A stretch of 64,000 nucleotides of DNA from contig CANMOU010000002.1 of NCBI GenBank assembly GCA_947499555.1, forward strand, positions 383,001 through 447,000, given 5' to 3'. The first letter of the stretch is position 1. Each line of letters begins with the position of its first letter. Origin of the DNA: an uncultured Roseovarius sp. (GTDB taxonomy: Bacteria; Pseudomonadota; Alphaproteobacteria; Rhodobacterales; Rhodobacteraceae). Positions 1 to 64,000 of the stretch are shown here, in pieces. The notes beneath the pieces were generated by a model that saw nothing but the letters and a program-made list of their open reading frames with translations, ran no database searches and was not told where the DNA came from. The position numbers and the translations under genes are program-made.

Positions 1-692
<692 letters not shown>

Positions 693-695
<3 letters not shown>

Positions 696-1325
696 GTGAT
701 TTAAGTTTTTTGCTTGATACAAGATATTGTGGACCGGCTTGAAGGAACGTCTATGATGTGGGGTTGCTCCGAGTTTTTGAAGCGCCGAGATGTGGCTTTT
801 TGATCCATAGCCTGCATTTGTCTCCCAGCCGTAGCCGGGAAACTGTTGCGCCAAATCCCACATGATCGCATCGCGGGTCGTCTTGGCCACTATCGAAGCG
901 GCTGCTATGGACAGCGACCTGGCATCCCCCTTGATGATTGCCCGCCCCGAACAGGGCAGCCCCTTGGGAAGCATATTGCCATCCACAAGCGCCATGTCGG
1001 GTTTTCGCACCAGACCGGCAACCGCCCGTTCCATTGCCAAATGCGCCGCGCGCAGGATGTTGATTTCATCAATTTCAGAGACGCTTGCGTGGGCAACTGA
1101 CACGCTGGCATGGGCGAAAATCTCAGCACTTAGCACCTTGCGACGCTTTGCAGTCAGCTTTTTGGAGTCATTTATTCCCTCGGGAATATTGCTGGGATCA
1201 AGTATGACCGCCGCAGCAGTGACCGGCCCGGCCAAAGGGCCGCGCCCCACCTCATCCACACCGGCCACGCAAAGGCAGCCTTCGGCAAGGGCCTGTGTTT
1301 CCAGTGAGAAATCGGGAGCGGACAT
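693..1325 (-). CDS. rnhB: Ribonuclease HII
   Basis: Endonuclease that cuts RNA in RNA-DNA hybrids and starts removal of single ribonucleotides from DNA. The 210 residues match the usual family length. The AGVDEVGRGPLAGPV motif (residues 21-35) holds the first catalytic Asp-Glu pair; DSKKL, VDGN and GDARSLSIAAASIVAK follow, supplying the remaining metal-binding acids. The ATG at 1325 has an AGGGGCGC stretch just upstream. It precedes ccrM on the same strand, so the two may share a transcript. Confidence 0.97.
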
Positions 1326-1363
1326 GCGCCCCTAGAAACCATGTCTGCGCAAAACAAAAAAGA

Positions 1364-1391
1364 GAGGAACCCAAATTTCTTTGGGTTCCTC
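1364..1391 (-). terminator. Rho-independent terminator of the small secreted protein gene
   Basis: A perfect 12-bp inverted repeat, GAGGAACCCAAA / TTTGGGTTCCTC, with a 4-nt loop. On the minus strand it is followed by a T-rich run (complement of the A-tract at 1351-1361). It lies 26 bp past the stop of the gene at 1417-1920 and before rnhB, so rnhB needs its own promoter in the short gap or relies on read-through. Confidence 0.85.
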
Positions 1392-1416
1392 GGGTCTGCT
1401 CGATTTTTATCTGGTT

Positions 1417-1920
1417 TTAGCGGTAGCCGGGCGTCACGTAGCCATAGTTGCGAAGGCAGCGGCCGCTGTAGATCACGCGCTGGCCGCCATTGTGCCCCCG
1501 GGCGCGGACGGCACAGTCATGCGGCAGGGCATTGAACTGGGAATAGTTGTTGAGCAGGCAGCGGCGTCCGTAGCCATAAACCTCGCCCTGGCGCGTAAAC
1601 CCGTCACGACGGCACCCCACCGGCAGGGACTTGCGTCCGTCGAATCTTTTCGAACTGTAGCGATGGCCATCATCGTAGCGGCGGTTGCCGCGGTGACCGT
1701 AATTGTAATTGTGGTCATTCTTATAGACCTGGTTGCGGGCCGCAGCCTTGCGACGGCGATCTTTTCGCTCTTCGGCAATAGCTGCGCCGATGATCGCGAG
1801 GGCGGCGACACCGGCGATGACCTTTGCAGCGTCATTGTCGGCGCGGGCCGGGGCCGCGCTCATGCCGGTTACGGCGATGGCGGCGGCCAGAATGATGGAG
1901 ATGAAAGTGCGGTGCGTCAT
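1417..1920 (-). CDS. Small secreted basic protein of unknown function
   Basis: No function recognised. The chosen ATG at 1920 has a GGAAGGA ribosome site 9 bases upstream and opens directly into a signal peptide (MTHRTFISIILAAAIAVTG, cleavage near APARA). The frame is open upstream but there is no better start. The mature part has a short Ala/Ile-rich hydrophobic segment (VIAGVAALAIIGAAIA), then an Arg/Tyr/Gly/Asn-rich region with four cysteines, which could form disulfides in the periplasm. Low-complexity repeats of this type are common in small alphaproteobacterial envelope proteins. It is followed by a strong terminator and appears monocistronic. Confidence 0.7.
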   Translation of the reverse strand: MTHRTFISIILAAAIAVTGMSAAPARADNDAAKVIAGVAALAIIGAAIAEERKDRRRKAAARNQVYKNDHNYNYGHRGNRRYDDGHRYSSKRFDGRKSLPVGCRRDGFTRQGEVYGYGRRCLLNNYSQFNALPHDCAVRARGHNGGQRVIYSGRCLRNYGYVTPGYR

Positions 1921-2055
1921 AGCATTGATCCTTCCCGACAGTAGAGGTCGTTGTTTCGGCTCTGTGCTGTGCAGGCAATTTTGATTGGGCAGCAGCAGGC
2001 GCCTTGTGTGGATCAAACTGGGGCGTACACCGTCAGACAGGCAATAACGGCCAAT

Positions 2056-2070
2056 TGTTATCGAATAACA
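2056..2070. promoter_or_regulatory. Inverted repeat TGTTAT-CGA-ATAACA between divergent genes
   Basis: A perfect 6-bp inverted repeat with a 3-base centre. A further AATAAC lies at 2043-2048, so three copies of the half-site cluster in the gap between two divergent secreted-protein genes. It could be an operator; the cognate protein is unknown. Confidence 0.3.
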
Positions 2071-2138
2071 CGAGGGATTGGGCGCAATTTCGCACTTACG
2101 ATATTGAATAGCGGCAGGCTCTCGCGCATTTTGAGCGC

Positions 2139-2381
2139 ATGAAACAAAAGCTCTTCTCCTGCCTTACGGGCATTTTTCTTTTCGTGGCCAGCGCCAGCGT
2201 CGCTCAGGCGGCCTGCGTGGCTGAATACAAAGCCAAGAGTGACAAACCTTTGAAACTCTTCTTTAGTACAGCACAGATCAGCGGGCCCTGCACTGTTGGC
2301 AACGCAACAAAACAGTTGCGGTCCCAGCTTGCGGCGCAGGGGCTGACCCTGCTGAAGGTTGTATCCGTCCGCGAGGGTTAG
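2139..2381 (+). CDS. Small secreted protein of unknown function
   Basis: An 80-residue protein with a clear Sec signal peptide (MKQKLFSCLTGIFLFVASAS, cleavage after VAQA, near residue 24). The mature part of about 56 residues has two cysteines (AACVAEY and GPCTVG), probably one disulfide in the periplasm. No family recognised. The next gene starts 19 bp after its stop on the same strand, so the two may be co-transcribed and the secreted protein may work with the membrane protein. Confidence 0.65.
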   Translation: MKQKLFSCLTGIFLFVASASVAQAACVAEYKAKSDKPLKLFFSTAQISGPCTVGNATKQLRSQLAAQGLTLLKVVSVREG

Positions 2382-2400
2382 ACCGGGAAGGAGAGGATTT

Positions 2401-3105
2401 GTGCAAGAACTAGCTGGGTCTGCCACAGATGCCCGACGCTCTGGCAGCCGGGTGGTTTTGTTTGGCGTTGTGGCAATTGTCGGCATTCTTGTTGTCGCGG
2501 CGATTCTTCTGTTCGTGTCATTGCCGGACGCAAATGCCTTTAATGCCAAGGTCGAACGGATATTTGTCGAAAACGATGAATTGTCTTCCGATGCAGAGAT
2601 CAAGCTTCTGGAGATCCTTGCACTGTCGGGCACCGCGTTTTCCGAAACGCTTGCAAGCTACCGTATGGTGATCTTCGTTCTGCTGGTCTTTGCGACCGCA
2701 CTTTTGATTGCGGCTTTGGTGTTCCTGATCATGCTTATCACGCTCAACCGCCGTATGGCGCAGATCGAACGCTCTGGTATTCAGGTCAGCTCTTTGCTTA
2801 TCAGCCGTGAAGAAAAAACCGTCTATCTCAACAATACGGGCTTCAAGCTTACCGATGCCGCGATGGAGACGCTTGCCGTTCTGGCAGAGGCGCGGATGGA
2901 TGATGACGTGCTGACCGGCGCAGAGATAGAGGCGGTGATCTCGGGGCGGAGCAAGGAAGATTGTGAGGAAGCTGCCGGAGCCACACGTATCAAGCGGCTG
3001 CGGGACACGTTGGGCAATCAGATGATCAGTGAGCTTCTGGTGAAGAATATTGCGCGGCGGGGCTATATGCTTGCCATCGACAAGGATGTCATCAAGGTCA
3101 TCTGA
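2401..3105 (+). CDS. Membrane protein with C-terminal winged-helix-like domain
   Basis: A 234-residue protein from a GTG at 2401, chosen because GGAAGGAGAGG lies just upstream; an in-frame ATG at 2359 would overlap the preceding gene. Two membrane helices (about residues 17-39 and 88-115) enclose a periplasmic loop of roughly 48 residues, which puts the C-terminus in the cytoplasm. Residues 140-228 end in TRIKRLRDTLGNQMI...IARRGYML, which resembles the recognition helix and wing of OmpR-type winged helices (LRxKLG ... GxGYxL). ToxR and CadC carry the domain at the N-terminus instead. The DNA-binding role is inferred; the domain could also bind protein. Confidence 0.6.
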   Translation: MQELAGSATDARRSGSRVVLFGVVAIVGILVVAAILLFVSLPDANAFNAKVERIFVENDELSSDAEIKLLEILALSGTAFSETLASYRMVIFVLLVFATALLIAALVFLIMLITLNRRMAQIERSGIQVSSLLISREEKTVYLNNTGFKLTDAAMETLAVLAEARMDDDVLTGAEIEAVISGRSKEDCEEAAGATRIKRLRDTLGNQMISELLVKNIARRGYMLAIDKDVIKVI

Positions 3106-3805
3106 TATCGCGATGGACTGTTGAAACAGCAGTGACGAGGCCTCCGCGCTTTCGCGCCAGACCCCGCCACGCACCCAATGAACTCGTTACGAAAACACAC
3201 ACCGCCAAAACTCGGCGTTACCCTAGTACGCTACATCCAGGATCTTGAGTGCCCTGGTACATCATAGATGGGGCATTCCGGCTTTGGATTTAAGGGGGAA
3301 AGGGGTTTTGCGTTTCCCTCTGGGGTGAGAGTCGCATTGCTTTCGTGGTGTCTTTGGCGGGCCAGCGACACATCCCGGTACGCTCAAAGCCTGGCAGACG
3401 TCTTTTTGTCAGCTTCGCCCAGGTGCCGAAACCGCTCAGAAGAATGGGCCGCAGGTGTGTCCGTGAGTGGCGGTCAGGCTCATCGTTCTGAATGGTTTCG
3501 GCTTGGGGTGCAGGCTTGGGGTGGTGTGTGTGATTTTGCCTTCGTTCGTATTTGATGCGGCCCTTTACGGACTGGTCCTGACTTCGACTTAGCAGATGTC
3601 GCCGCTTTGTCTCAAGTGTTTTTGACATAATTGCTTCATTTTGAGACAGTACAATCAGCAGAAACGTGTCGGACCACACGCCTTTGCAGCCGATGGCGCC
3701 ACCGCGCAGGTTGCGAAACGGACGTGGGTTTGAAAGCTTGCTCCCTGACAGATCGAATCTCCGGATGGCGGTTTCGACGGGACACCTGGATTAACGAGTT
3801 ATTGG
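3106..3805. other. 700-bp region without a convincing gene
   Basis: Both strands carry open frames here (for example 3268-3555 on plus and 3290-3679 on minus), but none has a good ribosome site, a recognisable domain or a plausible composition. There is no tRNA cloverleaf. A TTGACA hexamer at 3622-3627 could be a -35 element for the LacI gene, but no well-spaced -10 is evident. It may be decayed coding sequence. Confidence 0.4.
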
Positions 3806-4828
3806 ATGAGCCGAAAACGCGCCAGAATTGAGGATGTTATCAGTCTGACGGGATTGTCTCGTTCGACCATTGATCGCGTCCTGAATCTGCGCCCTGGCGT
3901 GAAGGCCGAGACCAAGCGACGCGTCGAAAAGGCCCTCGAAGAGCTGGGTTATTCAGCGAGTGCGCTGGCCGTTTTGCAGAACGCGCAGCCTGCGGTTCTT
4001 GAGGTGTTGGTGTCGCGCGGGTCGAACCCCTTTTTCGAGCCGCTTGAGAAAGGCCTCGTGGCGGCCTCTGAAAGAGCGGAAGCGAAAGGCGCGCGGGTGA
4101 TCATCGGCGGGTTTGATCCCTATCGCCCTGAGACGGTTGTGCGCCGCTTGAGGCGTGTCTCGGACGAGACCACGGCGGTTGTAACCGTGGGCGTGGACAC
4201 ATCGGAGGTAGAGGCCGAGATCAATCGGCTTGTGGATCGGGGGACGCGCGTGGTGACACTTATCTCTGACGTGCCAAGATCGAAACGGCACGCGTTTGTT
4301 GGCCAAGACAATTTTGCAGCCGGCCGCACGGCAGGTCGGTTGATGCTGAACATGCTTCCCGAAAAAAGCGGTGAGATCGCGGTTCTGCTTGGGCATCTGC
4401 AGTTCCGGCATCTTCTTGACCGGCAGGCGGGCTTTCAGCAGGTCGTCGGCCTTGCGCGGCCGGCGCTCAACCTTATCTCGACAGCACCTTACGGGACAGA
4501 TCGTGAAAAAGCGGCCGAGATTGTTGGCACCTTGGTGAAGAGCCATCCCAATCTTGTCGGTGTCTATCTTGCAGGTGGCGGGCAACCCTATTTGATTGAG
4601 GCTTTGACCACCGCCGTTTCGGCGGGGACCGTGGTGATCAGCCACGAACTTACCAGACATACGCATAAGGCGCTTGAGAAGGGGCTTTTGACGGCAATCC
4701 TGGCCCATGACGTTCTTGAGATCGGAACGAAGGCCATCAGCGCGGCTCTTGATGCCGATGATACGGGCGATCCTGCCTGCAAGATTGACGTGTTTGTTGC
4801 CGAGAACCTGCCAAAAGGTTTTCTTTGA
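3806..4828 (+). CDS. LacI-family transcriptional regulator
   Basis: A 340-residue repressor-type regulator. The N-terminal helix-turn-helix (residues 6-52: IEDVISLTGLSRSTIDRVLN, then the hinge helix) is of LacI type, and a periplasmic-binding-protein-like effector domain fills residues 65-335 (NPFFEPLEKGL, FVGQDNFAAGRTAGRLM, GVYLAGGG). The ligand is probably a sugar or polyol, but nothing here identifies it. It stands alone, convergent with dnaE2 and 65 bp from it, so its targets may be elsewhere. It begins at an ATG with a weak ribosome site. Confidence 0.92.
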   Translation: MSRKRARIEDVISLTGLSRSTIDRVLNLRPGVKAETKRRVEKALEELGYSASALAVLQNAQPAVLEVLVSRGSNPFFEPLEKGLVAASERAEAKGARVIIGGFDPYRPETVVRRLRRVSDETTAVVTVGVDTSEVEAEINRLVDRGTRVVTLISDVPRSKRHAFVGQDNFAAGRTAGRLMLNMLPEKSGEIAVLLGHLQFRHLLDRQAGFQQVVGLARPALNLISTAPYGTDREKAAEIVGTLVKSHPNLVGVYLAGGGQPYLIEALTTAVSAGTVVISHELTRHTHKALEKGLLTAILAHDVLEIGTKAISAALDADDTGDPACKIDVFVAENLPKGFL

Positions 4829-4893
4829 AACCTGTGGTCTTGCGTCTTTGAAAGGCCGGTCGGGCAATCCCTGTCAGTCTGATCGGCCCGAGG

Positions 4894-7800
4894 TTAATGG
4901 AAATCGCGGGATTTCGGGATCACCCGAACATTGCGCGGATGGCCATGGGTGTTATTGGGCAAAGCCTTCTTGACCTCATCAGCCCGCGCCAAAGGCGGCT
5001 CCATGGTATCATTCGACAGGCGGCTTAGCGCATCGCTGCGGTCCAAAAGATGATGGGCCACGACATGAATAACATCCTCACTGCGCTGCACCATGCCGCG
5101 CACATCAATGATCCGGGCGCGCATGATCACCTTACGATAGGCGGTCATCACCTTGGGCCACACCACCAGGTTGGCCACACCGGTTTCATCTTCCAAAGTG
5201 ATGAAACACACCCCTTTCGCACTTCCGGGGCGTTGCCGGATCAAGACGATGCCCGCTAGTGCCACGGATTGACCATTGCGCATCGACATAAGATCGCGCG
5301 CAGTGCGATACCCCTGCTTCTGCATGCTGCGGCGCATGAACGCCATCGGATGCCCTTTCAGCGACAGGCGCGTGGTTTGGTAATCCGCGACCACATGTTC
5401 GCAAACCGGCATCTGCGGCAAAAGATATTGCATCTCTGTGCCTTCGTCCTGTTTCTTGCCAAAGAGCGGCAGATCAGGCGCATCCCGCAGCGCACGCGCG
5501 TCCCAAAGTGCCTGTCTGCGATCAAGCCCCATGGACCTGAACGCATCTGCCGCTGCAAGCCTTCGGATGGTGCCTGCATCCAGCTTTGCCCGGCTTTTCA
5601 ACTCTGCAAGGGAGGTGAAAGATGTCTCGCGCGTGTCCATGATCCTCTCAGCCATGATCTGTTTCATGCCATCAACCTGCCGCAGTCCCAGACGCACGGC
5701 GAAGCTTCCCGGGCCAACAGGTTCGAGCGTGTTGTCCCAATGGCTGAAATTCACATCGGCCTCGCGCACACTTACCCCATGCTCTCTTGCATCACGAACA
5801 ATCTGGGCAGGGGCGTAGAAGCCCATAGGCTGGGAGTTGAGCAAAGCTGCGCAAAAGACATCCGGGTAGTGGCACTTGATCCAGCTTGAGACATAGACCA
5901 GATGCGCAAAACTGGCGGCATGGCTTTCTGGAAATCCGTAATCACCGAAGCCCTTGATCTGATTGAAACAGCGATGTGCGAATTCCGGATCATAGCCGCG
6001 ATTGATCATGCGGCTGACCATTTTGTCCTCTAGCTCGCCAATGGTGCCGCGGGATCGGAAGGTTGCCATGGCCTTGCGCAGCTGATTGGCCTCGTTGGGC
6101 GAAAACTCTGCCGCTACCATGGCGATCTTCATCGCCTGTTCCTGAAAAATCGGTACGCCCTTGGTGCGTTTGAGAACCTTTTTCAGCTCATCAGGGTCAT
6201 GGTCCGGGCCGGGTGAGGGATAGTCTTCGGGTTCCTTACCGCCTCGCCTGCGCAAATAAGGATGCACCATGTCCCCCTGAATAGGACCCGGGCGGACAAT
6301 GGCGACCTGAATGACCAGATCGTAGAATTCGCGTGGCTTGAGGCGCGGCAGCATGTTCATCTGCGCCCGGCTTTCGACCTGGAACACCCCAAGACTGTCG
6401 CCTTTACACAGCATGTCGTAGACCGCGTCATCCTCTTGCGGAATGCTGGCCAGGGTCCATCGCTTGCCGTAATGCGCGTCGATCAGGTCAAAGGCTTTGC
6501 GGATGCATGTCAGCATACCCAAGGCAAGCACATCCACCTTCAGAATGCGCAGCTCATCAATGTCATCCTTGTCCCATTCAATGAAGCTTCGGTCCGGCAT
6601 GGCGCCGTTGCCCACCGGAACAGTTTCGATCAGCTTGCGCTCGGTCAGGATAAAGCCACCCACATGCTGGCCCAGATGGCGCGGCATGCCGATCATCTGA
6701 TCCGCCAATTTGATGGTGCGCGCCATCAGCGGGTCTTTCAGGTCGATGCCAGCTTCGGCGGCTTCTCTTGCACCCACCTCACGGCCCCAGGAGCCCCAGA
6801 TCGTCTTGGCCAGGGCGGTGGTGATATCCTCTGACAGGCCCATAACTTTTCCGACCTCACGTACCGCCATGCGCGGGCGGTAATGAATGACGGTTGCGCA
6901 AAGCGCGGCCCGGTCACGGCCATACTTGTCATAGATATGCTGGATCACCTCTTCGCGGCGCTCATGCTCGAAATCGACGTCGATATCGGGAGGTTCCTTG
7001 CGTTCTTCGCTGATGAAACGCTCAAACAGCAGGTCATTTTTATCAGGGTCCACTGCGGTGATCCCCAGCACATAGCAGACGGCGGAGTTGGCGGCAGAGC
7101 CGCGCCCTTGGCATAGGATCGGGGGCTCACATTCATAGCGGGCGAAATTCACAACCTGCTCGATGGTCAGGAAATATTGCGCGATCTTCAGCTTTGCGAT
7201 CAGAGAAAGCTCCTTGCGCAGGGTGGCTTTAAGCGCGTCCGGCACACCATCGGGATACCGGCGCTCCGCCCCTGCCCAGGTCAGCTCTTCCAGGTATTCC
7301 TGCGGGGTGCGTCCCTCAGGCACCGTTTCCTTGGGGTATTCATAGGCCAGTTCGCGCAGGTCAAAATCGCACATATCCGCCACAATGCGAGATGCGCGGA
7401 TTGCGTGGGGCCATTCGGCGAAGACTTCCACCATCTGCGCAGGCGATTTGAGGTGACGCTCGGCATTGGCATTGAGCAGGAAGCCCGCCTTCTGGATCGT
7501 TGTCTTGTGCAGGATGCAGGTCATCACATCTTGCAAAGGGCGTCTGTCGGGCGCGTGATAACGCACATCGTTGGTTGCCAGAATGGACAGGCTATGCGCT
7601 TTGGCGAAGGCATCGAGACGATTGATCCGCGCCCGGTCATCACCTTGATAGAGATAGCTTGCAGCGATGTATTTCAGTGTTGGCAAAGCCCGCAAACAGC
7701 GCCGAAACCCCGCTTCAAAATAGTCAAGCTGCGGACCGGGAACGGCAATCAACTGCACCCCCTCACTGTGCCGCGCCAGATCATCAAGCGTGATCTCGCA

Positions 7801-8196
7801 AACGCCCTTGGCCTGCCACGCGCCTTTCGTATCCTGCATCTTGCCTTTGGAGAGCAAGGTACACAGCCGCCCATAGGCCGCCCGGTTGCAGGGATATGCG
7901 AGAAACTCTTCTCCGGTGACCAATTGCAGGCGGCAGCCGATCACAGGCGTGATCGCGGTTTTCAGGGCTTCGGTATGCAGCCGGACAACCCCGGCCATGG
8001 TGTTAAGGTCTGCGCAGCCAAGGCTGTCATATCCCAGCGCATGTGCCGTCATTGCAAGATCCACCGCGTCAGAGGCACCGCGCAGGAAGGAAAAGCAGGT
8101 GGTCAGCCCCAGTTCGACATAGGCCGCACGCGGATTGGGCCGGAAGCCGTCACACTCGATGGTGCGGCGCGGATGCTGGTGATCATTCTGAGGCAT
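4894..8196 (-). CDS. dnaE2: Error-prone DNA polymerase III alpha subunit DnaE2
   Basis: Catalytic polymerase of the SOS mutasome, which copies past DNA lesions with ImuB and the beta clamp. The 1100 residues fit the family. The C-family catalytic acids are present in PDIDVDFEHERREEV (403-417), and a third Asp in LKVDVLALGML. A helix-hairpin-helix and an OB fold (SVALAGIVLIRQRPGSAKGV) lie near the C-terminus. The N-terminal PHP domain keeps its fold, but its metal ligands look lost: YVELGLTTCFSF lacks the HxH of active PHP domains and CADLN replaces TDH, so proofreading by PHP is unlikely. It is the last gene of the imuA-imuB-dnaE2 operon, 12 bp after imuB. Confidence 0.97.
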   Translation of the reverse strand: MPQNDHQHPRRTIECDGFRPNPRAAYVELGLTTCFSFLRGASDAVDLAMTAHALGYDSLGCADLNTMAGVVRLHTEALKTAITPVIGCRLQLVTGEEFLAYPCNRAAYGRLCTLLSKGKMQDTKGAWQAKGVCEITLDDLARHSEGVQLIAVPGPQLDYFEAGFRRCLRALPTLKYIAASYLYQGDDRARINRLDAFAKAHSLSILATNDVRYHAPDRRPLQDVMTCILHKTTIQKAGFLLNANAERHLKSPAQMVEVFAEWPHAIRASRIVADMCDFDLRELAYEYPKETVPEGRTPQEYLEELTWAGAERRYPDGVPDALKATLRKELSLIAKLKIAQYFLTIEQVVNFARYECEPPILCQGRGSAANSAVCYVLGITAVDPDKNDLLFERFISEERKEPPDIDVDFEHERREEVIQHIYDKYGRDRAALCATVIHYRPRMAVREVGKVMGLSEDITTALAKTIWGSWGREVGAREAAEAGIDLKDPLMARTIKLADQMIGMPRHLGQHVGGFILTERKLIETVPVGNGAMPDRSFIEWDKDDIDELRILKVDVLALGMLTCIRKAFDLIDAHYGKRWTLASIPQEDDAVYDMLCKGDSLGVFQVESRAQMNMLPRLKPREFYDLVIQVAIVRPGPIQGDMVHPYLRRRGGKEPEDYPSPGPDHDPDELKKVLKRTKGVPIFQEQAMKIAMVAAEFSPNEANQLRKAMATFRSRGTIGELEDKMVSRMINRGYDPEFAHRCFNQIKGFGDYGFPESHAASFAHLVYVSSWIKCHYPDVFCAALLNSQPMGFYAPAQIVRDAREHGVSVREADVNFSHWDNTLEPVGPGSFAVRLGLRQVDGMKQIMAERIMDTRETSFTSLAELKSRAKLDAGTIRRLAAADAFRSMGLDRRQALWDARALRDAPDLPLFGKKQDEGTEMQYLLPQMPVCEHVVADYQTTRLSLKGHPMAFMRRSMQKQGYRTARDLMSMRNGQSVALAGIVLIRQRPGSAKGVCFITLEDETGVANLVVWPKVMTAYRKVIMRARIIDVRGMVQRSEDVIHVVAHHLLDRSDALSRLSNDTMEPPLARADEVKKALPNNTHGHPRNVRVIPKSRDFH

Positions 8197-8208
8197 GACT
8201 TTTTTCCA

Positions 8209-9741
8209 TCACGCAAAACACCCATGCACGAACCAGCGCGGGGCGCCGCCTCGGCCATCCCCATGCAGACCTTCGCGGTAGATCCAGAGCCGCTGCCCGC
8301 TCTGATCCTCGATCTTGAAATAGTCGCGCAATCGCGTGCCGGGCCGGTCATGCCACCATTCAGGGGCGATCCGTTCGGGGCCTGCATAGCGCACCACCCG
8401 AAAAGGCCTTCGCCGCCACACAAACTGGGCAGGCGGACCTTCGGGGACAGCGTAAAGCACGCTGATTTCCTCTGGGTGATCGAAAAGGCGTATGGGCCGC
8501 TCCTGTCGCGCGGCTGTCTCGGTTTCAGGCGGGGCTGCAAGCGCTGCTGCGCTTTTCTCGGCCCGTTCAGGGATATGGCTTTGGCGCAAAACAGGGCGGG
8601 TCACGGCACGTGATCCGAATTTCGCACAAAGCCGGTCCACCAATTGGGTTAGATGCAGATCATCATCCGACCCGCCCTCAAGCCGGTTCTGACGGTGCTG
8701 CAGTTCCTCCACCGCGCCTGCTTCAAGGGTGATCAGGTCAAGCCCAAAACCGGGATTGATCCGCTCAATCTTGTCGCGAAACAGGCTGTGCAGATGTGTT
8801 GGATCGCGCGTTGTGGCGGAGGTGGCCACAGTCACATGGCTGATATCTCCATCGGTTCGGTAGGCGGTGAGAAACAGACGGCGACAGCCCATGCCCGCCT
8901 TGTCCAAAATCTCACAAAGCGCCTCGCACAGCCCCGGCAGATACGGGGTAGGATCAAGGATCGGTTCGGCCAGACGGCTTTGCACCCTGAACCGAGGTCT
9001 GGCATCGACGCTGGCCACGGGTTCGGCCAGTTTTCCCAAGGCTTGATCAAGGCGCAAAAGCGGATTGGCCTCCAGCTTTGCCTTCACGAACCGTCGGGTC
9101 AATGAAAGCCGGGGCACATCCATCAACGCACCGATGGTTTTGAGGCCAAGACGGCCCAAAAGCAGCAGGGTTTCCTCGTTCAACCGCAGCGCTGTGACTG
9201 GCAGGGCGCCCAGTTTATCCGTGACCTGATCGGGGGCACAAATCGACCTGACCGGCCCGAACCGCGCCAGGGCCCAGGCCGCCCCCCAGGTTGGGGCAAC
9301 AGCCAGTTGCGCCTCAAGGCCCAGCAGGGAGAGCTGCGTTTCCATCTCGATGAGCATCGCGGCCTCACCGCCCAGCAAATGATCGGATCCTGTTGTGTCG
9401 AGGATCAATCCGTTGTCTTCATCCCGCACGGTCCATGGGCACCACCGCCGCGCCCAAAGCACCAGCCGGTCAAGTGCAGCCTTGTCACCGGCAAGATCCG
9501 CATACTCGACCTGCAGGTCCGGACAGATGGCCCGCATATCCACCACCCGTGATCCCGGGTTGATCCCGTTCAGGCGCGCCACGCGGTTTGCCGCATGGAT
9601 CACCGGCCCATGATGGCCTTCGCGGGCCAGAACAATGGGGATATCATCCGGCGGCGCGTTGCCCTGCTGCTCCATGACCCGCTGCCAGCGATCCATCGCG
9701 AACTGAGGCAGTGAGATCGAAACAATCCGCCGACCGGTCAT
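8209..9741 (-). CDS. imuB: ImuB, inactive Y-family polymerase homologue
   Basis: Adaptor of the ImuAB-DnaE2 mutasome that links DnaE2 to the beta clamp. The Y-family fold is recognisable, but the catalytic acids are absent, as in ImuB generally. The start is the ATG at 9741 (MTGRRIVSISLPQFAMDRW), typical of ImuB N-termini. The frame is open further upstream, inside imuA, but that extension is unlike the family. The resulting 510 residues are the normal size. It overlaps the 3' end of imuA by 98 bp and is followed by dnaE2 after 12 bp, so translation is probably coupled. Confidence 0.93.
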   Translation of the reverse strand: MTGRRIVSISLPQFAMDRWQRVMEQQGNAPPDDIPIVLAREGHHGPVIHAANRVARLNGINPGSRVVDMRAICPDLQVEYADLAGDKAALDRLVLWARRWCPWTVRDEDNGLILDTTGSDHLLGGEAAMLIEMETQLSLLGLEAQLAVAPTWGAAWALARFGPVRSICAPDQVTDKLGALPVTALRLNEETLLLLGRLGLKTIGALMDVPRLSLTRRFVKAKLEANPLLRLDQALGKLAEPVASVDARPRFRVQSRLAEPILDPTPYLPGLCEALCEILDKAGMGCRRLFLTAYRTDGDISHVTVATSATTRDPTHLHSLFRDKIERINPGFGLDLITLEAGAVEELQHRQNRLEGGSDDDLHLTQLVDRLCAKFGSRAVTRPVLRQSHIPERAEKSAAALAAPPETETAARQERPIRLFDHPEEISVLYAVPEGPPAQFVWRRRPFRVVRYAGPERIAPEWWHDRPGTRLRDYFKIEDQSGQRLWIYREGLHGDGRGGAPRWFVHGCFA

Positions 9742-10321
9742 ACGTGGCCACCCACTGCCCGGGCTTGGCGCGGCGGGAGCGAAACAGGGTAAGTGACCAG
9801 CGTGGACGCCCCGGCGCCTGGGCATCGTGCGGATGCAGGGCAGACGGCACCGAGGATATGCGCCATCTTTCGCGGGCGGCACTGAGATTGGCAGACGCGG
9901 CACGCCGAATGAGCCAGCAGGGGAGGCCCGCCGCCTCTGAGCGCATCGCAAGCCGCTTGGTTGCGGTGAAGTCGAGAGCCGGAGGATCGCCCCAAACCTC
10001 GCCAATCACAGCGCCCAATGCTTTGCATCTTAATCCATCCTCCATTGCCCAAAGCACATCCGCCGCCCGTGACAGATGCACCATGATCACAGGTCGGGCT
10101 GTGCCGATGCCGACCAGATAAGGCCGCGCCGCTTCCTTGCGCGAAAGCCGGTCCTGAACCCAAAGGACAGGCGCATCCGTTCGCGGCAGACGGGCGAGGA
10201 TAAAACCAACAGCGGCAGCATCACTCACCGTTTCGGGGAAAACCTCGGACAAGGTATGCGCAACCGGATCAGGAGTGTGACTCTGACCTGCCAAACGTTT
10301 CTGAACCCTGAGCGACCCCAT
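9644..10321 (-). CDS. imuA: ImuA, RecA-like mutasome protein
   Basis: First gene of the SOS mutasome operon; ImuA is a RecA-like protein needed for DnaE2-dependent damage-induced mutagenesis. The 225 residues include the characteristic ARLPRTDAPVLWVQDRLSRKE segment and the strand-helix pattern around ALGAVIGEVWGD and FTATKRLAMRSEAAGLP, with a basic C-terminal part. A LexA box lies 22 bp upstream of its ATG. The assignment rests on sequence and on its place before imuB and dnaE2. Confidence 0.92.
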   Translation of the reverse strand: MGSLRVQKRLAGQSHTPDPVAHTLSEVFPETVSDAAAVGFILARLPRTDAPVLWVQDRLSRKEAARPYLVGIGTARPVIMVHLSRAADVLWAMEDGLRCKALGAVIGEVWGDPPALDFTATKRLAMRSEAAGLPCWLIRRAASANLSAARERWRISSVPSALHPHDAQAPGRPRWSLTLFRSRRAKPGQWVATYDRSADCFDLTASVRDGSLAAGHGAAGQRAAG

Positions 10322-10342
10322 AAAGACCCGAATCTCGATAAT

Positions 10343-10357
10343 GTTCTCTATTTGTTC
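10343..10357. promoter_or_regulatory. LexA (SOS) box of the imuA-imuB-dnaE2 operon
   Basis: GTTC-TCTATTT-GTTC is an exact match to the alphaproteobacterial LexA operator GTTC-N7-GTTC. It lies 22 bp upstream of the imuA start, where it would cover the core promoter. DNA-damage induction of the operon follows from this. Confidence 0.93.
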
Positions 10358-10411
10358 TAATTCAGGATAGGCATTTGGTCAAATAGCGTTGCACCCACTG
10401 CGAGCCCTTTT

Positions 10412-10456
10412 TGCAAATCATTCGCAATTGCATTGACTTTTTGCGAATGACTCTCA
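10412..10456. promoter_or_regulatory. Two Fur/Mur-type operators over the metal-transporter promoter
   Basis: Two 7-1-7 inverted repeats have centres 30 bp apart: TGCAAAT-C-ATTCGCA (10412-10426, 6 of 7 pairs) and TGCGAAT-G-ACTCTCA (10442-10456, 5 of 7 pairs). Between and over them lies a possible -35 TTGACT (10433-10438) and a -10-like CATATT (10455-10460). The layout fits repression by a Fur-superfamily regulator; the TGCAAAT half-site suggests the Mn-responsive Mur more than Zur, but this is inference. Confidence 0.65.
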
Positions 10457-10497
10457 TATTCAATACAGATACACCGCATCAGACCGGAGATACTTCT

Positions 10498-11466
10498 ATG
10501 CGCCTCGGGCGTCGTGACTTTCTGAAAACCTCGTTTGTGACGGCTACTCTGGCCGTTTCTCCTGGTTTTTCGCTGGCCAGCAGCCGTCTGTCAGTCGTTG
10601 CCACCACCGGCATGATTGCCGATGCGGCACGTCAGGTTGGCGGGGATCTGGTTGAGGTCAAGGCGTTGATGGGCCCCGGCGTGGACCCGCATGCCTATCG
10701 GCAAACGCGCACAGACCTTGTCGCTGCAACACAGGCCGATCTGGTGCTCTGGAACGGGCTCTATCTGGAGGCACAGATGGAGGAGTTCCTGCTCAAGCTT
10801 GGCAAACGGCGGAACGTCGTCGCTGTGGCAGAAGCCGTGCCAGAGGACCTGCTGATTGCACATGAAGATTATGATGGGCGGTTTGACCCCCATGTCTGGA
10901 TGGTACCCGAACTTTGGGCGCATGTGGTGGGCGCGGTCCACGACGCGCTTGTTGGCTTGGCACCAGAGCACAAAGAGACATTTCGTGCCAATGCCGATAC
11001 GCATCTGGCGCAAATAAACCGCTTGGCCACTTATGCGCGAACGTCGCTCGACACTGTTCCGGAGGCCTCGCGCGTGCTGCTCTCTGCGCATGACGCTTTT
11101 GGCTATTTCGGGCAGAGCTATGGGTTTGAGGTTATCGGCATTCAGGGCATCTCGACCGAATCCGAGGCGGGCCTAAATCGCATCAGCACCCTGGCCGACA
11201 TGCTTGTTGAGCGCGACATCCGTGCGGTTTTTGTCGAAAGCTCTGTAAGTGACCGCAACGTGCGTGCTCTTATCGAGGGGGCGGCGGCACAAGGTCACCA
11301 AGTCAAGATCGGCGGCGAGCTTTTCTCGGACGCGATGGGGCAGGCCAATACGTACGAAGGCAGCTATATCGGCATGATCGATCACAACGTAACGACCATC
11401 ACTTCGGCCCTGGGTGGCACTGTGCCCGCCCGTGGCATGAACGGCAAATTATCGGCAGGAAGCTAG
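10498..11466 (+). CDS. Mn/Zn ABC transporter substrate-binding protein (TroA/ZnuA family), Tat-type signal
   Basis: Periplasmic metal-binding receptor of an ABC importer. The ATG at 10498 has GGAGA upstream and opens into a twin-arginine signal (GRRDFLKTSF). DPHAY and DPHVWM each give a metal-binding His, SAHDAFGYF gives the third, and GELFSDAMG the Asp, which makes a His-His-His-Asp site as in TroA. No long His-rich loop as in ZnuA is present. Length 322. Zn or Mn cannot be decided from these residues alone. It is the first gene of four, with the ATPase 3 bp downstream. Confidence 0.93.
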   Translation: MRLGRRDFLKTSFVTATLAVSPGFSLASSRLSVVATTGMIADAARQVGGDLVEVKALMGPGVDPHAYRQTRTDLVAATQADLVLWNGLYLEAQMEEFLLKLGKRRNVVAVAEAVPEDLLIAHEDYDGRFDPHVWMVPELWAHVVGAVHDALVGLAPEHKETFRANADTHLAQINRLATYARTSLDTVPEASRVLLSAHDAFGYFGQSYGFEVIGIQGISTESEAGLNRISTLADMLVERDIRAVFVESSVSDRNVRALIEGAAAQGHQVKIGGELFSDAMGQANTYEGSYIGMIDHNVTTITSALGGTVPARGMNGKLSAGS

Positions 11467-11469
11467 GCG

Positions 11470-12264
11470 ATGTCTCTTGATCTCATTACATCAGAAGGTC
11501 ATCGCGTCGGTGGCGAAACAGAGTTTGATGCACCGTTGGCCATTCGCGGCTTGACGGTGTCTTACGGCGAAAAACCGGCGGTCTTTTCCATCGATGCGAC
11601 CTTCCAGCCCGGTGAGATGACGGCGATCATCGGCCCCAATGGTGCGGGCAAATCCACGCTTCTGAAGGCCGCGCTCGGCATCGTCAAGCCGCTTTCGGGC
11701 CTCATCTCTGCCTGGGGTCAGCCCATGGCATCCCAGCGCGCGCGCATCGCCTATGTGCCGCAGCGCGCCAGTGTCGACTGGGATTTTCCGACACGCGTGC
11801 TTGATGTCGTGATGATGGGTCAGTACCGGTCACTTGGGCTCTTGTCGCGGGTGCGCAACGACCACCGTCAGATCGCCATGGACAGCCTTGAGCGTGTTGG
11901 CATGGCACAATTCGCCGACCGTCAGATTGGCCAGCTTTCAGGCGGGCAGCAGCAGCGGGTCTTTCTTGCCCGTGCACTGGCACAAAGGGCGGATCTCTAT
12001 CTGCTTGATGAGCCTTTTGCGGGGGTGGATGCGGCCACCGAAAAGGCCATTGTCTCGGTCCTGCAGGAGCTGCGTGCCCAAGGCAAGACCGTTGTGGCGG
12101 TGCATCATGATCTGGCGACTGTGCCCGACTATTTCGACCGTGTGTTCCTGATCAACACGACCCGCATCGCGGAAGGTGCATTGGCCGAAGCCTTTACCCA
12201 ACCGAACCTGCAAGCCGCCTATGGCGGACGTCTGGCCACCGCGCAAATGGGCGCGGCGATCTGA
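11470..12264 (+). CDS. Mn/Zn ABC transporter ATP-binding protein
   Basis: Cytoplasmic ATPase that powers the metal importer. A complete ABC cassette is visible: Walker A GPNGAGKST, signature LSGGQQQRVFLARAL, Walker B YLLDEPFAGVD and a switch His in VHHDL. The 264 residues include an N-terminal extension of about 20 before the fold begins. It lies 3 bp from the receptor gene and 4 bp before the first permease. Confidence 0.95.
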   Translation: MSLDLITSEGHRVGGETEFDAPLAIRGLTVSYGEKPAVFSIDATFQPGEMTAIIGPNGAGKSTLLKAALGIVKPLSGLISAWGQPMASQRARIAYVPQRASVDWDFPTRVLDVVMMGQYRSLGLLSRVRNDHRQIAMDSLERVGMAQFADRQIGQLSGGQQQRVFLARALAQRADLYLLDEPFAGVDAATEKAIVSVLQELRAQGKTVVAVHHDLATVPDYFDRVFLINTTRIAEGALAEAFTQPNLQAAYGGRLATAQMGAAI

Positions 12265-12268
12265 TCTT

Positions 12269-13468
12269 ATGCTATTCGAGGCGCTTACCCTGCAGCTTGG
12301 CTACAACGCCACGTTGGTAACGATGGGTGCCATGCTCCTGGGCATTGCTGCGGGGGCAACCGGGACATTCCTTTTCCTTGGCAAACGCGCCCTTGTCAGC
12401 GATGCGATCAGCCATGCCACCCTGCCCGGTGTGGCACTGGCCTTTATGGTGATGGTTCTCTTTGGCGGCGATGGCCGGTCTTTGCCCGGCTTGCTCATCG
12501 GCTCTGCCATCACCTCGGCCATTGGTCTTCTTTGCGTCAGCGCTCTGACCCATCGCACGCGTTTGTCCGAAGACGCGGCCATTGGCGCAGTCCTGTCGGT
12601 TTTCTTCGGCTTTGGCATTGTTCTTTTGACCGTGGTCCAGTCGATGAATGCCGGACGTCAGGCAGGTTTGGAAAGCTTCCTTCTAGGGTCAACCGCAGGC
12701 ATGCTGTGGAACGATGCCGTCGTGATCGCCCTTGGTGGTACTTTGGTTCTGCTGGCCGTTCTGCTTTTGCGGCGACCTATGACCATCGTGGCTTTTGATC
12801 CCGAATTTGCGGCTGGAGCCGGTATGAATGTGCGCCGAACCGAGCTTGCCATGATGGGTCTGGCAATGGCGATTACCGTTGTTGGCCTCAAGATCGTCGG
12901 TCTGATCCTTATCGTCGCACTCCTGATCATTCCCGCCGTTGCCGCGCGGTTCTGGAGCCACCGGGTTGGCCATGTCGTGCTGCTGGCAGGTGCCTTCGGT
13001 GGGCTTTCCGGTTATGTCGGCGCGGCCCTTTCTGCCACGGCACCAGCCTTGCCCACAGGTCCGATCATCGTGCTTGTGGCCTTCGCGATCTTTCTACTGT
13101 CGCTGCTTGTTGCGCCTGCGCGGGGCATTCTGGCCGCCCTGATACGGCACCGCCGTTTTCAGGCGCAGGTGCATATCCGACAGGGTTTACTGGCGCTGGC
13201 GACCGGACAACCAATCTACGAGCCGCTGACCATCCGCCTGATGCGCCGCCGCGGGCTTGTGCGAGCCGATGGTGTGGCCACAGAGACAGGTCAGGCGCAG
13301 GCCGCCCGCGCCTTGCTGGATGAGCACCGCTGGCAGGTGTTGCGCTCTGATCCCGCCCATGAAGAGGCGGCGGCACATTACGATTGGCTGACGCCGCTTG
13401 ATACTGTGCTGACGCCGGACCAGCTTAGGGCGCTTGACGATGCTCTGGGGCCGAGGGCGGCAACATGA
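12269..13468 (+). CDS. Metal ABC permease fused to a DtxR-like C-terminal domain
   Basis: Membrane channel of the importer, with an extra domain. The ATG at 12269 follows the ATPase stop directly. Residues 1-290 are a ZnuB/TroC-type permease with about eight helices (GTFLFLGKRALVSDAISHA signature near residue 32). Residues 291-399 are soluble: a winged-helix-like segment ending in IRLMRRRGLVRADG..TETG, then LLDEHRWQVL..DPAHEEAAAHYDWLTPLDTVLTPDQLRALDDALG, which resembles DtxR's dimerisation/metal-binding helices. The tail may sense metal; that is inference. Its stop overlaps the next start (ATGA). Confidence 0.88.
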   Translation: MLFEALTLQLGYNATLVTMGAMLLGIAAGATGTFLFLGKRALVSDAISHATLPGVALAFMVMVLFGGDGRSLPGLLIGSAITSAIGLLCVSALTHRTRLSEDAAIGAVLSVFFGFGIVLLTVVQSMNAGRQAGLESFLLGSTAGMLWNDAVVIALGGTLVLLAVLLLRRPMTIVAFDPEFAAGAGMNVRRTELAMMGLAMAITVVGLKIVGLILIVALLIIPAVAARFWSHRVGHVVLLAGAFGGLSGYVGAALSATAPALPTGPIIVLVAFAIFLLSLLVAPARGILAALIRHRRFQAQVHIRQGLLALATGQPIYEPLTIRLMRRRGLVRADGVATETGQAQAARALLDEHRWQVLRSDPAHEEAAAHYDWLTPLDTVLTPDQLRALDDALGPRAAT

Positions 13469-14394
13469 CAGGGTCCGAGTTCGTGCCTCTTTCGCTTCCG
13501 CCACTGGTGATCGGCATCTGTGCTGCAATCGCCTGTGCTGTTCCGGGCAACTTCCTGCTTTTGCGCAAACAGGCGCTGATCGGGGATGCCATCAGCCATG
13601 TTGTCCTGCCCGGTATTGTGCTTGCCTTTCTGGTCACCGGCGTCGTGAGCGCCTGGCCGATGATGATCGGTGCAGGCGTGGCCGCGCTGGTTTGCGTGGG
13701 CCTGATCGAGACGATACGTCGTCTGGGTCGGATCGAACCCGGCGCGGCGATGGGCGTTGTCTTTACGGCCATGTTTGCAGGCGGCGTGTTGCTTTTGGAG
13801 CAATCAGACACGTCGTCGGTGCATCTCGACGTCGAGCATGCGCTTTTTGGCAACCTTGAAAGCCTCATCTGGCTGGATGCCACAGGTTGGCATTCGCTGC
13901 TCGACCCGGCCGCGCTCGCCGGGATGCCGCCCGAGCTTTGGCGCATGCTGATAACACTTCTGGCTGTGCTCGCTATGACGATGGTTTTCTGGCGGCCACT
14001 GAAACTCTCAACCTTCGATGAAGGCTTTGCGCGCACGATAGGGTTGCCGGTCAATCTTATTGGGCTTGGCCTTGTCATCGCGGCGGCCATCGCGGCCGTG
14101 GCTGCCTTTGACGCGGTCGGCTCAATCATCGTGATTGCGATGTTCATCTGCCCGCCCGCAGCCGCGCGTATGATGACAAACAGCCTGGAAGCACAAGTGC
14201 TCTGGTCTGTCGCTTTCGCCGTGCTCTCAGCGGTTCTGGGCTATGTGTTGGCGGGGTACGGGCCACTTTGGCTTGGCTTTGAAAATGCCGTGAGTGCGGC
14301 GGGTATGATCGCGACCGTGTCGGGTGTGATCCTTGCAATTGCCGCCGCTTTCGGCCCTTTCAGAACGCGCCACGGCGTACCTGCTGAGATCTAG
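13465..14394 (+). CDS. Second Mn/Zn ABC transporter permease
   Basis: A 309-residue ZnuB/TroC-type permease without the soluble tail of its neighbour. The GNFLLLRKQALIGDAISHVVLPG signature near residue 30 and about nine hydrophobic helices define the family. Two different permease genes in one operon, as in SitCD or TroCD, suggest a heterodimeric channel. Translation is coupled to the previous gene by ATGA. The stop TAG is read on the other strand as the stop of the DgoK-like gene (shared CTAG). Confidence 0.93.
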   Translation: MTGSEFVPLSLPPLVIGICAAIACAVPGNFLLLRKQALIGDAISHVVLPGIVLAFLVTGVVSAWPMMIGAGVAALVCVGLIETIRRLGRIEPGAAMGVVFTAMFAGGVLLLEQSDTSSVHLDVEHALFGNLESLIWLDATGWHSLLDPAALAGMPPELWRMLITLLAVLAMTMVFWRPLKLSTFDEGFARTIGLPVNLIGLGLVIAAAIAAVAAFDAVGSIIVIAMFICPPAAARMMTNSLEAQVLWSVAFAVLSAVLGYVLAGYGPLWLGFENAVSAAGMIATVSGVILAIAAAFGPFRTRHGVPAEI

Positions 14395-15089
14395 GCCGCG
14401 AAACCCAGACGCTGCGCAAGGGCCGTCAGACCGGCCCCAACCAGTGCCTCGGGGTGATGCGTCGTGTAGGGCACCGACTGGACTTCGAGCGCCTGGTTCT
14501 GCGCCTCGGGCTTCTCGGAAATAACCAGAACCTGCTGTCCCAGCCAATAAGGTCGCGTCGCAGCCAGCTCTGCGCCCAGCAAATGCCCGGTAAGCGCCTT
14601 GGCATCACCCATGACTTCGGCTTTTCGCAAATGACTGGCCAATCGTTCCGGCTGGCTCATTGTGTCAGCCAATGCATCGGGGCAAATCGCATTTGCCCCG
14701 CCGAGGGCAGCGATCAGCCTGGGTGTCAGGGTGGTCTGTGCGCTCACGGCCTCATTCGCACTTATGAGGATCCAATGGGTCAGATCACCATGCATGGCGC
14801 AGATCACACCATCCCACTGTTCATGGCGCGCCAGCGCGCCGGCAATCCAAAGCCGCACCCACCCGCTGATTACATCTGGCGGGCCGGCCTGCTCCCAGTT
14901 CGGCAGGAGAAGACCGTCTTCGGGTAATATCGGTGCAGGCAGTTCCTCTGCCGCTTCGCCGACGATTACTTTGGGGCCGAGAAATCCGCCCCCATCGGGC
15001 GCGATGACATCACGGATCAGCTCTGCACCCTGCATCTGAAATACGCGCACGCCCTCTGCGGCGCGACCAATCAGCGCCCAGTCACTCAC
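14391..15089 (-). CDS. Degenerate 2-dehydro-3-deoxygalactonokinase-like protein
   Basis: Homologue of DgoK, the ASKHA-fold kinase of the galactonate pathway, but probably not an active kinase. The match is clear in PPDVISGWVRLW, ADTMSQPERLASHL and LLGAELAATRPYWLGQ. The usual N-terminal phosphate loop (DWGTS) is missing and WALIGRAAEGVRVF takes its place. PGTHSKW is replaced by MHGDLTHW, and the TFMTGELF motif by TTLTPRLI. The protein is 232 residues against about 300 for DgoK. It starts at a GTG that overlaps the stop of the DUF442 gene (GTGA), so the pair is translated together. It could have a binding or regulatory role. Confidence 0.7.
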   Translation of the reverse strand: MSDWALIGRAAEGVRVFQMQGAELIRDVIAPDGGGFLGPKVIVGEAAEELPAPILPEDGLLLPNWEQAGPPDVISGWVRLWIAGALARHEQWDGVICAMHGDLTHWILISANEAVSAQTTLTPRLIAALGGANAICPDALADTMSQPERLASHLRKAEVMGDAKALTGHLLGAELAATRPYWLGQQVLVISEKPEAQNQALEVQSVPYTTHHPEALVGAGLTALAQRLGFAA

Positions 15090-15502
15090 CGGTTTGACAG
15101 CTGCTGAATAAGAGGCGACATGTCATAACCCGCCTTGGCGGCGCGACTTACGATCTCTTCGTCATCAAGCCGTCCGTATTGGGCAATGCTCCAAAGCATC
15201 GTGCAACGCGTGCCTGACCGGCAATAGGCCAGGATCGGTTTGGGCATCTCATCAAGTGCGGTCTTGAATTCGGACATTGCGCCCGGCGTGACCATGCCAG
15301 AGACAATGGGAATCCAGCGGATTTCGATCCCTTCATCTGCGGCGGCATTCTCAATCGCGGCGTAATCGGACTGCCCGATTTCCTCGCCGTCCGGACGATT
15401 GCACAGGATCGAGCGAAAGCCCGCCCCGGCGATTTCCTTTATATGAGCCGCATCAATCTGCGGCGATACGGCGAAGTCCTTGGTCAGCGGGCGAATGTCC
15501 AT
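15086..15502 (-). CDS. DUF442/TIGR01244-family phosphatase-like (beta-lactamase hydrolase-like) protein
   Basis: A 138-residue protein of the dual-specificity-phosphatase fold called beta-lactamase hydrolase-like protein. Characteristic features are LTKDFAVSPQI near the start, SILCNRPDGEE and the active-site loop YCRSGTRC (Cys-x4-Arg). The ATG at 15502 is preferred because GAGGAGACC precedes it by the right distance; another in-frame ATG lies at 15517. In other bacteria the domain is fused to or near sulfide-metabolism enzymes, but no such gene is adjacent here. It is translationally coupled to the DgoK-like gene. Confidence 0.88.
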   Translation of the reverse strand: MDIRPLTKDFAVSPQIDAAHIKEIAGAGFRSILCNRPDGEEIGQSDYAAIENAAADEGIEIRWIPIVSGMVTPGAMSEFKTALDEMPKPILAYCRSGTRCTMLWSIAQYGRLDDEEIVSRAAKAGYDMSPLIQQLSNR

Positions 15503-15622
15503 TCCCGGTCTCCTCATGGTCTCAGGCGCATATGGTCCGACTTCCAGCCAAATTTCAATGCCAATCCCGTTGACATTCGGGTTAGGCCTGCCAAGTCTGC
15601 AGACGGTTCAAACGCGGGGTTG

Positions 15623-18600
15623 ATGATGACGGGTGCCTGGGAATTCTGGATTGATCGCGGTGGAACCTTTACCGACGTCGTTGCGCTGGACCCCGAAGGC
15701 GAGGTTCATACGCACAAGCTTTTGTCCGAGAATCCTGAACGGTATAGCGATGCCGCCGTGCAGGGTATCCGGGAGGTGATGGGCCTATCGGATGCCTTTC
15801 CGGACAAGTCCATTCAGGCCGTGAAAATGGGCACCACGGTGGCCACCAACGCCCTTCTGGAGCGAAAGGGCGAGCGCGTTCTTCTGGTGATCACCAAAGG
15901 ATATCGCGATCTTCTGAGGATTGGGTATCAGACCCGCCCGCGCCTTTTCGATCTGGAGATCAAGCGACCCGACCTGCTTTATGAGCAGGTCATCGAAATG
16001 GACGAACGTCTTGATGCAGAGGGTGAGGTCGTGCGCCCGCTGAATGAAGCGCCTTTGCGCGATGCGATGCAATCGGAATTTGATCAGGGTATCCGCGCCA
16101 TCGCGATCGCCGGGCTGCACGCCTATTGCAACCCTGCTCATGAAAAGCGCGTAGCGAAGATGGCGCACGAGATTGGTTTCACGCAGATCTCGACAAGTGC
16201 CGAGGTCTCGCGGTTGGCGAAGCTGGTCGGCCGGGGCGACACCACTGTGGTGGACGCCTATCTTTCCCCCATTCTGCGCCGTTATGTGGATCAGGTCGCA
16301 GGCGCGCTTGATCTGGGCCGCGCCTGTCATCAGCTTCTCTTCATGCAGTCGAATGGTGGCCTGACAGAGGCGCGCCGCTTTCAGGGCCGCGATGCGATCC
16401 TTTCGGGGCCTGCGGGTGGCATCGTCGGAATGGCTCAGACCGGTGGGGCGGCAGGCTATGACAAGCTTATTGGCTTTGACATGGGCGGCACGTCAACCGA
16501 TGTGAGCCACTATGCAGGAGAGTTTGAGCGTAGTTTCGAGACCGAGGTGGCCGGTGTGCGCATGCGCGCGCCAATGATGGATATTCATACGGTCGCGGCA
16601 GGTGGTGGCAGCATCTGCAAGTTTGAGGATGGCCGGTTTCAGGTCGGCCCCGAAAGCGCGGGCGCCGATCCCGGCCCGGCCTGTTATCGCCGTGGCGGGC
16701 CGCTCGCGGTGACCGATTGCAACGTCATGCTGGGCAAACTCAACCCGGAACACTTTCCGGCTGTCTTTGGCCCCGATGGCGACCAGAAGCTCGATCCTGA
16801 GACGGTGCGCGCGAAGTTCATCGACCTCGCCCAAAGCGTGGCGGATCAGACAGGCGAAGCGCCCCGAAGCCCCGAGGACATGGCCGAAGGCTTTCTGCGC
16901 ATTGCCGTCGATAACATGGCCAATGCCATCAAGAAGATCAGTGTGCAGCGTGGCCATGACGTGACCGGTTATACCTTGCAATGTTTCGGAGGCGCGGGCG
17001 GACAACATGCCTGCCTTGTGGCAGATGCGCTTGGCATGCGGCGGGTGCTTATTCATCCCTACGCTGGCGTATTGTCGGCTTTTGGAATGGGACTGGCGCA
17101 AATCTCTTCGATGAAAGAAGCCCAGCTTGATTTGCCGCTCTCCGATATTACGGCCGCGCTGAGCAAAGCGGACGCCCTCAAGGCCGAGACCTCTGCCGAC
17201 GTCACCGCGCAGGGCGGTCAGTCCGTCCAGTCCGAAACCCGCCTACACCTGCGTTATGACGGCTCTCACCAGACCATTCCGGTGGCAGGCCAGACCATCG
17301 ACGCCGCACGCGAAGAGTTCGAGACCCTTCACAAGCAACGATACGGCTTCATCTCACCGACGCGCGGCATCGTCATCGACATGGTCAGCGTCGAGGCTTC
17401 AGGGTCGAGCGGGGTTGAGGCCCGCGCGCCAATCCTAACCGGCGATGGGAAAGCCAAGGCGAACGTGCCGGTCTACACAGAAGCGCGCTGGCAGGACGTG
17501 GCTCTTTATGATCGAGAAAGACTGGCACCAGACACGGCCATCAAGGGCCCTGCAATCATCACCGAACCCACCGGCACCAATATGGTGGAACCCGGCTGGT
17601 CGGCGCGGTTGGATGATCTGGGCAACCTCATCCTGGAACGGACCGAAACAGCAAAACGCATTGACGCGGCAGGCACGAAGGCCGATCCGGTTCTCTTGGA
17701 AGTGTTCAACAACCTTTTCATGTCCGTCGCCGATCAGATGGGCGCGACACTTGCCAACACATCCTGGTCGGTCAACATCAAGGAGCGGCTGGATTTTTCC
17801 TGCGCCATCTTTGATGAGCTCGGGGATCTGGTGGCCAATGCCCCGCATGTGCCGGTACATCTGGGGTCGATGTCCGACAGCATCAAAACCGTCATGCGCC
17901 TTAATCCGAATGTGCAACCGGGCGACGCCTATATGCTCAATTCGCCTTACAATGGCGGAACGCATTTGCCGGATCTGACGGTCGTCACACCTGTCTTCGT
18001 GGACGGCAAGCCGGCCTTCTGGCTGGGCAGCCGTGGACACCATGCCGATATCGGCGGGCGTACCCCGGGCAGTGCGCCACCCGATAGCACGCATATCGAC
18101 GAAGAAGGTGTGCTCATAGACAATGTGAAACTGGTCGATGCCGGCACGTTTCTTGACGAGACGGCGGAAGAGGTCTTTGCCTCTGGCACATATCCCTGCC
18201 GCAACATTGCGCAGAACATGGCAGATCTGAAAGCGCAGGTCGCGGCAAATGAAACCGGTCGGCAAGAGCTTCTGAAAGTCGTGGAGAATTTCGGATTCGA
18301 CGTCGTCCGCGCCTATATGGGCCACGTTCAGGACAATGCCGAGGAAAGCGTGCGCCGCGTGATCGACCGGCTGAAGGACGGGCAGTTCACCTATCCGATG
18401 GACCACGGCGCCGTCATCGAGGTCAAAGTCAGCGTCGATCGCGTCGCGCGCTCGGCCACCATTGATTTCACCGGAACAAGCGCCCAGCATTCGGGCAATT
18501 ACAACGCGCCCAAATCCATCTGCAGGGCCGTCGTGCTCTACGTTTTCCGCACGATGGTGGGTGCCGATATCCCGTTGAACGAAGGGTGTCTGAAACCGCT

Positions 18601-19204
18601 GCGGATCATCATTCCCGATGGTTCAATGCTTAACCCCAAACGCCCCGCAGCGGTGATTTCCGGCAATACCGAAGTCAGCCAGGCCGCCTGCAACGCTCTT
18701 TACGGGGCCCTCGGGGTGATCGCCGGAAGTCAGGCGACAATGAACAATTTCGTCTGGGGCAATGACGCGTTTCAGAACTACGAGACGATCTGCGGTGGCA
18801 CAGGTGCCGGGCCCGGATTTCACGGCTGCGACGCGATCCAGACACATATGACCAACACCCGCATGACCGATCCCGAGATCCTTGAAAAGCGCTTCCCGGT
18901 TCGGCTCGAAACGTTCACGATCCGTGACGGGTCGGGGGGAGACGGCACCTGGCGCGGCGGGCATGGAGTTATTCGGACCCTGCGGTTTCTCGAGCCGGTG
19001 ACCGTGACGACGCTGTCCAACCACCGTATCATCCCGCCCTTCGGGGGCGATGGCGGCAAGCCGGGCCAGGTCGGGCGCAACTGGGCCGAGTTGCCCGATG
19101 GCAGCATTCTGGACATGGCAGGCAATGACGAGATCGATCTGCCCACCGGGTCGGTCTTTGGAATGGAAACACCGGGCGGAGGTGGCTGGGGCACACCGAA
19201 GTGA
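15623..19204 (+). CDS. 5-oxoprolinase / hydantoinase, fused A and B subunits
   Basis: ATP-dependent amidohydrolase family that opens 5-oxoproline or hydantoin rings. At 1193 residues it is a full fusion: an N-terminal HyuA half (FWIDRGGTFTDVVA, GTTVATNALLERKG, LSGPAGGIVG, GFDMGGTSTDV) to about residue 690, then a HyuB half (EVFNNLFMSVADQMG, NSPYNGGTHLPDLT, GSRGHHADIGG, GGGGWG end). The layout matches cytosolic 5-oxoprolinase of about 1290 residues. The start is one of two adjacent ATGs at 15623 and 15626; the frame is open further upstream but runs through non-coding sequence. The substrate may be 5-oxoproline from glutathione turnover. Confidence 0.93.
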   Translation: MMTGAWEFWIDRGGTFTDVVALDPEGEVHTHKLLSENPERYSDAAVQGIREVMGLSDAFPDKSIQAVKMGTTVATNALLERKGERVLLVITKGYRDLLRIGYQTRPRLFDLEIKRPDLLYEQVIEMDERLDAEGEVVRPLNEAPLRDAMQSEFDQGIRAIAIAGLHAYCNPAHEKRVAKMAHEIGFTQISTSAEVSRLAKLVGRGDTTVVDAYLSPILRRYVDQVAGALDLGRACHQLLFMQSNGGLTEARRFQGRDAILSGPAGGIVGMAQTGGAAGYDKLIGFDMGGTSTDVSHYAGEFERSFETEVAGVRMRAPMMDIHTVAAGGGSICKFEDGRFQVGPESAGADPGPACYRRGGPLAVTDCNVMLGKLNPEHFPAVFGPDGDQKLDPETVRAKFIDLAQSVADQTGEAPRSPEDMAEGFLRIAVDNMANAIKKISVQRGHDVTGYTLQCFGGAGGQHACLVADALGMRRVLIHPYAGVLSAFGMGLAQISSMKEAQLDLPLSDITAALSKADALKAETSADVTAQGGQSVQSETRLHLRYDGSHQTIPVAGQTIDAAREEFETLHKQRYGFISPTRGIVIDMVSVEASGSSGVEARAPILTGDGKAKANVPVYTEARWQDVALYDRERLAPDTAIKGPAIITEPTGTNMVEPGWSARLDDLGNLILERTETAKRIDAAGTKADPVLLEVFNNLFMSVADQMGATLANTSWSVNIKERLDFSCAIFDELGDLVANAPHVPVHLGSMSDSIKTVMRLNPNVQPGDAYMLNSPYNGGTHLPDLTVVTPVFVDGKPAFWLGSRGHHADIGGRTPGSAPPDSTHIDEEGVLIDNVKLVDAGTFLDETAEEVFASGTYPCRNIAQNMADLKAQVAANETGRQELLKVVENFGFDVVRAYMGHVQDNAEESVRRVIDRLKDGQFTYPMDHGAVIEVKVSVDRVARSATIDFTGTSAQHSGNYNAPKSICRAVVLYVFRTMVGADIPLNEGCLKPLRIIIPDGSMLNPKRPAAVISGNTEVSQAACNALYGALGVIAGSQATMNNFVWGNDAFQNYETICGGTGAGPGFHGCDAIQTHMTNTRMTDPEILEKRFPVRLETFTIRDGSGGDGTWRGGHGVIRTLRFLEPVTVTTLSNHRIIPPFGGDGGKPGQVGRNWAELPDGSILDMAGNDEIDLPTGSVFGMETPGGGGWGTPK

Positions 19205-19238
19205 TTTGCCCGCGCCGCGCTGACCGGTAGGGTAAGCT

Positions 19239-19985
19239 ATGCTGCGTCTTGTCGCCCTGTCTCTCCTTTGCCTGATGCCCGTCGCGGCCAAGGCTCAGAG
19301 CTGTGCACATGCGCTGGTTCTGGGGCTGGATGTCTCGCTTTCGGTTGATGCGCAGGACTTCGCCCTGCAGCGTCAGGGCCTTGCCAATGCGCTGCTTGAT
19401 CCGGATGTTGCCGATACCATCCTGCATATGCCGGGCGGCGATGTGGAACTGGCCGTCTATGAATGGAGCGGAGAGTTCGACCAGGTCCTTCTGGTCGATT
19501 GGACAATCATCGACAGCCAAGCGACGCTCTTGTCCGTAGCCAATGCGCTTCGGACACAGCCGCCGATGGACCGCACGGGCCGCACGGCCATTGGCGCGTC
19601 CATGCTCTTTGCGCTGGAATTGATACGGCAGCGGTCGCATTGTCCCCGTCTGACCCTGGACATCTCCGGCGACGGACCCAGCAACCAAGGCCCGCCCCCC
19701 GAACTGATCCGGGCGCAGATGGAGGCCGCAGGTGTCATCGTCAACGCGCTAGTCATTGAGAATAATTTCAATGATCCCGAGCCGTCTGTCTCGCCACCAC
19801 TTGGACCCTATTACCATGAAAAGGTTATCACAGGCCCCGCCGCCTTCGCCGAATTGATCTTCGGCTTTGAGAATTATGAAGAGGCGATGCGCCGCAAGCT
19901 GTTGCGAGAGCTTCGGCCCGCCATCGCAAAAGACCGGCCAGGTCTCTCTGGCCGGTCTTCTGTGCAGCAGGCCGGGCTGGACTAG
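19239..19985 (+). CDS. DUF1194 secreted VWA-like protein
   Basis: A 248-residue protein with a signal peptide (MLRLVALSLLCLMPVAAKA) and a von Willebrand A-type fold. GLDVSLSVD near residue 29 gives the MIDAS-like DxSxS metal site and DISGDGPSNQG the later acid. It is probably periplasmic and binds a partner through a divalent metal; the partner is unknown. The last 20 residues or so are encoded by a strong hairpin that looks like the terminator of the convergent sbtA gene. The stops of the two genes share CTAG at 19982-19985. Confidence 0.88.
   Translation: MLRLVALSLLCLMPVAAKAQSCAHALVLGLDVSLSVDAQDFALQRQGLANALLDPDVADTILHMPGGDVELAVYEWSGEFDQVLLVDWTIIDSQATLLSVANALRTQPPMDRTGRTAIGASMLFALELIRQRSHCPRLTLDISGDGPSNQGPPPELIRAQMEAAGVIVNALVIENNFNDPEPSVSPPLGPYYHEKVITGPAAFAELIFGFENYEEAMRRKLLRELRPAIAKDRPGLSGRSSVQQAGLD
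19930..19959 (-). terminator. Terminator of sbtA, lying inside the DUF1194 coding sequence
   Basis: AAGACCGGCCAG / CTGGCCGGTCTT is a perfect 12-bp stem with a 6-nt loop. Read on the minus strand it lies 22 nt past the sbtA stop and is followed by TTTTGCG. On the plus strand it encodes part of the DUF1194 C-terminus and is followed by a shorter pyrimidine stretch, so it may work in both directions. Confidence 0.75.
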
Positions 19986-21043
19986 ATCCCGATCACCATG
20001 TCAGCAAGCCAGACCCAGATCGGGATGCTCAGGATCGCCACAGGCGTGCCAAGGCCGGTTGAGGACCCGACATAGGCCGATGGGTTGGCTTCGGGCAGAG
20101 CGGCGCGCATGGTCGGTGGGCCAGAGATGTCCGAGCTTGATGCCGCCATGACGGCGAGAAGCACCACACCACCGGCTGAAAATCCTGTCAGATGATGCGC
20201 CACAAGCCCAAGTCCAAAGCCGATAAGGCCATGCATCAAGGGGGCTGTGAGGCCATACAGCACGTAGGCATGCGCGACCTTCCGCAGCTCTGACAGGCGC
20301 GACCACGCTTCCATCCCCATGATCAGCATCAGGATCGACAACAGGCCCCGGAAAAGTGGCTCGTAAAAGCTTTGATAGACAATGTCCGGCTTGGCGAAGA
20401 TTCCAAGCGCCAGACCAAGCAGCAGAGCCGAGATTGCCGGGCTGCGCAGTGTATCAACGAGAATCCCGCGCACCAGATCACCGTTCATGTTAAAACCGCC
20501 GCTTCCCGAACCGCCGCCGAGTGTGACAGTGCCGCCACTGCCGACGCTTTGAGATGCCGCGCGCTCGGCACTCATGCGGCCCAGGACCACCGCCGTCACC
20601 AGAGCGGCAATATCCATGAAGGGGTAGAGTGCGCCGATAAAGCCTTCATATGCGATGCCATCGGCATCCAGCATGGCCATCGCGGCTGCCAGCGTTGATG
20701 CCGATACGGCGCCGAAAAGCCCGGCGGTTGCCATCCCGTCAATCGGCGACACGCCCCGCAGCCGGGCCAGCGTCCGGGTGCCTAGTGCCACGATCGCGAT
20801 GCCCGCGACAGCCGCTGCCAAAGCAGGCACCGCAAGCGCCAGAAGATCGGCATCCCGCACCGACATGCCCGCGCCAAGCCCTACTTTGAGCAAGAGCAGG
20901 ATGACAATGAATTTGTAGACGGGCTGAGGTATTTCAAACTTGCTGCCCAGTGCCGCAAGCATCATGCCTCCCAAGAGGAAAGACAGGGTCGGTTTCTGCA
21001 ACTGCGCAAGAACTGTCGCGCCGATATCCATGATCATCTGCAT
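19982..21043 (-). CDS. sbtA: SbtA-type sodium-dependent bicarbonate permease
   Basis: Inner-membrane transporter of the SbtA family, which in cyanobacteria brings in bicarbonate with sodium. The 353 residues hold about ten helices in two halves, joined by a Gly/Ser-rich linker (near residues 166-185). The C-terminal signature SSSDISGPPTMRAALPEANP and STGLGTPVAI is clear. The start is the ATG at 21043, six bases after GGAG; an upstream TTG overlaps that ribosome site. No sbtB-like PII gene is beside it. A divergent LysR gene is probably its regulator. Confidence 0.9.
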   Translation of the reverse strand: MQMIMDIGATVLAQLQKPTLSFLLGGMMLAALGSKFEIPQPVYKFIVILLLLKVGLGAGMSVRDADLLALAVPALAAAVAGIAIVALGTRTLARLRGVSPIDGMATAGLFGAVSASTLAAAMAMLDADGIAYEGFIGALYPFMDIAALVTAVVLGRMSAERAASQSVGSGGTVTLGGGSGSGGFNMNGDLVRGILVDTLRSPAISALLLGLALGIFAKPDIVYQSFYEPLFRGLLSILMLIMGMEAWSRLSELRKVAHAYVLYGLTAPLMHGLIGFGLGLVAHHLTGFSAGGVVLLAVMAASSSDISGPPTMRAALPEANPSAYVGSSTGLGTPVAILSIPIWVWLADMVIGI

Positions 21044-21072
21044 CTTTATCTCCAAATCGCTTGAGATCGCAG

Positions 21073-21136
21073 ATAGAGCACGCGCTATGGATTAAAAAAT
21101 ATATCTTTTCGCAGAAAGCGTTCTATTTTACAGAAC
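21073..21136. promoter_or_regulatory. LysR-type binding sites between sbtA and the LysR gene
   Basis: ATAGAGCACGCGCTAT (21073-21088) is a near-palindrome, and GTTCT-ATTTTAC-AGAAC (21120-21136) a perfect 5-bp inverted repeat that contains a T-N11-A core (21122-21134). The second abuts the LysR start codon, which suggests autoregulation. It is not a LexA box, since the half-sites are inverted rather than direct. Confidence 0.5.
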
Positions 21137-21137
21137 T

Positions 21138-22010
21138 ATGAGCGATTTGAATTACCACCATCTTCGATACTTTCATGCGGTCGCCCGTGACGGCAACCTG
21201 ACGCGCACGGCAGAGCGGCTGAATCTGTCGCAATCGGCGCTATCCTCGCAAATCAAAGCTCTCGAGGCTCGTCTGGGTCACACGCTCTTTGACCGGGTTG
21301 GGCGTCGGCTGGAGCTTACGGAAGTTGGCCGGATCGCCCTTGATCATGCCGACCGGATTTTCGGCACGGGGGCGGAACTCCTGGCGACGCTGAACCAAAG
21401 TACAGATGCGCGCCCGCCGCTTCGGGTCGGCGCTCTTTCCACATTGTCGCGCAACTTTCAGCTGACGTTTTTGAAACCTGTCCTGCAGCAGCAGGATATC
21501 GACATCCGGCTGACCTCGGGCAATTCCGAGCGGCTGTTGGCAATGCTGACATCTCTCGCGCTTGACGTTGTTCTGACCACACAAGTGCCCGCCCGTGAGG
21601 ATCGGACAGATTTCGTCGCACATCGCATCGCGGAACAGCCTGTGGGCCTGCATGGCGTGCCGGAACGCCTGAATCACGGAAGCCTCAAGGCGCTGCTCAG
21701 GAATGAACCACTTATCGTGCCCAGTGACCCGGTGATCCGGGCGGGTTTTGATAGCCTGATCGTGCGCCTTGGGATCGAGCCGCGCATCGTCGCCGATGTG
21801 GATGATATGGCCATGGTCCGACTTCTGGCGCGCGAAGGCATCGGCCTGGCCATCGCGCCTGCTGTTGTTCTGGCCGATGAAATCGCCGCGGGCCTGCTTC
21901 AAACCGCACCGCATGATCTGCGGATCAACGAAAGCTTCTTCGCCGTGACCATTCCACGCAGTTTCCCGCACCCGCTTCTGGCGCCCCTCCTGCAGGACGA
22001 TCAGTCGTAG
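21138..22010 (+). CDS. LysR-family transcriptional regulator (NhaR-like)
   Basis: A 290-residue LysR regulator. The N-terminal winged helix (NYHHLRYFHAVARDGNLTRTAERLNLSQSALSSQI and following, residues 4-63) is closest in style to NhaR, the sodium-responsive activator of Na+/H+ antiport. The rest is the two-lobe effector domain. It is divergent from the sodium-bicarbonate permease gene sbtA, so sodium or inorganic carbon is a reasonable guess for the signal; that is inference. No ribosome site is obvious before the ATG. The 3' end overlaps convergent cydB by 10 bp. Confidence 0.9.
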   Translation: MSDLNYHHLRYFHAVARDGNLTRTAERLNLSQSALSSQIKALEARLGHTLFDRVGRRLELTEVGRIALDHADRIFGTGAELLATLNQSTDARPPLRVGALSTLSRNFQLTFLKPVLQQQDIDIRLTSGNSERLLAMLTSLALDVVLTTQVPAREDRTDFVAHRIAEQPVGLHGVPERLNHGSLKALLRNEPLIVPSDPVIRAGFDSLIVRLGIEPRIVADVDDMAMVRLLAREGIGLAIAPAVVLADEIAAGLLQTAPHDLRINESFFAVTIPRSFPHPLLAPLLQDDQS

Positions 22011-23011
22011 CGCAGTTCCGTCGCCTTGCCGCGGAAAATGATATAGGACAGCACCGTGTAGCCAGCAATCACCGGAAGCACGAAGACCGTACCGACAAGG
22101 ATAATAAACAGGCTTTCCGGCGCACTGGCGGATTCATAAAGCGTGAGCTGATCGGGCACCACATAGGGATAGAACGAATAGGCCATCCCGAAGAAGCCCA
22201 GGGTGAACAGCACAACAGTCAGCGTGAAGGGCAGCCAGGCCATGCGGTCCTCGCTGTCAGGCAAATAGCGCAGAGTGATCCAAAGCGCGATTACAAGGAA
22301 TCCGGCCATCAATGGCAGCGGTGCCAGAAGAAAGATTTCAGGCACCGAAAACCACTTTTCGAAAATGCGCGGGCTCACGAAAGGCGACGCCAGCGAGACT
22401 GCGCCCAAGCCAAGCACCACGCCCCATATGCCGCCGCGCGCCCATTGAACCGACTTCTTCTGAAGGTCTCCATCGGTCTTCAGGATAAGCCATGTGGCCC
22501 CGATGAACGAATACGCCACTGTCAGAAACACCGCAGTGATCGTGGCGAAAATGAGCGTGAAGGTCGTGATCTCAAGCCCCATGATATAAAGGCCCAGCAT
22601 GAACCCTTGGGACAGGGATGACATAAGGCTTCCCAGGTAGAACGCCATGTTCCACATCGGTTTGCGCTCTGGCGGGGCCTTGGCGCGGAATTCAAAGGCC
22701 ACGCCACGCAGGATCAGACCCACAAGCATGATGGCCACGGGCAGATAAAGCGCTGTCAGGATCATGCCATGCGCGGCGGGAAAGGCGACCAGAAGGATGC
22801 CGATCGCGAGAACGAGCCAGGTTTCATTGGCGTCCCAGAACGGGCCTATGGAAGCCACCATGCGGTCTTTCTCGGTGTCTTCTGCAAAAGGGAAAAGCAC
22901 CCCCACGCCAAGGTCGTATCCGTCCAGAACCACATAGATCAGGATGGAAAGGCCCATGAGTGCCGCAAAGACCAGCGGCAGCCACTGAGTTGGATCACCA
23001 AACGCGTTCAT
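22001..23011 (-). CDS. cydB: Cytochrome bd-type quinol oxidase subunit II
   Basis: Second subunit of the bd-type terminal oxidase. The 336 residues contain about eight hydrophobic helices and the family marks LDGYDLGVGVLFPF and GPFWDANETWLV. It follows cydA by 5 bp. No cydX-like small gene or cydDC is next to it. The pair is probably of the CIO type (cyanide-insensitive), as the companion subunit has a short Q-loop. Confidence 0.96.
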   Translation of the reverse strand: MNAFGDPTQWLPLVFAALMGLSILIYVVLDGYDLGVGVLFPFAEDTEKDRMVASIGPFWDANETWLVLAIGILLVAFPAAHGMILTALYLPVAIMLVGLILRGVAFEFRAKAPPERKPMWNMAFYLGSLMSSLSQGFMLGLYIMGLEITTFTLIFATITAVFLTVAYSFIGATWLILKTDGDLQKKSVQWARGGIWGVVLGLGAVSLASPFVSPRIFEKWFSVPEIFLLAPLPLMAGFLVIALWITLRYLPDSEDRMAWLPFTLTVVLFTLGFFGMAYSFYPYVVPDQLTLYESASAPESLFIILVGTVFVLPVIAGYTVLSYIIFRGKATELRYD

Positions 23012-23016
23012 TCAAC

Positions 23017-24393
23017 TTACTCCGCAGGCATGGGCGCCATGCCCGGCCGTTCGGGTCGCGCAATCCGCGTCCCTGCCCCGCCCTTGCGCGCGATGTAGAA
23101 CAGCACGGCGATATAGGCGAAGAGCAACGCGGCGTAGACAGCGAGGTACACGAAGAGTGTCGTCGCCACCATCGGTGCCGGCACATCGGCGACGGCCTGC
23201 TCGGTTGTCATCACGCCGGTCACAAGCCAGGGCTGGCGTCCGATTTCGGTTGTGTACCAGCCAGCAAGCGTCGCAACCCAGCCGGAAAAGGCCATTGGCA
23301 CCATGACCCAAAGCATCGGTTTTGGCAGGGCATCGGGGCCGCGTCGCTTGTAAAGCATCATCGCAACTGCCGCCCAGCTCAGGAGGAGCATGGCCATGCC
23401 CGTGCCAACCATCACACGGAAGCTATAGAAGACCGGAGCGACGGGCGGGTGCATGACTGTGCCGTCTTCTGCGACGAAGTCATTCAATCCGGGCACAACA
23501 CCCGACGCCTTGTGCTTGAGGATCAAGGACGCGCCATTTGGGATCCCAATTTCGAAGTTGTTCTGCCGCGCCTCTTCATCTGGCACTGCAAAAAGCAGAA
23601 GCGGAACATTGCTGCGGGTTTCCCAATTGCCTTCCATCGCCGCCACTTTGGCGGGCTGGTGCTCCAGCGTGTTGAGGCCATGAAAGTCACCGGCCAGGAT
23701 CTGCAGCGGGATAAGCAACGCGCCCAGCCCAAGACCAGTGACCAAAGACGTGCGTACTTCATCCCCACGGTCGTCACGTAACCAGCGATACGCAGAGATA
23801 CCTGCCAGCAGGAAGGCCACCGTCAGCCCTGAGGCCAACAGCATGTGAACCAGTCGGTAGGGCATCGACGGGTTGAAGATAATCGCCCACCAGTCAGTCG
23901 CATGGGCCACACCCTCACGCATCTCAAAGCCTACCGGCGTGTGCATCCAGCTTGAAAGCACAAGGATCCAGAACGCCGACATGGTTGTCCCGAACGCGAC
24001 AAGGAAGGTGGCAAGCGTATGCAACCAGCCGGGCACACGGCTAAAGCCAAAAAGCATGATGCCAAGGAAAACCGCCTCAAGGAAGAACGCGGTCATGACC
24101 TCATAGGCAAGCAAGGGTCCGGCAATATTACCAACGGTTTCCATAAAGCCCGGCCAATTGGTACCGAACTGGAAAGACATGGTAATGCCGCTGACCACAC
24201 CAAGTGCAAAGCTCAGCGCAAACACTTTCACCCAGAAGCGATAGGCATTGATCCAGCGATCCTCGCCAGAGCGCGCATAACGGACCTTGAAATACAACAG
24301 GACCCACCCCAACGCGATGGTGATCGTCGGAAACAGGATATGAAACGAAATATTCGCCCCGAATTGAATACGGGACAGGATCAGCGTGTCCAT
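23017..24393 (-). CDS. cydA: Cytochrome bd-type quinol oxidase subunit I (CIO-like)
   Basis: Haem-bearing subunit that oxidises quinol and reduces oxygen to water. Family residues: His in ISFHILFP near residue 18 (haem b595 ligand), KVAAMEGNWET in the quinol-binding region, and GWYTTEIGRQPW near residue 385. At 458 residues it is shorter than the E. coli CydA of about 520 because of a reduced Q-loop, the mark of the CIO branch. A bd oxidase with high oxygen affinity suits low-oxygen or nitrosative conditions. The 255-bp gap upstream has no clear FNR box. Confidence 0.96.
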   Translation of the reverse strand: MDTLILSRIQFGANISFHILFPTITIALGWVLLYFKVRYARSGEDRWINAYRFWVKVFALSFALGVVSGITMSFQFGTNWPGFMETVGNIAGPLLAYEVMTAFFLEAVFLGIMLFGFSRVPGWLHTLATFLVAFGTTMSAFWILVLSSWMHTPVGFEMREGVAHATDWWAIIFNPSMPYRLVHMLLASGLTVAFLLAGISAYRWLRDDRGDEVRTSLVTGLGLGALLIPLQILAGDFHGLNTLEHQPAKVAAMEGNWETRSNVPLLLFAVPDEEARQNNFEIGIPNGASLILKHKASGVVPGLNDFVAEDGTVMHPPVAPVFYSFRVMVGTGMAMLLLSWAAVAMMLYKRRGPDALPKPMLWVMVPMAFSGWVATLAGWYTTEIGRQPWLVTGVMTTEQAVADVPAPMVATTLFVYLAVYAALLFAYIAVLFYIARKGGAGTRIARPERPGMAPMPAE

Positions 24394-24596
24394 CAGTCCA
24401 ACCTAGTTTTTGCAGAGGCCCGTTGCCTCCGGTTACCCCTGATCTAGGCTTAGAAACCGAAGAGTCTTCTGCCTGCGACCACGCGGCGCACATCCCAAGC
24501 TTGGTCAAAGTCGAAAACTATCAGGAAATTAAAGCGTTTTGCGTGCGAAACACGTGTCGGCGCGGCGGTTTGCCACGCCATCTTACCAAAACGAAA

Positions 24597-24621
24597 ACGC
24601 GGCACCGAAAGGGCGCCGCGT
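24597..24621 (-). terminator. Terminator after the outer-membrane barrel gene
   Basis: ACGCGGC / GCCGCGT form a 7-bp stem closed further by ACC/GGG around a GAAA loop with one bulge. On the minus strand it is followed by TTTTCGTTTTGG and lies about 28 bp past the stop at 24649. It also separates this gene from the cydAB promoter region. Confidence 0.7.
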
Positions 24622-24648
24622 CAGCATTTGGTCACTCTCGTGACCAGA

Positions 24649-25323
24649 TCAGTTCAACTTCAACTCGTAGCCCAAGCGCAGTTCAAGGCTGTCCGTGCTG
24701 ACCGAGTAAGAGCCCGATGCCCCACCATCAAGATCAACATCCGTTTCGCCAGCGCGCACATAATTCACGCCGATCTTGAGCTTGCCACGCGGACCGACGG
24801 TTCGCAGCGCGCGAAGGCCCAACTGACCGTAGCCGCTGAAGTCATCCCCAGAACCCGCAACCACCCCGTCACCGGTACTGATGTCACGATAGAGAAGGCC
24901 TGCGCCCATCCCGATCTCGGTCCGCCAGAGCGCACTTTCATGGACAGGCCACCAGACATTTCCGCCCAAACGTCCAGTTTGAATTGAAGTACTGTAAAAG
25001 AAGCCTGGGGTTGGCAGGCCAGGAAAGCTTGCGGTTGTCGTGGTGTATTCATCAAACCACGCAAATTCGAGTTCTGGCGTCAAACGGATGCCATTGATCG
25101 TCACAGCATCGCGCAGGCCATAGCTGAGCGACAGGCCAAAATGCTCATTTTGCCTGTCATCGGCATTTGAAAACGTGCCCAAGGTGTTAAACCCGCCAAG
25201 TTCGTCCCCTGTCACGCCTCCAACGATATCAAAACTCAGATACCGATCCCCAGCTTCTGCTTTGGTAAGAGGAAAAGCGGCAAAGGCGCCCGCGATGATC
25301 GCTGCGAAAATCTTTACTTTCAT
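24649..25323 (-). CDS. Outer-membrane beta-barrel protein
   Basis: A 224-residue secreted protein: signal peptide MKVKIFAAIIAGAFAAF with cleavage near AEA, then alternating hydrophobic/polar strands rich in Tyr, Gly and Phe (LSLSYGLRDAVTINGIRLTPELEFAWF and similar), ending in LRLGYELKLN. It looks like an 8- to 10-strand OmpW/OmpA-like barrel, but the exact family is not recognised. The start is taken as the ATG at 25323, where the signal peptide begins. It is monocistronic with a terminator downstream. Confidence 0.75.
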   Translation of the reverse strand: MKVKIFAAIIAGAFAAFPLTKAEAGDRYLSFDIVGGVTGDELGGFNTLGTFSNADDRQNEHFGLSLSYGLRDAVTINGIRLTPELEFAWFDEYTTTTASFPGLPTPGFFYSTSIQTGRLGGNVWWPVHESALWRTEIGMGAGLLYRDISTGDGVVAGSGDDFSGYGQLGLRALRTVGPRGKLKIGVNYVRAGETDVDLDGGASGSYSVSTDSLELRLGYELKLN

Positions 25324-25467
25324 GGTTGCATGCCTGTTGTTGGTCCTGCTCGTTGCCCAAGATGTAGCAGAAGACACGAGACCACCCGCCAAGATTTTGT
25401 CGTTTCGTTAAATTTTACGATCCGCCGTGTTCTTACAGCCGCACAATGGATCTTTGCGGAAATTTAG

Positions 25468-26817
25468 TCAGGCGGCGGCCAAACCCTTGTCGAGCGCATC
25501 AAGCACCTGACTTATCTCCTGCTCACTGATGACTAGCGGCGGCGACATCAGAAGATTATTGCCACCAATCCGCACCATTGCGCCCGCCTCATAGGTCGCC
25601 TGATGCACACGTTTGATCGTTTCCATGTCCATCGGTGTCTTTGCCGAACGGTCGCTTACAAGTTCAACGCCGGTCATCAACCCGTGCCCACCGCGCACAT
25701 CCCCCACGATGTCGTGCTTTTCCATCAGCGCCTGCACACCCTCGAAAAGCTGCGTGCCTCGCGCCGCGGCGTTGGTCTTGGTGTCGAGCCGCAAGGTTTC
25801 GCTAAGGCACGCCACCACAGCCGCCGCTCCGACAGGATGCGCCGAATAGGTGTATCCCGTCCAGATCGCGCCATCGGCCCCGGCGCTTTCGAACACGTCT
25901 GCCACCTTGTCCGACAGCAGAACGCCACCGACAGGGAAATATGCGCTGGTGATGCCCTTGGCCACAGTCATCATATCGGGCTTCACGCCCCAGTGCCGCG
26001 CGCCGGTCCAGTCACCCGTGCGGCCAAAGCCACAGATGACCTCATCGGAAATCATCAGGATGCCATAGCGATCGCAGACCGCGCGCATATGCTTCATAAA
26101 GGAAGCATCCGGCACGATGACGCCACCTGCGCCCTGGACAGGTTCCATGATGAAGGCGGCAATGGTGGACGGATCCTGAAACTCCACCTCATCCACGAAG
26201 GCCGCTCCGATCTTCTCGGCCAGCTTGGCCGGATCGGTTTCATCAAAGGGATTGCGATAGGGATAGGGGCTGGGCAGGTGGTAACATCCAGGCAAAAGCG
26301 GCTCGTAGGTGATGCGGAAACGGTTGTTGCCATTCACGCTCGCCCCGCCCCAATGGGTGCCGTGATAGCCTTTCTTCAGGCTGATGAATTTGGTGCGGGT
26401 ATGGTCCCCGCGCAGCCGGTGATACTGCCGCGCCATGCGCAGCGCCGTGTCCACCGCATCCGACCCGCCCGAGGTAAAGAAAACCCGCGTCATGCCGTCT
26501 TCGGCAAAGAAGTCCTGCACGGCATAAGAGGCTTCAATCGCAGGCGGGTTGCTGGTGCCGGCAAAGGCCGAATAGTAGGGAAGCTCCCAAAGCTGGTCGG
26601 AAATCGCCTGTTTGATCGCGTCGTTGGAATAGCCAAGATTGGTGCACCAAAGCCCGCCCACTGCATCCACCACGCGATGTCCGTCGATGTCGATAATCTC
26701 AGAGCCTTCCGCACCCTTGATGATCTTGGGCGCATGGGCCTGCTGCTCACCGGGGTGGCCCATCGGATGCCACAGGTGCCGGGCATTCATCTCACGCAGG
26801 AAATTGTCGTCTTTCAT
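25468..26817 (-). CDS. Class III (omega) aminotransferase
   Basis: PLP-dependent transaminase of the omega-amino acid:pyruvate group. The 449 residues include the PLP lysine in MMTVAKGITSAY (K287), SDEVICGFGRTG (Asp258 for the pyridine nitrogen) and FFTSGGSDAVDTALRMAR for phosphate binding. GGLWCTNLGY near residue 55 is typical of taurine-, beta-alanine- and putrescine-type enzymes. The amino donor cannot be fixed from sequence. GGAGG lies just before the ATG. The SCP2-like gene lies 102 bp upstream on the same strand. Confidence 0.93.
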   Translation of the reverse strand: MKDDNFLREMNARHLWHPMGHPGEQQAHAPKIIKGAEGSEIIDIDGHRVVDAVGGLWCTNLGYSNDAIKQAISDQLWELPYYSAFAGTSNPPAIEASYAVQDFFAEDGMTRVFFTSGGSDAVDTALRMARQYHRLRGDHTRTKFISLKKGYHGTHWGGASVNGNNRFRITYEPLLPGCYHLPSPYPYRNPFDETDPAKLAEKIGAAFVDEVEFQDPSTIAAFIMEPVQGAGGVIVPDASFMKHMRAVCDRYGILMISDEVICGFGRTGDWTGARHWGVKPDMMTVAKGITSAYFPVGGVLLSDKVADVFESAGADGAIWTGYTYSAHPVGAAAVVACLSETLRLDTKTNAAARGTQLFEGVQALMEKHDIVGDVRGGHGLMTGVELVSDRSAKTPMDMETIKRVHQATYEAGAMVRIGGNNLLMSPPLVISEQEISQVLDALDKGLAAA

Positions 26818-26919
26818 GGCAGCCTCCAGAGCCGGATCAGAAATTGATCAAATTCTGTCAGGCAGAGGTGAGTCTGTCCAGATGTGAAAAGATCAGACGG
26901 AGCTTCGCCGCGCGCTGAC

Positions 26920-27210
26920 CTAACCCGTCAGTATCGCGCTCACCTTCAGGGCTCGCTGGGTGTTGCCTTCAACCTTCAGCTTGCCGGACATAAACGCCAT
27001 GACCGGGTTCTGATCACCTGACAGGATGTTGCGAAAGACCTCGTCACTGGCGATGAGCACCACGTCGGCCTCTTCATCACCCGCCCGCGCACCGGCCTCG
27101 TCCAACATGACAGAGCCTTCACCGGTGATCACCAGCTTGGCGGTGCCGCGGATTGTGCCCTTGGCCTTGGGGTCAAGTTCAGTCACATAGCTGTCGACAA
27201 CAGTGCTCAT
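26920..27210 (-). CDS. SCP2 sterol-binding domain protein
   Basis: A 96-residue single-domain protein of the SCP2 lipid-binding fold (AKGTIRGTAKLVITGEG near the start, PVMAFMSGKLKVEGNTQRAL near the end). Stand-alone SCP2 proteins are thought to bind fatty-acyl or other hydrophobic ligands in the cytoplasm; the ligand here is unknown. GGAGA precedes the ATG by 9 bases. It is the first gene after moaE on the minus strand, with a 73-bp gap. Confidence 0.9.
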   Translation of the reverse strand: MSTVVDSYVTELDPKAKGTIRGTAKLVITGEGSVMLDEAGARAGDEEADVVLIASDEVFRNILSGDQNPVMAFMSGKLKVEGNTQRALKVSAILTG

Positions 27211-27283
27211 CTTGGCGCTCTCCGGGTTGGTGCTTTCTGCAGATGTGACCGCTCAAGGGCAGCAGCGCAAATCAAACATTGCG

Positions 27284-27727
27284 TCACTCCCAGCGCGACA
27301 GCGCATCTTCGTCCTCATCCTTGGCCGCAACCCAATCCTGACCAGCGCCCGTCACTTCCTTTTTCCAGAAGGGGGCGCGGGACTTGAGATAGTCCATCAG
27401 AAATTCCGCCGCTTCAAAGGCATCAACCCGGTGCGGCGCGGCGGTGGCGACCATCATGATCAGGTCATCGGCTTTCAGCGCCCCGTGGCGGTGGATCACC
27501 AGAACGTCGCCCAAAGACCAGCGCTCTTTCGCCTCCGATGCGATCTTGGCCAACGCCTTCTCGGTCATGCCGGGGTAATGCTCGATCTGCATCACATCCA
27601 GACCGGCCTCGATGTCGCGCACGATCCCTGTGAAGGTCACGACAGCGCCCATGCCGGTCTGACGCGCCGCAAAGGCGCTGGTCTCGACGCCAAGGTCAAA
27701 TGCCTCTTCCTGTACGCGCACGTCCAT
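27284..27727 (-). CDS. moaE: Molybdopterin synthase catalytic subunit MoaE
   Basis: Large subunit of molybdopterin synthase; it takes sulfur from the MoaD C-terminus and puts it into precursor Z. The 147 residues show TGMGAVVTFTGIVRD, IEHYPGMTEKAL, HRHGALKADD and the active-site FWKKE lysines. It starts 6 bp after moaD. The operon order uvrC-pgsA-moaD-moaE is widespread in Alphaproteobacteria. Confidence 0.96.
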   Translation of the reverse strand: MDVRVQEEAFDLGVETSAFAARQTGMGAVVTFTGIVRDIEAGLDVMQIEHYPGMTEKALAKIASEAKERWSLGDVLVIHRHGALKADDLIMMVATAAPHRVDAFEAAEFLMDYLKSRAPFWKKEVTGAGQDWVAAKDEDEDALSRWE

Positions 27728-27733
27728 CCGGCC

Positions 27734-27979
27734 TCAGCCTCCTGTCATCGGCGGAAAGAACGCCACTTCGCGCGCGCCGGCCAAAGGCGCATCAAAATCG
27801 GCCAGTTCCTGATCGACCGCAACACGCAATGCATCGAGATCAGCAAAGGCCGCCTCGTAGCGCGGCTCGCGGGCGCGCAGCTCCTCGACCAGGTCTCGCA
27901 CCGTCGCGGCGGTTGTCTCGATACGGTCCTTGGGTTGACCAATCCGCTCGCGGACCCAGGCAAAATACAGAACGTCCAT
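27734..27979 (-). CDS. moaD: Molybdopterin synthase sulfur carrier MoaD
   Basis: An 81-residue ubiquitin-fold protein ending in the Gly-Gly tail (PPMTGG) that is adenylated and then thiocarboxylated. MDVLYFAWVRERIG at the start and VAVDQE-type residues near position 50 fit MoaD. It lies between pgsA (3 bp) and moaE (6 bp) and is clearly co-translated with MoaE, its partner. Confidence 0.94.
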   Translation of the reverse strand: MDVLYFAWVRERIGQPKDRIETTAATVRDLVEELRAREPRYEAAFADLDALRVAVDQELADFDAPLAGAREVAFFPPMTGG

Positions 27980-27982
27980 TGA

Positions 27983-28642
27983 TCAGTCCTTCAGAAACGG
28001 CACGGACTTTCGGAAATAGTCGATGCCAGAAACCAATGTCATTGCAGCCGCCAGCCACAAAAGCCAGAGCCCTGCATGTCCAGTTATGATCATCCCCTGA
28101 AACTTCCAGCTCAGGCCAAACAGGTCCTCTTCCCGCCCTTCGAGAATATCGAGAACGATCTGCTCATCCATGCCCAGTGACGACATGCCGAAATAATGCT
28201 CGAAAACGCCCTGGGCGAAAAGCACCGCGATGGCGATCATCTGGAAGGTGGTTTTCCACTTGGCCAGCTTCGTGACCTTCAGCGTCCCCGCCGTATCGCC
28301 CAGATATTCCCGCAGGCCCGAGACAAAAACCTCGCGAAAGAGGATCATGGTGGCGGGCAGCACAAGCCAGGGTGACATGGATGAATAGCCCAGAATGACC
28401 GCCAATGCGATGACAACCATCGCCTTGTCGGCGATTGGATCCAACATCGTTCCCAGTTTCGTCGTCTGCTTCCAGAGCCGCGCCAGATAACCATCGAACC
28501 AATCCGTGATCGCGGCGCTGATGAAAAGGACAAGAGCGAACCAATCCGCCCAGGGGCGGTTGAAATACAGAAACATCACCGCCACCATCGGCGCGGCCAG
28601 AAGACGCAAAAGCGTCAGCACATTTGGAATGGTCCACGTCAT
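27983..28642 (-). CDS. pgsA: CDP-diacylglycerol-glycerol-3-phosphate 3-phosphatidyltransferase
   Basis: Inner-membrane enzyme that makes phosphatidylglycerol phosphate, the committed step to phosphatidylglycerol and cardiolipin. The CDP-alcohol phosphotransferase signature is spread over DWFDGYLAR ... LGTMLDPIADK (near residues 46-72). The 219 residues hold about five hydrophobic helices, with IPNVLTLLRLLAAP at the start. It lies between uvrC and moaD in the conserved alphaproteobacterial order. Confidence 0.95.
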   Translation of the reverse strand: MTWTIPNVLTLLRLLAAPMVAVMFLYFNRPWADWFALVLFISAAITDWFDGYLARLWKQTTKLGTMLDPIADKAMVVIALAVILGYSSMSPWLVLPATMILFREVFVSGLREYLGDTAGTLKVTKLAKWKTTFQMIAIAVLFAQGVFEHYFGMSSLGMDEQIVLDILEGREEDLFGLSWKFQGMIITGHAGLWLLWLAAAMTLVSGIDYFRKSVPFLKD

Positions 28643-28712
28643 GAGCGATTAGTAGACGCAAGCGTCTGGCTGCGAAAGCCCCGATCTCGACCCGTCCAAA
28701 GCCGCAAAGACA

Positions 28713-28790
28713 CTTCTTTCTTGTCTGAAATACCCCGGGGAGCGCGAGGGGCTGGCCCCTCGCATCGGTCGGCGTGCCGCAGGCACGGCG
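28713..28790 (-). repeat. Intergenic hairpin element after uvrC (Rhodobacterales-type repeat)
   Basis: On the minus strand, past the uvrC stop, come two hairpins: CGTGCC-tgc-GGCACG (28773-28787) and GCGAGGGG-ccag-CCCCTCGC (28744-28763), then CCCCGGGGTATTTCAGACAAGAAAG. I recall similar GC hairpins followed by GGGGTATTT-like tails as common 3'-end repeats in Roseobacter-group genomes. Only this copy is present in the window, so the repeat status is from memory. It probably ends uvrC transcripts or protects their 3' ends. Confidence 0.5.
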
Positions 28791-28802
28791 AAACCGGATA
28801 AC

Positions 28803-30686
28803 TCACCCCTTGTCGTGAAAATGGTCGTAGATCTTCTGCGCCAGCGCCTCTGAAACGCCCTCGACGACCTTCAGATCAGCCAGCGCCGCACGGCTCACCG
28901 CCTTGGCCGACCCGAAATGCGCCAGCAGCGCGCGCTTGCGGGAGGCACCGACGCCCGCAATCTCGTCGAGCGGTGAGGCCGCCACGGCTTTGGCGCGTTT
29001 CGCCCGGTGCGTGCCGATGGCGAAGCGGTGCGCCTCATCGCGCAAACGCTGAATGAAGTAGAGCACCGGATCGTTGTGTCGCAATGCCATGGCTGTCTTG
29101 CCGATCCGGTGAAACTCTTCCTTGCCGTGGTCCCTGTCGACCCCCTTGGCCACGCCCACCATCGGCAGGCTCTCGGCCCCCATCTCGCGCAGGATCCCGG
29201 CCACCGCGCTCACCTGCCCGGCGCCGCCATCAATCAAAAGAAGATCGGGCCACTGCCCTTTTTGGCGGTCCGGGTCTTCCTTCAGAAGCCGCTTCAGCCG
29301 CCGCGTCAACACCTCTTTCATCATCCCGAAATCATCACCCGGCGTTAACTCTTCGCCCTTGATGTTGAACTTCCGGTACTGGTTTTTCATGAACCCGTCC
29401 GGCCCGGCCACAATCATTGCGCCAACCGCGAAAGCGCCCTGGATATGCGAGTTGTCATAAACCTCGATTCGGTTGGGCGGCGCCGGAAGATCAAAGGCCT
29501 CGGCCACCCCTTTCAGCAGCTTCGCCTGCGTGGCGGATTCTGACATCTTGCGTGCCAGGCTTTCGCGCGCATTGCGCAGGGCGGCCTCCACAAGCTCGGC
29601 CTTTTCGCCCCGTTGCGGCACCAGAATATCGACCTTTCGGCCCAGCTTGCCCGAAAGCGCCGCGCACATCAGATCGGCATTCTCGATCTCATGGCTCAGG
29701 ATCAGCTGCTTCGCCGGATCCTTGGTGTCATAGAACTGCCCCAGAAACGCTTCGAGCGCCTCCGCCTCGTCCACATCGGCACCCACACGCGGGTAAAAAT
29801 CCTTGTTCCCCCAGTTCTGCCCCGCGCGGATAAAGAAGACCTGTACGCAGGCCTGTCCTTTCTCCATGTGAAGCGCGATGAGATCCGCTTCATCCACCGT
29901 ACGCGGATTAATCCCTTGTGCTGTTTGGACCTGCGTGAGTGCCTTGATCCGGTCGCGCAGGGCAGCGGCTCGCTCAAACTCCATGGCTTCAGATGCCGCT
30001 TGCATCTGTGTGCCCAGCTTCTCCTGTATTTCGGTGGATTTGCCCGACAGGTACCGCTGCGCATCCGCCACCTGCGCCGCGTACTCCGCCTTAGAGATCA
30101 ACCCGACACAAGGCGCGGTGCAGCGTTTGATCTGGTATTGCAGGCAGGGTCGCGTGCGGCTGTCGAACTGCGTGTCCGTGCAGTTGCGCAACTGAAAGAC
30201 ACGCTGCAACTGACCTAATGTGCGGTTCACCGCCCCGGCACTTGCAAAAGGCCCGTAATAGCGCCCCTTCTCTTTCTTCGCGCCACGATGCTTCTTGATC
30301 ATCGGAAAATCATGCCCGGTGACCAGAATATTGGGAAAGCTCTTGTCGTCGCGCAAAAGCACGTTGTAGCGCGGCTTCAACTGCTTGATCAGGTTCTGCT
30401 CCAGGAGCAGCGCCTCGGTTTCCGTGGCCGTGGTCAGGAACATCATCGAGGCTGTCTCGGAAATCATCCGCGCGATGCGCGGCGTATGCCCGGTGGGGCG
30501 CGCATAGCTTGAGACCCGCGCCTTCAGATTGCGCGCCTTGCCCACATATAGCACCTGCGACTGCGGGCCGAGCATGCGGTAAACCCCGGGCGCGCCACTT
30601 AAGGTCTTAAGATAGCTCTGGATCACCTCATGCCCGGTTGGCGGGGCGGTTTCAGTCGTTTCAGAGGGTGGCGTTTGAGCGGACAT
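28803..30686 (-). CDS. uvrC: Excinuclease ABC subunit C
   Basis: Nuclease of nucleotide excision repair; it cuts on both sides of a lesion marked by UvrAB. Domains in order: GIY-YIG nuclease ([10 protein letters not shown]...[17 protein letters not shown], residues 31-60), a Cys motif ([17 protein letters not shown]), UVR motif near residue 220, RNase H-like endonuclease ([22 protein letters not shown]), and a C-terminal helix-hairpin-helix pair ([35 protein letters not shown]). Length 627 is normal. No LexA box was found in the 290 bp upstream. Confidence 0.97.
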
Positions 30687-30832
30687 ATGCCTGACGTATG
30701 ATTCTTATCCTGCGCTGCAATCTTATCGCGTTGGGAGCAAGAGAAAACATGTCCACGAAAGATGTGGATAACTCTGCTGATAAGTTTTGGAGAGCATGGA
30801 TTTTTCGTTGTTTTTGGCTGCCTTCATCGATT

Positions 30833-30932
30833 TGCCTAAAATTTAGGCAGTTTTTCAGCATATTGATTTTAAACAGAAAAAACTTTGTATTTCCTCAAAA
30901 CACTGAAAACGTTGACACTTTTGTGAACGTTT
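30833..30932. promoter_or_regulatory. AT-rich region upstream of uvrC with two inverted repeats
   Basis: TGCCTAAA-A-TTTAGGCA (30833-30849) is a perfect 8-bp dyad, followed on the plus strand by GTTTTT. AAACGTT ... AACGTTT (30907-30932) is a perfect 7-bp dyad with a nested CAC/GTG. Both lie in the AT-rich gap between the SDR gene and uvrC. They could be operators, or a weak bidirectional terminator in the first case. No gene or sRNA can be assigned with confidence. Confidence 0.35.
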
Positions 30933-30973
30933 GGTGACAGGCATGCAAGCGGTGCAAAAGTTGACGTTACGTC

Positions 30974-31771
30974 CTACAGGTCAACGCCGACAACATCCGG
31001 CGTCTGCCACGCCAGGTGCTGACCACCATCAACGCACAGAAGCTGCCCGGTGATCGCAGGTGCGTCAATAAAATAGCCCAGCGCAGCGGTGATATCATCT
31101 GGGCTCGCGCCACGCTTGAGCACGGTCCGCGCACGTTGCTTGGCGAATTGTTCTAGCGTCTGTTCGGTGCTCTGCAGGGTCGGCCCGGGGCCAATCCCGT
31201 TCACGCGCACACGCGGCGCAAGGGCCTGCGCGGCGGTTCGGGTCATGGCCCAAAGGCCCATCTTGGCAATGGTATAGCTGGCAAAATGCGGCGTAAGCTT
31301 ACGCACCCGCTGGTCGATCATGTTGATCACCAGACCCTGGGCCACCGGCTCGTTCATGTCATCGATCACCGGCTCGGGCACTTGGGCGGCAAATTTTTGT
31401 GTCAGGACAAAAGGCGCGCGCAGATTGGACTCGATATGCATATCCCAGGTCTCACGCGTGGCGTTCTCAAAGGTGTCCTGCTCAAAGATCGACGCGTTGT
31501 TGACCAAAAGTGTCAGCGGCCCGTCCAAAGCCTCTGACGCCCGCGCAACAAGGGACTGAACAGAATCTTCTTGCAGCAAATCCGCTTGCAGCGCCGCCGC
31601 GACCCGACCTTTGGCGCGGATGGTATCCACAACCTCGTCTGCCCCCACCGTGGATGTGGCATAGTGCACGGCAACATCATATCCGCGCGCCCCAAGATAA
31701 AGCGCAATCGCGCGTCCCACGCGTTTGCCGGCACCTGTTACAATGGCTTTTCCGCCTGGGGCTGTTGCCAT
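30974..31771 (-). CDS. SDR-family oxidoreductase, pteridine-reductase-like
   Basis: NAD(P)H-dependent short-chain dehydrogenase. The 265 residues contain the coenzyme loop TGAGKRVGRAIA (an Arg in place of the second Gly, as in pteridine reductase PTR1 and FolM), LVNNAS, and the catalytic Tyr-Lys pair in SYTIAKMGLWAM. The C-terminal VNGIGPGPTL and LLCVDGGQHL are standard. A role in pterin or folate reduction is plausible but not proven. AGGAG lies 7 bases before the ATG. It follows the exchanger gene by 13 bp in a four-gene minus-strand run. Confidence 0.85.
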   Translation of the reverse strand: MATAPGGKAIVTGAGKRVGRAIALYLGARGYDVAVHYATSTVGADEVVDTIRAKGRVAAALQADLLQEDSVQSLVARASEALDGPLTLLVNNASIFEQDTFENATRETWDMHIESNLRAPFVLTQKFAAQVPEPVIDDMNEPVAQGLVINMIDQRVRKLTPHFASYTIAKMGLWAMTRTAAQALAPRVRVNGIGPGPTLQSTEQTLEQFAKQRARTVLKRGASPDDITAALGYFIDAPAITGQLLCVDGGQHLAWQTPDVVGVDL

Positions 31772-31784
31772 AAGACAGCTCCTC

Positions 31785-32762
31785 TTAACTCAGAACCACG
31801 ATCACATAGATCACATAAAGCGCCGTCAGAACAATGCCCCAACGTCGCGTGATATCGCGATTGAAAAAGACGAAAGGAATGATCAAAAGCGACGCGCCCA
31901 GCATCACCCAAAGATCGAACGCCAGGAATTCCGGGTCCACCGGTATCGGCCCGACCATTGTGGTGATGCCGATGATAGCCAGCAGATTGAACATGTTTGA
32001 GCCGATCACGTTGCCAAGAGCAACATCGGCCTTGCCACGACGGGCCGCCATAACAGTGGTCGCCAGTTCCGGAAGTGATGTGCCAAGCGCGACGAGTGTC
32101 AGGCCAATCACCGCATCGCTAACCCCAAAACTTCTCGCAATGATCGATGCGTTATCCACCAGAAGGCTCGCGCCCAAAGGCAGACCCACAAGACCCAGCA
32201 CCAGAAAGACAATGATCTGCCACCAGGGCATGTTGGGGTCCGCGCCTTCCGGCTCTTCCGGCTCTTCCTTGTCATCATCCGGGGCGCAATCGAGAACAAG
32301 CGCACAGTTTTTGCGATGACGATGCGCGTCGCGAAAGGCATCAAACAGCACATAGGCCAGCAATGCCAAGAGCACGAAGCCAGCGAGCATGTCAAAGACA
32401 CCCCGGAAAGCCAGCGCGATGAAGACCAATGTCGCGGCGATCATCATCAAATAGGTTTTTCGAGTGTTGCAATGCGATGTGTAGAGCACCGCAAGCATGG
32501 CCGGGACACCCATCACCAACAGGATATTCGCGGTGTTCGACCCGACGACATTGCCAAGTGCCAGACCCGGCTTGCCGTCCAGAACCGCACTGACCGAGAT
32601 CAGAAGCTCTGGTGCGGAGGTGCCAAAGGCGACAATGGTCAGGCTGACAATCAGGGCCGGCACACCAAGGCGAAGGCTCAGGTTGACGGCCCCCTTGACC
32701 AGCGCATCACCTGCCAGAAGCAAGATAAGCAGGCCAAGCCCGGACAGCAGCCAGGGCATCAT
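31785..32762 (-). CDS. Calcium/sodium exchanger, CaCA family (YrbG-like)
   Basis: Inner-membrane cation antiporter. The 325 residues form two inverted repeats of five helices each. The alpha-1 repeat has VAFGTSAPELLIS and GNVVGSNTANILLV, the alpha-2 repeat VALGTSLPELATTV and GNVIGSNMFNLLAI; each carries the ion-binding Glu. An acidic, cytoplasmic loop (DDDKEEPEEPEGAD) separates the halves and may bind calcium. Its start overlaps the stop of the zinc-ribbon gene by ATGA. Confidence 0.93.
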   Translation of the reverse strand: MMPWLLSGLGLLILLLAGDALVKGAVNLSLRLGVPALIVSLTIVAFGTSAPELLISVSAVLDGKPGLALGNVVGSNTANILLVMGVPAMLAVLYTSHCNTRKTYLMMIAATLVFIALAFRGVFDMLAGFVLLALLAYVLFDAFRDAHRHRKNCALVLDCAPDDDKEEPEEPEGADPNMPWWQIIVFLVLGLVGLPLGASLLVDNASIIARSFGVSDAVIGLTLVALGTSLPELATTVMAARRGKADVALGNVIGSNMFNLLAIIGITTMVGPIPVDPEFLAFDLWVMLGASLLIIPFVFFNRDITRRWGIVLTALYVIYVIVVLS

Positions 32763-32929
32763 GAGCGCTTATCCTTTCCGCACGGACACGGGCCTTTGCC
32801 AATCCGGAACCGTCCGCAATTTGGGCATTTGGCGGATTGCAGCTTCTTCTGACCGGGAAAGCGCAGCCGGCCAAACATCGCCAGGATGGCCATGAACACC
32901 AGAAAAAGTATGGCGATCTTGGACAGCAC
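32759..32929 (-). CDS. Small membrane protein with zinc-ribbon-like tail
   Basis: A 56-residue protein: one N-terminal membrane helix (AILFLVFMAILAMFG), a basic stretch, then CPNCGRFRIGKGPCPCG, which gives four cysteines in a zinc-ribbon pattern, in the cytoplasm if the helix is N-out. The GTG at 32929 is one base after the stop of the S49 peptidase gene and is the likely start by coupling; an in-frame ATG at 32983 lies inside that gene. Function unknown; it may recruit or sense the peptidase or the exchanger it lies between. Confidence 0.65.
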   Translation of the reverse strand: MLSKIAILFLVFMAILAMFGRLRFPGQKKLQSAKCPNCGRFRIGKGPCPCGKDKRS

Positions 32930-32930
32930 G

Positions 32931-33728
32931 TCAGAGTCCGAACCGCGCGTAAGCCGCGCGTTCTTCGATGGCGGCAAAGGCATCCTCGGCCATGGTCATC
33001 CCAAAGCGCTGAAAAAGACCTCGTTTGCGGCCATAGACCGAAAAGCGAACCTTGTCGCCGTAAAGCTCTTTCAGCTTGGGCACCAGGTGGCCGACACCAT
33101 CGGCCAGTCCAAGCTCGACACCGCGAGAGCCAAGCCAGAATTCGCCGGTGAAAAGGTCTTCGTCCTCGGTTAGGCGATCGCCACGCCGTGTCTTGATCTG
33201 AGCGATGAACGACGTGTGCATGTCTTCCAGAAGGGTCTTGAGCCGGGCAACATCTTCCTTCTTTTCCGGCCTGAACGGGTCAAGTGTGCTTTTGGACTTG
33301 CCCGCTGTGTAGACGCGACGCTCGATACCCTGACGTGACAGAAAGACATGCGCACCGAAGCCTGCAGAGATCACGCCGATTGAGCCGACAATAGAGTTTT
33401 CATCCACCCAGATGTCATCTGCCGCGCTGGCCAGCCAATAGCCACCAGAGGCGGCGACATCTTCGACAAACGCGTGAACCGGAATCTCTTTTTCCTCGGC
33501 CAGACGGCGAATGCGCGCGGCGATCAGGGCAGACTGCACCGGTGAGCCACCCGGCGAATTGATCACAAGCGCCACCGCCGCCGGTTTGCCCTTGCGAAAG
33601 GCCTTTTCGATCACCGGCGCCATCGCCTCGTCATTGAGCGGCATACGCCCCCCCGCGCCGATCGCACCACTTAGGCGAACGACGGCAACCAGGGGGTTCC
33701 GTTTGATGAAGGGCAGACGCAAATCCAT
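32931..33728 (-). CDS. S49-family signal peptide peptidase-like protease
   Basis: Serine protease of the SppA/SohB family. The 265 residues include VINSPGGSP (oxyanion region, 56-63), the nucleophile Ser94 in AASGGYWLAS and a general-base Lys in TAGKSKSTLDPF (144-146). The protein is a single-domain form, about half the size of E. coli SppA. No clear N-terminal membrane helix is seen from the start chosen (MDLRLPFIKRNP), so it may be cytoplasmic or peripheral. Alternative starts lie at 33737 (ATG) and 33773 (TTG). First gene of the run to the SDR gene. Confidence 0.88.
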   Translation of the reverse strand: MDLRLPFIKRNPLVAVVRLSGAIGAGGRMPLNDEAMAPVIEKAFRKGKPAAVALVINSPGGSPVQSALIAARIRRLAEEKEIPVHAFVEDVAASGGYWLASAADDIWVDENSIVGSIGVISAGFGAHVFLSRQGIERRVYTAGKSKSTLDPFRPEKKEDVARLKTLLEDMHTSFIAQIKTRRGDRLTEDEDLFTGEFWLGSRGVELGLADGVGHLVPKLKELYGDKVRFSVYGRKRGLFQRFGMTMAEDAFAAIEERAAYARFGL

Positions 33729-33854
33729 CCGTGGCATGTAGAATGTCGATGCGCCCCAGACAAGGTGCGCCAAGGGCGGGCGTGGCCGGCGCTGCCAAAA
33801 AGATTACCCCAAGGGCATTTTCGCCACGCCATAAGCCTATGTTTCACGGCCCCG

Positions 33855-34616
33855 TCAACTGCGGATGCGGTACCCGGTTTTGAAGATGCGCCATACCAGA
33901 AATAGACAAAGCGCTGTGAAGGCGGCGATGGCGAAAAGGCTTAGCCCGATAGAGACATCCGCCTGCCCAAAGAAGGACCAGCGAAACCCGGACACAAGAT
34001 AGACGACCGGATTGAAAAGCGTCACGGTCTGCCAGATCGGCGGCAGCATGGAGATTGAGTAGAATGATCCTCCCAGGAACACCAGCGGCGTCACGATGAG
34101 CAAAGGCACAAGTTGCAACTGCTCAAAACTCTGCGCCCAAATTCCGATGATGAACCCAAAGAGCGAAAAGCTGATGCAGGTCATCAGCAGAAAGGCCACC
34201 ATGGCCAGCGGGTACTGTATCTGCAGATCGACAAAAAGCGCCGAGGTCGCAAGGATCACCGTGCCGATGAAGAGCGCTTTGGTCGCCGCCGCGCCGACAT
34301 AGCCGATGACGATCTCAAAGAATGTCACCGGGGCCGACAAGAGCTCGAAGATCGTGCCGATGAATTTCGGAAAATAGATGCCGAATGACGCCGCAGAGAT
34401 GGCCTGTGTCATCACCGATAGCATGATCAGCCCAGGCACGATAAAGGCGCCATAGCTCACCCCTTCCACCTCGTCGATGCGGCTGCCGATGGCGGCGCCA
34501 AAGACCACAAAGTAAAGCGAGGTCGACAGAACCGGCGAGACAAAGCTTTGCAAGAGCGTCCGGAAAAACCGCGCCATCTCGAACCTGTAGATGGCACTGA
34601 TCGCAAGGATATTCAT
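33855..34616 (-). CDS. ABC-2 type exporter permease
   Basis: Membrane subunit of a two-gene ABC exporter of the YadH type. The 253 residues hold six hydrophobic helices; [23 protein letters not shown] at the N-terminus and [24 protein letters not shown] in the middle are ABC-2 marks. It is coupled to the ATPase gene by ATGA. The substrate is unknown; related pairs move drugs, lipids or polysaccharide precursors. Confidence 0.92.
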
Positions 34617-35542
34617 GCCGCACCCTCCTTTACGAGATCGACGAAGATCTCCTCAAGGCTCGATTCCTTTGTCTGAATGTCGCGCAGGGTGATCCCAGCA
34701 CTGGCAAGATCCTGCAAAAGACGTGTGATTCCAGTGCGTTCCGCCCGAGTGTCGTAGGTGTAGGTCAGACTCATGCCATCCCCGCTCATCTCAAGATCAT
34801 AGCCCGCAAGCGCATCGGGCACAGCATCAACCGCGCTTGTCAGATCAATCCGCAGGACCTTGCGCCCAAGCTGTTTCATCAGCGCGGCTTTCTCCTCGAC
34901 CAGAAGGATCTCACCGCCATTGATCACCGCCACACGGTCGGCGATCGCCTCGGCCTCTTCGATGTAATGCGTCGTCAGGATGATGGTCACACCGTCACGG
35001 CGCAGCTCCTCGACGATCTGCCACATGTCACGGCGCAGCTCGACATCAACGCCCGCGGTCGGCTCATCAAGGAACAAAATCCGCGGCTCATGACAAAGCG
35101 CCTTGGCAATCAGGACCCGCCGTTTCATGCCGCCCGACAATTCCTTGAGCTGCGCATCGCGTTTGTCCCACAAGGTCAGCTGCCGCAGAATGCGTTCGAT
35201 CAATGCATCATCGCGTGGCTTGCCGAACAGGCCGCGGGAAAACCGCACAGTGTTGAGCACCTTCTCAAACGGCTCAAGCGCCACCTCCTGCGGCACCAGC
35301 CCGATCAGCCGCCGCGCCTCGCGGAAATCGTCCTGAATGTCGTGCCCACCGACAACAGCAGTGCCGGAACTGGGCTGCGTGATCCCGCAAAGCGCAGAAA
35401 TCAACGTTGTTTTGCCGGCACCATTGGGGCCAAGCAGCGCCAGAATCTCGCCCTGCTCGATCTCAAGCGATACGCCTTTGAGCGCCTCAAAACCGCCGGC
35501 ATAAGTTTTCCTGAGGTCCTTGACCTCGACAATGGCTGACAT
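34613..35542 (-). CDS. ABC-2 type exporter ATP-binding protein
   Basis: ATPase of the same exporter (YadG/CcmA type). It has Walker [13 protein letters not shown]-loop GLVPQE, signature [15 protein letters not shown], Walker [13 protein letters not shown] and the switch His TTHYIEEAE. After the cassette comes the usual C-terminal extension of about 90 residues, for a total of 309. The ATG at 35542 follows GGGGACAG and starts [14 protein letters not shown]; the frame is open further upstream but that part is unlike the family. Confidence 0.94.
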
Positions 35543-35789
35543 TCTGTCCCCGCTTTTCATGCGCATGGCCGGTAATGGCTTATGGCGCAATCTAATCCCC
35601 TGACTTCGGTGTGCAACATACACATCGCGCAAGTGACCTGTGCATTTTCGCATATCAACGTCACGCCTTGGTCAACGCAGTGTTTCCAAATTCTGGATTG
35701 ATTAGCGCTTTCTTAACCTCAACCATCGGATGTTAAGGCGGGTTGGGTCCACCTTGGGGTTAACAGTGTCTTGTATGGGGTCGGGGCTG

Positions 35790-36473
35790 ATGAAACACCT
35801 GCATTTTTTGATCGCTGCGCTGGCATGTTTGGGCGTTGCGGGATGTACCGAAGCCATTCGCCATGACGAAAACCCTCGCATTCTCTTGATGGGGGATTCG
35901 ATGATGGCCGTGCATGGCGTGCGCGGAAGGGCGGTCGCCGACGCCATGGAACAGCGCTTGGGTGAGCAGGTTGTAGACCGGTCGGTGACCGGCGCCCGGT
36001 TTCTCTATGCTCTGCCCATTTCCGGTGCGGCGGGTCTCAACATCACCAAGCAATATCGCGAGGGTAACTGGAACTGGGTTGTCCTGAACGGTGGCGGGAA
36101 CGACCTCTTGTGGGGCTGCGGCTGCGGGCCATGTCGCGGCAAGATCAACCGCCTGATTTCCGAGGATGGACGGCGTGGCGTCATTCCGGGCCTTGTCTCA
36201 AGACTCCGCCACAATGGCGCCAAGGTTATCTTCGTGGGCTACCTGCGCACACCCGGCGTGACCTCGCCAATTGAGCATTGCGTTGATGAAGGGCAGGAAA
36301 TGGATGCCCGCGTCGCGCGCCTCGCGGCGCTTGACCGGGGTGTGCATTTTATCTCGCTGCAGGATCTGGTGCCCAATGGGGACCGCAGCTTTCACGCGCC
36401 CGATCTGATCCATCCATCGGTCAAGGGAAGCGATGCCATCGGTGCGCGCATCGCCGCGACGATCATGAGATAA
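35790..36473 (+). CDS. SGNH/GDSL-hydrolase-like lipoprotein
   Basis: A 227-residue lipoprotein: signal MKHLHFLIAALACLGVAGC with a lipobox Cys at 19, then an SGNH-fold esterase domain. ILLMGDSMMAVHG carries the nucleophile Ser, LNGGGNDLLWGCGCGPC the Gly/Asn of blocks II-III, and DLIHPSVKG the Asp-His pair. The extra cysteine cluster (GCGCGPC) is unusual. Probable substrates are acylated envelope components. It overlaps convergent coxG-like gene by 11 bp. Confidence 0.85.
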   Translation: MKHLHFLIAALACLGVAGCTEAIRHDENPRILLMGDSMMAVHGVRGRAVADAMEQRLGEQVVDRSVTGARFLYALPISGAAGLNITKQYREGNWNWVVLNGGGNDLLWGCGCGPCRGKINRLISEDGRRGVIPGLVSRLRHNGAKVIFVGYLRTPGVTSPIEHCVDEGQEMDARVARLAALDRGVHFISLQDLVPNGDRSFHAPDLIHPSVKGSDAIGARIAATIMR

Positions 36474-36966
36474 GCCGCTTGAGCCAGCCCTTTTTCTCGG
36501 CCTCCTCAGGCGCATCATCCTCGCTTGGACCTTCGATCACCTGCTCAAGATTGGCAAAGAACTGATCCGCCATCTTCTTGGCAAAGCCATCGACAATCCG
36601 ACTGCCAAGCTGCGCAAGCTTGCCGCCCACCTTGGCATCCACGTCATAGGCCAGTTCGATACCGTCTTCAGCTTCGCTTAGGCGCACATCGGCCCCGCCT
36701 TTGGCAAACCCGGCGGCCCCGCCTTTGCCTTCACCATCAAGGCGCAGGCTTTCGCCTTCAACCATGTTCGAAAGCTTCACCGTGCCTTTGAACGTCGCCT
36801 TCACAGGTCCAACTTTTTGCACGACCGTGGCCTCGAACCCCTCCTCAGAAGAACCCGTGACCTCTTGCGCGCCGGGCACGCATTCCTTCAAGACTTCAGC
36901 ACTTAGCAGCGCGTTCCAGACAGTCGTCCGGTCCGCTTTGATCGTCCGTGTGCCGCTCATCTGCAT
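36463..36966 (-). CDS. CoxG/SRPBCC-family protein
   Basis: A 167-residue single-domain protein of the START-like SRPBCC fold, like the CoxG subunit of carbon monoxide dehydrogenase operons (TTVWNALLSAEVLKECVPGA, KVGPVKATFKGTVKLS, DVDAKVGGKLAQLGSRIVDG). The C-terminal tail (EEAEKKGWLKRLIS) may attach it to the membrane. CoxG binds hydrophobic ligands or helps cofactor delivery; no coxMSL genes are in the window. GGGAG lies 8 bases before the ATG at 36966. Confidence 0.9.
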   Translation of the reverse strand: MQMSGTRTIKADRTTVWNALLSAEVLKECVPGAQEVTGSSEEGFEATVVQKVGPVKATFKGTVKLSNMVEGESLRLDGEGKGGAAGFAKGGADVRLSEAEDGIELAYDVDAKVGGKLAQLGSRIVDGFAKKMADQFFANLEQVIEGPSEDDAPEEAEKKGWLKRLIS

Positions 36967-37101
36967 GGCAAGGCTCCCTTCGCTCTGATCTACGAGTCGT
37001 AGTCGAAGCTCGGGCCAAGGCCAAGACCCTCCGAAAGGGTCGCAAATGAGCAAGACCCCAAGCTTGCGCCACTGTTATCGCAAGGCAGAAAGGTCTCCCT
37101 C

Positions 37102-38085
37102 ATGCAATCACCGCAGGCGCAAAGCAACCCGGGCCTGGGCATCGCCTTTATTCTTGTCGGCGTTGTCGCGATCTCGGTCAACGACATGCTCATCAAGTTC
37201 CTGTCGGGCGGTTATCCGTTGCATCAGATGGTTTTCACACGCTCGATCATCGGCATCGCGTTCGGCCTGATACTTGTGCAACTTGAGGGCGGCTTGCAGA
37301 TTCTGCGCGCTGATCGACCCATGTTGCATCTGCTGCGCTGCGTGATGATCGTGATTGCCAATATGACATTCTTTGCCGCACTGGCTGTGCTGCCTCTGGC
37401 AGAAGCCACGGCGCTCTTCTTTGTCAGCCCGCTGATCATCACGCTCCTGAGTGTGCCTTTGCTCGGGGAAAAGGTCGGACCTCTGCGGATGGGGGCCGTG
37501 GTCGTGGGCTTTATCGGCGTGATCATCATGACCCGTCCGTGGGTCGGGCAGGATGGACGGGCAGTGTCGATGCTGATCTATCTGCTGCCAATCCTTGCGG
37601 CGGTGACCTATGCCGTCAATCAGGTGCTCACCCGCATGCTCGGAGTTGCCTCCAAAGCCTCGGCGCTTGCCGTTTACATTCAGGCGACTTTTATCGTGGT
37701 CAGCCTGGGCTTCTGGGCCGTGGCTGGCGACGGTCGCTATGCCGATGGTCTGAGCAACGAAAGCCTGGTCTTTCTTCTGCGTGCTTGGGTCTGGCCCGAA
37801 GGGCGCGATGTCTGGCTTTTCCTTGGGCTGGGGGTCAATTCCGCCATTGTGGGCTACGCGCTCGCACAGGCCTATCGCTCGGCAGATGCCGCCGTGATCG
37901 CTCCTTTCGAATATGCCGGTCTGCCGCTCGCGATTTTCTGGGGCTGGCTGATTTGGGCCGACCTGCCCGATGCTGTGACGCTCATGGGCATTGCACTTAT
38001 CCTCGGGGCGGGGTTGTTTGTGTTCCTGCGAGAACACCAGAAGAAGCGCCGCATCCTGCGTGGCAAACGCATGCAGGTCCGCTGA
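37102..38085 (+). CDS. DMT/EamA-family transporter
   Basis: A 327-residue inner-membrane carrier with ten helices in two EamA repeats (NDMLIKFLSGGYPLHQMVF, LAEATALFFVSPLIITLLS in the first; DAAVIAPFEYAGLPLAIFWGWL in the second). Family members export metabolites or amino acids; the substrate is not known. A basic C-terminal tail is cytoplasmic. The next gene starts 12 bp downstream, so a CoA-transferase substrate or product might be what it moves. Confidence 0.92.
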   Translation: MQSPQAQSNPGLGIAFILVGVVAISVNDMLIKFLSGGYPLHQMVFTRSIIGIAFGLILVQLEGGLQILRADRPMLHLLRCVMIVIANMTFFAALAVLPLAEATALFFVSPLIITLLSVPLLGEKVGPLRMGAVVVGFIGVIIMTRPWVGQDGRAVSMLIYLLPILAAVTYAVNQVLTRMLGVASKASALAVYIQATFIVVSLGFWAVAGDGRYADGLSNESLVFLLRAWVWPEGRDVWLFLGLGVNSAIVGYALAQAYRSADAAVIAPFEYAGLPLAIFWGWLIWADLPDAVTLMGIALILGAGLFVFLREHQKKRRILRGKRMQVR

Positions 38086-38097
38086 AGGGGGCAAGCC

Positions 38098-39189
38098 ATG
38101 CTGTCAGGGATCAAGATCGTCGAATTTGAAGGGCTGGGCCCCGGCCCTTTCGCGGCAATGATGCTGGCCGATCTCGGAGCCGAAGTGACCGTGATCCAGC
38201 GCCCCGGCCCGGCCAATCCTACGATGGGCGAACACAACATGCTGGATCGTGGCAAACGGGCGGTGGTGCTTGATCTGAAATCACCCGACGGTCTTACCGC
38301 AGCCCGGGCGCTCCTGGCCGAGGCGGACGCGCTTATCGAGGGGCTGCGCCCCGGCGTGATGGAACGGCTGGGTCTTGGACCTAAGGACGTTCAAAGCACC
38401 AATCCCAAGCTGGTCTATGGCCGGATGACCGGCTGGGGTCAGGACGGGCCACGCGCCCATACCGCCGGGCATGACTACAACTACATCGCCACGTCCGGTG
38501 CGCTCTGGTACGCCTCTACGCCCGGTGACACGCCGCTGACACCCCCCACCATCGTCGGCGATATCGGCGGCGGCGCTTTGTATCTTGTGGCTGGTATTCT
38601 GTCGGGTCTTCTCAATGCCGCGCGCACCGGAAAGGGCACCGTCGTTGACGCCGCCATCGTCGATGGCTCGGCCCATATGATGGCGCTTTTCATGGCCATG
38701 GCGGGCGGTGGCAATGTTTCCAGAACGCGTGGTCAAAGCCTTCTCGATGGCCCGCCCTGGGGCCGGGTCTACGCGTGCGCCGACGGCGCTTATCTTTCCG
38801 TGCAATGCCTTGAGCCACAGTTCTACACGATCTTTCTCACCCGCTTGGGCCTCAGCGATGATCCGACGTTTGCCGACCAGTACGACCGCACGCAATGGCC
38901 CGCGCAAACCTCCCGCCTAGCCCAGATCTTCGCAACCCAGCCCGTGCATCACTGGGCGCAGCTCTTTGACAACACCGATGCCTGCGTCGCGCCCGTCCTT
39001 GATCCGTGGTCGGCCAAGGACGATCCGCACATGGCCGACCGCGCGGTCTGGCACGAGGCCCAGGGCGTGCTCCAACCCGCACCCGCCCCCCGCTTTGATG
39101 GCCACGCGCCCAAACCGGCCCGCACCCCGGACCGCGGTGCCGATACCGAAACCGTCCTGCAGGATCTTCGGAAGCGCGGCCTACTCTAA
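38098..39189 (+). CDS. CaiB/BaiF family CoA-transferase, alpha-methylacyl-CoA racemase-like
   Basis: Enzyme of the family III CoA-transferase fold. The 363 residues start with KIVEFEGLGPGPFAAMMLADLGAEV, the AMACR-style opening, and AGHDYNYIATSGAL holds the active-site His near residue 123. Later DIGGGALYLVAGILSGL provides the Asp. It probably epimerises or transfers CoA on a branched acyl-CoA. It shares its 3' end with the convergent WYL regulator (9-bp overlap). Confidence 0.9.
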   Translation: MLSGIKIVEFEGLGPGPFAAMMLADLGAEVTVIQRPGPANPTMGEHNMLDRGKRAVVLDLKSPDGLTAARALLAEADALIEGLRPGVMERLGLGPKDVQSTNPKLVYGRMTGWGQDGPRAHTAGHDYNYIATSGALWYASTPGDTPLTPPTIVGDIGGGALYLVAGILSGLLNAARTGKGTVVDAAIVDGSAHMMALFMAMAGGGNVSRTRGQSLLDGPPWGRVYACADGAYLSVQCLEPQFYTIFLTRLGLSDDPTFADQYDRTQWPAQTSRLAQIFATQPVHHWAQLFDNTDACVAPVLDPWSAKDDPHMADRAVWHEAQGVLQPAPAPRFDGHAPKPARTPDRGADTETVLQDLRKRGLL

Positions 39190-39888
39190 AGGCTTGCTGG
39201 CGTTGTAGAGCACCCAGTCTTCTTGCTCCAACGTCTCTGTCCAGGCCTTGCGCAACCTGTCAGCCTCATCGGAAAAGAGAGCGCCAGTGGGGGTCATCGC
39301 CTTGATCCGGTCGATCCGGAAGCTGCGAAAGTCCTGCCTCAACCCACACCAGGCGGCCAACAGCACCACTTCAATGTGATAGGTCAAAGCCAATGGTTTG
39401 ACTGCGCGTGTCGTCTCAACTCCTTTCAGATCGAGATAGGTGACCTCAAGCTCCACCGCGTCACGAATATGCGCACGCAGCCGCTCGGCATCGGCCCCCT
39501 CGCGCGGGATCCGGTTCCAGCCGGACACCCGCAACGGCACGTGCGGCGCCCCACCAGGCAGGGCCGAGGCGATCTTTTCGCCCGCCCGCCGCGCCGCGCG
39601 CTCCAGGCCCGGATCCCCCGTGCGGTGCAAAAGCGCCATGCCGACATAAAGCGCCTCCAACTCCTCGGTGCTGAACATCAGCGGCGGCAAATCATACCCC
39701 GCGCGCAGCATATACCCCACGCCAGCCTCACCATCTATGGGAACGCGCATCGCTTGCAAGGCGACCATGTCGCGATAGATCGTGCGCTTGGTCACCTCCA
39801 GCTCGTTACCAAGGCGTTGCGCTGTCACCGGCGCATCGGCAGAGCGCAGGATCTGGATGATATCAAATAGGCGTGTCGAACGGGTCAT
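39181..39888 (-). CDS. WYL-domain transcriptional regulator (YafY type)
   Basis: A 235-residue regulator with an N-terminal helix-turn-helix (RLFDIIQILRSADAPVTAQRLGNELEVTKRTIYRDMVALQ, residues 6-45) and a WYL ligand-binding domain (residues 136-205, with LTYHIEVVLLAAWCGLRQDFRSFRIDRI). It is divergent from a five-gene unit; an inverted repeat in the 83-bp gap is probably its operator. The ligand may be a nucleotide or metabolite, as in other WYL proteins; unknown here. Confidence 0.93.
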   Translation of the reverse strand: MTRSTRLFDIIQILRSADAPVTAQRLGNELEVTKRTIYRDMVALQAMRVPIDGEAGVGYMLRAGYDLPPLMFSTEELEALYVGMALLHRTGDPGLERAARRAGEKIASALPGGAPHVPLRVSGWNRIPREGADAERLRAHIRDAVELEVTYLDLKGVETTRAVKPLALTYHIEVVLLAAWCGLRQDFRSFRIDRIKAMTPTGALFSDEADRLRKAWTETLEQEDWVLYNASKPLE

Positions 39889-39907
39889 GTCGGGCAGTCT
39901 AGCATGA

Positions 39908-39931
39908 CTGCTGACAGTATGGTGTCAGCAG
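39908..39931. promoter_or_regulatory. Operator of the WYL regulator
   Basis: CTGCTGACA-GTATGG-TGTCAGCAG, a perfect 9-bp inverted repeat with a 6-base centre, lies 20 bp upstream of the regulator start and 41 bp upstream of the divergent operon. Its position suits control of both promoters by the WYL protein. Confidence 0.75.
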
Positions 39932-39971
39932 GGTTTTGCTAGGGTATTCACGACACCACAGGACATCCGCC

Positions 39972-40433
39972 GTGCTGCAAGACTACAACGCCAAATCCGG
40001 CATCCTTATCGCGGTCTGGACCCTCGAGATTCAGACACTCCCCGAAGATGTGGACCGTATCCTTGATGCGGTGATGAAGGTGCACCCGTTGGGCTATGGC
40101 CGCTACCAGCGCAACGCGTCGGTCTCGGCGGTCGGGGCAGAGACAACAACGCCCCAGGCCAATTCAACAACCTCCACACATCAGGCGGATTATGTTCCCG
40201 GCACGGCCATGACCTATCCGATGGTCGAGCTGAAAATATCGATCGAACGCGACCTGCAGGCCCTGGAACAAGTGATGGATACCATCCTCGATACGCACCA
40301 CTACGAAGAGCCGGTGATTTTCGTGCGCGAAGACTGGGCCAGCCGCGCGGCCTACGATCCCAAAAGCAAGAACCCCAACCGCTGGTGGAACAACGGCCGC
40401 GGTCTGCCAGACACATTGGAGAGCCAGACATGA
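39972..40433 (+). CDS. PII/CutA/NIF3-like small protein A
   Basis: A 153-residue protein of unknown function, related to the product of 41419-41868. Shared features are PEDVDRILDAV near residue 24, VELKISIERDLQALEQVMDTI, THHYEEPVIFV (residues 108-118) and NPNRWWN near 134-140. The H-Y-E-P-V block is the mark of CutA/PII-like domains of the NIF3/YqfO type (HPYEEP). An inserted Thr/Ser-rich stretch (residues 56-72) is absent from the paralogue. The GTG at 39972 follows AGGA by 8 bases. It is the first gene of the WYL-controlled unit and overlaps the next by ATGA. Confidence 0.75.
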   Translation: MLQDYNAKSGILIAVWTLEIQTLPEDVDRILDAVMKVHPLGYGRYQRNASVSAVGAETTTPQANSTTSTHQADYVPGTAMTYPMVELKISIERDLQALEQVMDTILDTHHYEEPVIFVREDWASRAAYDPKSKNPNRWWNNGRGLPDTLESQT

Positions 40434-41233
40434 CGGCCTTTCGTGCCCTACATCATACTGGGGTACCCTTCGTTATCCCCAACCCATGGGATACTGGATC
40501 TGCCCGCATCCTCGCAGGGCTGGGGTTTCCCGCTCTTGCCACCACGAGCGCCGGAATGGCGTTTTCCAAAGGCCAGATCGAAGGCATGGTCCAGCCGAAA
40601 GAGGTGCTCGCACATTGCCGCGAAATCGTTGCTGCCACGCCATTGCCGGTCAGCGCCGATCTTGAAAAAGGATTTGGTGACAGCCCGGAAAGTGCGGCAG
40701 AGACCATCAGGGAAGCCGCCGCAACAGGGCTGGCCGGGGGATCGATCGAAGACCATACCGGAAACCGGAATAATCCGATTTTCGACGCCTCTCTGGCGAT
40801 TGAACGTGTGGCCGCCGCGGCCGAGGCGGCACGCAGTTTGCCGGATGATTTCGTTCTGACCGCGCGCTGCGAAAGCCTGCTTTGGGGCGAAGAACGGCTT
40901 GATCCGGTGATCAGACGTCTGCAGGCTTACGAGGCGGCGGGCGCTGACGTGCTCTATGCGCCCGGGCTACCTGACCTTGACGCGATTCGCGCAGTTTGCG
41001 CGGCGGTCTCGGTTCCCGTGAATGTTGTGATGGGGCTGCCGGGGCAGTCTTACAGCCTTGCGGAACTGGCCGAGGCTGGCGTCGCTCGGATCAGCGTGGG
41101 CTCCGCCTTTTTCCGGGTGGCCTATGGCGCGATGATCAATGCCGCGCGCGAAATCGTCGAGACCGGGCAGTTCTCTCAGACAGCAGACGGGATCGGCTTT
41201 GCCGAGCTCGAGACCTTTTTCCAATCCTCCTAG
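40430..41233 (+). CDS. PEP-mutase/isocitrate-lyase superfamily enzyme
   Basis: A 267-residue TIM-barrel enzyme. PNPWDTGSARILAGLGFPALATTSAGMAFSKG fits the first strand and loop, and ADLEKGFGD (76-84) holds the metal-binding acids. SIEDHTGN is the next catalytic loop. The KKCGH motif of isocitrate lyase is absent, so it is more likely an oxaloacetate-hydrolase/2,3-dimethylmalate-lyase or carboxyPEP-mutase relative. It cleaves or rearranges a 2-oxo-acid or malate-type substrate; which one is not clear. It lies between two PII-like proteins. Confidence 0.88.
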   Translation: MTAFRALHHTGVPFVIPNPWDTGSARILAGLGFPALATTSAGMAFSKGQIEGMVQPKEVLAHCREIVAATPLPVSADLEKGFGDSPESAAETIREAAATGLAGGSIEDHTGNRNNPIFDASLAIERVAAAAEAARSLPDDFVLTARCESLLWGEERLDPVIRRLQAYEAAGADVLYAPGLPDLDAIRAVCAAVSVPVNVVMGLPGQSYSLAELAEAGVARISVGSAFFRVAYGAMINAAREIVETGQFSQTADGIGFAELETFFQSS

Positions 41234-41243
41234 GAGACATCTC

Positions 41244-41426
41244 ATGATCAAGTACTACTACCCTGACGGCAGCTACTGTTTCCGCGCGCTGCATACCACG
41301 CATGCGGTTTACGTGGCAGATGATGGCAAGCTCATTGCCCGCACAATGCGCCCCGACAATTCAGAGCTCTACGAGTTTGAGATCACCGGTTTCGAGCTTT
41401 TGGAGACGGGAGTGCGTTATGAGTAA
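41244..41426 (+). CDS. 60-residue protein of the WYL-controlled unit
   Basis: A short protein with TAGGAGA 8 bases before its ATG and an 8-bp overlap with the next gene, so it is very probably translated. It has an all-beta look (YYYPDGSYCFRALHTTHAVYVADDGKLIARTM) and no known motif. No function recognised; it could be a small subunit of the neighbouring PII-like protein. Confidence 0.65.
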   Translation: MIKYYYPDGSYCFRALHTTHAVYVADDGKLIARTMRPDNSELYEFEITGFELLETGVRYE

Positions 41427-41868
41427 GCCTTCTATAATTGAAACAGGTTTTGACACCAAACCGATTGAGATGCAGCCCATGTGGGCGCTGATGTTTCAGG
41501 CCCCTGTCGAAGACGTGGACCGCATCTTTGAGGCCGTCACCGAAGTCGCCCCGCTGGTGCAGGGCAAGACCGACCGCAACGGCTATCGCGCCCCCGGCGG
41601 GTTTGAATATTACCGCCCCCGCGAAGGCACGCCAACCGGGGCCGAGGACGAAACCCGAAAGCGGCCCGGTGTGGATGAGATGCGGTTCTTCCTGCCCCGC
41701 GACCCCGACATGCTGCGCGCCGTGATCGAGGCGATCTACGAGGTGCACAGCTACTACGAGCCGGTCATCACCGTGACGGATGTCCTGCGGTCCCAATGCA
41801 AGGGCCTTGATGACAGCCAGAACCCGCATCGCTGGTGGAACAAGAGCGGCGACTGGAAGACCGACTGA
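41419..41868 (+). CDS. PII/CutA/NIF3-like small protein B
   Basis: A 149-residue paralogue of the first gene of the unit: MWALMFQAPVEDVDRIFEAV, EMRFFLPRDPDMLRAVIEAI, VHSYYEPVITV (109-119) and NPHRWWNKSGDW near 135 match in order. The N-terminal 20 residues are extra. Two diverged copies in one operon suggest a heteromeric complex or a catalytic plus regulatory pair. It starts at the ATG at 41419, inside the end of the 60-residue gene. Confidence 0.75.
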   Translation: MSKPSIIETGFDTKPIEMQPMWALMFQAPVEDVDRIFEAVTEVAPLVQGKTDRNGYRAPGGFEYYRPREGTPTGAEDETRKRPGVDEMRFFLPRDPDMLRAVIEAIYEVHSYYEPVITVTDVLRSQCKGLDDSQNPHRWWNKSGDWKTD

Positions 41869-41888
41869 CACTCAAAAGGAGACAACAG

Positions 41889-42530
41889 ATGCAAGACATT
41901 TCCATCTACCTGCCGGGCATCCTGCTCGCTTACTCCGCATTCCTTGTGGCCATCGCCAGTCCGGGTCCAAACATACTTGCGGTCATGGGCACGTCCATGA
42001 GCGTTGGGCGGCGTTCAGGCATCGCACTTGCGCTGGGTGTGGCCACCGGCTCGTTCACCTGGGCTGTGCTGACGGTTGCCGGTCTTTCCGCGATTTTGGC
42101 CACCTATGCCTCCGCGCTCTTTCTGATCAAGGTGTTCGGCGGGCTTTACCTGCTTTGGCTGGCCTACAAATCCTTCAGGTCAGCGATAGCCAAACACGAC
42201 ATCGAGGCGAAGGCACTTGCCGGTGGCTTACGTACACCGATGGGCTATTTCTCCCGTGGATATATCATCCAGATGACCAATCCAAAGGCCGCGTTGGCCT
42301 GGATCGCCATCATATCGCTCGGCCTCAAACAAGGTGCCCCACTTTGGGTCGGGGCGGTGATCGTGATCGGCACCTTCGCGCTCTCAATCATCATCCACGT
42401 GATCTATGCCTTGGCGTTCTCGACACCCGTTATGGCGCGTCTCTATGGTCGGGCACGGCGCGGGATCCAGACCGTTCTGGGATGCGTCTTCGCATTTGCG
42501 GGTCTGAAGCTGCTGACCTCTCGAAGCTAG
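41889..42530 (+). CDS. LysE/RhtB-family exporter
   Basis: A 213-residue exporter with six helices. AIASPGPNILAVMGTSMSVGRRSGI near residue 21 is the family signature; FGGLYLLWLAYKSFRSA and GYIIQMTNPKAALAWI follow. Members pump out amino acids or their analogues, so it may clear an amino-acid-like product or toxin handled by the upstream enzyme. AAGGAGA precedes the ATG at 41889. Last gene of the WYL-controlled unit, 20 bp after PII-like B. Confidence 0.93.
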   Translation: MQDISIYLPGILLAYSAFLVAIASPGPNILAVMGTSMSVGRRSGIALALGVATGSFTWAVLTVAGLSAILATYASALFLIKVFGGLYLLWLAYKSFRSAIAKHDIEAKALAGGLRTPMGYFSRGYIIQMTNPKAALAWIAIISLGLKQGAPLWVGAVIVIGTFALSIIIHVIYALAFSTPVMARLYGRARRGIQTVLGCVFAFAGLKLLTSRS

Positions 42531-42627
42531 CCTGATAATCCCGGGCGTTGCGCGAGAGTCCCGAAATCAGCATCTTGGGGCGTTGCGCAGCGCACGGCAC
42601 ATTTAAGAAGGCGGTATCTCAGCCTCT

Positions 42628-42682
42628 TACCGACCCCGCACCGACGCAATACCGACGTGATACCGACGCAATACCGACGTCG
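42628..42682. repeat. Five 11-bp tandem repeats upstream of smpB
   Basis: Five head-to-tail copies of a TACCGACGYRA-like unit: TACCGACCCCG, CACCGACGCAA, TACCGACGTGA, TACCGACGCAA, TACCGACGTCG. The 11-bp period is close to one helical turn. It lies 110 bp before the smpB start. It could bind a protein cooperatively, or be a chance expansion. Confidence 0.65.
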
Positions 42683-42792
42683 GGATTCCAGCAAAATAAG
42701 GGCGTTAACCTTTGAGTCGCGTCGAAGGGCTTTTATCCTCTGACATCTGTGGTTATCTTCGCCTTTCGCAAATGCGCTAGGACCCTTTTGAG

Positions 42793-43269
42793 ATGGCCAA
42801 ACCGAAGACCAATCCGAACTACAAGGTCGTCGCCGAGAACCGGCGCGCTCGGTACGACTATGCCATTGAGGACGATCTGGAATGCGGGATAGTACTGGAA
42901 GGTTCCGAGGTCAAATCCCTGCGTCAGAACACCTCGAACATTGCCGAAAGCTATGCCGCGGTGGAGGATGGCGAGCTGTGGTTGGTGAACTCCTACATCG
43001 CGCCTTATGAGCAGGCCAAGACATTTGGTCACACAGAACGACGTCGGCGTAAACTTTTGGTATCACGCAAAGAATTGTCACGGCTGTGGAACGAAACCCA
43101 GCGCAAAGGCATGACGCTCGTGCCGCTGGTGCTCTATTTCAACGATCGTGGTATTGCGAAAATGAAGATCGGCATCGCCAAGGGTAAGAAGAATTACGAC
43201 AAACGTGCCACTGATGCCAAGCGCGACTGGAGCCGCCAGAAACAGAGGCTTTTGCGCCACGGCGAGTAG
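42793..43269 (+). CDS. smpB: SsrA-binding protein
   Basis: Partner of tmRNA in trans-translation that rescues stalled ribosomes. The 158 residues match Smp[35 protein letters not shown] near the start, [23 protein letters not shown] and the basic C-terminal tail ([21 protein letters not shown]). The ssrA gene itself is not in the window. No clear Shine-Dalgarno precedes the ATG. Confidence 0.97.
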
Positions 43270-43373
43270 CGTTTCGTCGGCTCTCCTCTCCCAATATCTG
43301 CCTAGGGGCGCTAGATAGACCACATAATATGGGCTGCTTTTCGTCTGCCTGAAAAAACTGGGGAAGTCTGAGC

Positions 43374-43664
43374 ATGATCTTATTGGTGAATCTGATTGCC
43401 GGTGCGCTGGGCGCGAATTTTGCGGCGGGCGTGTTGAAGCACGTCAATCTTGGTCTCTTCGGAAACTCCGTTCTGGGTGTTCTCGGTGGTGGTGTGGGCG
43501 GACAGGTCCTCAACTCGCTGGGCTTTCAGGGGCTTGCCGCCTCTCCCACCTCGCGCGACGGGCTGGAGACGGTCGCGCTGCTTGGCCAGGTCGGATCAGC
43601 GGGCGCCTGCGGTGCGATGACCTTGCTGCTCGCAGGCTTTGCACGCAACCTCGTGGTGCGCTAA
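43374..43664 (+). CDS. Small Gly-rich membrane protein of unknown function
   Basis: A 96-residue protein with two hydrophobic segments (MILLVNLIAGALGANFAAGV and a C-terminal AGACGAMTLLLAGFARNLVV) and a Gly-rich middle (VLGVLGGGVGGQVLNSLG). It may be a small inner-membrane protein; no family recognised. A GGGGAAG ribosome site lies shortly before the ATG. It is between smpB and sseA on the same strand. Confidence 0.7.
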   Translation: MILLVNLIAGALGANFAAGVLKHVNLGLFGNSVLGVLGGGVGGQVLNSLGFQGLAASPTSRDGLETVALLGQVGSAGACGAMTLLLAGFARNLVVR

Positions 43665-43734
43665 CACCCTTTGGTCCTCTTGCCCTGAAGGACGTCTGGA
43701 TGTAGGCAGGCCTCATGCAATGTGGGGGGCCCAA

Positions 43735-44592
43735 ATGGCACAGGACGATCCCAAGACACTTGTTTCCACCAACTGGCTGGCGGACCACCTGAAAGATCCC
43801 GATCTGCGGGTTCTTGATGGCACAATTTTCATGCCGGGCGATCCGCGCGATGCGAAGGCCGAATACGAGGCGTCCCACATTCCCGGGGCACGCTTTTTCG
43901 ACATCGACGATATCTCCGATCACCGCTCCGACCTGCCGCATATGGCGCCCCCAGTTGAAAAATTCATGTCCCGCCTCCGCCAGATGGGCGTGGGCGATGG
44001 GCATCAGGTTGTTGTCTATGATACCCATGGTCTCTTTTCCGCCGCGCGGGTCTGGTGGCTGTTCCGACTGATGGGGCAAGACAACATCGCGGTTCTGGAC
44101 GGGGGCTTTCCCAAGTGGCTGGCCGAGGATCGGCCGGTCGAAGATCTGCCGCCTCTGATCAGGGATCGCCACATGACCGTGCGGCGGCGCGCCGAGATGG
44201 TGAAAGACGTCACGCAGGTCGCGGCGGCCTCGAAACTGCAGGACTACACGATCCTTGATGCGCGCGCGCCCGGGCGGTTCACCGGCAACGAAGCCGAGCC
44301 GCGCGAGGGTATGCGCGGCGGGCACATCCCGAACTCACGCAACGTGCATTACAAATCCTTGTTAAATGCGGATAACACCATGAAATCGCCGGAAGAACTT
44401 CGCGCAGTCTTCGATGCGGCCGGTGCGGATCTGGCCAAACCCGTGATCACAAGCTGCGGTTCGGGCATCACAGCGGCAATCATCAATCTTGCACTGGAGC
44501 GGATTGGGAAATCTGATCATGCGCTCTACGACGGGTCCTGGACCGAATGGGGCGCCTTTCCCACGGTTCCGGTGTCGACAGGAGAGGCCTGA
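43735..44592 (+). CDS. sseA: 3-mercaptopyruvate sulfurtransferase (SseA type)
   Basis: Two-domain rhodanese of 285 residues that moves sulfur from 3-mercaptopyruvate to an acceptor. The inactive N-terminal domain covers 10-130 (DGTIFMPGDPRDAKAEYEASHIPGARFFD), the active one 165-280, with Cys241 in SCGSGIT; the CGSG loop is the mercaptopyruvate type rather than thiosulfate. The ATG at 43735 was chosen on family alignment; there is an in-frame ATG just upstream at 43720. It joins the aminotransferase by TGATG, and together they could convert cysteine to mercaptopyruvate and then to persulfide. Confidence 0.9.
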   Translation: MAQDDPKTLVSTNWLADHLKDPDLRVLDGTIFMPGDPRDAKAEYEASHIPGARFFDIDDISDHRSDLPHMAPPVEKFMSRLRQMGVGDGHQVVVYDTHGLFSAARVWWLFRLMGQDNIAVLDGGFPKWLAEDRPVEDLPPLIRDRHMTVRRRAEMVKDVTQVAAASKLQDYTILDARAPGRFTGNEAEPREGMRGGHIPNSRNVHYKSLLNADNTMKSPEELRAVFDAAGADLAKPVITSCGSGITAAIINLALERIGKSDHALYDGSWTEWGAFPTVPVSTGEA

Positions 44593-45776
44593 TGTTTGAG
44601 CTCTTGCAAGAACAGCCCAAGGACAAAATCCTGGCCTTGATGCAGATGTATCGTGCAGATACGCGGACCGAGAAAATTGACCTCGGCGTTGGTGTTTACA
44701 AAAATGCCGATGGCCATACACCGATCATGCGCGCTGTGAAGAAGGCCGAGCAGAGCTGGTGGGGTCAGGAAGACACCAAGGCCTATGTCGGCTTGGCCGG
44801 GGACCCGGCGTTTTCTGATGTGATGATTGATTTGGTCTTGGGAGACGCAGTGTCTCGCGACAAGGTTGCCGCCGTCGCCACGCCAGGCGGTACGGGGGCG
44901 GTGCGACAGGCCTTTGAGCTGATCCAGATGGCGAACCCGAAGGCTCGGGTTTTTGTCTCTGACCCGACATGGCCCAACCACCTGAGCATCCTGAAACATC
45001 TGGGCATCGAGACTATGCGCTATCGCTATTTTGACAGCGAAAGTGGCGGTGTGAACTTCGATGGCATGCTGGAAGACCTGAACGAGGTTCGGGCTGGTGA
45101 TGTGGTCTTGCTGCATGGCTGTTGCCACAACCCGACGGGGGCCAATTTAACCTTGCCCGAGTGGGACGCCGTTATTGCGCTGTTAAATGACAAAGGTGTC
45201 ACTCCGATGATCGACATCGCCTATCAGGGCTTTGGCGAAGGGCTTGAGGCCGATGCGGCGGGCACACGCGCGGTCGTAGCGGGCTGCCCTGAAGTGCTGA
45301 TCGCGGCAAGCTGTTCGAAGAATTTCGGCATTTACCGGGAGCGAACCGGCCTTTTGATGGGCGTTTATCACGACGCAAGCCGCACGAGCCTTATTCAGGC
45401 AAACCTCGCGCATCTGAACCGCCAGAACTACTCCTTCCCACCTGATCATGGTGCGCGGCTTGTCACGCTGGTGCTGCAGGACCCTGATCTCAGGGCCGAT
45501 TGGGAATCCGAATTGGAAGAGGTGCGCAAGGGCATGCTTGATCTGCGCGCTCTGCTGTCAAATGAGCTTCAGGGCCTTTCGGGGTCCGACCGCTTCGGAT
45601 TTGTCGCGCAACATCGCGGCATGTTTTCCCGCCTTGGCCTGACACCGGAAAAAGTGGAAGAGCTCCGCGAGCGGCACGCGATCTACATGATTGGTGACAG
45701 CCGTATCAATATCGCAGGACTGAACGCGCAAACCGTGCCAATTCTGGCAAAAGCGATCATCGAGGTTGGTGCCTAG
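44592..45776 (+). CDS. tyrB: Aromatic/aspartate aminotransferase (class I)
   Basis: PLP-dependent transaminase of the AspC/TyrB group. The 394 residues have K243 in AASCSKNFGIYRERTG for PLP, HNPTGANL for the pyridine/carboxylate contacts and the C-terminal DSRINIAGL Arg for the substrate carboxylate. The start ATG overlaps the sseA stop by one base (TGATG) and has GGAGAGG upstream. Its partner sseA hints at cysteine or other amino acids as donors, but aromatic residues or aspartate remain possible. It shares CTAG at its 3' end with the convergent TetR gene. Confidence 0.93.
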   Translation: MFELLQEQPKDKILALMQMYRADTRTEKIDLGVGVYKNADGHTPIMRAVKKAEQSWWGQEDTKAYVGLAGDPAFSDVMIDLVLGDAVSRDKVAAVATPGGTGAVRQAFELIQMANPKARVFVSDPTWPNHLSILKHLGIETMRYRYFDSESGGVNFDGMLEDLNEVRAGDVVLLHGCCHNPTGANLTLPEWDAVIALLNDKGVTPMIDIAYQGFGEGLEADAAGTRAVVAGCPEVLIAASCSKNFGIYRERTGLLMGVYHDASRTSLIQANLAHLNRQNYSFPPDHGARLVTLVLQDPDLRADWESELEEVRKGMLDLRALLSNELQGLSGSDRFGFVAQHRGMFSRLGLTPEKVEELRERHAIYMIGDSRINIAGLNAQTVPILAKAIIEVGA

Positions 45777-46402
45777 CGGCGCGGCTTTGTCCCGTAACAG
45801 GCGAGAAACATGTTGACGACACCGTCCACAACGCGCGCGATCTGATCGTCAGAGAGGTCGCAGTCCACCCCGCAAATGCGCCGCACAAACAGATCGCTCT
45901 TGCACAGTTCGCCAAACTGAGCGGTGGCCAGATCAATATCGTCAATCTGCAGGTCGCCGTTCTGGATGAATGGTGTCATGATCTGTGCAAGCCGGTCCCG
46001 CAGAAGCGATGGGCCCGACATATAAAACCTCTGGCCCAACTCGGGGAAACGGTAGGATTCCGACACGCAGATTCGATAAACTTGCAGGCCGAATTCAGAC
46101 AGGAAAAAGCTCACGATACGATGAGCGGCCTCTCTGAGCACGTCCTCCAGAGACATGGTCGCGTCAATAACCTGAAGCGCCTCTTCGGCTTGTCTGTTGC
46201 ATTCCACCCGCGCGACTTCGGAAAACAAGATGCGTTTGTCGGGGAAATAGCTGTAGAGTGTCGCCTTTGAGACGCCTGCGGCACGGGCAATGTCATCGAC
46301 ACTGGCACCCTCAAACCCGTCGCGCATGAAAATCCGCCGCGCCCCGTCCAAGACCTGGTCGAACTTGCGACCTTTCTTAATTTCCGCAGCCATTACGGTC
46401 AT
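45773..46402 (-). CDS. TetR-family transcriptional regulator
   Basis: A 209-residue regulator with the TetR helix-turn-helix (FDQVLDGARRIFMRDGFEGASVDDIARAAGVSKATLYSYFPDK, residues 14-56). The ligand domain ends in VVNMFLACYG, as in AcrR-C-type members. The ATG at 46402 follows AAGGGGG; the longer frame to 46510 would run through the operator sequences. Its target may be itself or the divergent mbfA gene. Effector unknown. Confidence 0.93.
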   Translation of the reverse strand: MTVMAAEIKKGRKFDQVLDGARRIFMRDGFEGASVDDIARAAGVSKATLYSYFPDKRILFSEVARVECNRQAEEALQVIDATMSLEDVLREAAHRIVSFFLSEFGLQVYRICVSESYRFPELGQRFYMSGPSLLRDRLAQIMTPFIQNGDLQIDDIDLATAQFGELCKSDLFVRRICGVDCDLSDDQIARVVDGVVNMFLACYGTKPRR

Positions 46403-46436
46403 GCAAGCCCCCTTCGCACCCGAACAGCTTAGCCTC

Positions 46437-46488
46437 GCGGATGTTAAATCCGCAAGTAGATAAGAAAATTTCCATACCTGGCAGTATG
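46437..46488. promoter_or_regulatory. Two inverted repeats before the TetR gene
   Basis: GCGGAT-gttaa-ATCCGC (46437-46453) and CATAC-ctggca-GTATG (46473-46488) lie 35 to 86 bp upstream of the TetR start. TetR-family proteins usually bind inverted repeats of this size near their own promoter, so either could be the operator. Confidence 0.5.
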
Positions 46489-46609
46489 TAAGATCTATAT
46501 TTCGCCTCAAGGAGCCAGTTCTACTCAGATTGTCGCGAAGGTTCCGGCAGGAAAGGCCTTTGTAATGGCAGCGGGATTCATACTTGCGTTCAATGGCTAA
46601 TCCACTAGT

Positions 46610-46626
46610 TTTAGAACTATTCTAAA
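46610..46626. promoter_or_regulatory. Irr box (iron control element) of mbfA
   Basis: TTTAGAA-CTA-TTCTAAA is a perfect 7-3-7 inverted repeat and matches the Irr-binding ICE motif of Alphaproteobacteria. It ends 13 bases before the mbfA ATG, over or just past the promoter, as expected for repression by Irr at low iron. mbfA is a known Irr target in Bradyrhizobium and Agrobacterium. Confidence 0.92.
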
Positions 46627-46639
46627 TTATGGATGCAAC

Positions 46640-47617
46640 ATGATACCCGGTGTTTCTTCACGTCGACGCTTTTCCGATCTTTCCGAGCAAGAGGTGCTGG
46701 CCCTGGCGATTTCGTCAGAGGAGGATGATGCACGCATCTACCGATCCTATGCCGAGATGTTGCGAGCGGACTTTCCGGACACTTCGAAGGTCTTTGATGG
46801 CATGGCGGCAGAGGAAGACGGCCATCGGCAGCGCCTGATCGATCTGCACGTCGCCCGCTTTGGTCAGGTGATCCCGCTTATCCGCCGGGAACATGTGGCA
46901 GGCTATTACGCCCGGCGGCCTGTCTGGCTGGTTGAAAATCTGGGTCTGGAACGCATTCGTGAAGAAGCCGAAGCAATGGAAAGAGACGCAGAACGTTTCT
47001 ATCTCAAGGCTGCGCAAAATACGCAGGACGCGGCGACCCGCAAGCTGCTGGGCGATCTGGCAGCCGCAGAGGCGGGGCACCAGAACCGTGCGGGCGAGTT
47101 GGAGCAGGAGCATCTGGACGATGCGTCGCGCGCAGATGAGGATCGCACGGCCAAGCGGCAGTTTATCCTGACATGGGTTCAGCCCGGGCTGGCTGGATTG
47201 ATGGACGGCTCCGTTTCCACTCTGGCGCCGATCTTTGCCACAGCTTTTGCAACGCAGGACACATGGACAACTTTTCTTGTCGGGCTTGCCGCGTCCGTGG
47301 GCGCAGGCATTTCCATGGGCTTTACCGAGGCCGCAAGTGACGACGGAGAGTTGTCGGGACGCGGCAGCCCGATCAAACGTGGCTTTGCCTCGGGCATCAT
47401 GACCACCATTGGCGGGTTGGGTCATGCGTTGCCATACCTCATTCCGGATTTCTGGACGGCAACGGTGATCGCGATTGCCGTGGTATTCGTCGAGCTCTGG
47501 GCCATTGCCTGGATCCAGAACAAATACATGGAAACCCCTTTCTTTCGCGCCGCATTTCAGGTTGTTCTTGGGGGTGCCCTCGTATTTGCCGCTGGGGTAC
47601 TGATCGGTAGTGGTTAG
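46640..47617 (+). CDS. mbfA: Membrane-bound ferritin-like iron exporter MbfA
   Basis: A 325-residue protein made of a rubrerythrin/ferritin-like domain (residues 15-150) joined to a VIT1/CCC1-type transporter (170-325). The diiron ligands are in ISSEEDDARIYRSYAEML, MAAEEDGHRQRL, MERDAERFYLKAA and LAAAEAGHQNRA. The membrane part starts with WVQPGLAGLMDGSVSTLAPIF and has four to five helices. MbfA exports ferrous iron when iron or peroxide is high. The Irr box upstream keeps it off in iron shortage. Confidence 0.95.
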   Translation: MIPGVSSRRRFSDLSEQEVLALAISSEEDDARIYRSYAEMLRADFPDTSKVFDGMAAEEDGHRQRLIDLHVARFGQVIPLIRREHVAGYYARRPVWLVENLGLERIREEAEAMERDAERFYLKAAQNTQDAATRKLLGDLAAAEAGHQNRAGELEQEHLDDASRADEDRTAKRQFILTWVQPGLAGLMDGSVSTLAPIFATAFATQDTWTTFLVGLAASVGAGISMGFTEAASDDGELSGRGSPIKRGFASGIMTTIGGLGHALPYLIPDFWTATVIAIAVVFVELWAIAWIQNKYMETPFFRAAFQVVLGGALVFAAGVLIGSG

Positions 47618-47664
47618 TGCGTGATGCACATTGACGCGCCGGACTGGCATGGTACGACGACTTC

Positions 47665-48597
47665 ATGCTTGCCATCTTCCTGCAAACCCTTCCTTTCTTC
47701 CTTGTCATTGGTTTGGGTTATGGCGCGGGACGCACACAGTTTTTCAGCGAAGAGGCCACGGCCTATCTGACGAAGTTTGTCTTTTACTTCGCGCTGTCGG
47801 CGATGCTGTTCAATTTCTCGGCCAACCTGTCGATTTCGGAGATTTTCGACTGGCGATTTGTCATGGCCTATTTCTGGGGCACCGCCTTTGTCTACGGGAT
47901 TGTCACGCTGGTCGCGTTCCTCAGACGGCTTTCTGCGGAAGAGGCGGCCTTCGAGGCGCAATGCGGTGTGATCGGCAATGTCGGGTTCCTGGGTGTGCCG
48001 ATGCTCACCCTGCTGATGGGTCCAGAGGCGATCGGCCCTGTCATGCTTGTTCTGGCTGTCGATCTGATTGTCTTCGGGTCGCTCATCGTGATCATCGTGA
48101 CGGGTTCGCGTGACGGGCGGATGAGCCTTGGGATCTTACGCACTGTGGGGCTTGGTTTGCTGAAAAATCCGATGATCGTGTCGATTGTCTTGGGCCTGAC
48201 CTGGTCGGCGTTCAGCATTCCAATTCCAACGGTCATGAACGACTTTCTGGCGCTGCTCGGCGGCGCGGCCACACCCGGCGCTCTTTTTGCGATTGGGGCC
48301 TCACTTGCAACGAAATCCGCAGAGCGCCCTGTTATCGCGGGTTGGCTTTCGCTCAACAAACTGGTGCTGCATCCGGTCTTCGTCGCGTTCTCGGCACTGG
48401 TTCTCTTCCCGGTCGAGCCCTATGCGGCGGCGGTGATGATCGCCACCGCATCGCTGCCTGTTGCCGGCAATGTCTACATCCTCGCGCAACATTATGGCGT
48501 CGCGCCGCAACGTGTCTCGGCTTCGATCCTGATCTCAACCGCCATCGCAGTGCTCACGGTTTCTGCCGTCATCGGCTGGGCCAACGGGCTTTATTGA
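47665..48597 (+). CDS. AEC (auxin efflux carrier) family transporter
   Basis: A 310-residue membrane carrier with about ten helices in two halves; GYGAGRTQFFSEEATAYLTKFVFYFALSAMLF opens the first and ATPGALFAIGASLA marks the second. Family members carry organic acids such as malate or malonate; the substrate here is unknown. No clear ribosome site before the ATG. Its TGA and the stop of the convergent gene form a TGATCA palindrome. Confidence 0.92.
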   Translation: MLAIFLQTLPFFLVIGLGYGAGRTQFFSEEATAYLTKFVFYFALSAMLFNFSANLSISEIFDWRFVMAYFWGTAFVYGIVTLVAFLRRLSAEEAAFEAQCGVIGNVGFLGVPMLTLLMGPEAIGPVMLVLAVDLIVFGSLIVIIVTGSRDGRMSLGILRTVGLGLLKNPMIVSIVLGLTWSAFSIPIPTVMNDFLALLGGAATPGALFAIGASLATKSAERPVIAGWLSLNKLVLHPVFVAFSALVLFPVEPYAAAVMIATASLPVAGNVYILAQHYGVAPQRVSASILISTAIAVLTVSAVIGWANGLY

Positions 48598-50238
48598 TCA
48601 CCCGTCAGGTGGGCTGAGGTCTACAGGGATTGGCGAATAAAATAGCTCTTGGATCGGAGAACTCATTTCTCCAGTGCACACACGTCGATCTGTGACGTTC
48701 TTGCGTACAATTTCTAACATCTCCTGTTGCTGCCAGGTGTCAGTGCAACTGTAATCCTTTGAGTGTTCGCAGAAGTGGAGAAACAGCCGATATGCCCGCA
48801 TCATCGGACAGCGCAGTTGTGTATCCATGTCAATACCGTCACGTGCGGCGATCCATCCTTCAATTTCTTTTCTGGCTCTGATCTGCCGCTCCAGAGGAAG
48901 CGCTTTGAACCGCTCTTTTTCCGTTTCGCTTTCCAGAGATTCCAATGAGTTCAACAAGGACCATTTATTGAAACTATAATCGAAGAGGGCGCCTGTGCTG
49001 TGATTGTCAAAGACAATCGCGTTGGTTAGAAAGGCATCCCCCATTCCAAGGAAATTTGGATCCAATGCGGGGAAACTTGCTTGAAAGTACGCTCTCCAAT
49101 GGTCTGGCTCGTAGGGCTGAGCCACAAGCAGTCGACGGCGATATTCTTGCTCTTCTTCTCGTGTCGGACCGCCAACTTTCTTGCTCCTCAAACCTCCGTT
49201 CTCCATGACAGTAAAGTGCGAGACCAGTGTCAAAAGCGTGTTCAAATGTTTCGGGTTGTATGGGTCTCTTTTGAGTTTCTCGCGAGCCACTTCCTGCGCT
49301 CGACGCGTAATGTCTTCGCTAACGAATGGATAATCGTACATCTTTGCGAGGTTATAGTCGAATTGCTTCGCGTTTTCGTAATCGATGTTGCCTTCACGAG
49401 TCAGATATCGATATGTGAAATCAGCTTCGGGACGAGTGGAATGGCCATGAACGATAGCAGATATCAGCAGATATTCGTGGTCTGGGTACTTCCCTGTGAA
49501 CAACTTTTTTTCCACCCAGGGTCGTTGCTCGTTCATAAAGTAAGCACTTGCACTTAGTTTGCAGTACGTGACTGGATCGCCTTGCTCCCAATCGATTTCA
49601 GCACCGTAGTGCTCGCACATTCTCTCAGCTTTTTTCCACGTACCGCCCCACCCGGGAATTGCCTGCGAAAGCCCTATCGACAATGACGTCATATTGGGAT
49701 CGTTCGACATAACGTATTCGAGAATGAGATATCCCTGAATGTCTTGGCCTGTTCCGTTGACCAGATGCAGCAGACTGTCGGTAGCCGGGCGGAAGGATTT
49801 ATCTGCCCGGAAGGCCTTGTAGGCATATTCCCATGCTTCATGCTGCATCTGGTGGAATTCACGCAATGCTTGTGGATAGATGTGCTTGGCAAACTCCGGT
49901 CCCCGGATGATCCAAGACGTGTGCCCCAGGACCTGGGACTTCGCTGTATTGGCGTGGATGGAGTCAGGGAACTCTTCGAGCCAACCATCCACAAACTCGG
50001 AGACTTGAGGGCTGTTGGTATAGAAAATCTGATGCAGGTCACGAATGTGGTTTTGGTCATCCGCTCCGCTGTGAAACCGAAGTTGGGCATTGGAAAGGGC
50101 GACTTCCACTGCCGCGTGATTATTGACATCTATGGCCTCCCACAGATCATCGACCCCTACTGGCTGTGTAGTTTGTCCCGCTATGGCGAAACCAGAAATG
50201 AACCATGAGACGGCGAACGCGCAAAGGAGCTTTTTCAT
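48598..50238 (-). CDS. Large secreted protein of unknown function (DUF4034-like), AT-rich
   Basis: A 546-residue protein from the ATG at 50238, where GAGG lies 5 bases upstream; an alternative in-frame ATG is at 50277. MKKLLCAFAVSWFISGFAIAG is a signal peptide. The rest is mostly helical, with repeats of paired Trp/Tyr and charged residues (QALREFHQMQHEAWEYAYKAF, REEEQEYRRRLLVAQPYEPDHWRAYFQASFPALD), like TPR/Sel1-type solenoids and like DUF4034 proteins; the family match is from memory. Two cysteine-containing segments lie near the C-terminus. Base composition is unlike its neighbours: 49681-49740 has 24 G+C of 60. This and its isolation suggest transfer from elsewhere. Confidence 0.75.
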   Translation of the reverse strand: MKKLLCAFAVSWFISGFAIAGQTTQPVGVDDLWEAIDVNNHAAVEVALSNAQLRFHSGADDQNHIRDLHQIFYTNSPQVSEFVDGWLEEFPDSIHANTAKSQVLGHTSWIIRGPEFAKHIYPQALREFHQMQHEAWEYAYKAFRADKSFRPATDSLLHLVNGTGQDIQGYLILEYVMSNDPNMTSLSIGLSQAIPGWGGTWKKAERMCEHYGAEIDWEQGDPVTYCKLSASAYFMNEQRPWVEKKLFTGKYPDHEYLLISAIVHGHSTRPEADFTYRYLTREGNIDYENAKQFDYNLAKMYDYPFVSEDITRRAQEVAREKLKRDPYNPKHLNTLLTLVSHFTVMENGGLRSKKVGGPTREEEQEYRRRLLVAQPYEPDHWRAYFQASFPALDPNFLGMGDAFLTNAIVFDNHSTGALFDYSFNKWSLLNSLESLESETEKERFKALPLERQIRARKEIEGWIAARDGIDMDTQLRCPMMRAYRLFLHFCEHSKDYSCTDTWQQQEMLEIVRKNVTDRRVCTGEMSSPIQELFYSPIPVDLSPPDG

Positions 50239-50410
50239 AGTAACCTCAATGAAAGTGTTCGCGTAAAAGTTGTTCAAGACATTGTGGCGCGAGTTTGACG
50301 GCGTCAGGAATTTGGTAGGGTCAGTCGTGAAGGTCTCTTGATAAGCATTGCGCTCATCGCTTGATCATGCGTTTTGCATTGTTGACTGCCCTGAACGCGT
50401 GGATAGCTTC

Positions 50411-51121
50411 ATGCCTTCACCAGATCCCTACACCCCTCTGACCTTGCCTGATCGGCGCGATTTGACGGATGGTGACGGATTGGCTGAAGTCCGGGGTTAC
50501 CGTGATTTGATGCGCAAGCGGCACAGCATCCGGGACTATTCTGATCGACCGGTACCGGAAGAGATCATTACAACGGCCATTGAGGCAGCGGGCACGGCAC
50601 CTTCGGGGGCCAATCAGCAGCCGTGGTTCTTCGCGGCGATCTCTGATCCTGCACTCAAGATGAAGATCCGCTCTGCGGCGGAGGCCGAAGAAGAGAAATT
50701 TTATGCAGGGCGCGCCGGGGACGCCTGGCTTGCGGCTCTGGAACCCATCGGCACTCGTGCCGAGAAGCCGCATCTGACGCAAGCGCCCTGGCTGATTGTG
50801 ATCTTTGCTCAGCGTTATGGTCTGGCACCTAACGGTACACGCCAGAAACACTATTACGTGCCTGAAAGCGTGGGGATTGCCACCGGCATGCTGATCACCG
50901 CGTTGCACAAGGCGGGTCTTTATTGCCTGACCCATACACCAAATCCGATGGGGTTTCTTAATGCGGCATTAACCAGACCGGACAATGAAAAGCCCATGAT
51001 GATTTTGGCGGTTGGACATGCTGCAGAGGATGCTACGGTGCCAGCGGCGGCGAAGGTCAAGAAACCGCTGGACGAAATCATGGCGCTTTACCAGGCGTCC
51101 GAAGACTGGAAGGAAGACTAG
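50411..51121 (+). CDS. Nitroreductase-fold flavoprotein, iodotyrosine-deiodinase-like
   Basis: A 236-residue FMN enzyme. RKRHSIRDYSDRPVP is the flavin phosphate motif; APSGANQQPWFF follows. The active-site lid carries Glu94, Tyr98 and Lys119 at the spacing (+4, +21) of mammalian iodotyrosine deiodinase, and GLAPNGTRQKHYYVPESVGIATGM, LTHTPNPMGFL and EDATVP also match that family better than ordinary nitroreductases. It would reductively remove halogen from halotyrosines with NAD(P)H supplying electrons. The start is the ATG at 50411. fghA and sthA follow within 5 bp each. Confidence 0.85.
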   Translation: MPSPDPYTPLTLPDRRDLTDGDGLAEVRGYRDLMRKRHSIRDYSDRPVPEEIITTAIEAAGTAPSGANQQPWFFAAISDPALKMKIRSAAEAEEEKFYAGRAGDAWLAALEPIGTRAEKPHLTQAPWLIVIFAQRYGLAPNGTRQKHYYVPESVGIATGMLITALHKAGLYCLTHTPNPMGFLNAALTRPDNEKPMMILAVGHAAEDATVPAAAKVKKPLDEIMALYQASEDWKED

Positions 51122-51122
51122 G

Positions 51123-51956
51123 ATGGAGACCGTTTCGGAGAATGCCTGCTTTGGGGGCATGCAGGGCGTTTACACGCATGGCTCCAGGGCCTGCGCTTGC
51201 GACATGACATTCGGACTCTTCTTGCCTGAAGAAGCACGATCAGGACCCGTGCCGGTGCTTTGGTATCTTTCCGGTCTGACCTGCACACATGAGAATGCGA
51301 TGGTCAAAGCTGGTGCGCAGCAATGGGCGGCGGAACAGGGGATTGCTCTGGTCTTCCCTGACACCTCACCGCGTGGCGAAGGCGTTGCAGATGATGAGGC
51401 CTATGATCTGGGACAAGGTGCGGGGTTTTATGTGAATGCCACGCAAGATCCCTGGGCCCCACATTTTCAGATGTGGGAGTATGTGGCCCAAGAGCTGCCG
51501 AGACTTCTCTTCGAAGAGTTTCCACTGGAGCAGGATTTACAGGCTATCACCGGGCACTCTATGGGCGGGCACGGCGCGCTTACGCTGGCCATGGGTTTGC
51601 CGGGGCGGTTCAAATCCGTTTCCGCGTTTTCGCCGATTTCAAACCCCTCCAAAGGAGATTGGGGCCGCAAACAACTTGGTGCTTATCTGGGAGATGACGA
51701 AAGCACATGGGCCGCCCATGACGCGACGCTCTTGATGCGCGAGGTGGGTTTTGACGGGCCGGTCCTGACCGATACGGGAACAAAAGATCAGTTCGTCGAT
51801 CTACTTATGCCGGAGAGCCTTGCCGAGGCTTGTGCGGCGAGACGTCAGGTTTCGACCCTTCGGATGCAGCCGGGATATGACCACAGCTATTTCTTTGTCT
51901 CCACCTTCATGGAGGATCACGTCGCCTTTCACGCAGAGGCGCTTTATGGCGGGTAA
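51123..51956 (+). CDS. fghA: S-formylglutathione hydrolase
   Basis: Serine hydrolase of glutathione-dependent formaldehyde oxidation; it splits S-formylglutathione to formate and glutathione. The 277 residues carry Ser146 in the GHSMGGHGA nucleophile elbow, GLTCTHENAM for the oxyanion region and PGYDHSYFFVSTF for the catalytic His. The ATG lies one base after the previous stop. The usual partner, GSH-dependent formaldehyde dehydrogenase, is not adjacent. Demethylation of sarcosine in the sox cluster would make its substrate. Confidence 0.95.
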   Translation: METVSENACFGGMQGVYTHGSRACACDMTFGLFLPEEARSGPVPVLWYLSGLTCTHENAMVKAGAQQWAAEQGIALVFPDTSPRGEGVADDEAYDLGQGAGFYVNATQDPWAPHFQMWEYVAQELPRLLFEEFPLEQDLQAITGHSMGGHGALTLAMGLPGRFKSVSAFSPISNPSKGDWGRKQLGAYLGDDESTWAAHDATLLMREVGFDGPVLTDTGTKDQFVDLLMPESLAEACAARRQVSTLRMQPGYDHSYFFVSTFMEDHVAFHAEALYGG

Positions 51957-51959
51957 GGC

Positions 51960-53390
51960 ATGAGCCACTACGACCTGATCATTATCGGCTCTGGGCCGGC
52001 AGGACGTGCCGCGGCAATCCAGGCGGGCAAGCTGAAACGCAAGGTTCTGGTGGTCGACCGAAAGGACAGGCTTGGCGGTGTCTCGGTACATACCGGAACG
52101 ATCCCCTCCAAGACCTTGCGTGAAACGGTTCTCAACCTTTCAGGCTGGCGCGAGCGCAGTTTCTATGGGCGCTCCTACCGGGTGAAGGATGATATCGACG
52201 CGCAGGATCTTAAAGTCCGGTTGCACAAGACGCTCGATTACGAGGTCGACGTTCTTGAACATCAGTTCAACCGCAACCATGTGGATACGCTGCACGGGCT
52301 GGCGAGCTTTGTCACGCCGCATGAGATCGAGGTGGCGACCGAAGCCGGCGAGGTCATGCGTCTTACAGCGGACAGGTTCCTGATCGCGACAGGGACCAAG
52401 ACATACCGCCCCGATAACGTACCCTTTAACAAGCGCACCATTGTGGACAGCGATGAGTTTCTGGAATTGGCCCAGATCCCGCGCAGTCTGGTGGTCGTCG
52501 GTGCAGGCGTTATCGGGGTTGAGTACGCCACGATGTTTTCCACGCTTGATGTGCGGGTCACGCTGATTGAGCCACGGGACACGTTTCTGGATTTTATCGA
52601 TACCGCGCTCATTCAGGATTTCACGCACCAAATCCTGGAAAACGGTGTGGACCTGCGGCTGGGCTCTGCCATTGAGAAGATTGAAGATGCCGGTGAGCAT
52701 GTCGAAGTCACCTTGGAAAACGGCCGGCACGTGCGCTCAGAAGTGCTGTTGTTTGCGGCCGGTCGCATGGGCGCAACTCAGAAACTCAATCTAGATGTGA
52801 CGGGTCTGGAAACCGACCACCGTGGCCGGATCGAAGTCGATCGCAAAAGCTACCAGACAGCGGTGCCGCATATCTATGCGGCGGGTGACGTGATTGGGCG
52901 ACCGTCTCTGGCTTCAACTTCGTTGCAGCAGGGGCGCATTGCTGCATGCCATGCGCTCGACACGCCAACATTGCCTGAATCACCATGGTTTCCATATGGC
53001 ATCTATTCGGTCCCGGAGATTTCCACCTGTGGCATGTCAGAGGAGGAGATGCAGGAACGTGGAATACCATATGAGGTCGGCGTCGCACGGTTCCGGGAGA
53101 CATCACGCGGCCATATCATGGGACTCGAACATGGTATGCTGAAGATGCTCTTTTCCCTTAAAACACGTAGGGTGCTTGGCGTGCAGATTGTTGGCGAAGG
53201 CGCAACCGAGCTTATTCACATCGCTCAGGCGGTACTGAACCTGAAAGGGACAGTGGATTACTTCGTTCAGAATACTTTCAATTATCCAACGCTTGCCGAA
53301 GCGTATAAAATCGCGGGTCTGGATGCCTTCAACCGGATGCCGATTCCAGAGGAATTCAAAGTGAAACGCGCTGGAAAATCGGACAACTGA
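51960..53390 (+). CDS. sthA: Soluble (Si-specific) NAD(P)+ transhydrogenase
   Basis: Flavoprotein that balances NADPH and NADH. The 476 residues have the FAD loop [15 protein letters not shown] (10-24), [18 protein letters not shown] in place of the CxxxxC disulfide of lipoamide dehydrogenases (the mark of SthA), the NAD(P) loop [13 protein letters not shown], and YIAAGDVIG-like [10 protein letters not shown]. It follows fghA by 3 bp; NADPH balance could serve the deiodinase-like enzyme. Confidence 0.96.
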
Positions 53391-53394
53391 CAAC

Positions 53395-53850
53395 GTGGCG
53401 CTGTTTGTTGATGCAGATGCCTGCCCTGTGAAGGCCGAAGTCGAACGTGTCGGAACACGGCACGGTGCAAAAATTTTCTTTGTCTCCAACGGTGGGCTGC
53501 GGATCTCGCAAAATCCGCTTGTCGAGATGGTGATCGTACCGGAAGGGCCAGATGTAGCCGACTTGTGGATCGCCGAGCGCGCGTCAACCGGCGATGTGGT
53601 GATAACGGGTGATATCCCCTTGGCCGCAAAGTGTGTAGAAGCCGGTGCGCTGGTGCTGAAGCCCAATGGCGAGATGCTTTCAGAGGCCAATATCGGCAAC
53701 GTGCTGGCGACCCGGGACCTGATGGCCGACTTGCGCGCTGCTGATCCATTTCGACAAGGCGGCGGCAAGAGTTTTAGCAAAGCTGACCGGTCGCGGTTTT
53801 TGGACGCGTTGGAGCGGGCGATGCGACAGGCCGGTCAGATGCGGAAGTGA
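53395..53850 (+). CDS. UPF0178/DUF188 family protein (YaiI/YqxD)
   Basis: A 151-residue protein of the PIN-like UPF0178 group. The start [15 protein letters not shown] and the later [17 protein letters not shown] and [10 protein letters not shown] fit the family. Conserved acids suggest a metal-dependent nuclease, not shown. It starts with a GTG 4 bp after sthA. Confidence 0.9.
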
Positions 53851-53916
53851 AACTTTGACGGCTTGACCAATCCTGCGGATTCTCGGCATTTGGGACAGAG
53901 TTTAGAGGGATAAACC

Positions 53917-54831
53917 ATGACGATCTCGATCATCCCCTTCGATGAGGGTGAAGCAAGGCTGGACTGGCTGTCGCTTTGCGATGCGTTCGAAGCCGGACAC
54001 CGCCTGCCCAAGGCCGAGATCGGAGACACGTTTCTTTACCGCGATCCTGACACGCTTCTGAGCCGCGCGGCATGGATTGACGGGATGGGGTTGGCCGTTA
54101 AGTCTGCGACGGTTTTTCCCGGCAATCCCAAGCAGGGAAATCCGATGATCAACGGCTCGGTAAGTGTCTTTTCGGATCAACACGGCGCGCTGGAGGCGGT
54201 CATTGATTTTCACCTCGTCACAAAGTGGAAAACGGCGGGCGACAGTTTGTATGCTGCGCGCAAACTCGCACGACCCGACAGCCGGAAAATCCTGATTGTC
54301 GGGGCTGGCACCGTCGGGCGGTCGCTCTATCAGGCCTATCGCGCTGGATTTCCCAATGCACGCTTTACAGTCTGGAACCGTACGCTAGCGAATGCTGAGG
54401 CGATGCAGGCTGACTGCCCGGGTCTTGAAATCACCAGCGATCTTGAAAAGGCCGTCCGTGACGCCGATATAGTCACATCTGCGACCATGTCGACAGAGCC
54501 TCTGCTTCGGGGAGAGTGGTTTCAGCCGGGCCAGCATATCGACCTTATTGGCGCTTATCGGCCCAACATGCGTGAAGCGGACGACATGGCGCTTATGCGA
54601 TCAAAAGTCTTTGTGGACAGCTTTGCCACGACGGTCGGGCATATCGGTGAAATCAGGATCCCGATCGAGGCGGGAACGATTGGCCGAGATCACCTTGTCG
54701 CGGATTACTACGAACCAGAGAGGTTCCGACGCGAAAGCGCCTCCGACATCACGCTTTTCAAGAATGGCGGCGGCGCGCATCTTGATCTTATGACCAGCCG
54801 GTACATTCTCGATATGTGGCGCAGCGCGTGA
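53917..54831 (+). CDS. Ornithine cyclodeaminase / mu-crystallin family protein
   Basis: A 304-residue NAD(P)-binding protein. ILIVGAGTVGRSLYQAYR (128-145) is the nucleotide loop; VKSATVFPGNP and KNGGGAHLDL are family marks. Members act as cyclodeaminases, ketimine reductases or alanine dehydrogenases; which one is not clear. The stop overlaps the start of the alpha/beta hydrolase by TGATG. Confidence 0.9.
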   Translation: MTISIIPFDEGEARLDWLSLCDAFEAGHRLPKAEIGDTFLYRDPDTLLSRAAWIDGMGLAVKSATVFPGNPKQGNPMINGSVSVFSDQHGALEAVIDFHLVTKWKTAGDSLYAARKLARPDSRKILIVGAGTVGRSLYQAYRAGFPNARFTVWNRTLANAEAMQADCPGLEITSDLEKAVRDADIVTSATMSTEPLLRGEWFQPGQHIDLIGAYRPNMREADDMALMRSKVFVDSFATTVGHIGEIRIPIEAGTIGRDHLVADYYEPERFRRESASDITLFKNGGGAHLDLMTSRYILDMWRSA

Positions 54832-55754
54832 TGATTGTTTGGCTCGCGCTTGGGCTCGCAATTCTGGGCGTTGTTTCTGGGCCCTTCCTGAAGGAATACA
54901 TGCGTCCACGTATGGATGAAAAGACTCGGACCAGAGCACCGGGATTCTTTGCAGATTTGCCAAAGGGAAAGGTTCATTATCAATGGCTCGGCGCCGAAAA
55001 TGGACCAGTTGCTGTCTGCGTACATGGTCTTAGCACGCCTTCGTTTGTCTGGAGTGCCGTGGCGGAACGGCTGGCGCAAATGGGATATCGTGTGCTGGTT
55101 TACGATCTTTATGGTCGCGGGTTTTCGGACCGCCCCAAGGATGCGCAGGACAGTGCCTTCTTCATCTCACAACTTGATGATTTGCTGGCTCATCTTGAGG
55201 TCGAGAGGGACATAACCCTGATAGGGTACTCCATGGGTGGCGCGATTGCAGCGGCCTATGCAGCGGAACGCCCGGAAAGACTGCGGCAGGTTTGTCTCAT
55301 TGCGCCGGCTGGCATCGGGCATGATCTTGGGTCGCTGGCAGAGTTGATCGTGAAATATGACTGGTTTGGGGCTTGGGTCGCTTATGCGGTCTACCCGTCA
55401 AGCATGCGTCAGGGTCTGGAGGCAGACCGCAACATAGTTTCCGCTATTCCCAATATCTACGACCTGCAAAAAGAAGAGACCTACCGGCGCGGATTTGCAC
55501 CCGCCATGTTGTCATCTCTGCGCGGTATCCTTGATGAAGACCTGGAACCTGCGCATCGCGCGATTGCAGCGGCGGACGTGCCGGTGCTTGCAATATGGGG
55601 ACGCGATGATGACGTCATCCCAATCTCAGGTGTTGGTAAGCTTGCCGAATGGAACCGGGATGCGAAGCAGGAGGTTATCGAAGATGCGGACCATACGCTG
55701 ACGTATACAAGAGTTGATGATGTTGCGAAAGCGCTTGCGCGGTTAAAGCTTTGA
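54831..55754 (+). CDS. Alpha/beta hydrolase with N-terminal membrane anchor
   Basis: A 307-residue hydrolase with an N-terminal hydrophobic stretch (IVWLALGLAILGVVSGPFL) that probably anchors it in the membrane, followed by the alpha/beta fold: VHGLSTPSFVW oxyanion loop, Ser134 in GYSMGGAIA, Asp in WGRDDDVIP and His in DADHTLTY. The substrate is unknown. The start is at 54831, coupled to the OCD gene. Confidence 0.9.
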   Translation: MIVWLALGLAILGVVSGPFLKEYMRPRMDEKTRTRAPGFFADLPKGKVHYQWLGAENGPVAVCVHGLSTPSFVWSAVAERLAQMGYRVLVYDLYGRGFSDRPKDAQDSAFFISQLDDLLAHLEVERDITLIGYSMGGAIAAAYAAERPERLRQVCLIAPAGIGHDLGSLAELIVKYDWFGAWVAYAVYPSSMRQGLEADRNIVSAIPNIYDLQKEETYRRGFAPAMLSSLRGILDEDLEPAHRAIAAADVPVLAIWGRDDDVIPISGVGKLAEWNRDAKQEVIEDADHTLTYTRVDDVAKALARLKL

Positions 55755-55758
55755 CCCG

Positions 55759-57000
55759 TTAGGCCGCTTGCGCGGCTGGCAGGGAACGTTCCTTGATTGG
55801 CAGATGGACGATAGCCGAAAACGCCCCGACGCCAACGCCGATCCACCAAACCAGGTTATAGTCGCCAAACGCATCATACATCCGTCCGCCAAGCCAGATG
55901 CCAAGGAAACTGCCAAGCTGATGACTGAAGAAGACAATGCCATAAAGTGTGCCCATATAGCGAAGCCCATAGATATGCGCAATCAATCCGCTGGTCAGAG
56001 GCACCGTTGCCAGCCATAGAGCACCCATTCCGATGGCGAACAAGATCACTGTTGTCGGCGTCATGGGCAAAAGTATGAAGACCGCTGCGATAAGCGTACG
56101 ACCGGCGTAAATGGCCGCAAGCAGGTACTTTTTGGAGTATGTCTTGCCCAGCCACCCGGCAATGAGCGTGCCACCGATATTGGCCATGCCGATGATGGCG
56201 ATGGCAATGGCCCCAAGTGCCGAGGTCGTTGTGATGCCCATTCCATGCACAAGCCCACCGGGTTCAATCGGGCCGCACACTTCGGTCACGAAGGCGGGGA
56301 AATGCGCCGTGATAAATCCAAGCTGATACCCGCAGGAGAAAAAGCCGACAAAGATCAGCGTATAGCTTGGGTCACGAAAGGCCCTGCCCAACATCTGGCC
56401 CAAGGATTCTTCGATCTCTTGCCGCGTCGCCGTATCGGGTGCGCGCAGCATGGGCAAAAGCAACAGAACCGAGAGAATTGCAACGGCGAAGATCACGAAA
56501 ACACTTTGCCACGACATGATGCCTAGAAGCACTTCAGCGATGGGTGGGCCAAAGACCTGCCCTGCGGATCCTGCGGCAGCCGCGATCGCAAGGCTCATGG
56601 ATCGGTTTTCGTCACTGCTGGCACGCCCGACAATGGCAAGAATAACGCCGTAGCCCGTGCCCGCGATGCCAAAGCCCACCAGAACCTCGTAGAGCTGATG
56701 CGCCTCAGGCGTCATGGCAAAAGAGGACAGCACCAGCCCCGCGGAATAAAGAATAGCCCCGAATATGATCGCTTTCCGATCACCAATCCTTTCGGCAATC
56801 GCCCCGAAGATCGGCTGGCCGATGCCCCAGGCAAGATTTTGAATTGCTATCGCAAGGCTGAACTCTGCCCGGAGCCATCCAAATTCCTCGGCAATTGGGA
56901 TCTGGAACAAGCCAAATGTCGAACGAATAGCAAATGACACCAGAAGAATGAGTCCTCCGGCAATCAAGACTGGCGTGAAGAGCGGCGTGGATTTCTGCAT
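55759..57000 (-). CDS. Major facilitator superfamily transporter
   Basis: A 413-residue carrier of twelve helices from the ATG at 57000. The GDRKAIIFGAILYSAGLVLSS loop and AGSAGQVFGPPIAEVLLG suit the oxalate:formate antiporter/monocarboxylate branch. The frame is open upstream to 57069 but the extension has no membrane helix. Substrate unknown. Convergent with the hydrolase, 4 bp apart, and divergent from zapE. Confidence 0.92.
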   Translation of the reverse strand: MQKSTPLFTPVLIAGGLILLVSFAIRSTFGLFQIPIAEEFGWLRAEFSLAIAIQNLAWGIGQPIFGAIAERIGDRKAIIFGAILYSAGLVLSSFAMTPEAHQLYEVLVGFGIAGTGYGVILAIVGRASSDENRSMSLAIAAAAGSAGQVFGPPIAEVLLGIMSWQSVFVIFAVAILSVLLLLPMLRAPDTATRQEIEESLGQMLGRAFRDPSYTLIFVGFFSCGYQLGFITAHFPAFVTEVCGPIEPGGLVHGMGITTTSALGAIAIAIIGMANIGGTLIAGWLGKTYSKKYLLAAIYAGRTLIAAVFILLPMTPTTVILFAIGMGALWLATVPLTSGLIAHIYGLRYMGTLYGIVFFSHQLGSFLGIWLGGRMYDAFGDYNLVWWIGVGVGAFSAIVHLPIKERSLPAAQAA

Positions 57001-57131
57001 GACTTGCCTCTGGCAACGCAGTCTGTCGGCGTGGCATGCCCGCGTCAATTCAGCTTTTGTGTCGGGCACAATTCTATTCGGTGATCTTGTTCACGCTTTT
57101 CTCCGGCTGTGGGCTTCGTTATCCAATCCTT

Positions 57132-58187
57132 ATGGAAACGCTGATCGAGCGATATGAGCGTCTGGTGAACGACGGGGAATTGACCCGCGACGACGCGCAG
57201 GAGTGCGTTCTGCCCTTGTTTGAACGGGTCCGCTCGGAGTTGTCCGAACCCGTCAAGAAGGGTTGGTTTCGCAAAAACGCCGAAGCGCCGATGGGTCTTT
57301 ATCTCTGGGGTGGCGTCGGGCGCGGCAAATCCATGTTGATGGACATGTTCGTCGAAACGCTCGATGTGCCGAACCGTCGCGTACATTTCCACGCATTCAT
57401 GCAAGAGGTCCATGCGGGACTCCACAAGGCACGAGAATCCGGAGCAAAGGATGCGCTGGTGCCCGTGGCGAAATCGGTGTCTGACAATCTGCGATGTTTG
57501 GCGTTTGACGAAATGCAGATTACCGACATCACCGATGCGATGATCGTCGGGCGGCTGTTCGAGGCGTTGTTTGACGCCGGTGTGGCGGTTGTGACCACCT
57601 CCAATCGGGTCCCCGATGATCTTTACAAGGATGGTTTGAACCGGCAGCTTTTCTTGCCGTTCATAGATCTTTTGAAAGAGCACATGATCGTGCATGAAAT
57701 GGTCAGCCCAACGGATTACCGACAAGGGCGGCTGGCAGGAAGCCCGAGCTATTTTACCCCGCTTAACCCAGAGTCGCGCGCGGCGATCCGAGACATCTGG
57801 CAAGACCTCACGCAGGGCAAGGCCGAGCCGCTGACACTTGTGGTGAACAAGCGAGAGGTCGAGATACCGGGGTTTCACAACGGCGTGGCGCGCGCGTCTT
57901 TCTACGATCTTTGCGGACGCGCCCTTGGTGCGGCAGATTACCTTGCGCTGGCCCATGCCGCTCGTGTGCTCGTTATTGATGACATCCCGCTCTTGAGCCG
58001 GTCCAACTATAACGAGGCCAAGCGTTTTGTGACCCTGGTCGACGCGCTTTATGAGGCTCGTGTGAGACTGATCTGCTCTGCCGCTGCTGTGCCTGAGTTT
58101 CTCTACGTCGAAGGCGAAGGCACATTCGAATTCGAACGCACCGCAAGCCGGTTGCGCGAAATGCAATCCGAAGGATGGGGCGCGTGA
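57132..58187 (+). CDS. zapE: Cell division protein ZapE (AFG1-like ATPase)
   Basis: A 351-residue P-loop ATPase of the AFG1/ZapE family, associated with FtsZ ring disassembly in E. coli and with mitochondrial AFG1 quality control. Walker A GGVGRGKSMLMD (60-71), Walker B LAFDEMQITD and a sensor-type TTSNRVPDDLYKDGLNR follow in order. The start METLIERYERL at 57132 was chosen as typical; the frame is open upstream to 57036. Its 3' end overlaps the GMC gene. Confidence 0.95.
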   Translation: METLIERYERLVNDGELTRDDAQECVLPLFERVRSELSEPVKKGWFRKNAEAPMGLYLWGGVGRGKSMLMDMFVETLDVPNRRVHFHAFMQEVHAGLHKARESGAKDALVPVAKSVSDNLRCLAFDEMQITDITDAMIVGRLFEALFDAGVAVVTTSNRVPDDLYKDGLNRQLFLPFIDLLKEHMIVHEMVSPTDYRQGRLAGSPSYFTPLNPESRAAIRDIWQDLTQGKAEPLTLVVNKREVEIPGFHNGVARASFYDLCGRALGAADYLALAHAARVLVIDDIPLLSRSNYNEAKRFVTLVDALYEARVRLICSAAAVPEFLYVEGEGTFEFERTASRLREMQSEGWGA

Positions 58188-59830
58188 GCCGCCTGGCCCA
58201 CGAATATGACTATGTGATTATTGGTGCGGGTTCCGCGGGCTGTACACTTGCCAACAAGCTGGGGCAGGACCTGTCCAAATCGATCCTGGTGATTGAAGCC
58301 GGACCAATGGATCGGGATCTTATGATTCACATACCAGCCGGGGTCTACCGGGCCTGGCGCGATCCGAAGATCAACTGGAACGACCACACCGCGCCAGAGC
58401 CAGATTGTGATGAGCGCGAGATTTTCATGCCTCGCGGCAAGGTCGTTGGCGGGTCTTCCTCTATCAATTCAATGGTCTATATGCGGGGTCATCCGCTCGA
58501 CTACGACAGCTGGGCGGATGAGATTGGGCTAAGCGAATGGCGGTTTGAGAACTGCCTGCCCTACTTCCGCGCCAGTGAAAGCTATGCCGAAGGAGGGAAC
58601 ATCTATCGCGGCGACAGAGGCCCGCTTGGCACATGTCGCGGCAGTTACGAGAACCCGCTTTACGATGCTTTCATCCAAGCAGGGGCAGAGGCCGGACAAG
58701 GGTCTTCGGATGATCTGAATGGGTACAATCCCGAAGGAGTCGCCCGGCTAGATGCGACGAAACGTTTCGGGAGACGATGCAGTGCGGCGGTTGCACATCT
58801 GCGGCCGGCCCTCAAACGCGGAAATGTGACGTTGCTGACCGGGGCGATGGCGCAACGGATCTTGCTAAGCGGAAATCGCGCGGCGGGCGTGATCCTTCGG
58901 CATCGAGGTGATGAATTTACCGTCATGGCGGGCACCGAAGCCATCCTGTCCGGCGGCGCGCTTAATTCTCCGCAGCTGCTGATGTTTTCCGGGATTGGCC
59001 CTGCCGATGACTTGGAGGCGAATGGCATCGACGTGGTCTGCGATCTGCCGGGTGTCGGTGCAAATCTCCAGGACCATGCCAGCATCATTCTGCAGTATGA
59101 GTGCCTGAAATCCTTTCCAATCCACAGGGTGGATCGCCCCTGGAACAAGTTACGCGCCGGGGCCTATTGGGTGTTTGCGCGTGATGGCGTTGCTGCGTCA
59201 AACATCTGGGAGGCCGGTGGACTAATCCGGGGAAATGACGATGTGCCCTATCCGAACCTTCAGTACCATTTCGGCCCAGTGGGATTTGAATATACAGGCA
59301 ACAAGATCACTTTGATGCAGGCCTTTGCTTGCCATGTTGACCAGTTGCGGCCGCGCAGCATTGGGCGGCTCAGTCTAAAGAGCGCAAATCCCGACGACCG
59401 TCCGCATTTGGCTTTTCAGTATCTTTCTGACCCAAAAGACCTGCGTGAACTGGTGGAAGGCGTGCACAAGGCGCGAGACCTGTTTTCCCAGAATGCGTTT
59501 GACGGGCTCAGAGGCCGTGAACTGAATCCCGGACCGGGGGTGCGTTCAGACACCGAGATCGCCGCCTGGGTGCGCGCCAATGTGACAACGGATTTTCACC
59601 CTTGTGGCACCTGCCGGATGGGCCATGACGCAAAGGCGGTGGTCGATGATCGGTTCCGAGTGCACGGGATAGAGGGCTTACGCGTGGTCGACGCATCTGT
59701 CATGCCAAAGATCATCAGCGCCAACCTGAATGTGCCAACACAGATGATCGCGGCACGCGCGGCGGATTTCATTTCGGGGACGCCGCAGTTGGCAGCTGTC
59801 AATGCAGCTTTCGCCTTTCAGAGCCTTTGA
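58184..59830 (+). CDS. GMC-family oxidoreductase, choline-dehydrogenase-like
   Basis: FAD-dependent alcohol dehydrogenase of 548 residues. GAGSAGCTLANKL near residue 15 is the FAD loop, MPRGKVVGGSSSINSMVYMRG the GMC signature 1, and FHPCGTCRMGHD the active-site His motif near the C-terminus. The GTG at 58184 is favoured over the ATG at 58175: GAAGGA lies 8 bases before the GTG, and the GTG overlaps the zapE stop (GTGA). Choline is a candidate substrate; a GbdR-like regulator and soxBDA downstream suggest a choline to glycine-betaine route, but this is inferred from context. Confidence 0.9.
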   Translation: MSRLAHEYDYVIIGAGSAGCTLANKLGQDLSKSILVIEAGPMDRDLMIHIPAGVYRAWRDPKINWNDHTAPEPDCDEREIFMPRGKVVGGSSSINSMVYMRGHPLDYDSWADEIGLSEWRFENCLPYFRASESYAEGGNIYRGDRGPLGTCRGSYENPLYDAFIQAGAEAGQGSSDDLNGYNPEGVARLDATKRFGRRCSAAVAHLRPALKRGNVTLLTGAMAQRILLSGNRAAGVILRHRGDEFTVMAGTEAILSGGALNSPQLLMFSGIGPADDLEANGIDVVCDLPGVGANLQDHASIILQYECLKSFPIHRVDRPWNKLRAGAYWVFARDGVAASNIWEAGGLIRGNDDVPYPNLQYHFGPVGFEYTGNKITLMQAFACHVDQLRPRSIGRLSLKSANPDDRPHLAFQYLSDPKDLRELVEGVHKARDLFSQNAFDGLRGRELNPGPGVRSDTEIAAWVRANVTTDFHPCGTCRMGHDAKAVVDDRFRVHGIEGLRVVDASVMPKIISANLNVPTQMIAARAADFISGTPQLAAVNAAFAFQSL

Positions 59831-60550
59831 TCAGGTCCGCGCAGTGGCTTGCAGCCAGTTGATGTAAAGCCTTTCTGCCATGGCGTTGAATGTCTCCATT
59901 CGCGCGGCACAGGCGGCGTCCAGTTCCTGAACCTTGCCCTTGCCAATCGCCTTGTCGAGTGCGCCGGCATATTCGGGAATGTTGTTCCAGTTATGCACGG
60001 TGTCCGCTTCGATCTCGACATGGAATTGCGTGGAAAAGGCACGCGTACCCCATTTCATGGCTTGCACCGCACATGCCGGCGACGTGGCCAGAACCTGCGT
60101 CCCCAGTGGAATGGCCGTGACCTCAGCCGAGTGCCATTGCAAACACTCGAAAACCTCGGGAATACCGTCAAACAGAACACCGCTTGCCCCAGCTTCCGTC
60201 AGCTGCACTTCCATCACGCCGATCTCTGGTATCTTGGCAGGCTCAACCTTGCCACCCAGCGCCTCGGCCAAAAGCTGATGCCCCAGGCAAAGACCCAGAT
60301 AGGGCAATCCGCGAACTTCGACGGCATCCCTGATGAAAGCCTTCTCGTCTTTCAGCCAGGGATGCACGTCCTCTTGCCAGGTATCCATCGGGCCACCCAT
60401 GACCCAAAGCGCATCATAGCCGTTAATGGAGGGTAGCGGCTCTCCCTCATCAAGCTCAACAGCATCCCAAGTATGGCCATCCTCTTTCAGGAAATCCCTG
60501 AAGACGCCGGGATGTTCGACGCGCTCATGCTGCAAGACGAGGATGTGCAT
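59831..60550 (-). CDS. Class I glutamine amidotransferase-like protein
   Basis: A 239-residue stand-alone GATase1 domain with Cys88 in LGLCLGHQLLAEAL and a His in TQFHVEIEADT (near residue 178). ILVLQHERVEHPGVF opens it. Such enzymes hydrolyse glutamine or gamma-glutamyl amides; the partner or substrate is not known. Its stop and that of the GMC gene make a TGATCA palindrome (59828-59833). Confidence 0.9.
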   Translation of the reverse strand: MHILVLQHERVEHPGVFRDFLKEDGHTWDAVELDEGEPLPSINGYDALWVMGGPMDTWQEDVHPWLKDEKAFIRDAVEVRGLPYLGLCLGHQLLAEALGGKVEPAKIPEIGVMEVQLTEAGASGVLFDGIPEVFECLQWHSAEVTAIPLGTQVLATSPACAVQAMKWGTRAFSTQFHVEIEADTVHNWNNIPEYAGALDKAIGKGKVQELDAACAARMETFNAMAERLYINWLQATART

Positions 60551-60644
60551 GTTGGAGCTCCTTTCGTTCTGAACTGCACCCTAATGGCTGCAATCGGCAT
60601 GGCAAGGCATCTGGCGCAAATCCACATGGGCTGACGGGAACGCC

Positions 60645-61604
60645 TTATCGGTACGACGAAGGAGGTTGGCCAAACTGCGCGGCAAAGACTCGGGAGAAAT
60701 GAGCTGAACTGGCAAAACCGGTGGCCAAGGCAATCTCGGTCAGGCTGAGCGGCGAGTTGCGCAAAAGGCTTTGCGCCTTTTCCAGGCGCAGCTCGCGATA
60801 GTAGCGCATTGCAGAGCGGCCAAGTCTGGATTGGAACAGGCGGTTGAGTTGCCTCGATGATAGCCCCGCCGTCTTGGCCAGTGCATCAAGAGATATGGGT
60901 TCGGCGACATGTGCTTCCATTGCTTCAACGGCATCCAGGATCGCCGGAACAGTTGTGCCGACACGTTCGACCAAACCGGCGCGTTGCGGACCTGCCGAAG
61001 GCCGTATTTCTGTGTGCATGAACCAGTCGCTGACGATCCTTGCGAACGGGACACCGTGGTGTTGGGCGATAAGAGCGTGCATCAGATCCATCGGTGCCGT
61101 TCCTCCGGCGCAGGTCACACGATCGCGATCAATCACATAAAGAGAGCGCTCCAGCAGAAGATGTGGCGAGATCTCGGCAAGCGCTGTGGCATGTTCCCAG
61201 TGCACGGTCATCCGCCGCCCGGCCATAAGACCGGCGCGCGCAAGAATGATGGGGCCACCAGAGACGCCACCCAGGGTAACGCCCTCGCGGGCCAGTCGCG
61301 AAAGCCATCGCATGACCGGTCTGTCGTTGTATCTGGTGGGATCGCCGCCAGCGATTACGAACAGGTAGTCGAGGGGCTGCGCATCCCCAATCATAGCTTC
61401 GGGCATGACCACACCCGCGCCGGAGCTTGGAACCGGGCCGCTGTCCGTGGAAAAGGTAGTCATGTGGTAGAGATCTTGCCGTGCAAGAAGATTGGCCGCG
61501 CGCATCGGTTCGGTCAGGGTGGCAAAGGACATCATTGCAAAGCCCGGCGTAGGTAAAATGCCAATGCGCCGAACCGTCGCCGATTGTGAACCAATTATGT
61601 CCAT
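60645..61604 (-). CDS. GlxA-type AraC regulator, GbdR-like
   Basis: A 319-residue regulator: a DJ-1/GATase1-like domain (about residues 12-180, LFVIAGGDPTRYN and GGVSGGPIILARAGLMAGRRMTVHWEH, with no canonical active Cys) and a C-terminal AraC helix-turn-helix pair (AKTAGLSSRQLNRLFQSRLG and TEIALATGFASSAHFSRVF). The layout is that of GbdR and SouR, which in Pseudomonas induce glycine betaine or sarcosine genes. It is divergent from soxB. An upstream GTG at 61613 is possible. Confidence 0.85.
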   Translation of the reverse strand: MDIIGSQSATVRRIGILPTPGFAMMSFATLTEPMRAANLLARQDLYHMTTFSTDSGPVPSSGAGVVMPEAMIGDAQPLDYLFVIAGGDPTRYNDRPVMRWLSRLAREGVTLGGVSGGPIILARAGLMAGRRMTVHWEHATALAEISPHLLLERSLYVIDRDRVTCAGGTAPMDLMHALIAQHHGVPFARIVSDWFMHTEIRPSAGPQRAGLVERVGTTVPAILDAVEAMEAHVAEPISLDALAKTAGLSSRQLNRLFQSRLGRSAMRYYRELRLEKAQSLLRNSPLSLTEIALATGFASSAHFSRVFAAQFGQPPSSYR

Positions 61605-61688
61605 AAGTGACACGTATATGTCTTTTTTGGAAAAGTCGAGATCGCTGGTCTAAGCCACTCTGAGCTAAACAATCCTGGGATTCGCCAT

Positions 61689-62939
61689 ATGCGCTACAGT
61701 GGGTTCAAGGTCTTCTGGGAGGGCCTTCGCGGAAATAAGGGCTGGACGCGCGCCTGGCGCGAGCCGGACCCGAAACCCGAGTACGACATCATAATCATTG
61801 GCGGCGGGGGTCACGGGCTTTCGACGGCCTACTATCTCAGCAAGGTGTTCGGCATCACAAACGTCGCGGTGCTGGAAAAAGGCTGGCTTGGATCAGGCAA
61901 TATTGGTCGAAACACAACGATCATTCGCTCGAACTACCTTCTGCCCGGCAACGAGCCCTTCTACGAATTCAGCATGAAGCTGTGGGAGAACCTTGAGCAG
62001 GACACGAACTACAATTCGATGGTCTCGCAACGTTCGATCCTGAATCTCTTTCATACCGATGGGCAACGTGACGCCTATGTGCGGCGTGGCAATGCCATGT
62101 TCCTTGCAGGAGCAGACGCCGAACTGGTGGACGCCCAACAATTGCGGGAGGAACTTCCGTTTCTGGATTACAATAATGCGCGCTTTCCGATCAAAGGCGG
62201 ACTTTTCCAGCGGCGTGGCGGTACTGCGCGGCATGACGCCGTCGCCTGGGGCTATGCACGTGGAGCCGACAGTCGGGGCGTTGACATCATCCAGAATTGC
62301 GAAGTGACCGGTATCGACATTGAAAACGGCCGTTGTGTTGGCGTCCAGACCTCGCGCGGCGCGATCCGTGCCAGGAAAGTTGCCATGTGCGTGGCTGGAT
62401 CTTCAAGCCGCGTTGCTGCCATGGCAGGGATGCGCCTGCCTATCGAGAGCCATGTCTTGCAGGCTTTTGTCTCGGAAGGGTTAAAACCGGTCCTGCCTGG
62501 CGTCGTAACCTTTGGTGCCGGTCATTTCTATGTCAGCCAATCAGACAAGGGCGGGCTTGTCTTTGGCGGCGATATCGACGGCTACAACACATATGCGCAA
62601 CGCGGCAACCTGCCTGTGGTCGAGGACGTCTGCGAAGGTGGCATGGCGATCATGCCGATGATCGGTCGGGCGCGTCTTTTGCGGATGTGGGGCGGGGTCA
62701 TGGACATGTCGATGGACGGCTCACCCTTCATCGACAAAACCCATATTGGCGGGCTCTATTTCAATGGAGGCTGGTGCTACGGCGGTTTCAAGGCGACACC
62801 GGCGTCGGGCTACTGCTACGCCCACCTGCTGGCCCGGGATGAACCGCACCCTGTGGCCACGCAAATGCGCCTTGATCGCTTCATGACCGGCAATCTGATC
62901 GACGAAAAAGGTTCGGGCAACCAGCCCAACCTACATTGA
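61689..62939 (+). CDS. soxB: Sarcosine oxidase beta subunit
   Basis: FAD/FMN-binding catalytic subunit of heterotetrameric sarcosine oxidase, which makes glycine and formaldehyde (methylene-folate). The 416 residues have FAD loop IIGGGGHGLSTAYYLSK (37-53), LEKGWLGSGNIGRNTTIIRSNYL, and GGTARHDAVAWGYARGAD with the covalent-FMN His. The C-terminal FNGGWCYGGFKATPASG differs slightly from the usual GWGTGGFKATP. It is 12 bp before soxD. Confidence 0.92.
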   Translation: MRYSGFKVFWEGLRGNKGWTRAWREPDPKPEYDIIIIGGGGHGLSTAYYLSKVFGITNVAVLEKGWLGSGNIGRNTTIIRSNYLLPGNEPFYEFSMKLWENLEQDTNYNSMVSQRSILNLFHTDGQRDAYVRRGNAMFLAGADAELVDAQQLREELPFLDYNNARFPIKGGLFQRRGGTARHDAVAWGYARGADSRGVDIIQNCEVTGIDIENGRCVGVQTSRGAIRARKVAMCVAGSSSRVAAMAGMRLPIESHVLQAFVSEGLKPVLPGVVTFGAGHFYVSQSDKGGLVFGGDIDGYNTYAQRGNLPVVEDVCEGGMAIMPMIGRARLLRMWGGVMDMSMDGSPFIDKTHIGGLYFNGGWCYGGFKATPASGYCYAHLLARDEPHPVATQMRLDRFMTGNLIDEKGSGNQPNLH

Positions 62940-62951
62940 GGAGGGAGAGAA

Positions 62952-63239
62952 ATGATTATCAATCACCCTCTGCTGGGACCACGCGACGCCGCCGAGTTCG
63001 TCTATCTTGGCGACGCGTCACTGATCGACCGGCCTGACTGGCAGGCCGACGATGCAATGGAGCAATTCCACGCCTATGGCTATCTGCGCGAAAATCCAGC
63101 GGGTGAGCACAAGGAACTTTGGTATCACGAGCAGGGGGACCGGTCCTGGCTTGTTGTGACCCGGAACACGCTGACGCATGAGATCACTGCGGTTGAATTG
63201 GCCCGCGACGTGGCGCGCGCACGGGGGCGGGACAAATGA
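62952..63239 (+). CDS. soxD: Sarcosine oxidase delta subunit, cysteine-free variant
   Basis: A 95-residue subunit (family about 95-100). EFVYLGDASL, YLRENPAGEHKELWYHEQGDRSW and TRNTLTHEI align with SoxD, but the CPxCG zinc motif at the N-terminus is HPLLG and the later GCxxW Cys is Asp; there is no Cys at all, so the structural zinc site of SoxD is lost. It may be a paralogue with another role. The stop overlaps soxA (ATGA), and GGAGGGAG precedes its ATG. Confidence 0.88.
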   Translation: MIINHPLLGPRDAAEFVYLGDASLIDRPDWQADDAMEQFHAYGYLRENPAGEHKELWYHEQGDRSWLVVTRNTLTHEITAVELARDVARARGRDK

Positions 63240-64000
63240 GCCAGAAAAATCGCATCGATGGCGGGCTGGTAAACCGCGAGAAGTCCGTCAAGTTCCGGTT
63301 TAACGAAAAATGGCTGCGCGGCTACGAAGGCGATACGCTGGCGTCGGCTTTGCTTGCGAATGGTCAGCTCTTGGTTGGCAGGTCGTTTAAGTATCACAGG
63401 CCCCGCGGCGTTTTCACCTCCGGGTCGGAAGAACCAAATGCTCTTGTGCAACTGCGCGATGGTGCCCGGCAGGAGCCGAACACGCGGGCAACCATGGTCG
63501 AGCTTTTTGACGGACTTTATGCAACGTCACAAAACCATCGCGGATCTTTGGAGCACGACCTGCTGGCAGTGAATGATCTTTTGTCGCCCTTCCTGTCAGC
63601 GGGGTTCTACTACAAGACATTCATGTGGCCCAAAGCGTTCTGGGAAAAGCTTTATGAGCCGATCATCCGGTCGGCTGCAGGGCTTGGAAAGCTCTCGATG
63701 CTGCCTGATGCGGACAGCTACGACAAAGGGTTTCTGCATTGTGACCTTCTGGTTATTGGTGCCGGGCCATCTGGATTGATGGCCGCATTGACGGCTGGTC
63801 GGTCTGGGGCACGTGTCATTCTTGCCGACGAAGATTTCCGGATGGGTGGACGGCTCAACTCTGAGACTTTGGAAGTGGCCGGTCAGTCTGGCCCGGACTG
63901 GGCAAACAACGCCGTCGCCGAACTTAGGTCGATGGACAATGTCAGGCTGATGTCACGGACAACCGTCTACGGGGCCTATGACCACGGGATCTACGGTGCG
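63236..64000 (+). CDS. soxA: Sarcosine oxidase alpha subunit, N-terminal part, runs off the window
   Basis: Largest subunit (about 1000 residues), which binds NAD+ and FAD/folate; 255 residues are seen here. VNREKSVKFRFNEKWLRGYEGDTLASALLANG is the ferredoxin-like N-domain, then FKYHRPRGVF and SGSEEPNALV follow. LLVIGAGPSGLMAALTAG near residue 175 is the dinucleotide loop. No gamma subunit gene is visible before the edge. It continues past base 64000. Confidence 0.92.
   Translation, partial: MSQKNRIDGGLVNREKSVKFRFNEKWLRGYEGDTLASALLANGQLLVGRSFKYHRPRGVFTSGSEEPNALVQLRDGARQEPNTRATMVELFDGLYATSQNHRGSLEHDLLAVNDLLSPFLSAGFYYKTFMWPKAFWEKLYEPIIRSAAGLGKLSMLPDADSYDKGFLHCDLLVIGAGPSGLMAALTAGRSGARVILADEDFRMGGRLNSETLEVAGQSGPDWANNAVAELRSMDNVRLMSRTTVYGAYDHGIYGA

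Follow-up and report, generated by a model that had tools for sequence, protein, structure and literature searches.

PafBC and DriD are WYL regulators of DNA-damage responses. Another WYL regulator, SiwR of M. smegmatis, controls its neighbouring genes under genotoxic stress and binds single-stranded DNA (PMC10693628). In Alphaproteobacteria, the LexA/SOS regulon is marked by GTTC/GAAC boxes, and both consensus forms are named in PMC6473078. The stand-alone YqfO-like proteins (COG3323) correspond to subgroup D of the DUF34/NIF3 study (PMC8469502). This study describes a Roseovarius operon with a WYL regulator, a palindrome, and two YqfO-like proteins, one of which has relatives elsewhere that stand behind LexA boxes.

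Gene content of the Roseovarius locus

The window, i.e., the whole stretch of DNA that was analysed, comprises 64,000 nucleotides of an uncultured Roseovarius sp., and all coordinates refer to it. Gene calls and Pfam searches agreed with an initial annotation that had placed a WYL regulator opposite five genes with an inverted repeat between them:

39181..39888, minus strand: WYL regulator with HTH_11 and WYL domains, 235 aa (Pfam HTH_11 6e-17, WYL 1e-11)
39908..39931, no strand: 24-bp operator-like palindrome CTGCTGACA-N6-TGTCAGCAG (unique in its own genome, conserved across genera and orders)
39972..40433, plus strand: S1, predicted stand-alone YqfO/COG3323-like PII-like protein with a C-terminal NPNRWWN segment and a GTG start
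40430..41233, plus strand: enzyme of the ICL/PEPM superfamily (PEP-mutase fold, PF13714; Pfam PEP_mutase E 1e-77; 4lsb E 1e-79; 2ze3 E 4e-41)
41244..41426, plus strand: S60, 60-aa protein with an all-beta model (recurrence with S1 and WYL; AF2 model)
41419..41868, plus strand: S2, predicted second YqfO-like PII-like protein, with NPHRWWN (homology to S1)
41889..42530, plus strand: exporter of the LysE/RhtB type (Pfam LysE E 1e-32)

The five genes are tightly coupled, and re-measurement returned the same overlaps (4 and 8 bp) and gaps (10 and 20 bp) as before. The 9-bp arms of the inverted repeat at 39908-39931 were likewise perfect on re-checking (CTGCTGACA-GTATGG-TGTCAGCAG). For the exporter, the top NCBIfam match was TIGR00949 (E 2e-37), which falls under the cut-off of that model.

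With 33% identity (E 4e-16), S1 and S2 are homologues, and their alignment contains the common motifs in the order first described. The predicted structure of S1 (pLDDT 94) has a YqfO-type domain as its top structural match, and a profile search with S1/S2-type proteins matched YqfO of B. cereus. The A1 profile matched 2gx8 (E 4.2e-7) and SA1388 (E 0.004), which relates it to the YqfO insert domain. The PII/CutA ferredoxin-like fold of a YqfO/COG3323 domain was thus found, for S1 from the model and for S2 from homology, and the earlier claim of a PII-like fold for both small proteins stands, as the two did not fall into unrelated folds. S1 and S2 are therefore predicted to be homologous stand-alone YqfO/COG3323-type PII-like domains. 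No Pfam family scored above its cut-off for S1, S2, or S60; S1 reached 12.5 bits with CutA1 (PF03091), for which the gathering score is 22.4, and S2 gave no match to it. At E<=0.01, a Pfam match was obtained for only 1 of the 61 A2 members. S1 and S2 share with the subgroup D proteins an HPYE-type motif, the PII/CutA fold, and the lack of a NIF3 domain, but differ from them in the C-terminal NPxRWWN segment and in the link to LexA and WYL (PMC8469502). The Roseovarius S1 and S2 also differ from COG3323 proteins in having no Pfam family at its cut-off.

S60 recurs with S1 and the WYL gene; separately from these, 7 genomes have it after mmcB, a gene of the SOS response. Its five AF2 models ranged from a best pLDDT of 88.3 to a weakest of 61.5; S60 had no NCBIfam match, and the best hit of a PDB profile search had E 2.2.

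The full set S1-enzyme-S60-S2-LysE was present in the Roseovarius genome and in three others of the genus sample (G302, G325, and G348), with the enzyme gene of G325 split into two frames; other genomes carried subsets. The unit recurs as a modular cassette in which the enzyme and the exporter come and go. The expectation that the genes recur together in other genomes was hence upheld for the unit, but not for one fixed system, since enzyme and exporter vary. A fixed five-gene system was rejected on the same grounds (full set in 4 genomes of the genus sample, subsets elsewhere).

The WYL regulator and its palindrome

Both the HTH and the WYL domain score above their Pfam cut-offs, which identifies the protein as a WYL regulator. 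It matches PafBC in the PDB (E 1e-7), and the WYL-domain arginines R188, R191, and R194 align to the R-x-x-R-x-x-R of PafBC; DriD was not among its 26 PDB matches. The aligned arginines are common to PafBC and the Roseovarius protein, whereas its short YafY-like architecture of 235 aa and the single palindrome in its own genome set it apart from PafBC and DriD. A C-terminal WCX domain appears to be ruled out by this length, which is too short.

At <=2 mismatches, the site at 39908-39931 was the only copy of the palindrome in the 3.7-Mb genome, and the reversed-pattern control gave 0. The form CTGCTGACA-N6-TGTCAGCAG between the WYL gene and the first gene is recurrent across genera and orders. 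TGACA-N6-TGTCA was found in 12 of 13 WYL-to-first-gene spacers (the Roseovarius stretch counted), and the palindrome is therefore beyond chance; the thirteenth spacer has TGCCA-N6-TGGCA. Each of the 18 deduplicated S2-type places had either a WYL gene or the palindrome at the head of the cluster, and in a class-wide sample of 13 more places all 6 S2-type genes had a WYL gene or operator.

Five genera have the same palindrome upstream of uvrB, and in every one of them a WYL locus with the operator is present as well. Such an arrangement is rare (3 of 30 uvrB loci surveyed), and the WYL regulators of these genomes are ~40% identical to the Roseovarius protein.

SiwR resembles the Roseovarius regulator in that a WYL gene stands beside small stress genes with a palindrome in the shared promoter, and in some genomes SiwR loci have glyoxalase-like neighbours (PMC10693628). 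SiwR is unlike the Roseovarius regulator in its DinB/YfiT cargo, its phylum, and its WCX domain, and the operator letters TGTCA/TGACA are absent from the text on SiwR (PMC10693628).

LexA boxes and SOS genes near S1 relatives

Among 92 deduplicated S1 loci, 21 had a direct LexA/SOS box, 11 stood behind dnaE2 or mmcB, 18 were of the WYL type, 5 were of the ArsR type, and 37 had no sign of LexA, WYL, ArsR, dnaE2, or mmcB. The direct boxes were mostly of the alphaproteobacterial type GAAC-N7-GAAC (18 of 21), with the remaining 3, in Chloroflexi-named MAGs, of the Gram-positive type GAAC-N4-GTTC. GAAC-N7-GAAC thus occurred at 18/92 S1 loci vs 4/618 non-S gene starts. When duplicates were included, exact LexA boxes were found in 22/138 S-gene upstream regions vs 0/138 with a reversed-motif control; at <=1 mismatch the counts were 31/138 vs 12/138, and the excess lies in exact boxes. 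In the class-wide sample, 2 of 4 S1-type genes had a LexA box and 1 of 4 a WYL operator. None of the S1 loci examined had a promoter with both a LexA box and a WYL operator.

Nine loci of a single genus, Tateyamaria, had the order dnaE2-S1, and at each of them a 7-of-8 LexA box lay 52 bp upstream of dnaE2; the mmcB-S1 order was seen in 2 cases. Five loci had the order imuB-ArsR-S3, with LexA boxes before imuB; no exact LexA box was found upstream of ArsR in 16 ArsR-S loci. The gammaproteobacterial SOS box CTGT-N8-ACAG (<=1 mismatch) was absent from all 17 S1 loci searched, 4 gammaproteobacterial/Arenicellales loci included. The S1 relatives are thus like the alphaproteobacterial LexA/SOS regulon in having GTTC/GAAC boxes at S1, dnaE2, mmcB, and imuB. 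The Roseovarius operon differs in having the WYL palindrome in place of a LexA box; at its promoter no LexA box was found, the best candidate having 3 mismatches.

Readings of the operon

The preferred reading, to which a probability of about 0.55 is given, is that the Roseovarius operon is a WYL-controlled genotoxic-stress cassette. Genotoxic-stress control is favoured because of the LexA boxes on S1 relatives and the mmcB, imuB, dnaE2, and uvrB links; since the S1 branch is under LexA elsewhere, the WYL regulator here may fill the role held by LexA in related genomes. Judging from conservation, a WYL dimer would bind the 24-bp palindrome between its own gene and the operon. Damage would probably be sensed as single-stranded DNA on the WYL-domain arginines, by family analogy with PafBC, DriD, and SiwR, and would then switch on S1-enzyme-S60-S2-LysE. 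S1 and S2 are expected to be trimeric and to have as their ligand a small molecule that is nucleotide-like or derived from damage; as a guess, a reactive metabolite might be removed by the enzyme and exporter.

The uvrB operators in 5 genera, the LexA-box excess, the dnaE2/mmcB/imuB orders, and the SiwR precedent were counted for the cassette. Counted against it were the 37/92 S1 loci without a sign, the lack of a LexA box at the Roseovarius operon, the rarity of the uvrB operator, the ~40% WYL identity, and, at many WYL loci with the operator, a VOC/PPOX/EamA cargo that is as compatible with chemical detoxification as with DNA damage.

Many WYL loci that share the operator carry VOC, PPOX, or EamA genes, and xenobiotic detoxification would account for them: the WYL protein would sense a small molecule rather than damage, the cargo (PEPM-fold enzyme, LysE/EamA exporters, PPOX, VOC, GNAT) would modify and export it, and S1/S2 would sense or carry it. 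Combinations such as EamA with PPOX, PEPM with PPOX, VOC, or GNAT-like with PEPM in related WYL loci, and the repeated pairing of EamA with S2 or S4 under a WYL or ArsR regulator, agree with this, but it is considered unlikely, as it leaves the LexA boxes at S1, the dnaE2/mmcB operons, and the uvrB operators unexplained. Defence against genotoxic natural products, with damage as the trigger and export or modification as the remedy, would bring together the SOS associations and the cargo of exporter, VOC, and PPOX genes, and is judged quite improbable. The initial annotation had proposed a metabolic unit in which the enzyme acts on a 2-oxo-acid, the PII-like proteins sense a metabolite, and LysE exports the product. 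The RhtB type of the LysE protein fits this, as does the binding of keto acids by the enzyme family (2ze3). Enzyme and exporter are, however, dispensable cassette members, and S1 occurs under LexA without either in relatives. A purely metabolic reading is not supported and is held to be very improbable, as the LexA boxes on S1 relatives and the mmcB/imuB/dnaE2/uvrB links favour genotoxic-stress control.

A phage-defence island was rejected, with little support beyond the WYL protein in PADLOC, PHROGs, and viral contigs. This protein hit WYL models of PADLOC (best E 9e-60), with weak matches to one DRT model and one AbiEii model. No PADLOC match was obtained for S1, the enzyme, S60, or S2, and only a weak methyltransferase match (E 0.001) for LysE. 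For S1, S60, and S2, no PHROGs hit had an E-value below 0.08, and no viral contigs matched S2 peptide patterns.

Beyond the genotoxic-stress cassette itself, a wider proposal is put forward tentatively, at slightly less than even odds: S1-type proteins may be an unrecognised PII-like DNA-damage component across phyla, with a gene that has moved among LexA-, WYL-, and ArsR-type switches yet stayed a stress gene, and the TGCTGACA-N6-TGTCAGCA WYL regulators may constitute a second, LexA-independent damage regulon of Rhodobacteraceae that reaches uvrB. If true, the SOS response would gain a conserved PII-like family without a Pfam entry, and an operator that can be searched for in any genome would link small WYL (YafY-like) regulators of Alphaproteobacteria to DNA damage. 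To our knowledge, there is no agreed function for stand-alone YqfO domains, and a damage-inducible, easily deleted gene would make their role testable. The S1 relatives behind an SOS switch suggest that a part of the DNA-damage response of bacteria has gone unrecognised; among the literature matches listed (title and abstract start, one open library), no description of the S1/S2 family in a damage response was found. What is new here is the presence of LexA/SOS boxes on S1 genes of other genomes.

The window operon and its WYL regulator

In the window, a WYL regulator gene faces a five-gene operon, and the overlaps and gaps that the initial annotation had described for this operon match the gene coordinates.

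39181-39888, minus strand: WYL regulator gene, divergent from the five-gene operon
39972-42530, plus strand: S1, PEP-mutase-fold enzyme, S60 (a 60-residue protein), S2 and LysE exporter, in that order

S1 and S2 are homologous stand-alone PII-like proteins of the YqfO type. Between the WYL gene and S1 lies a perfect palindrome (39908-39931), a putative operator that is the single site of its kind in the genome when up to 2 mismatches are allowed. Sequence analysis supports the gene set, the fold, the palindrome, the recurrence of the unit, the LexA boxes and the gene neighbours directly; the roles proposed for the proteins are inferences.

The best PDB match of the WYL protein is PafBC (E 1.1e-7), with R188-S-F-R191-I-D-R194 aligning with R-N-F-R-L-D-R of PafBC. 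For SiwR, an R204A-R207A double variant is reported to have lost ssDNA binding (PMC10693628). The window WYL protein may bind ssDNA; it would also bind the palindrome, and DNA damage would be the signal for the cassette.

The enzyme groups with 4lsb (E 1e-79) and DFA0005 (2ze3, E 4e-41). 2-Methylisocitrate lyases carry the motif KRCGH; because IEDHTGNRNNP stands at this position, the enzyme is unlikely to be a 2-methylisocitrate lyase. Against the NCBIfam prpB model it reaches 85 of 354 bits. The LysE protein scores highest with the RhtB-like subfamily TIGR00949, under the cut-off of that model. S60 was modelled, from an input of five sequences only, as an all-beta protein (of five models, the top two have pLDDT 88 and the others 61-69), and the best clue to its role is its two contexts, namely, with S1 under WYL and after mmcB under LexA. 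S1 and S2 would trimerise and bind a small molecule, and the enzyme and exporter would clear a product.

Recurrence of the cassette and its palindrome

The WYL unit recurs as a modular cassette. S-family matches (E<=0.001) were found in 23 of 295 family genomes with S2 as query, in 24 of 290 with S1, and in 18 of 60 genomes of the genus; a class-wide sample gave matches in 14 of 385 genomes, two of them already in the earlier samples. Eight of the 15 genus loci fetched are WYL clusters, six others are non-WYL, and in the remaining one (genome G333) the operator and S2 occur with no WYL gene close by. The complete set (WYL, S1, enzyme, S60, S2, LysE) is present in G302, G325 and G348, and the last two contain a third S gene. 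The other clusters are WYL-S1-enzyme-S60-S2 (G346), WYL-S1-S60-S2 (G297), WYL-S1-S60-enzyme (G303), WYL-S1-S60 (G351) and WYL-S1-S60-PPOX (G295). Another genus has WYL-S60-enzyme (G054), and the class-wide sample adds WYL, S2, a GNAT-like ORF and enzyme (G456), and WYL, S60, S2, an ORF resembling that of G456 and enzyme (G727), the GNAT-like label being given by eye. Given these varying subsets, enzyme and exporter are optional. As side observations, the enzyme match of G325 (locus L089, about 7275) is broken into two frames, and in G339 (L292) WYL and S60 flank an S1-like ORF of only 90 residues.

The palindrome is a hallmark of this WYL class: the core TGACA-N6-TGTCA occurs in 12 of 13 spacers examined between WYL and the first gene (TGCCA-N6-TGGCA in the 13th) and in four of five further WYL loci, the fifth (L150) having one mismatch. 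The form TGCTGACA-N6-TGTCAGCA was found in 32 of 285 family genomes (reversed control 0), and 26 of 30 such loci, taken one per genome with the window's own included, have a WYL match. A VOC-like gene preceding WYL is frequent among their cargo, with EamA, PPOX or the PEPM enzyme elsewhere; a row of operator, VOC-like gene and WYL is common in the Rhodobacteraceae sample (many of L256-L281). The shorter CTGACA-N6-TGTCAG matches in 26 of 60 genus genomes, and its many sites there without WYL or a recognisable partner may be due to chance.

Putative switches of the S subfamilies

Each S subfamily was tallied by its switch over all deduplicated loci, with the class sample added and wider windows, hence a slight mismatch with the 92-locus S1 counts below. 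S2-type genes (43% identity or more) are headed by a WYL gene or palindrome in 18 of 18 places, 16 of them by distance; those of L089 and L091 are the distal genes of operons that begin with WYL, and at L088 and L339 the head is the palindrome alone. The 96 S1-type places comprise 21 with a WYL gene or operator, 5 with ArsR, 23 with a direct LexA box and 47 with none, the last including the dnaE2 and mmcB cases. Two further types found elsewhere are S3 (n=21: ArsR 15, LexA 1, none 5) and S4 (n=5: WYL 2, ArsR 3); three weaker members were tallied separately (ArsR 1, none 2). The 13 further places of the class-wide sample, in 12 genomes, are S1-type with LexA (2, one of which, L338, was matched in two pieces), WYL operator (1) or neither (1), S2-type with WYL gene or operator (6/6), and S3/S4-type with ArsR (3/3). 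S3-type genes are usually paired with an ArsR-type regulator that ends in a CLDWTER-like C-terminal motif (L043, L047, L098, L101, L052).

An exact alphaproteobacterial LexA box (GAAC-N7-GAAC) precedes 22 of 138 S genes, duplicates included, versus 0 for the reversed control; when 1 mismatch is allowed, the counts, again with duplicates, are 31 versus 12. The WYL operator is present in 21 of these 138 regions, none of which also has an exact LexA box. Removal of eight duplicate loci left 92 S1 loci: 18 with the alphaproteobacterial box, 3 with GAAC-N4-GTTC in Chloroflexi-named MAGs (as MAGs, the records named Chloroflexi, Actinomycetes or Acidimicrobiales may be misbinned), 9 with dnaE2 and 2 with mmcB in front, 18 with WYL (three assigned by hand, with S1 within a WYL-headed cluster), 5 with ArsR and 37 with none. 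Among the unmarked loci are L136 and L180, in which S60 comes after S1, and L141 with two 1-mismatch LexA boxes. Our own crude gene calls gave 618 non-S gene starts for L117-L196, of which four have a LexA box within 80 bp; compared with 18 of 92 for S1 (97 bp), Fisher's test gives 1e-13, relatedness ignored. One of the four is mmcB (L193), and two (L143, L153) are divergent beside S1 and, by coordinates, apparently share its box.

LexA-type S1 loci span Roseibium, Thalassobaculum, Thalassospira, Jiella, Roseicyclus, Pelagimonas and others. A quick S1 tree, built on few columns and with 50 of 89 inner branches open, gives 7 changes for LexA and 6 for WYL, of which the starred branches force 1 and 2. 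In Anderseniella, S1 genes within a LexA-rich part of the tree (L137, L154, L165) have the WYL palindrome, with one mismatch in L137, and no WYL match within 1.5 kb. In Pseudovibrio (L131, L151, L155, L158, L161, L164), S1 is preceded by a membrane-like protein of 62-66 residues, and no exact LexA or WYL site was found at these S1 genes.

Neighbours dnaE2, mmcB, imuB and uvrB

dnaE2-S1 occurs in nine Tateyamaria loci, all of one genus and therefore perhaps one event; each has GAACAAAAAGTGAAT, or in one case GAACAAAATATGAAT, 52 bp before dnaE2, matching 7 of 8 LexA positions. In a set of 13 other genomes with S60, the gene lies behind mmcB in seven, six of which have an exact LexA box directly before mmcB; Pfam matches establish one MmcB and one DUF6324, the remaining assignments being matches to these. 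An eighth, L106, has S60 in the same place with a LexA box 89 bp before it and mmcB not detected. The other five of the 13 are the WYL case G054 and four with S60 elsewhere. imuB-ArsR-S3 recurs in five loci with LexA boxes preceding imuB, the imuB product being identified by Pfam IMS for the L098 protein and by likeness to it for the others. The window itself has dnaE2-like (8121-5332, minus strand) and imuB-like (9741-8212, minus strand) matches within 5332-10378, and another ORF upstream of the latter that is imuA by place only; a LexA box stands at 10343, and no other exact box occurs in the window.

The WYL palindrome also lies upstream of uvrB in five genera (G165, G052, G032, G145 and, with 1 mismatch, G049), UvrB being identified by NCBIfam for G145, by match to G145 for G032, G052 and G049, and by eye for G165. 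Each of these genomes also carries the operator at a WYL locus. A survey of 30 uvrB loci, chosen as the best-scoring of 61 genomes, found the operator with no more than 1 mismatch in three, the remainder differing by at least 5 mismatches; a LexA-like box with no more than 1 mismatch is present in 16, versus 7 for the control. The uvrB-palindrome loci are L254, L278, L300, L302, L305, L307 and L310, and in G052 the palindrome adjoins an exact LexA box.
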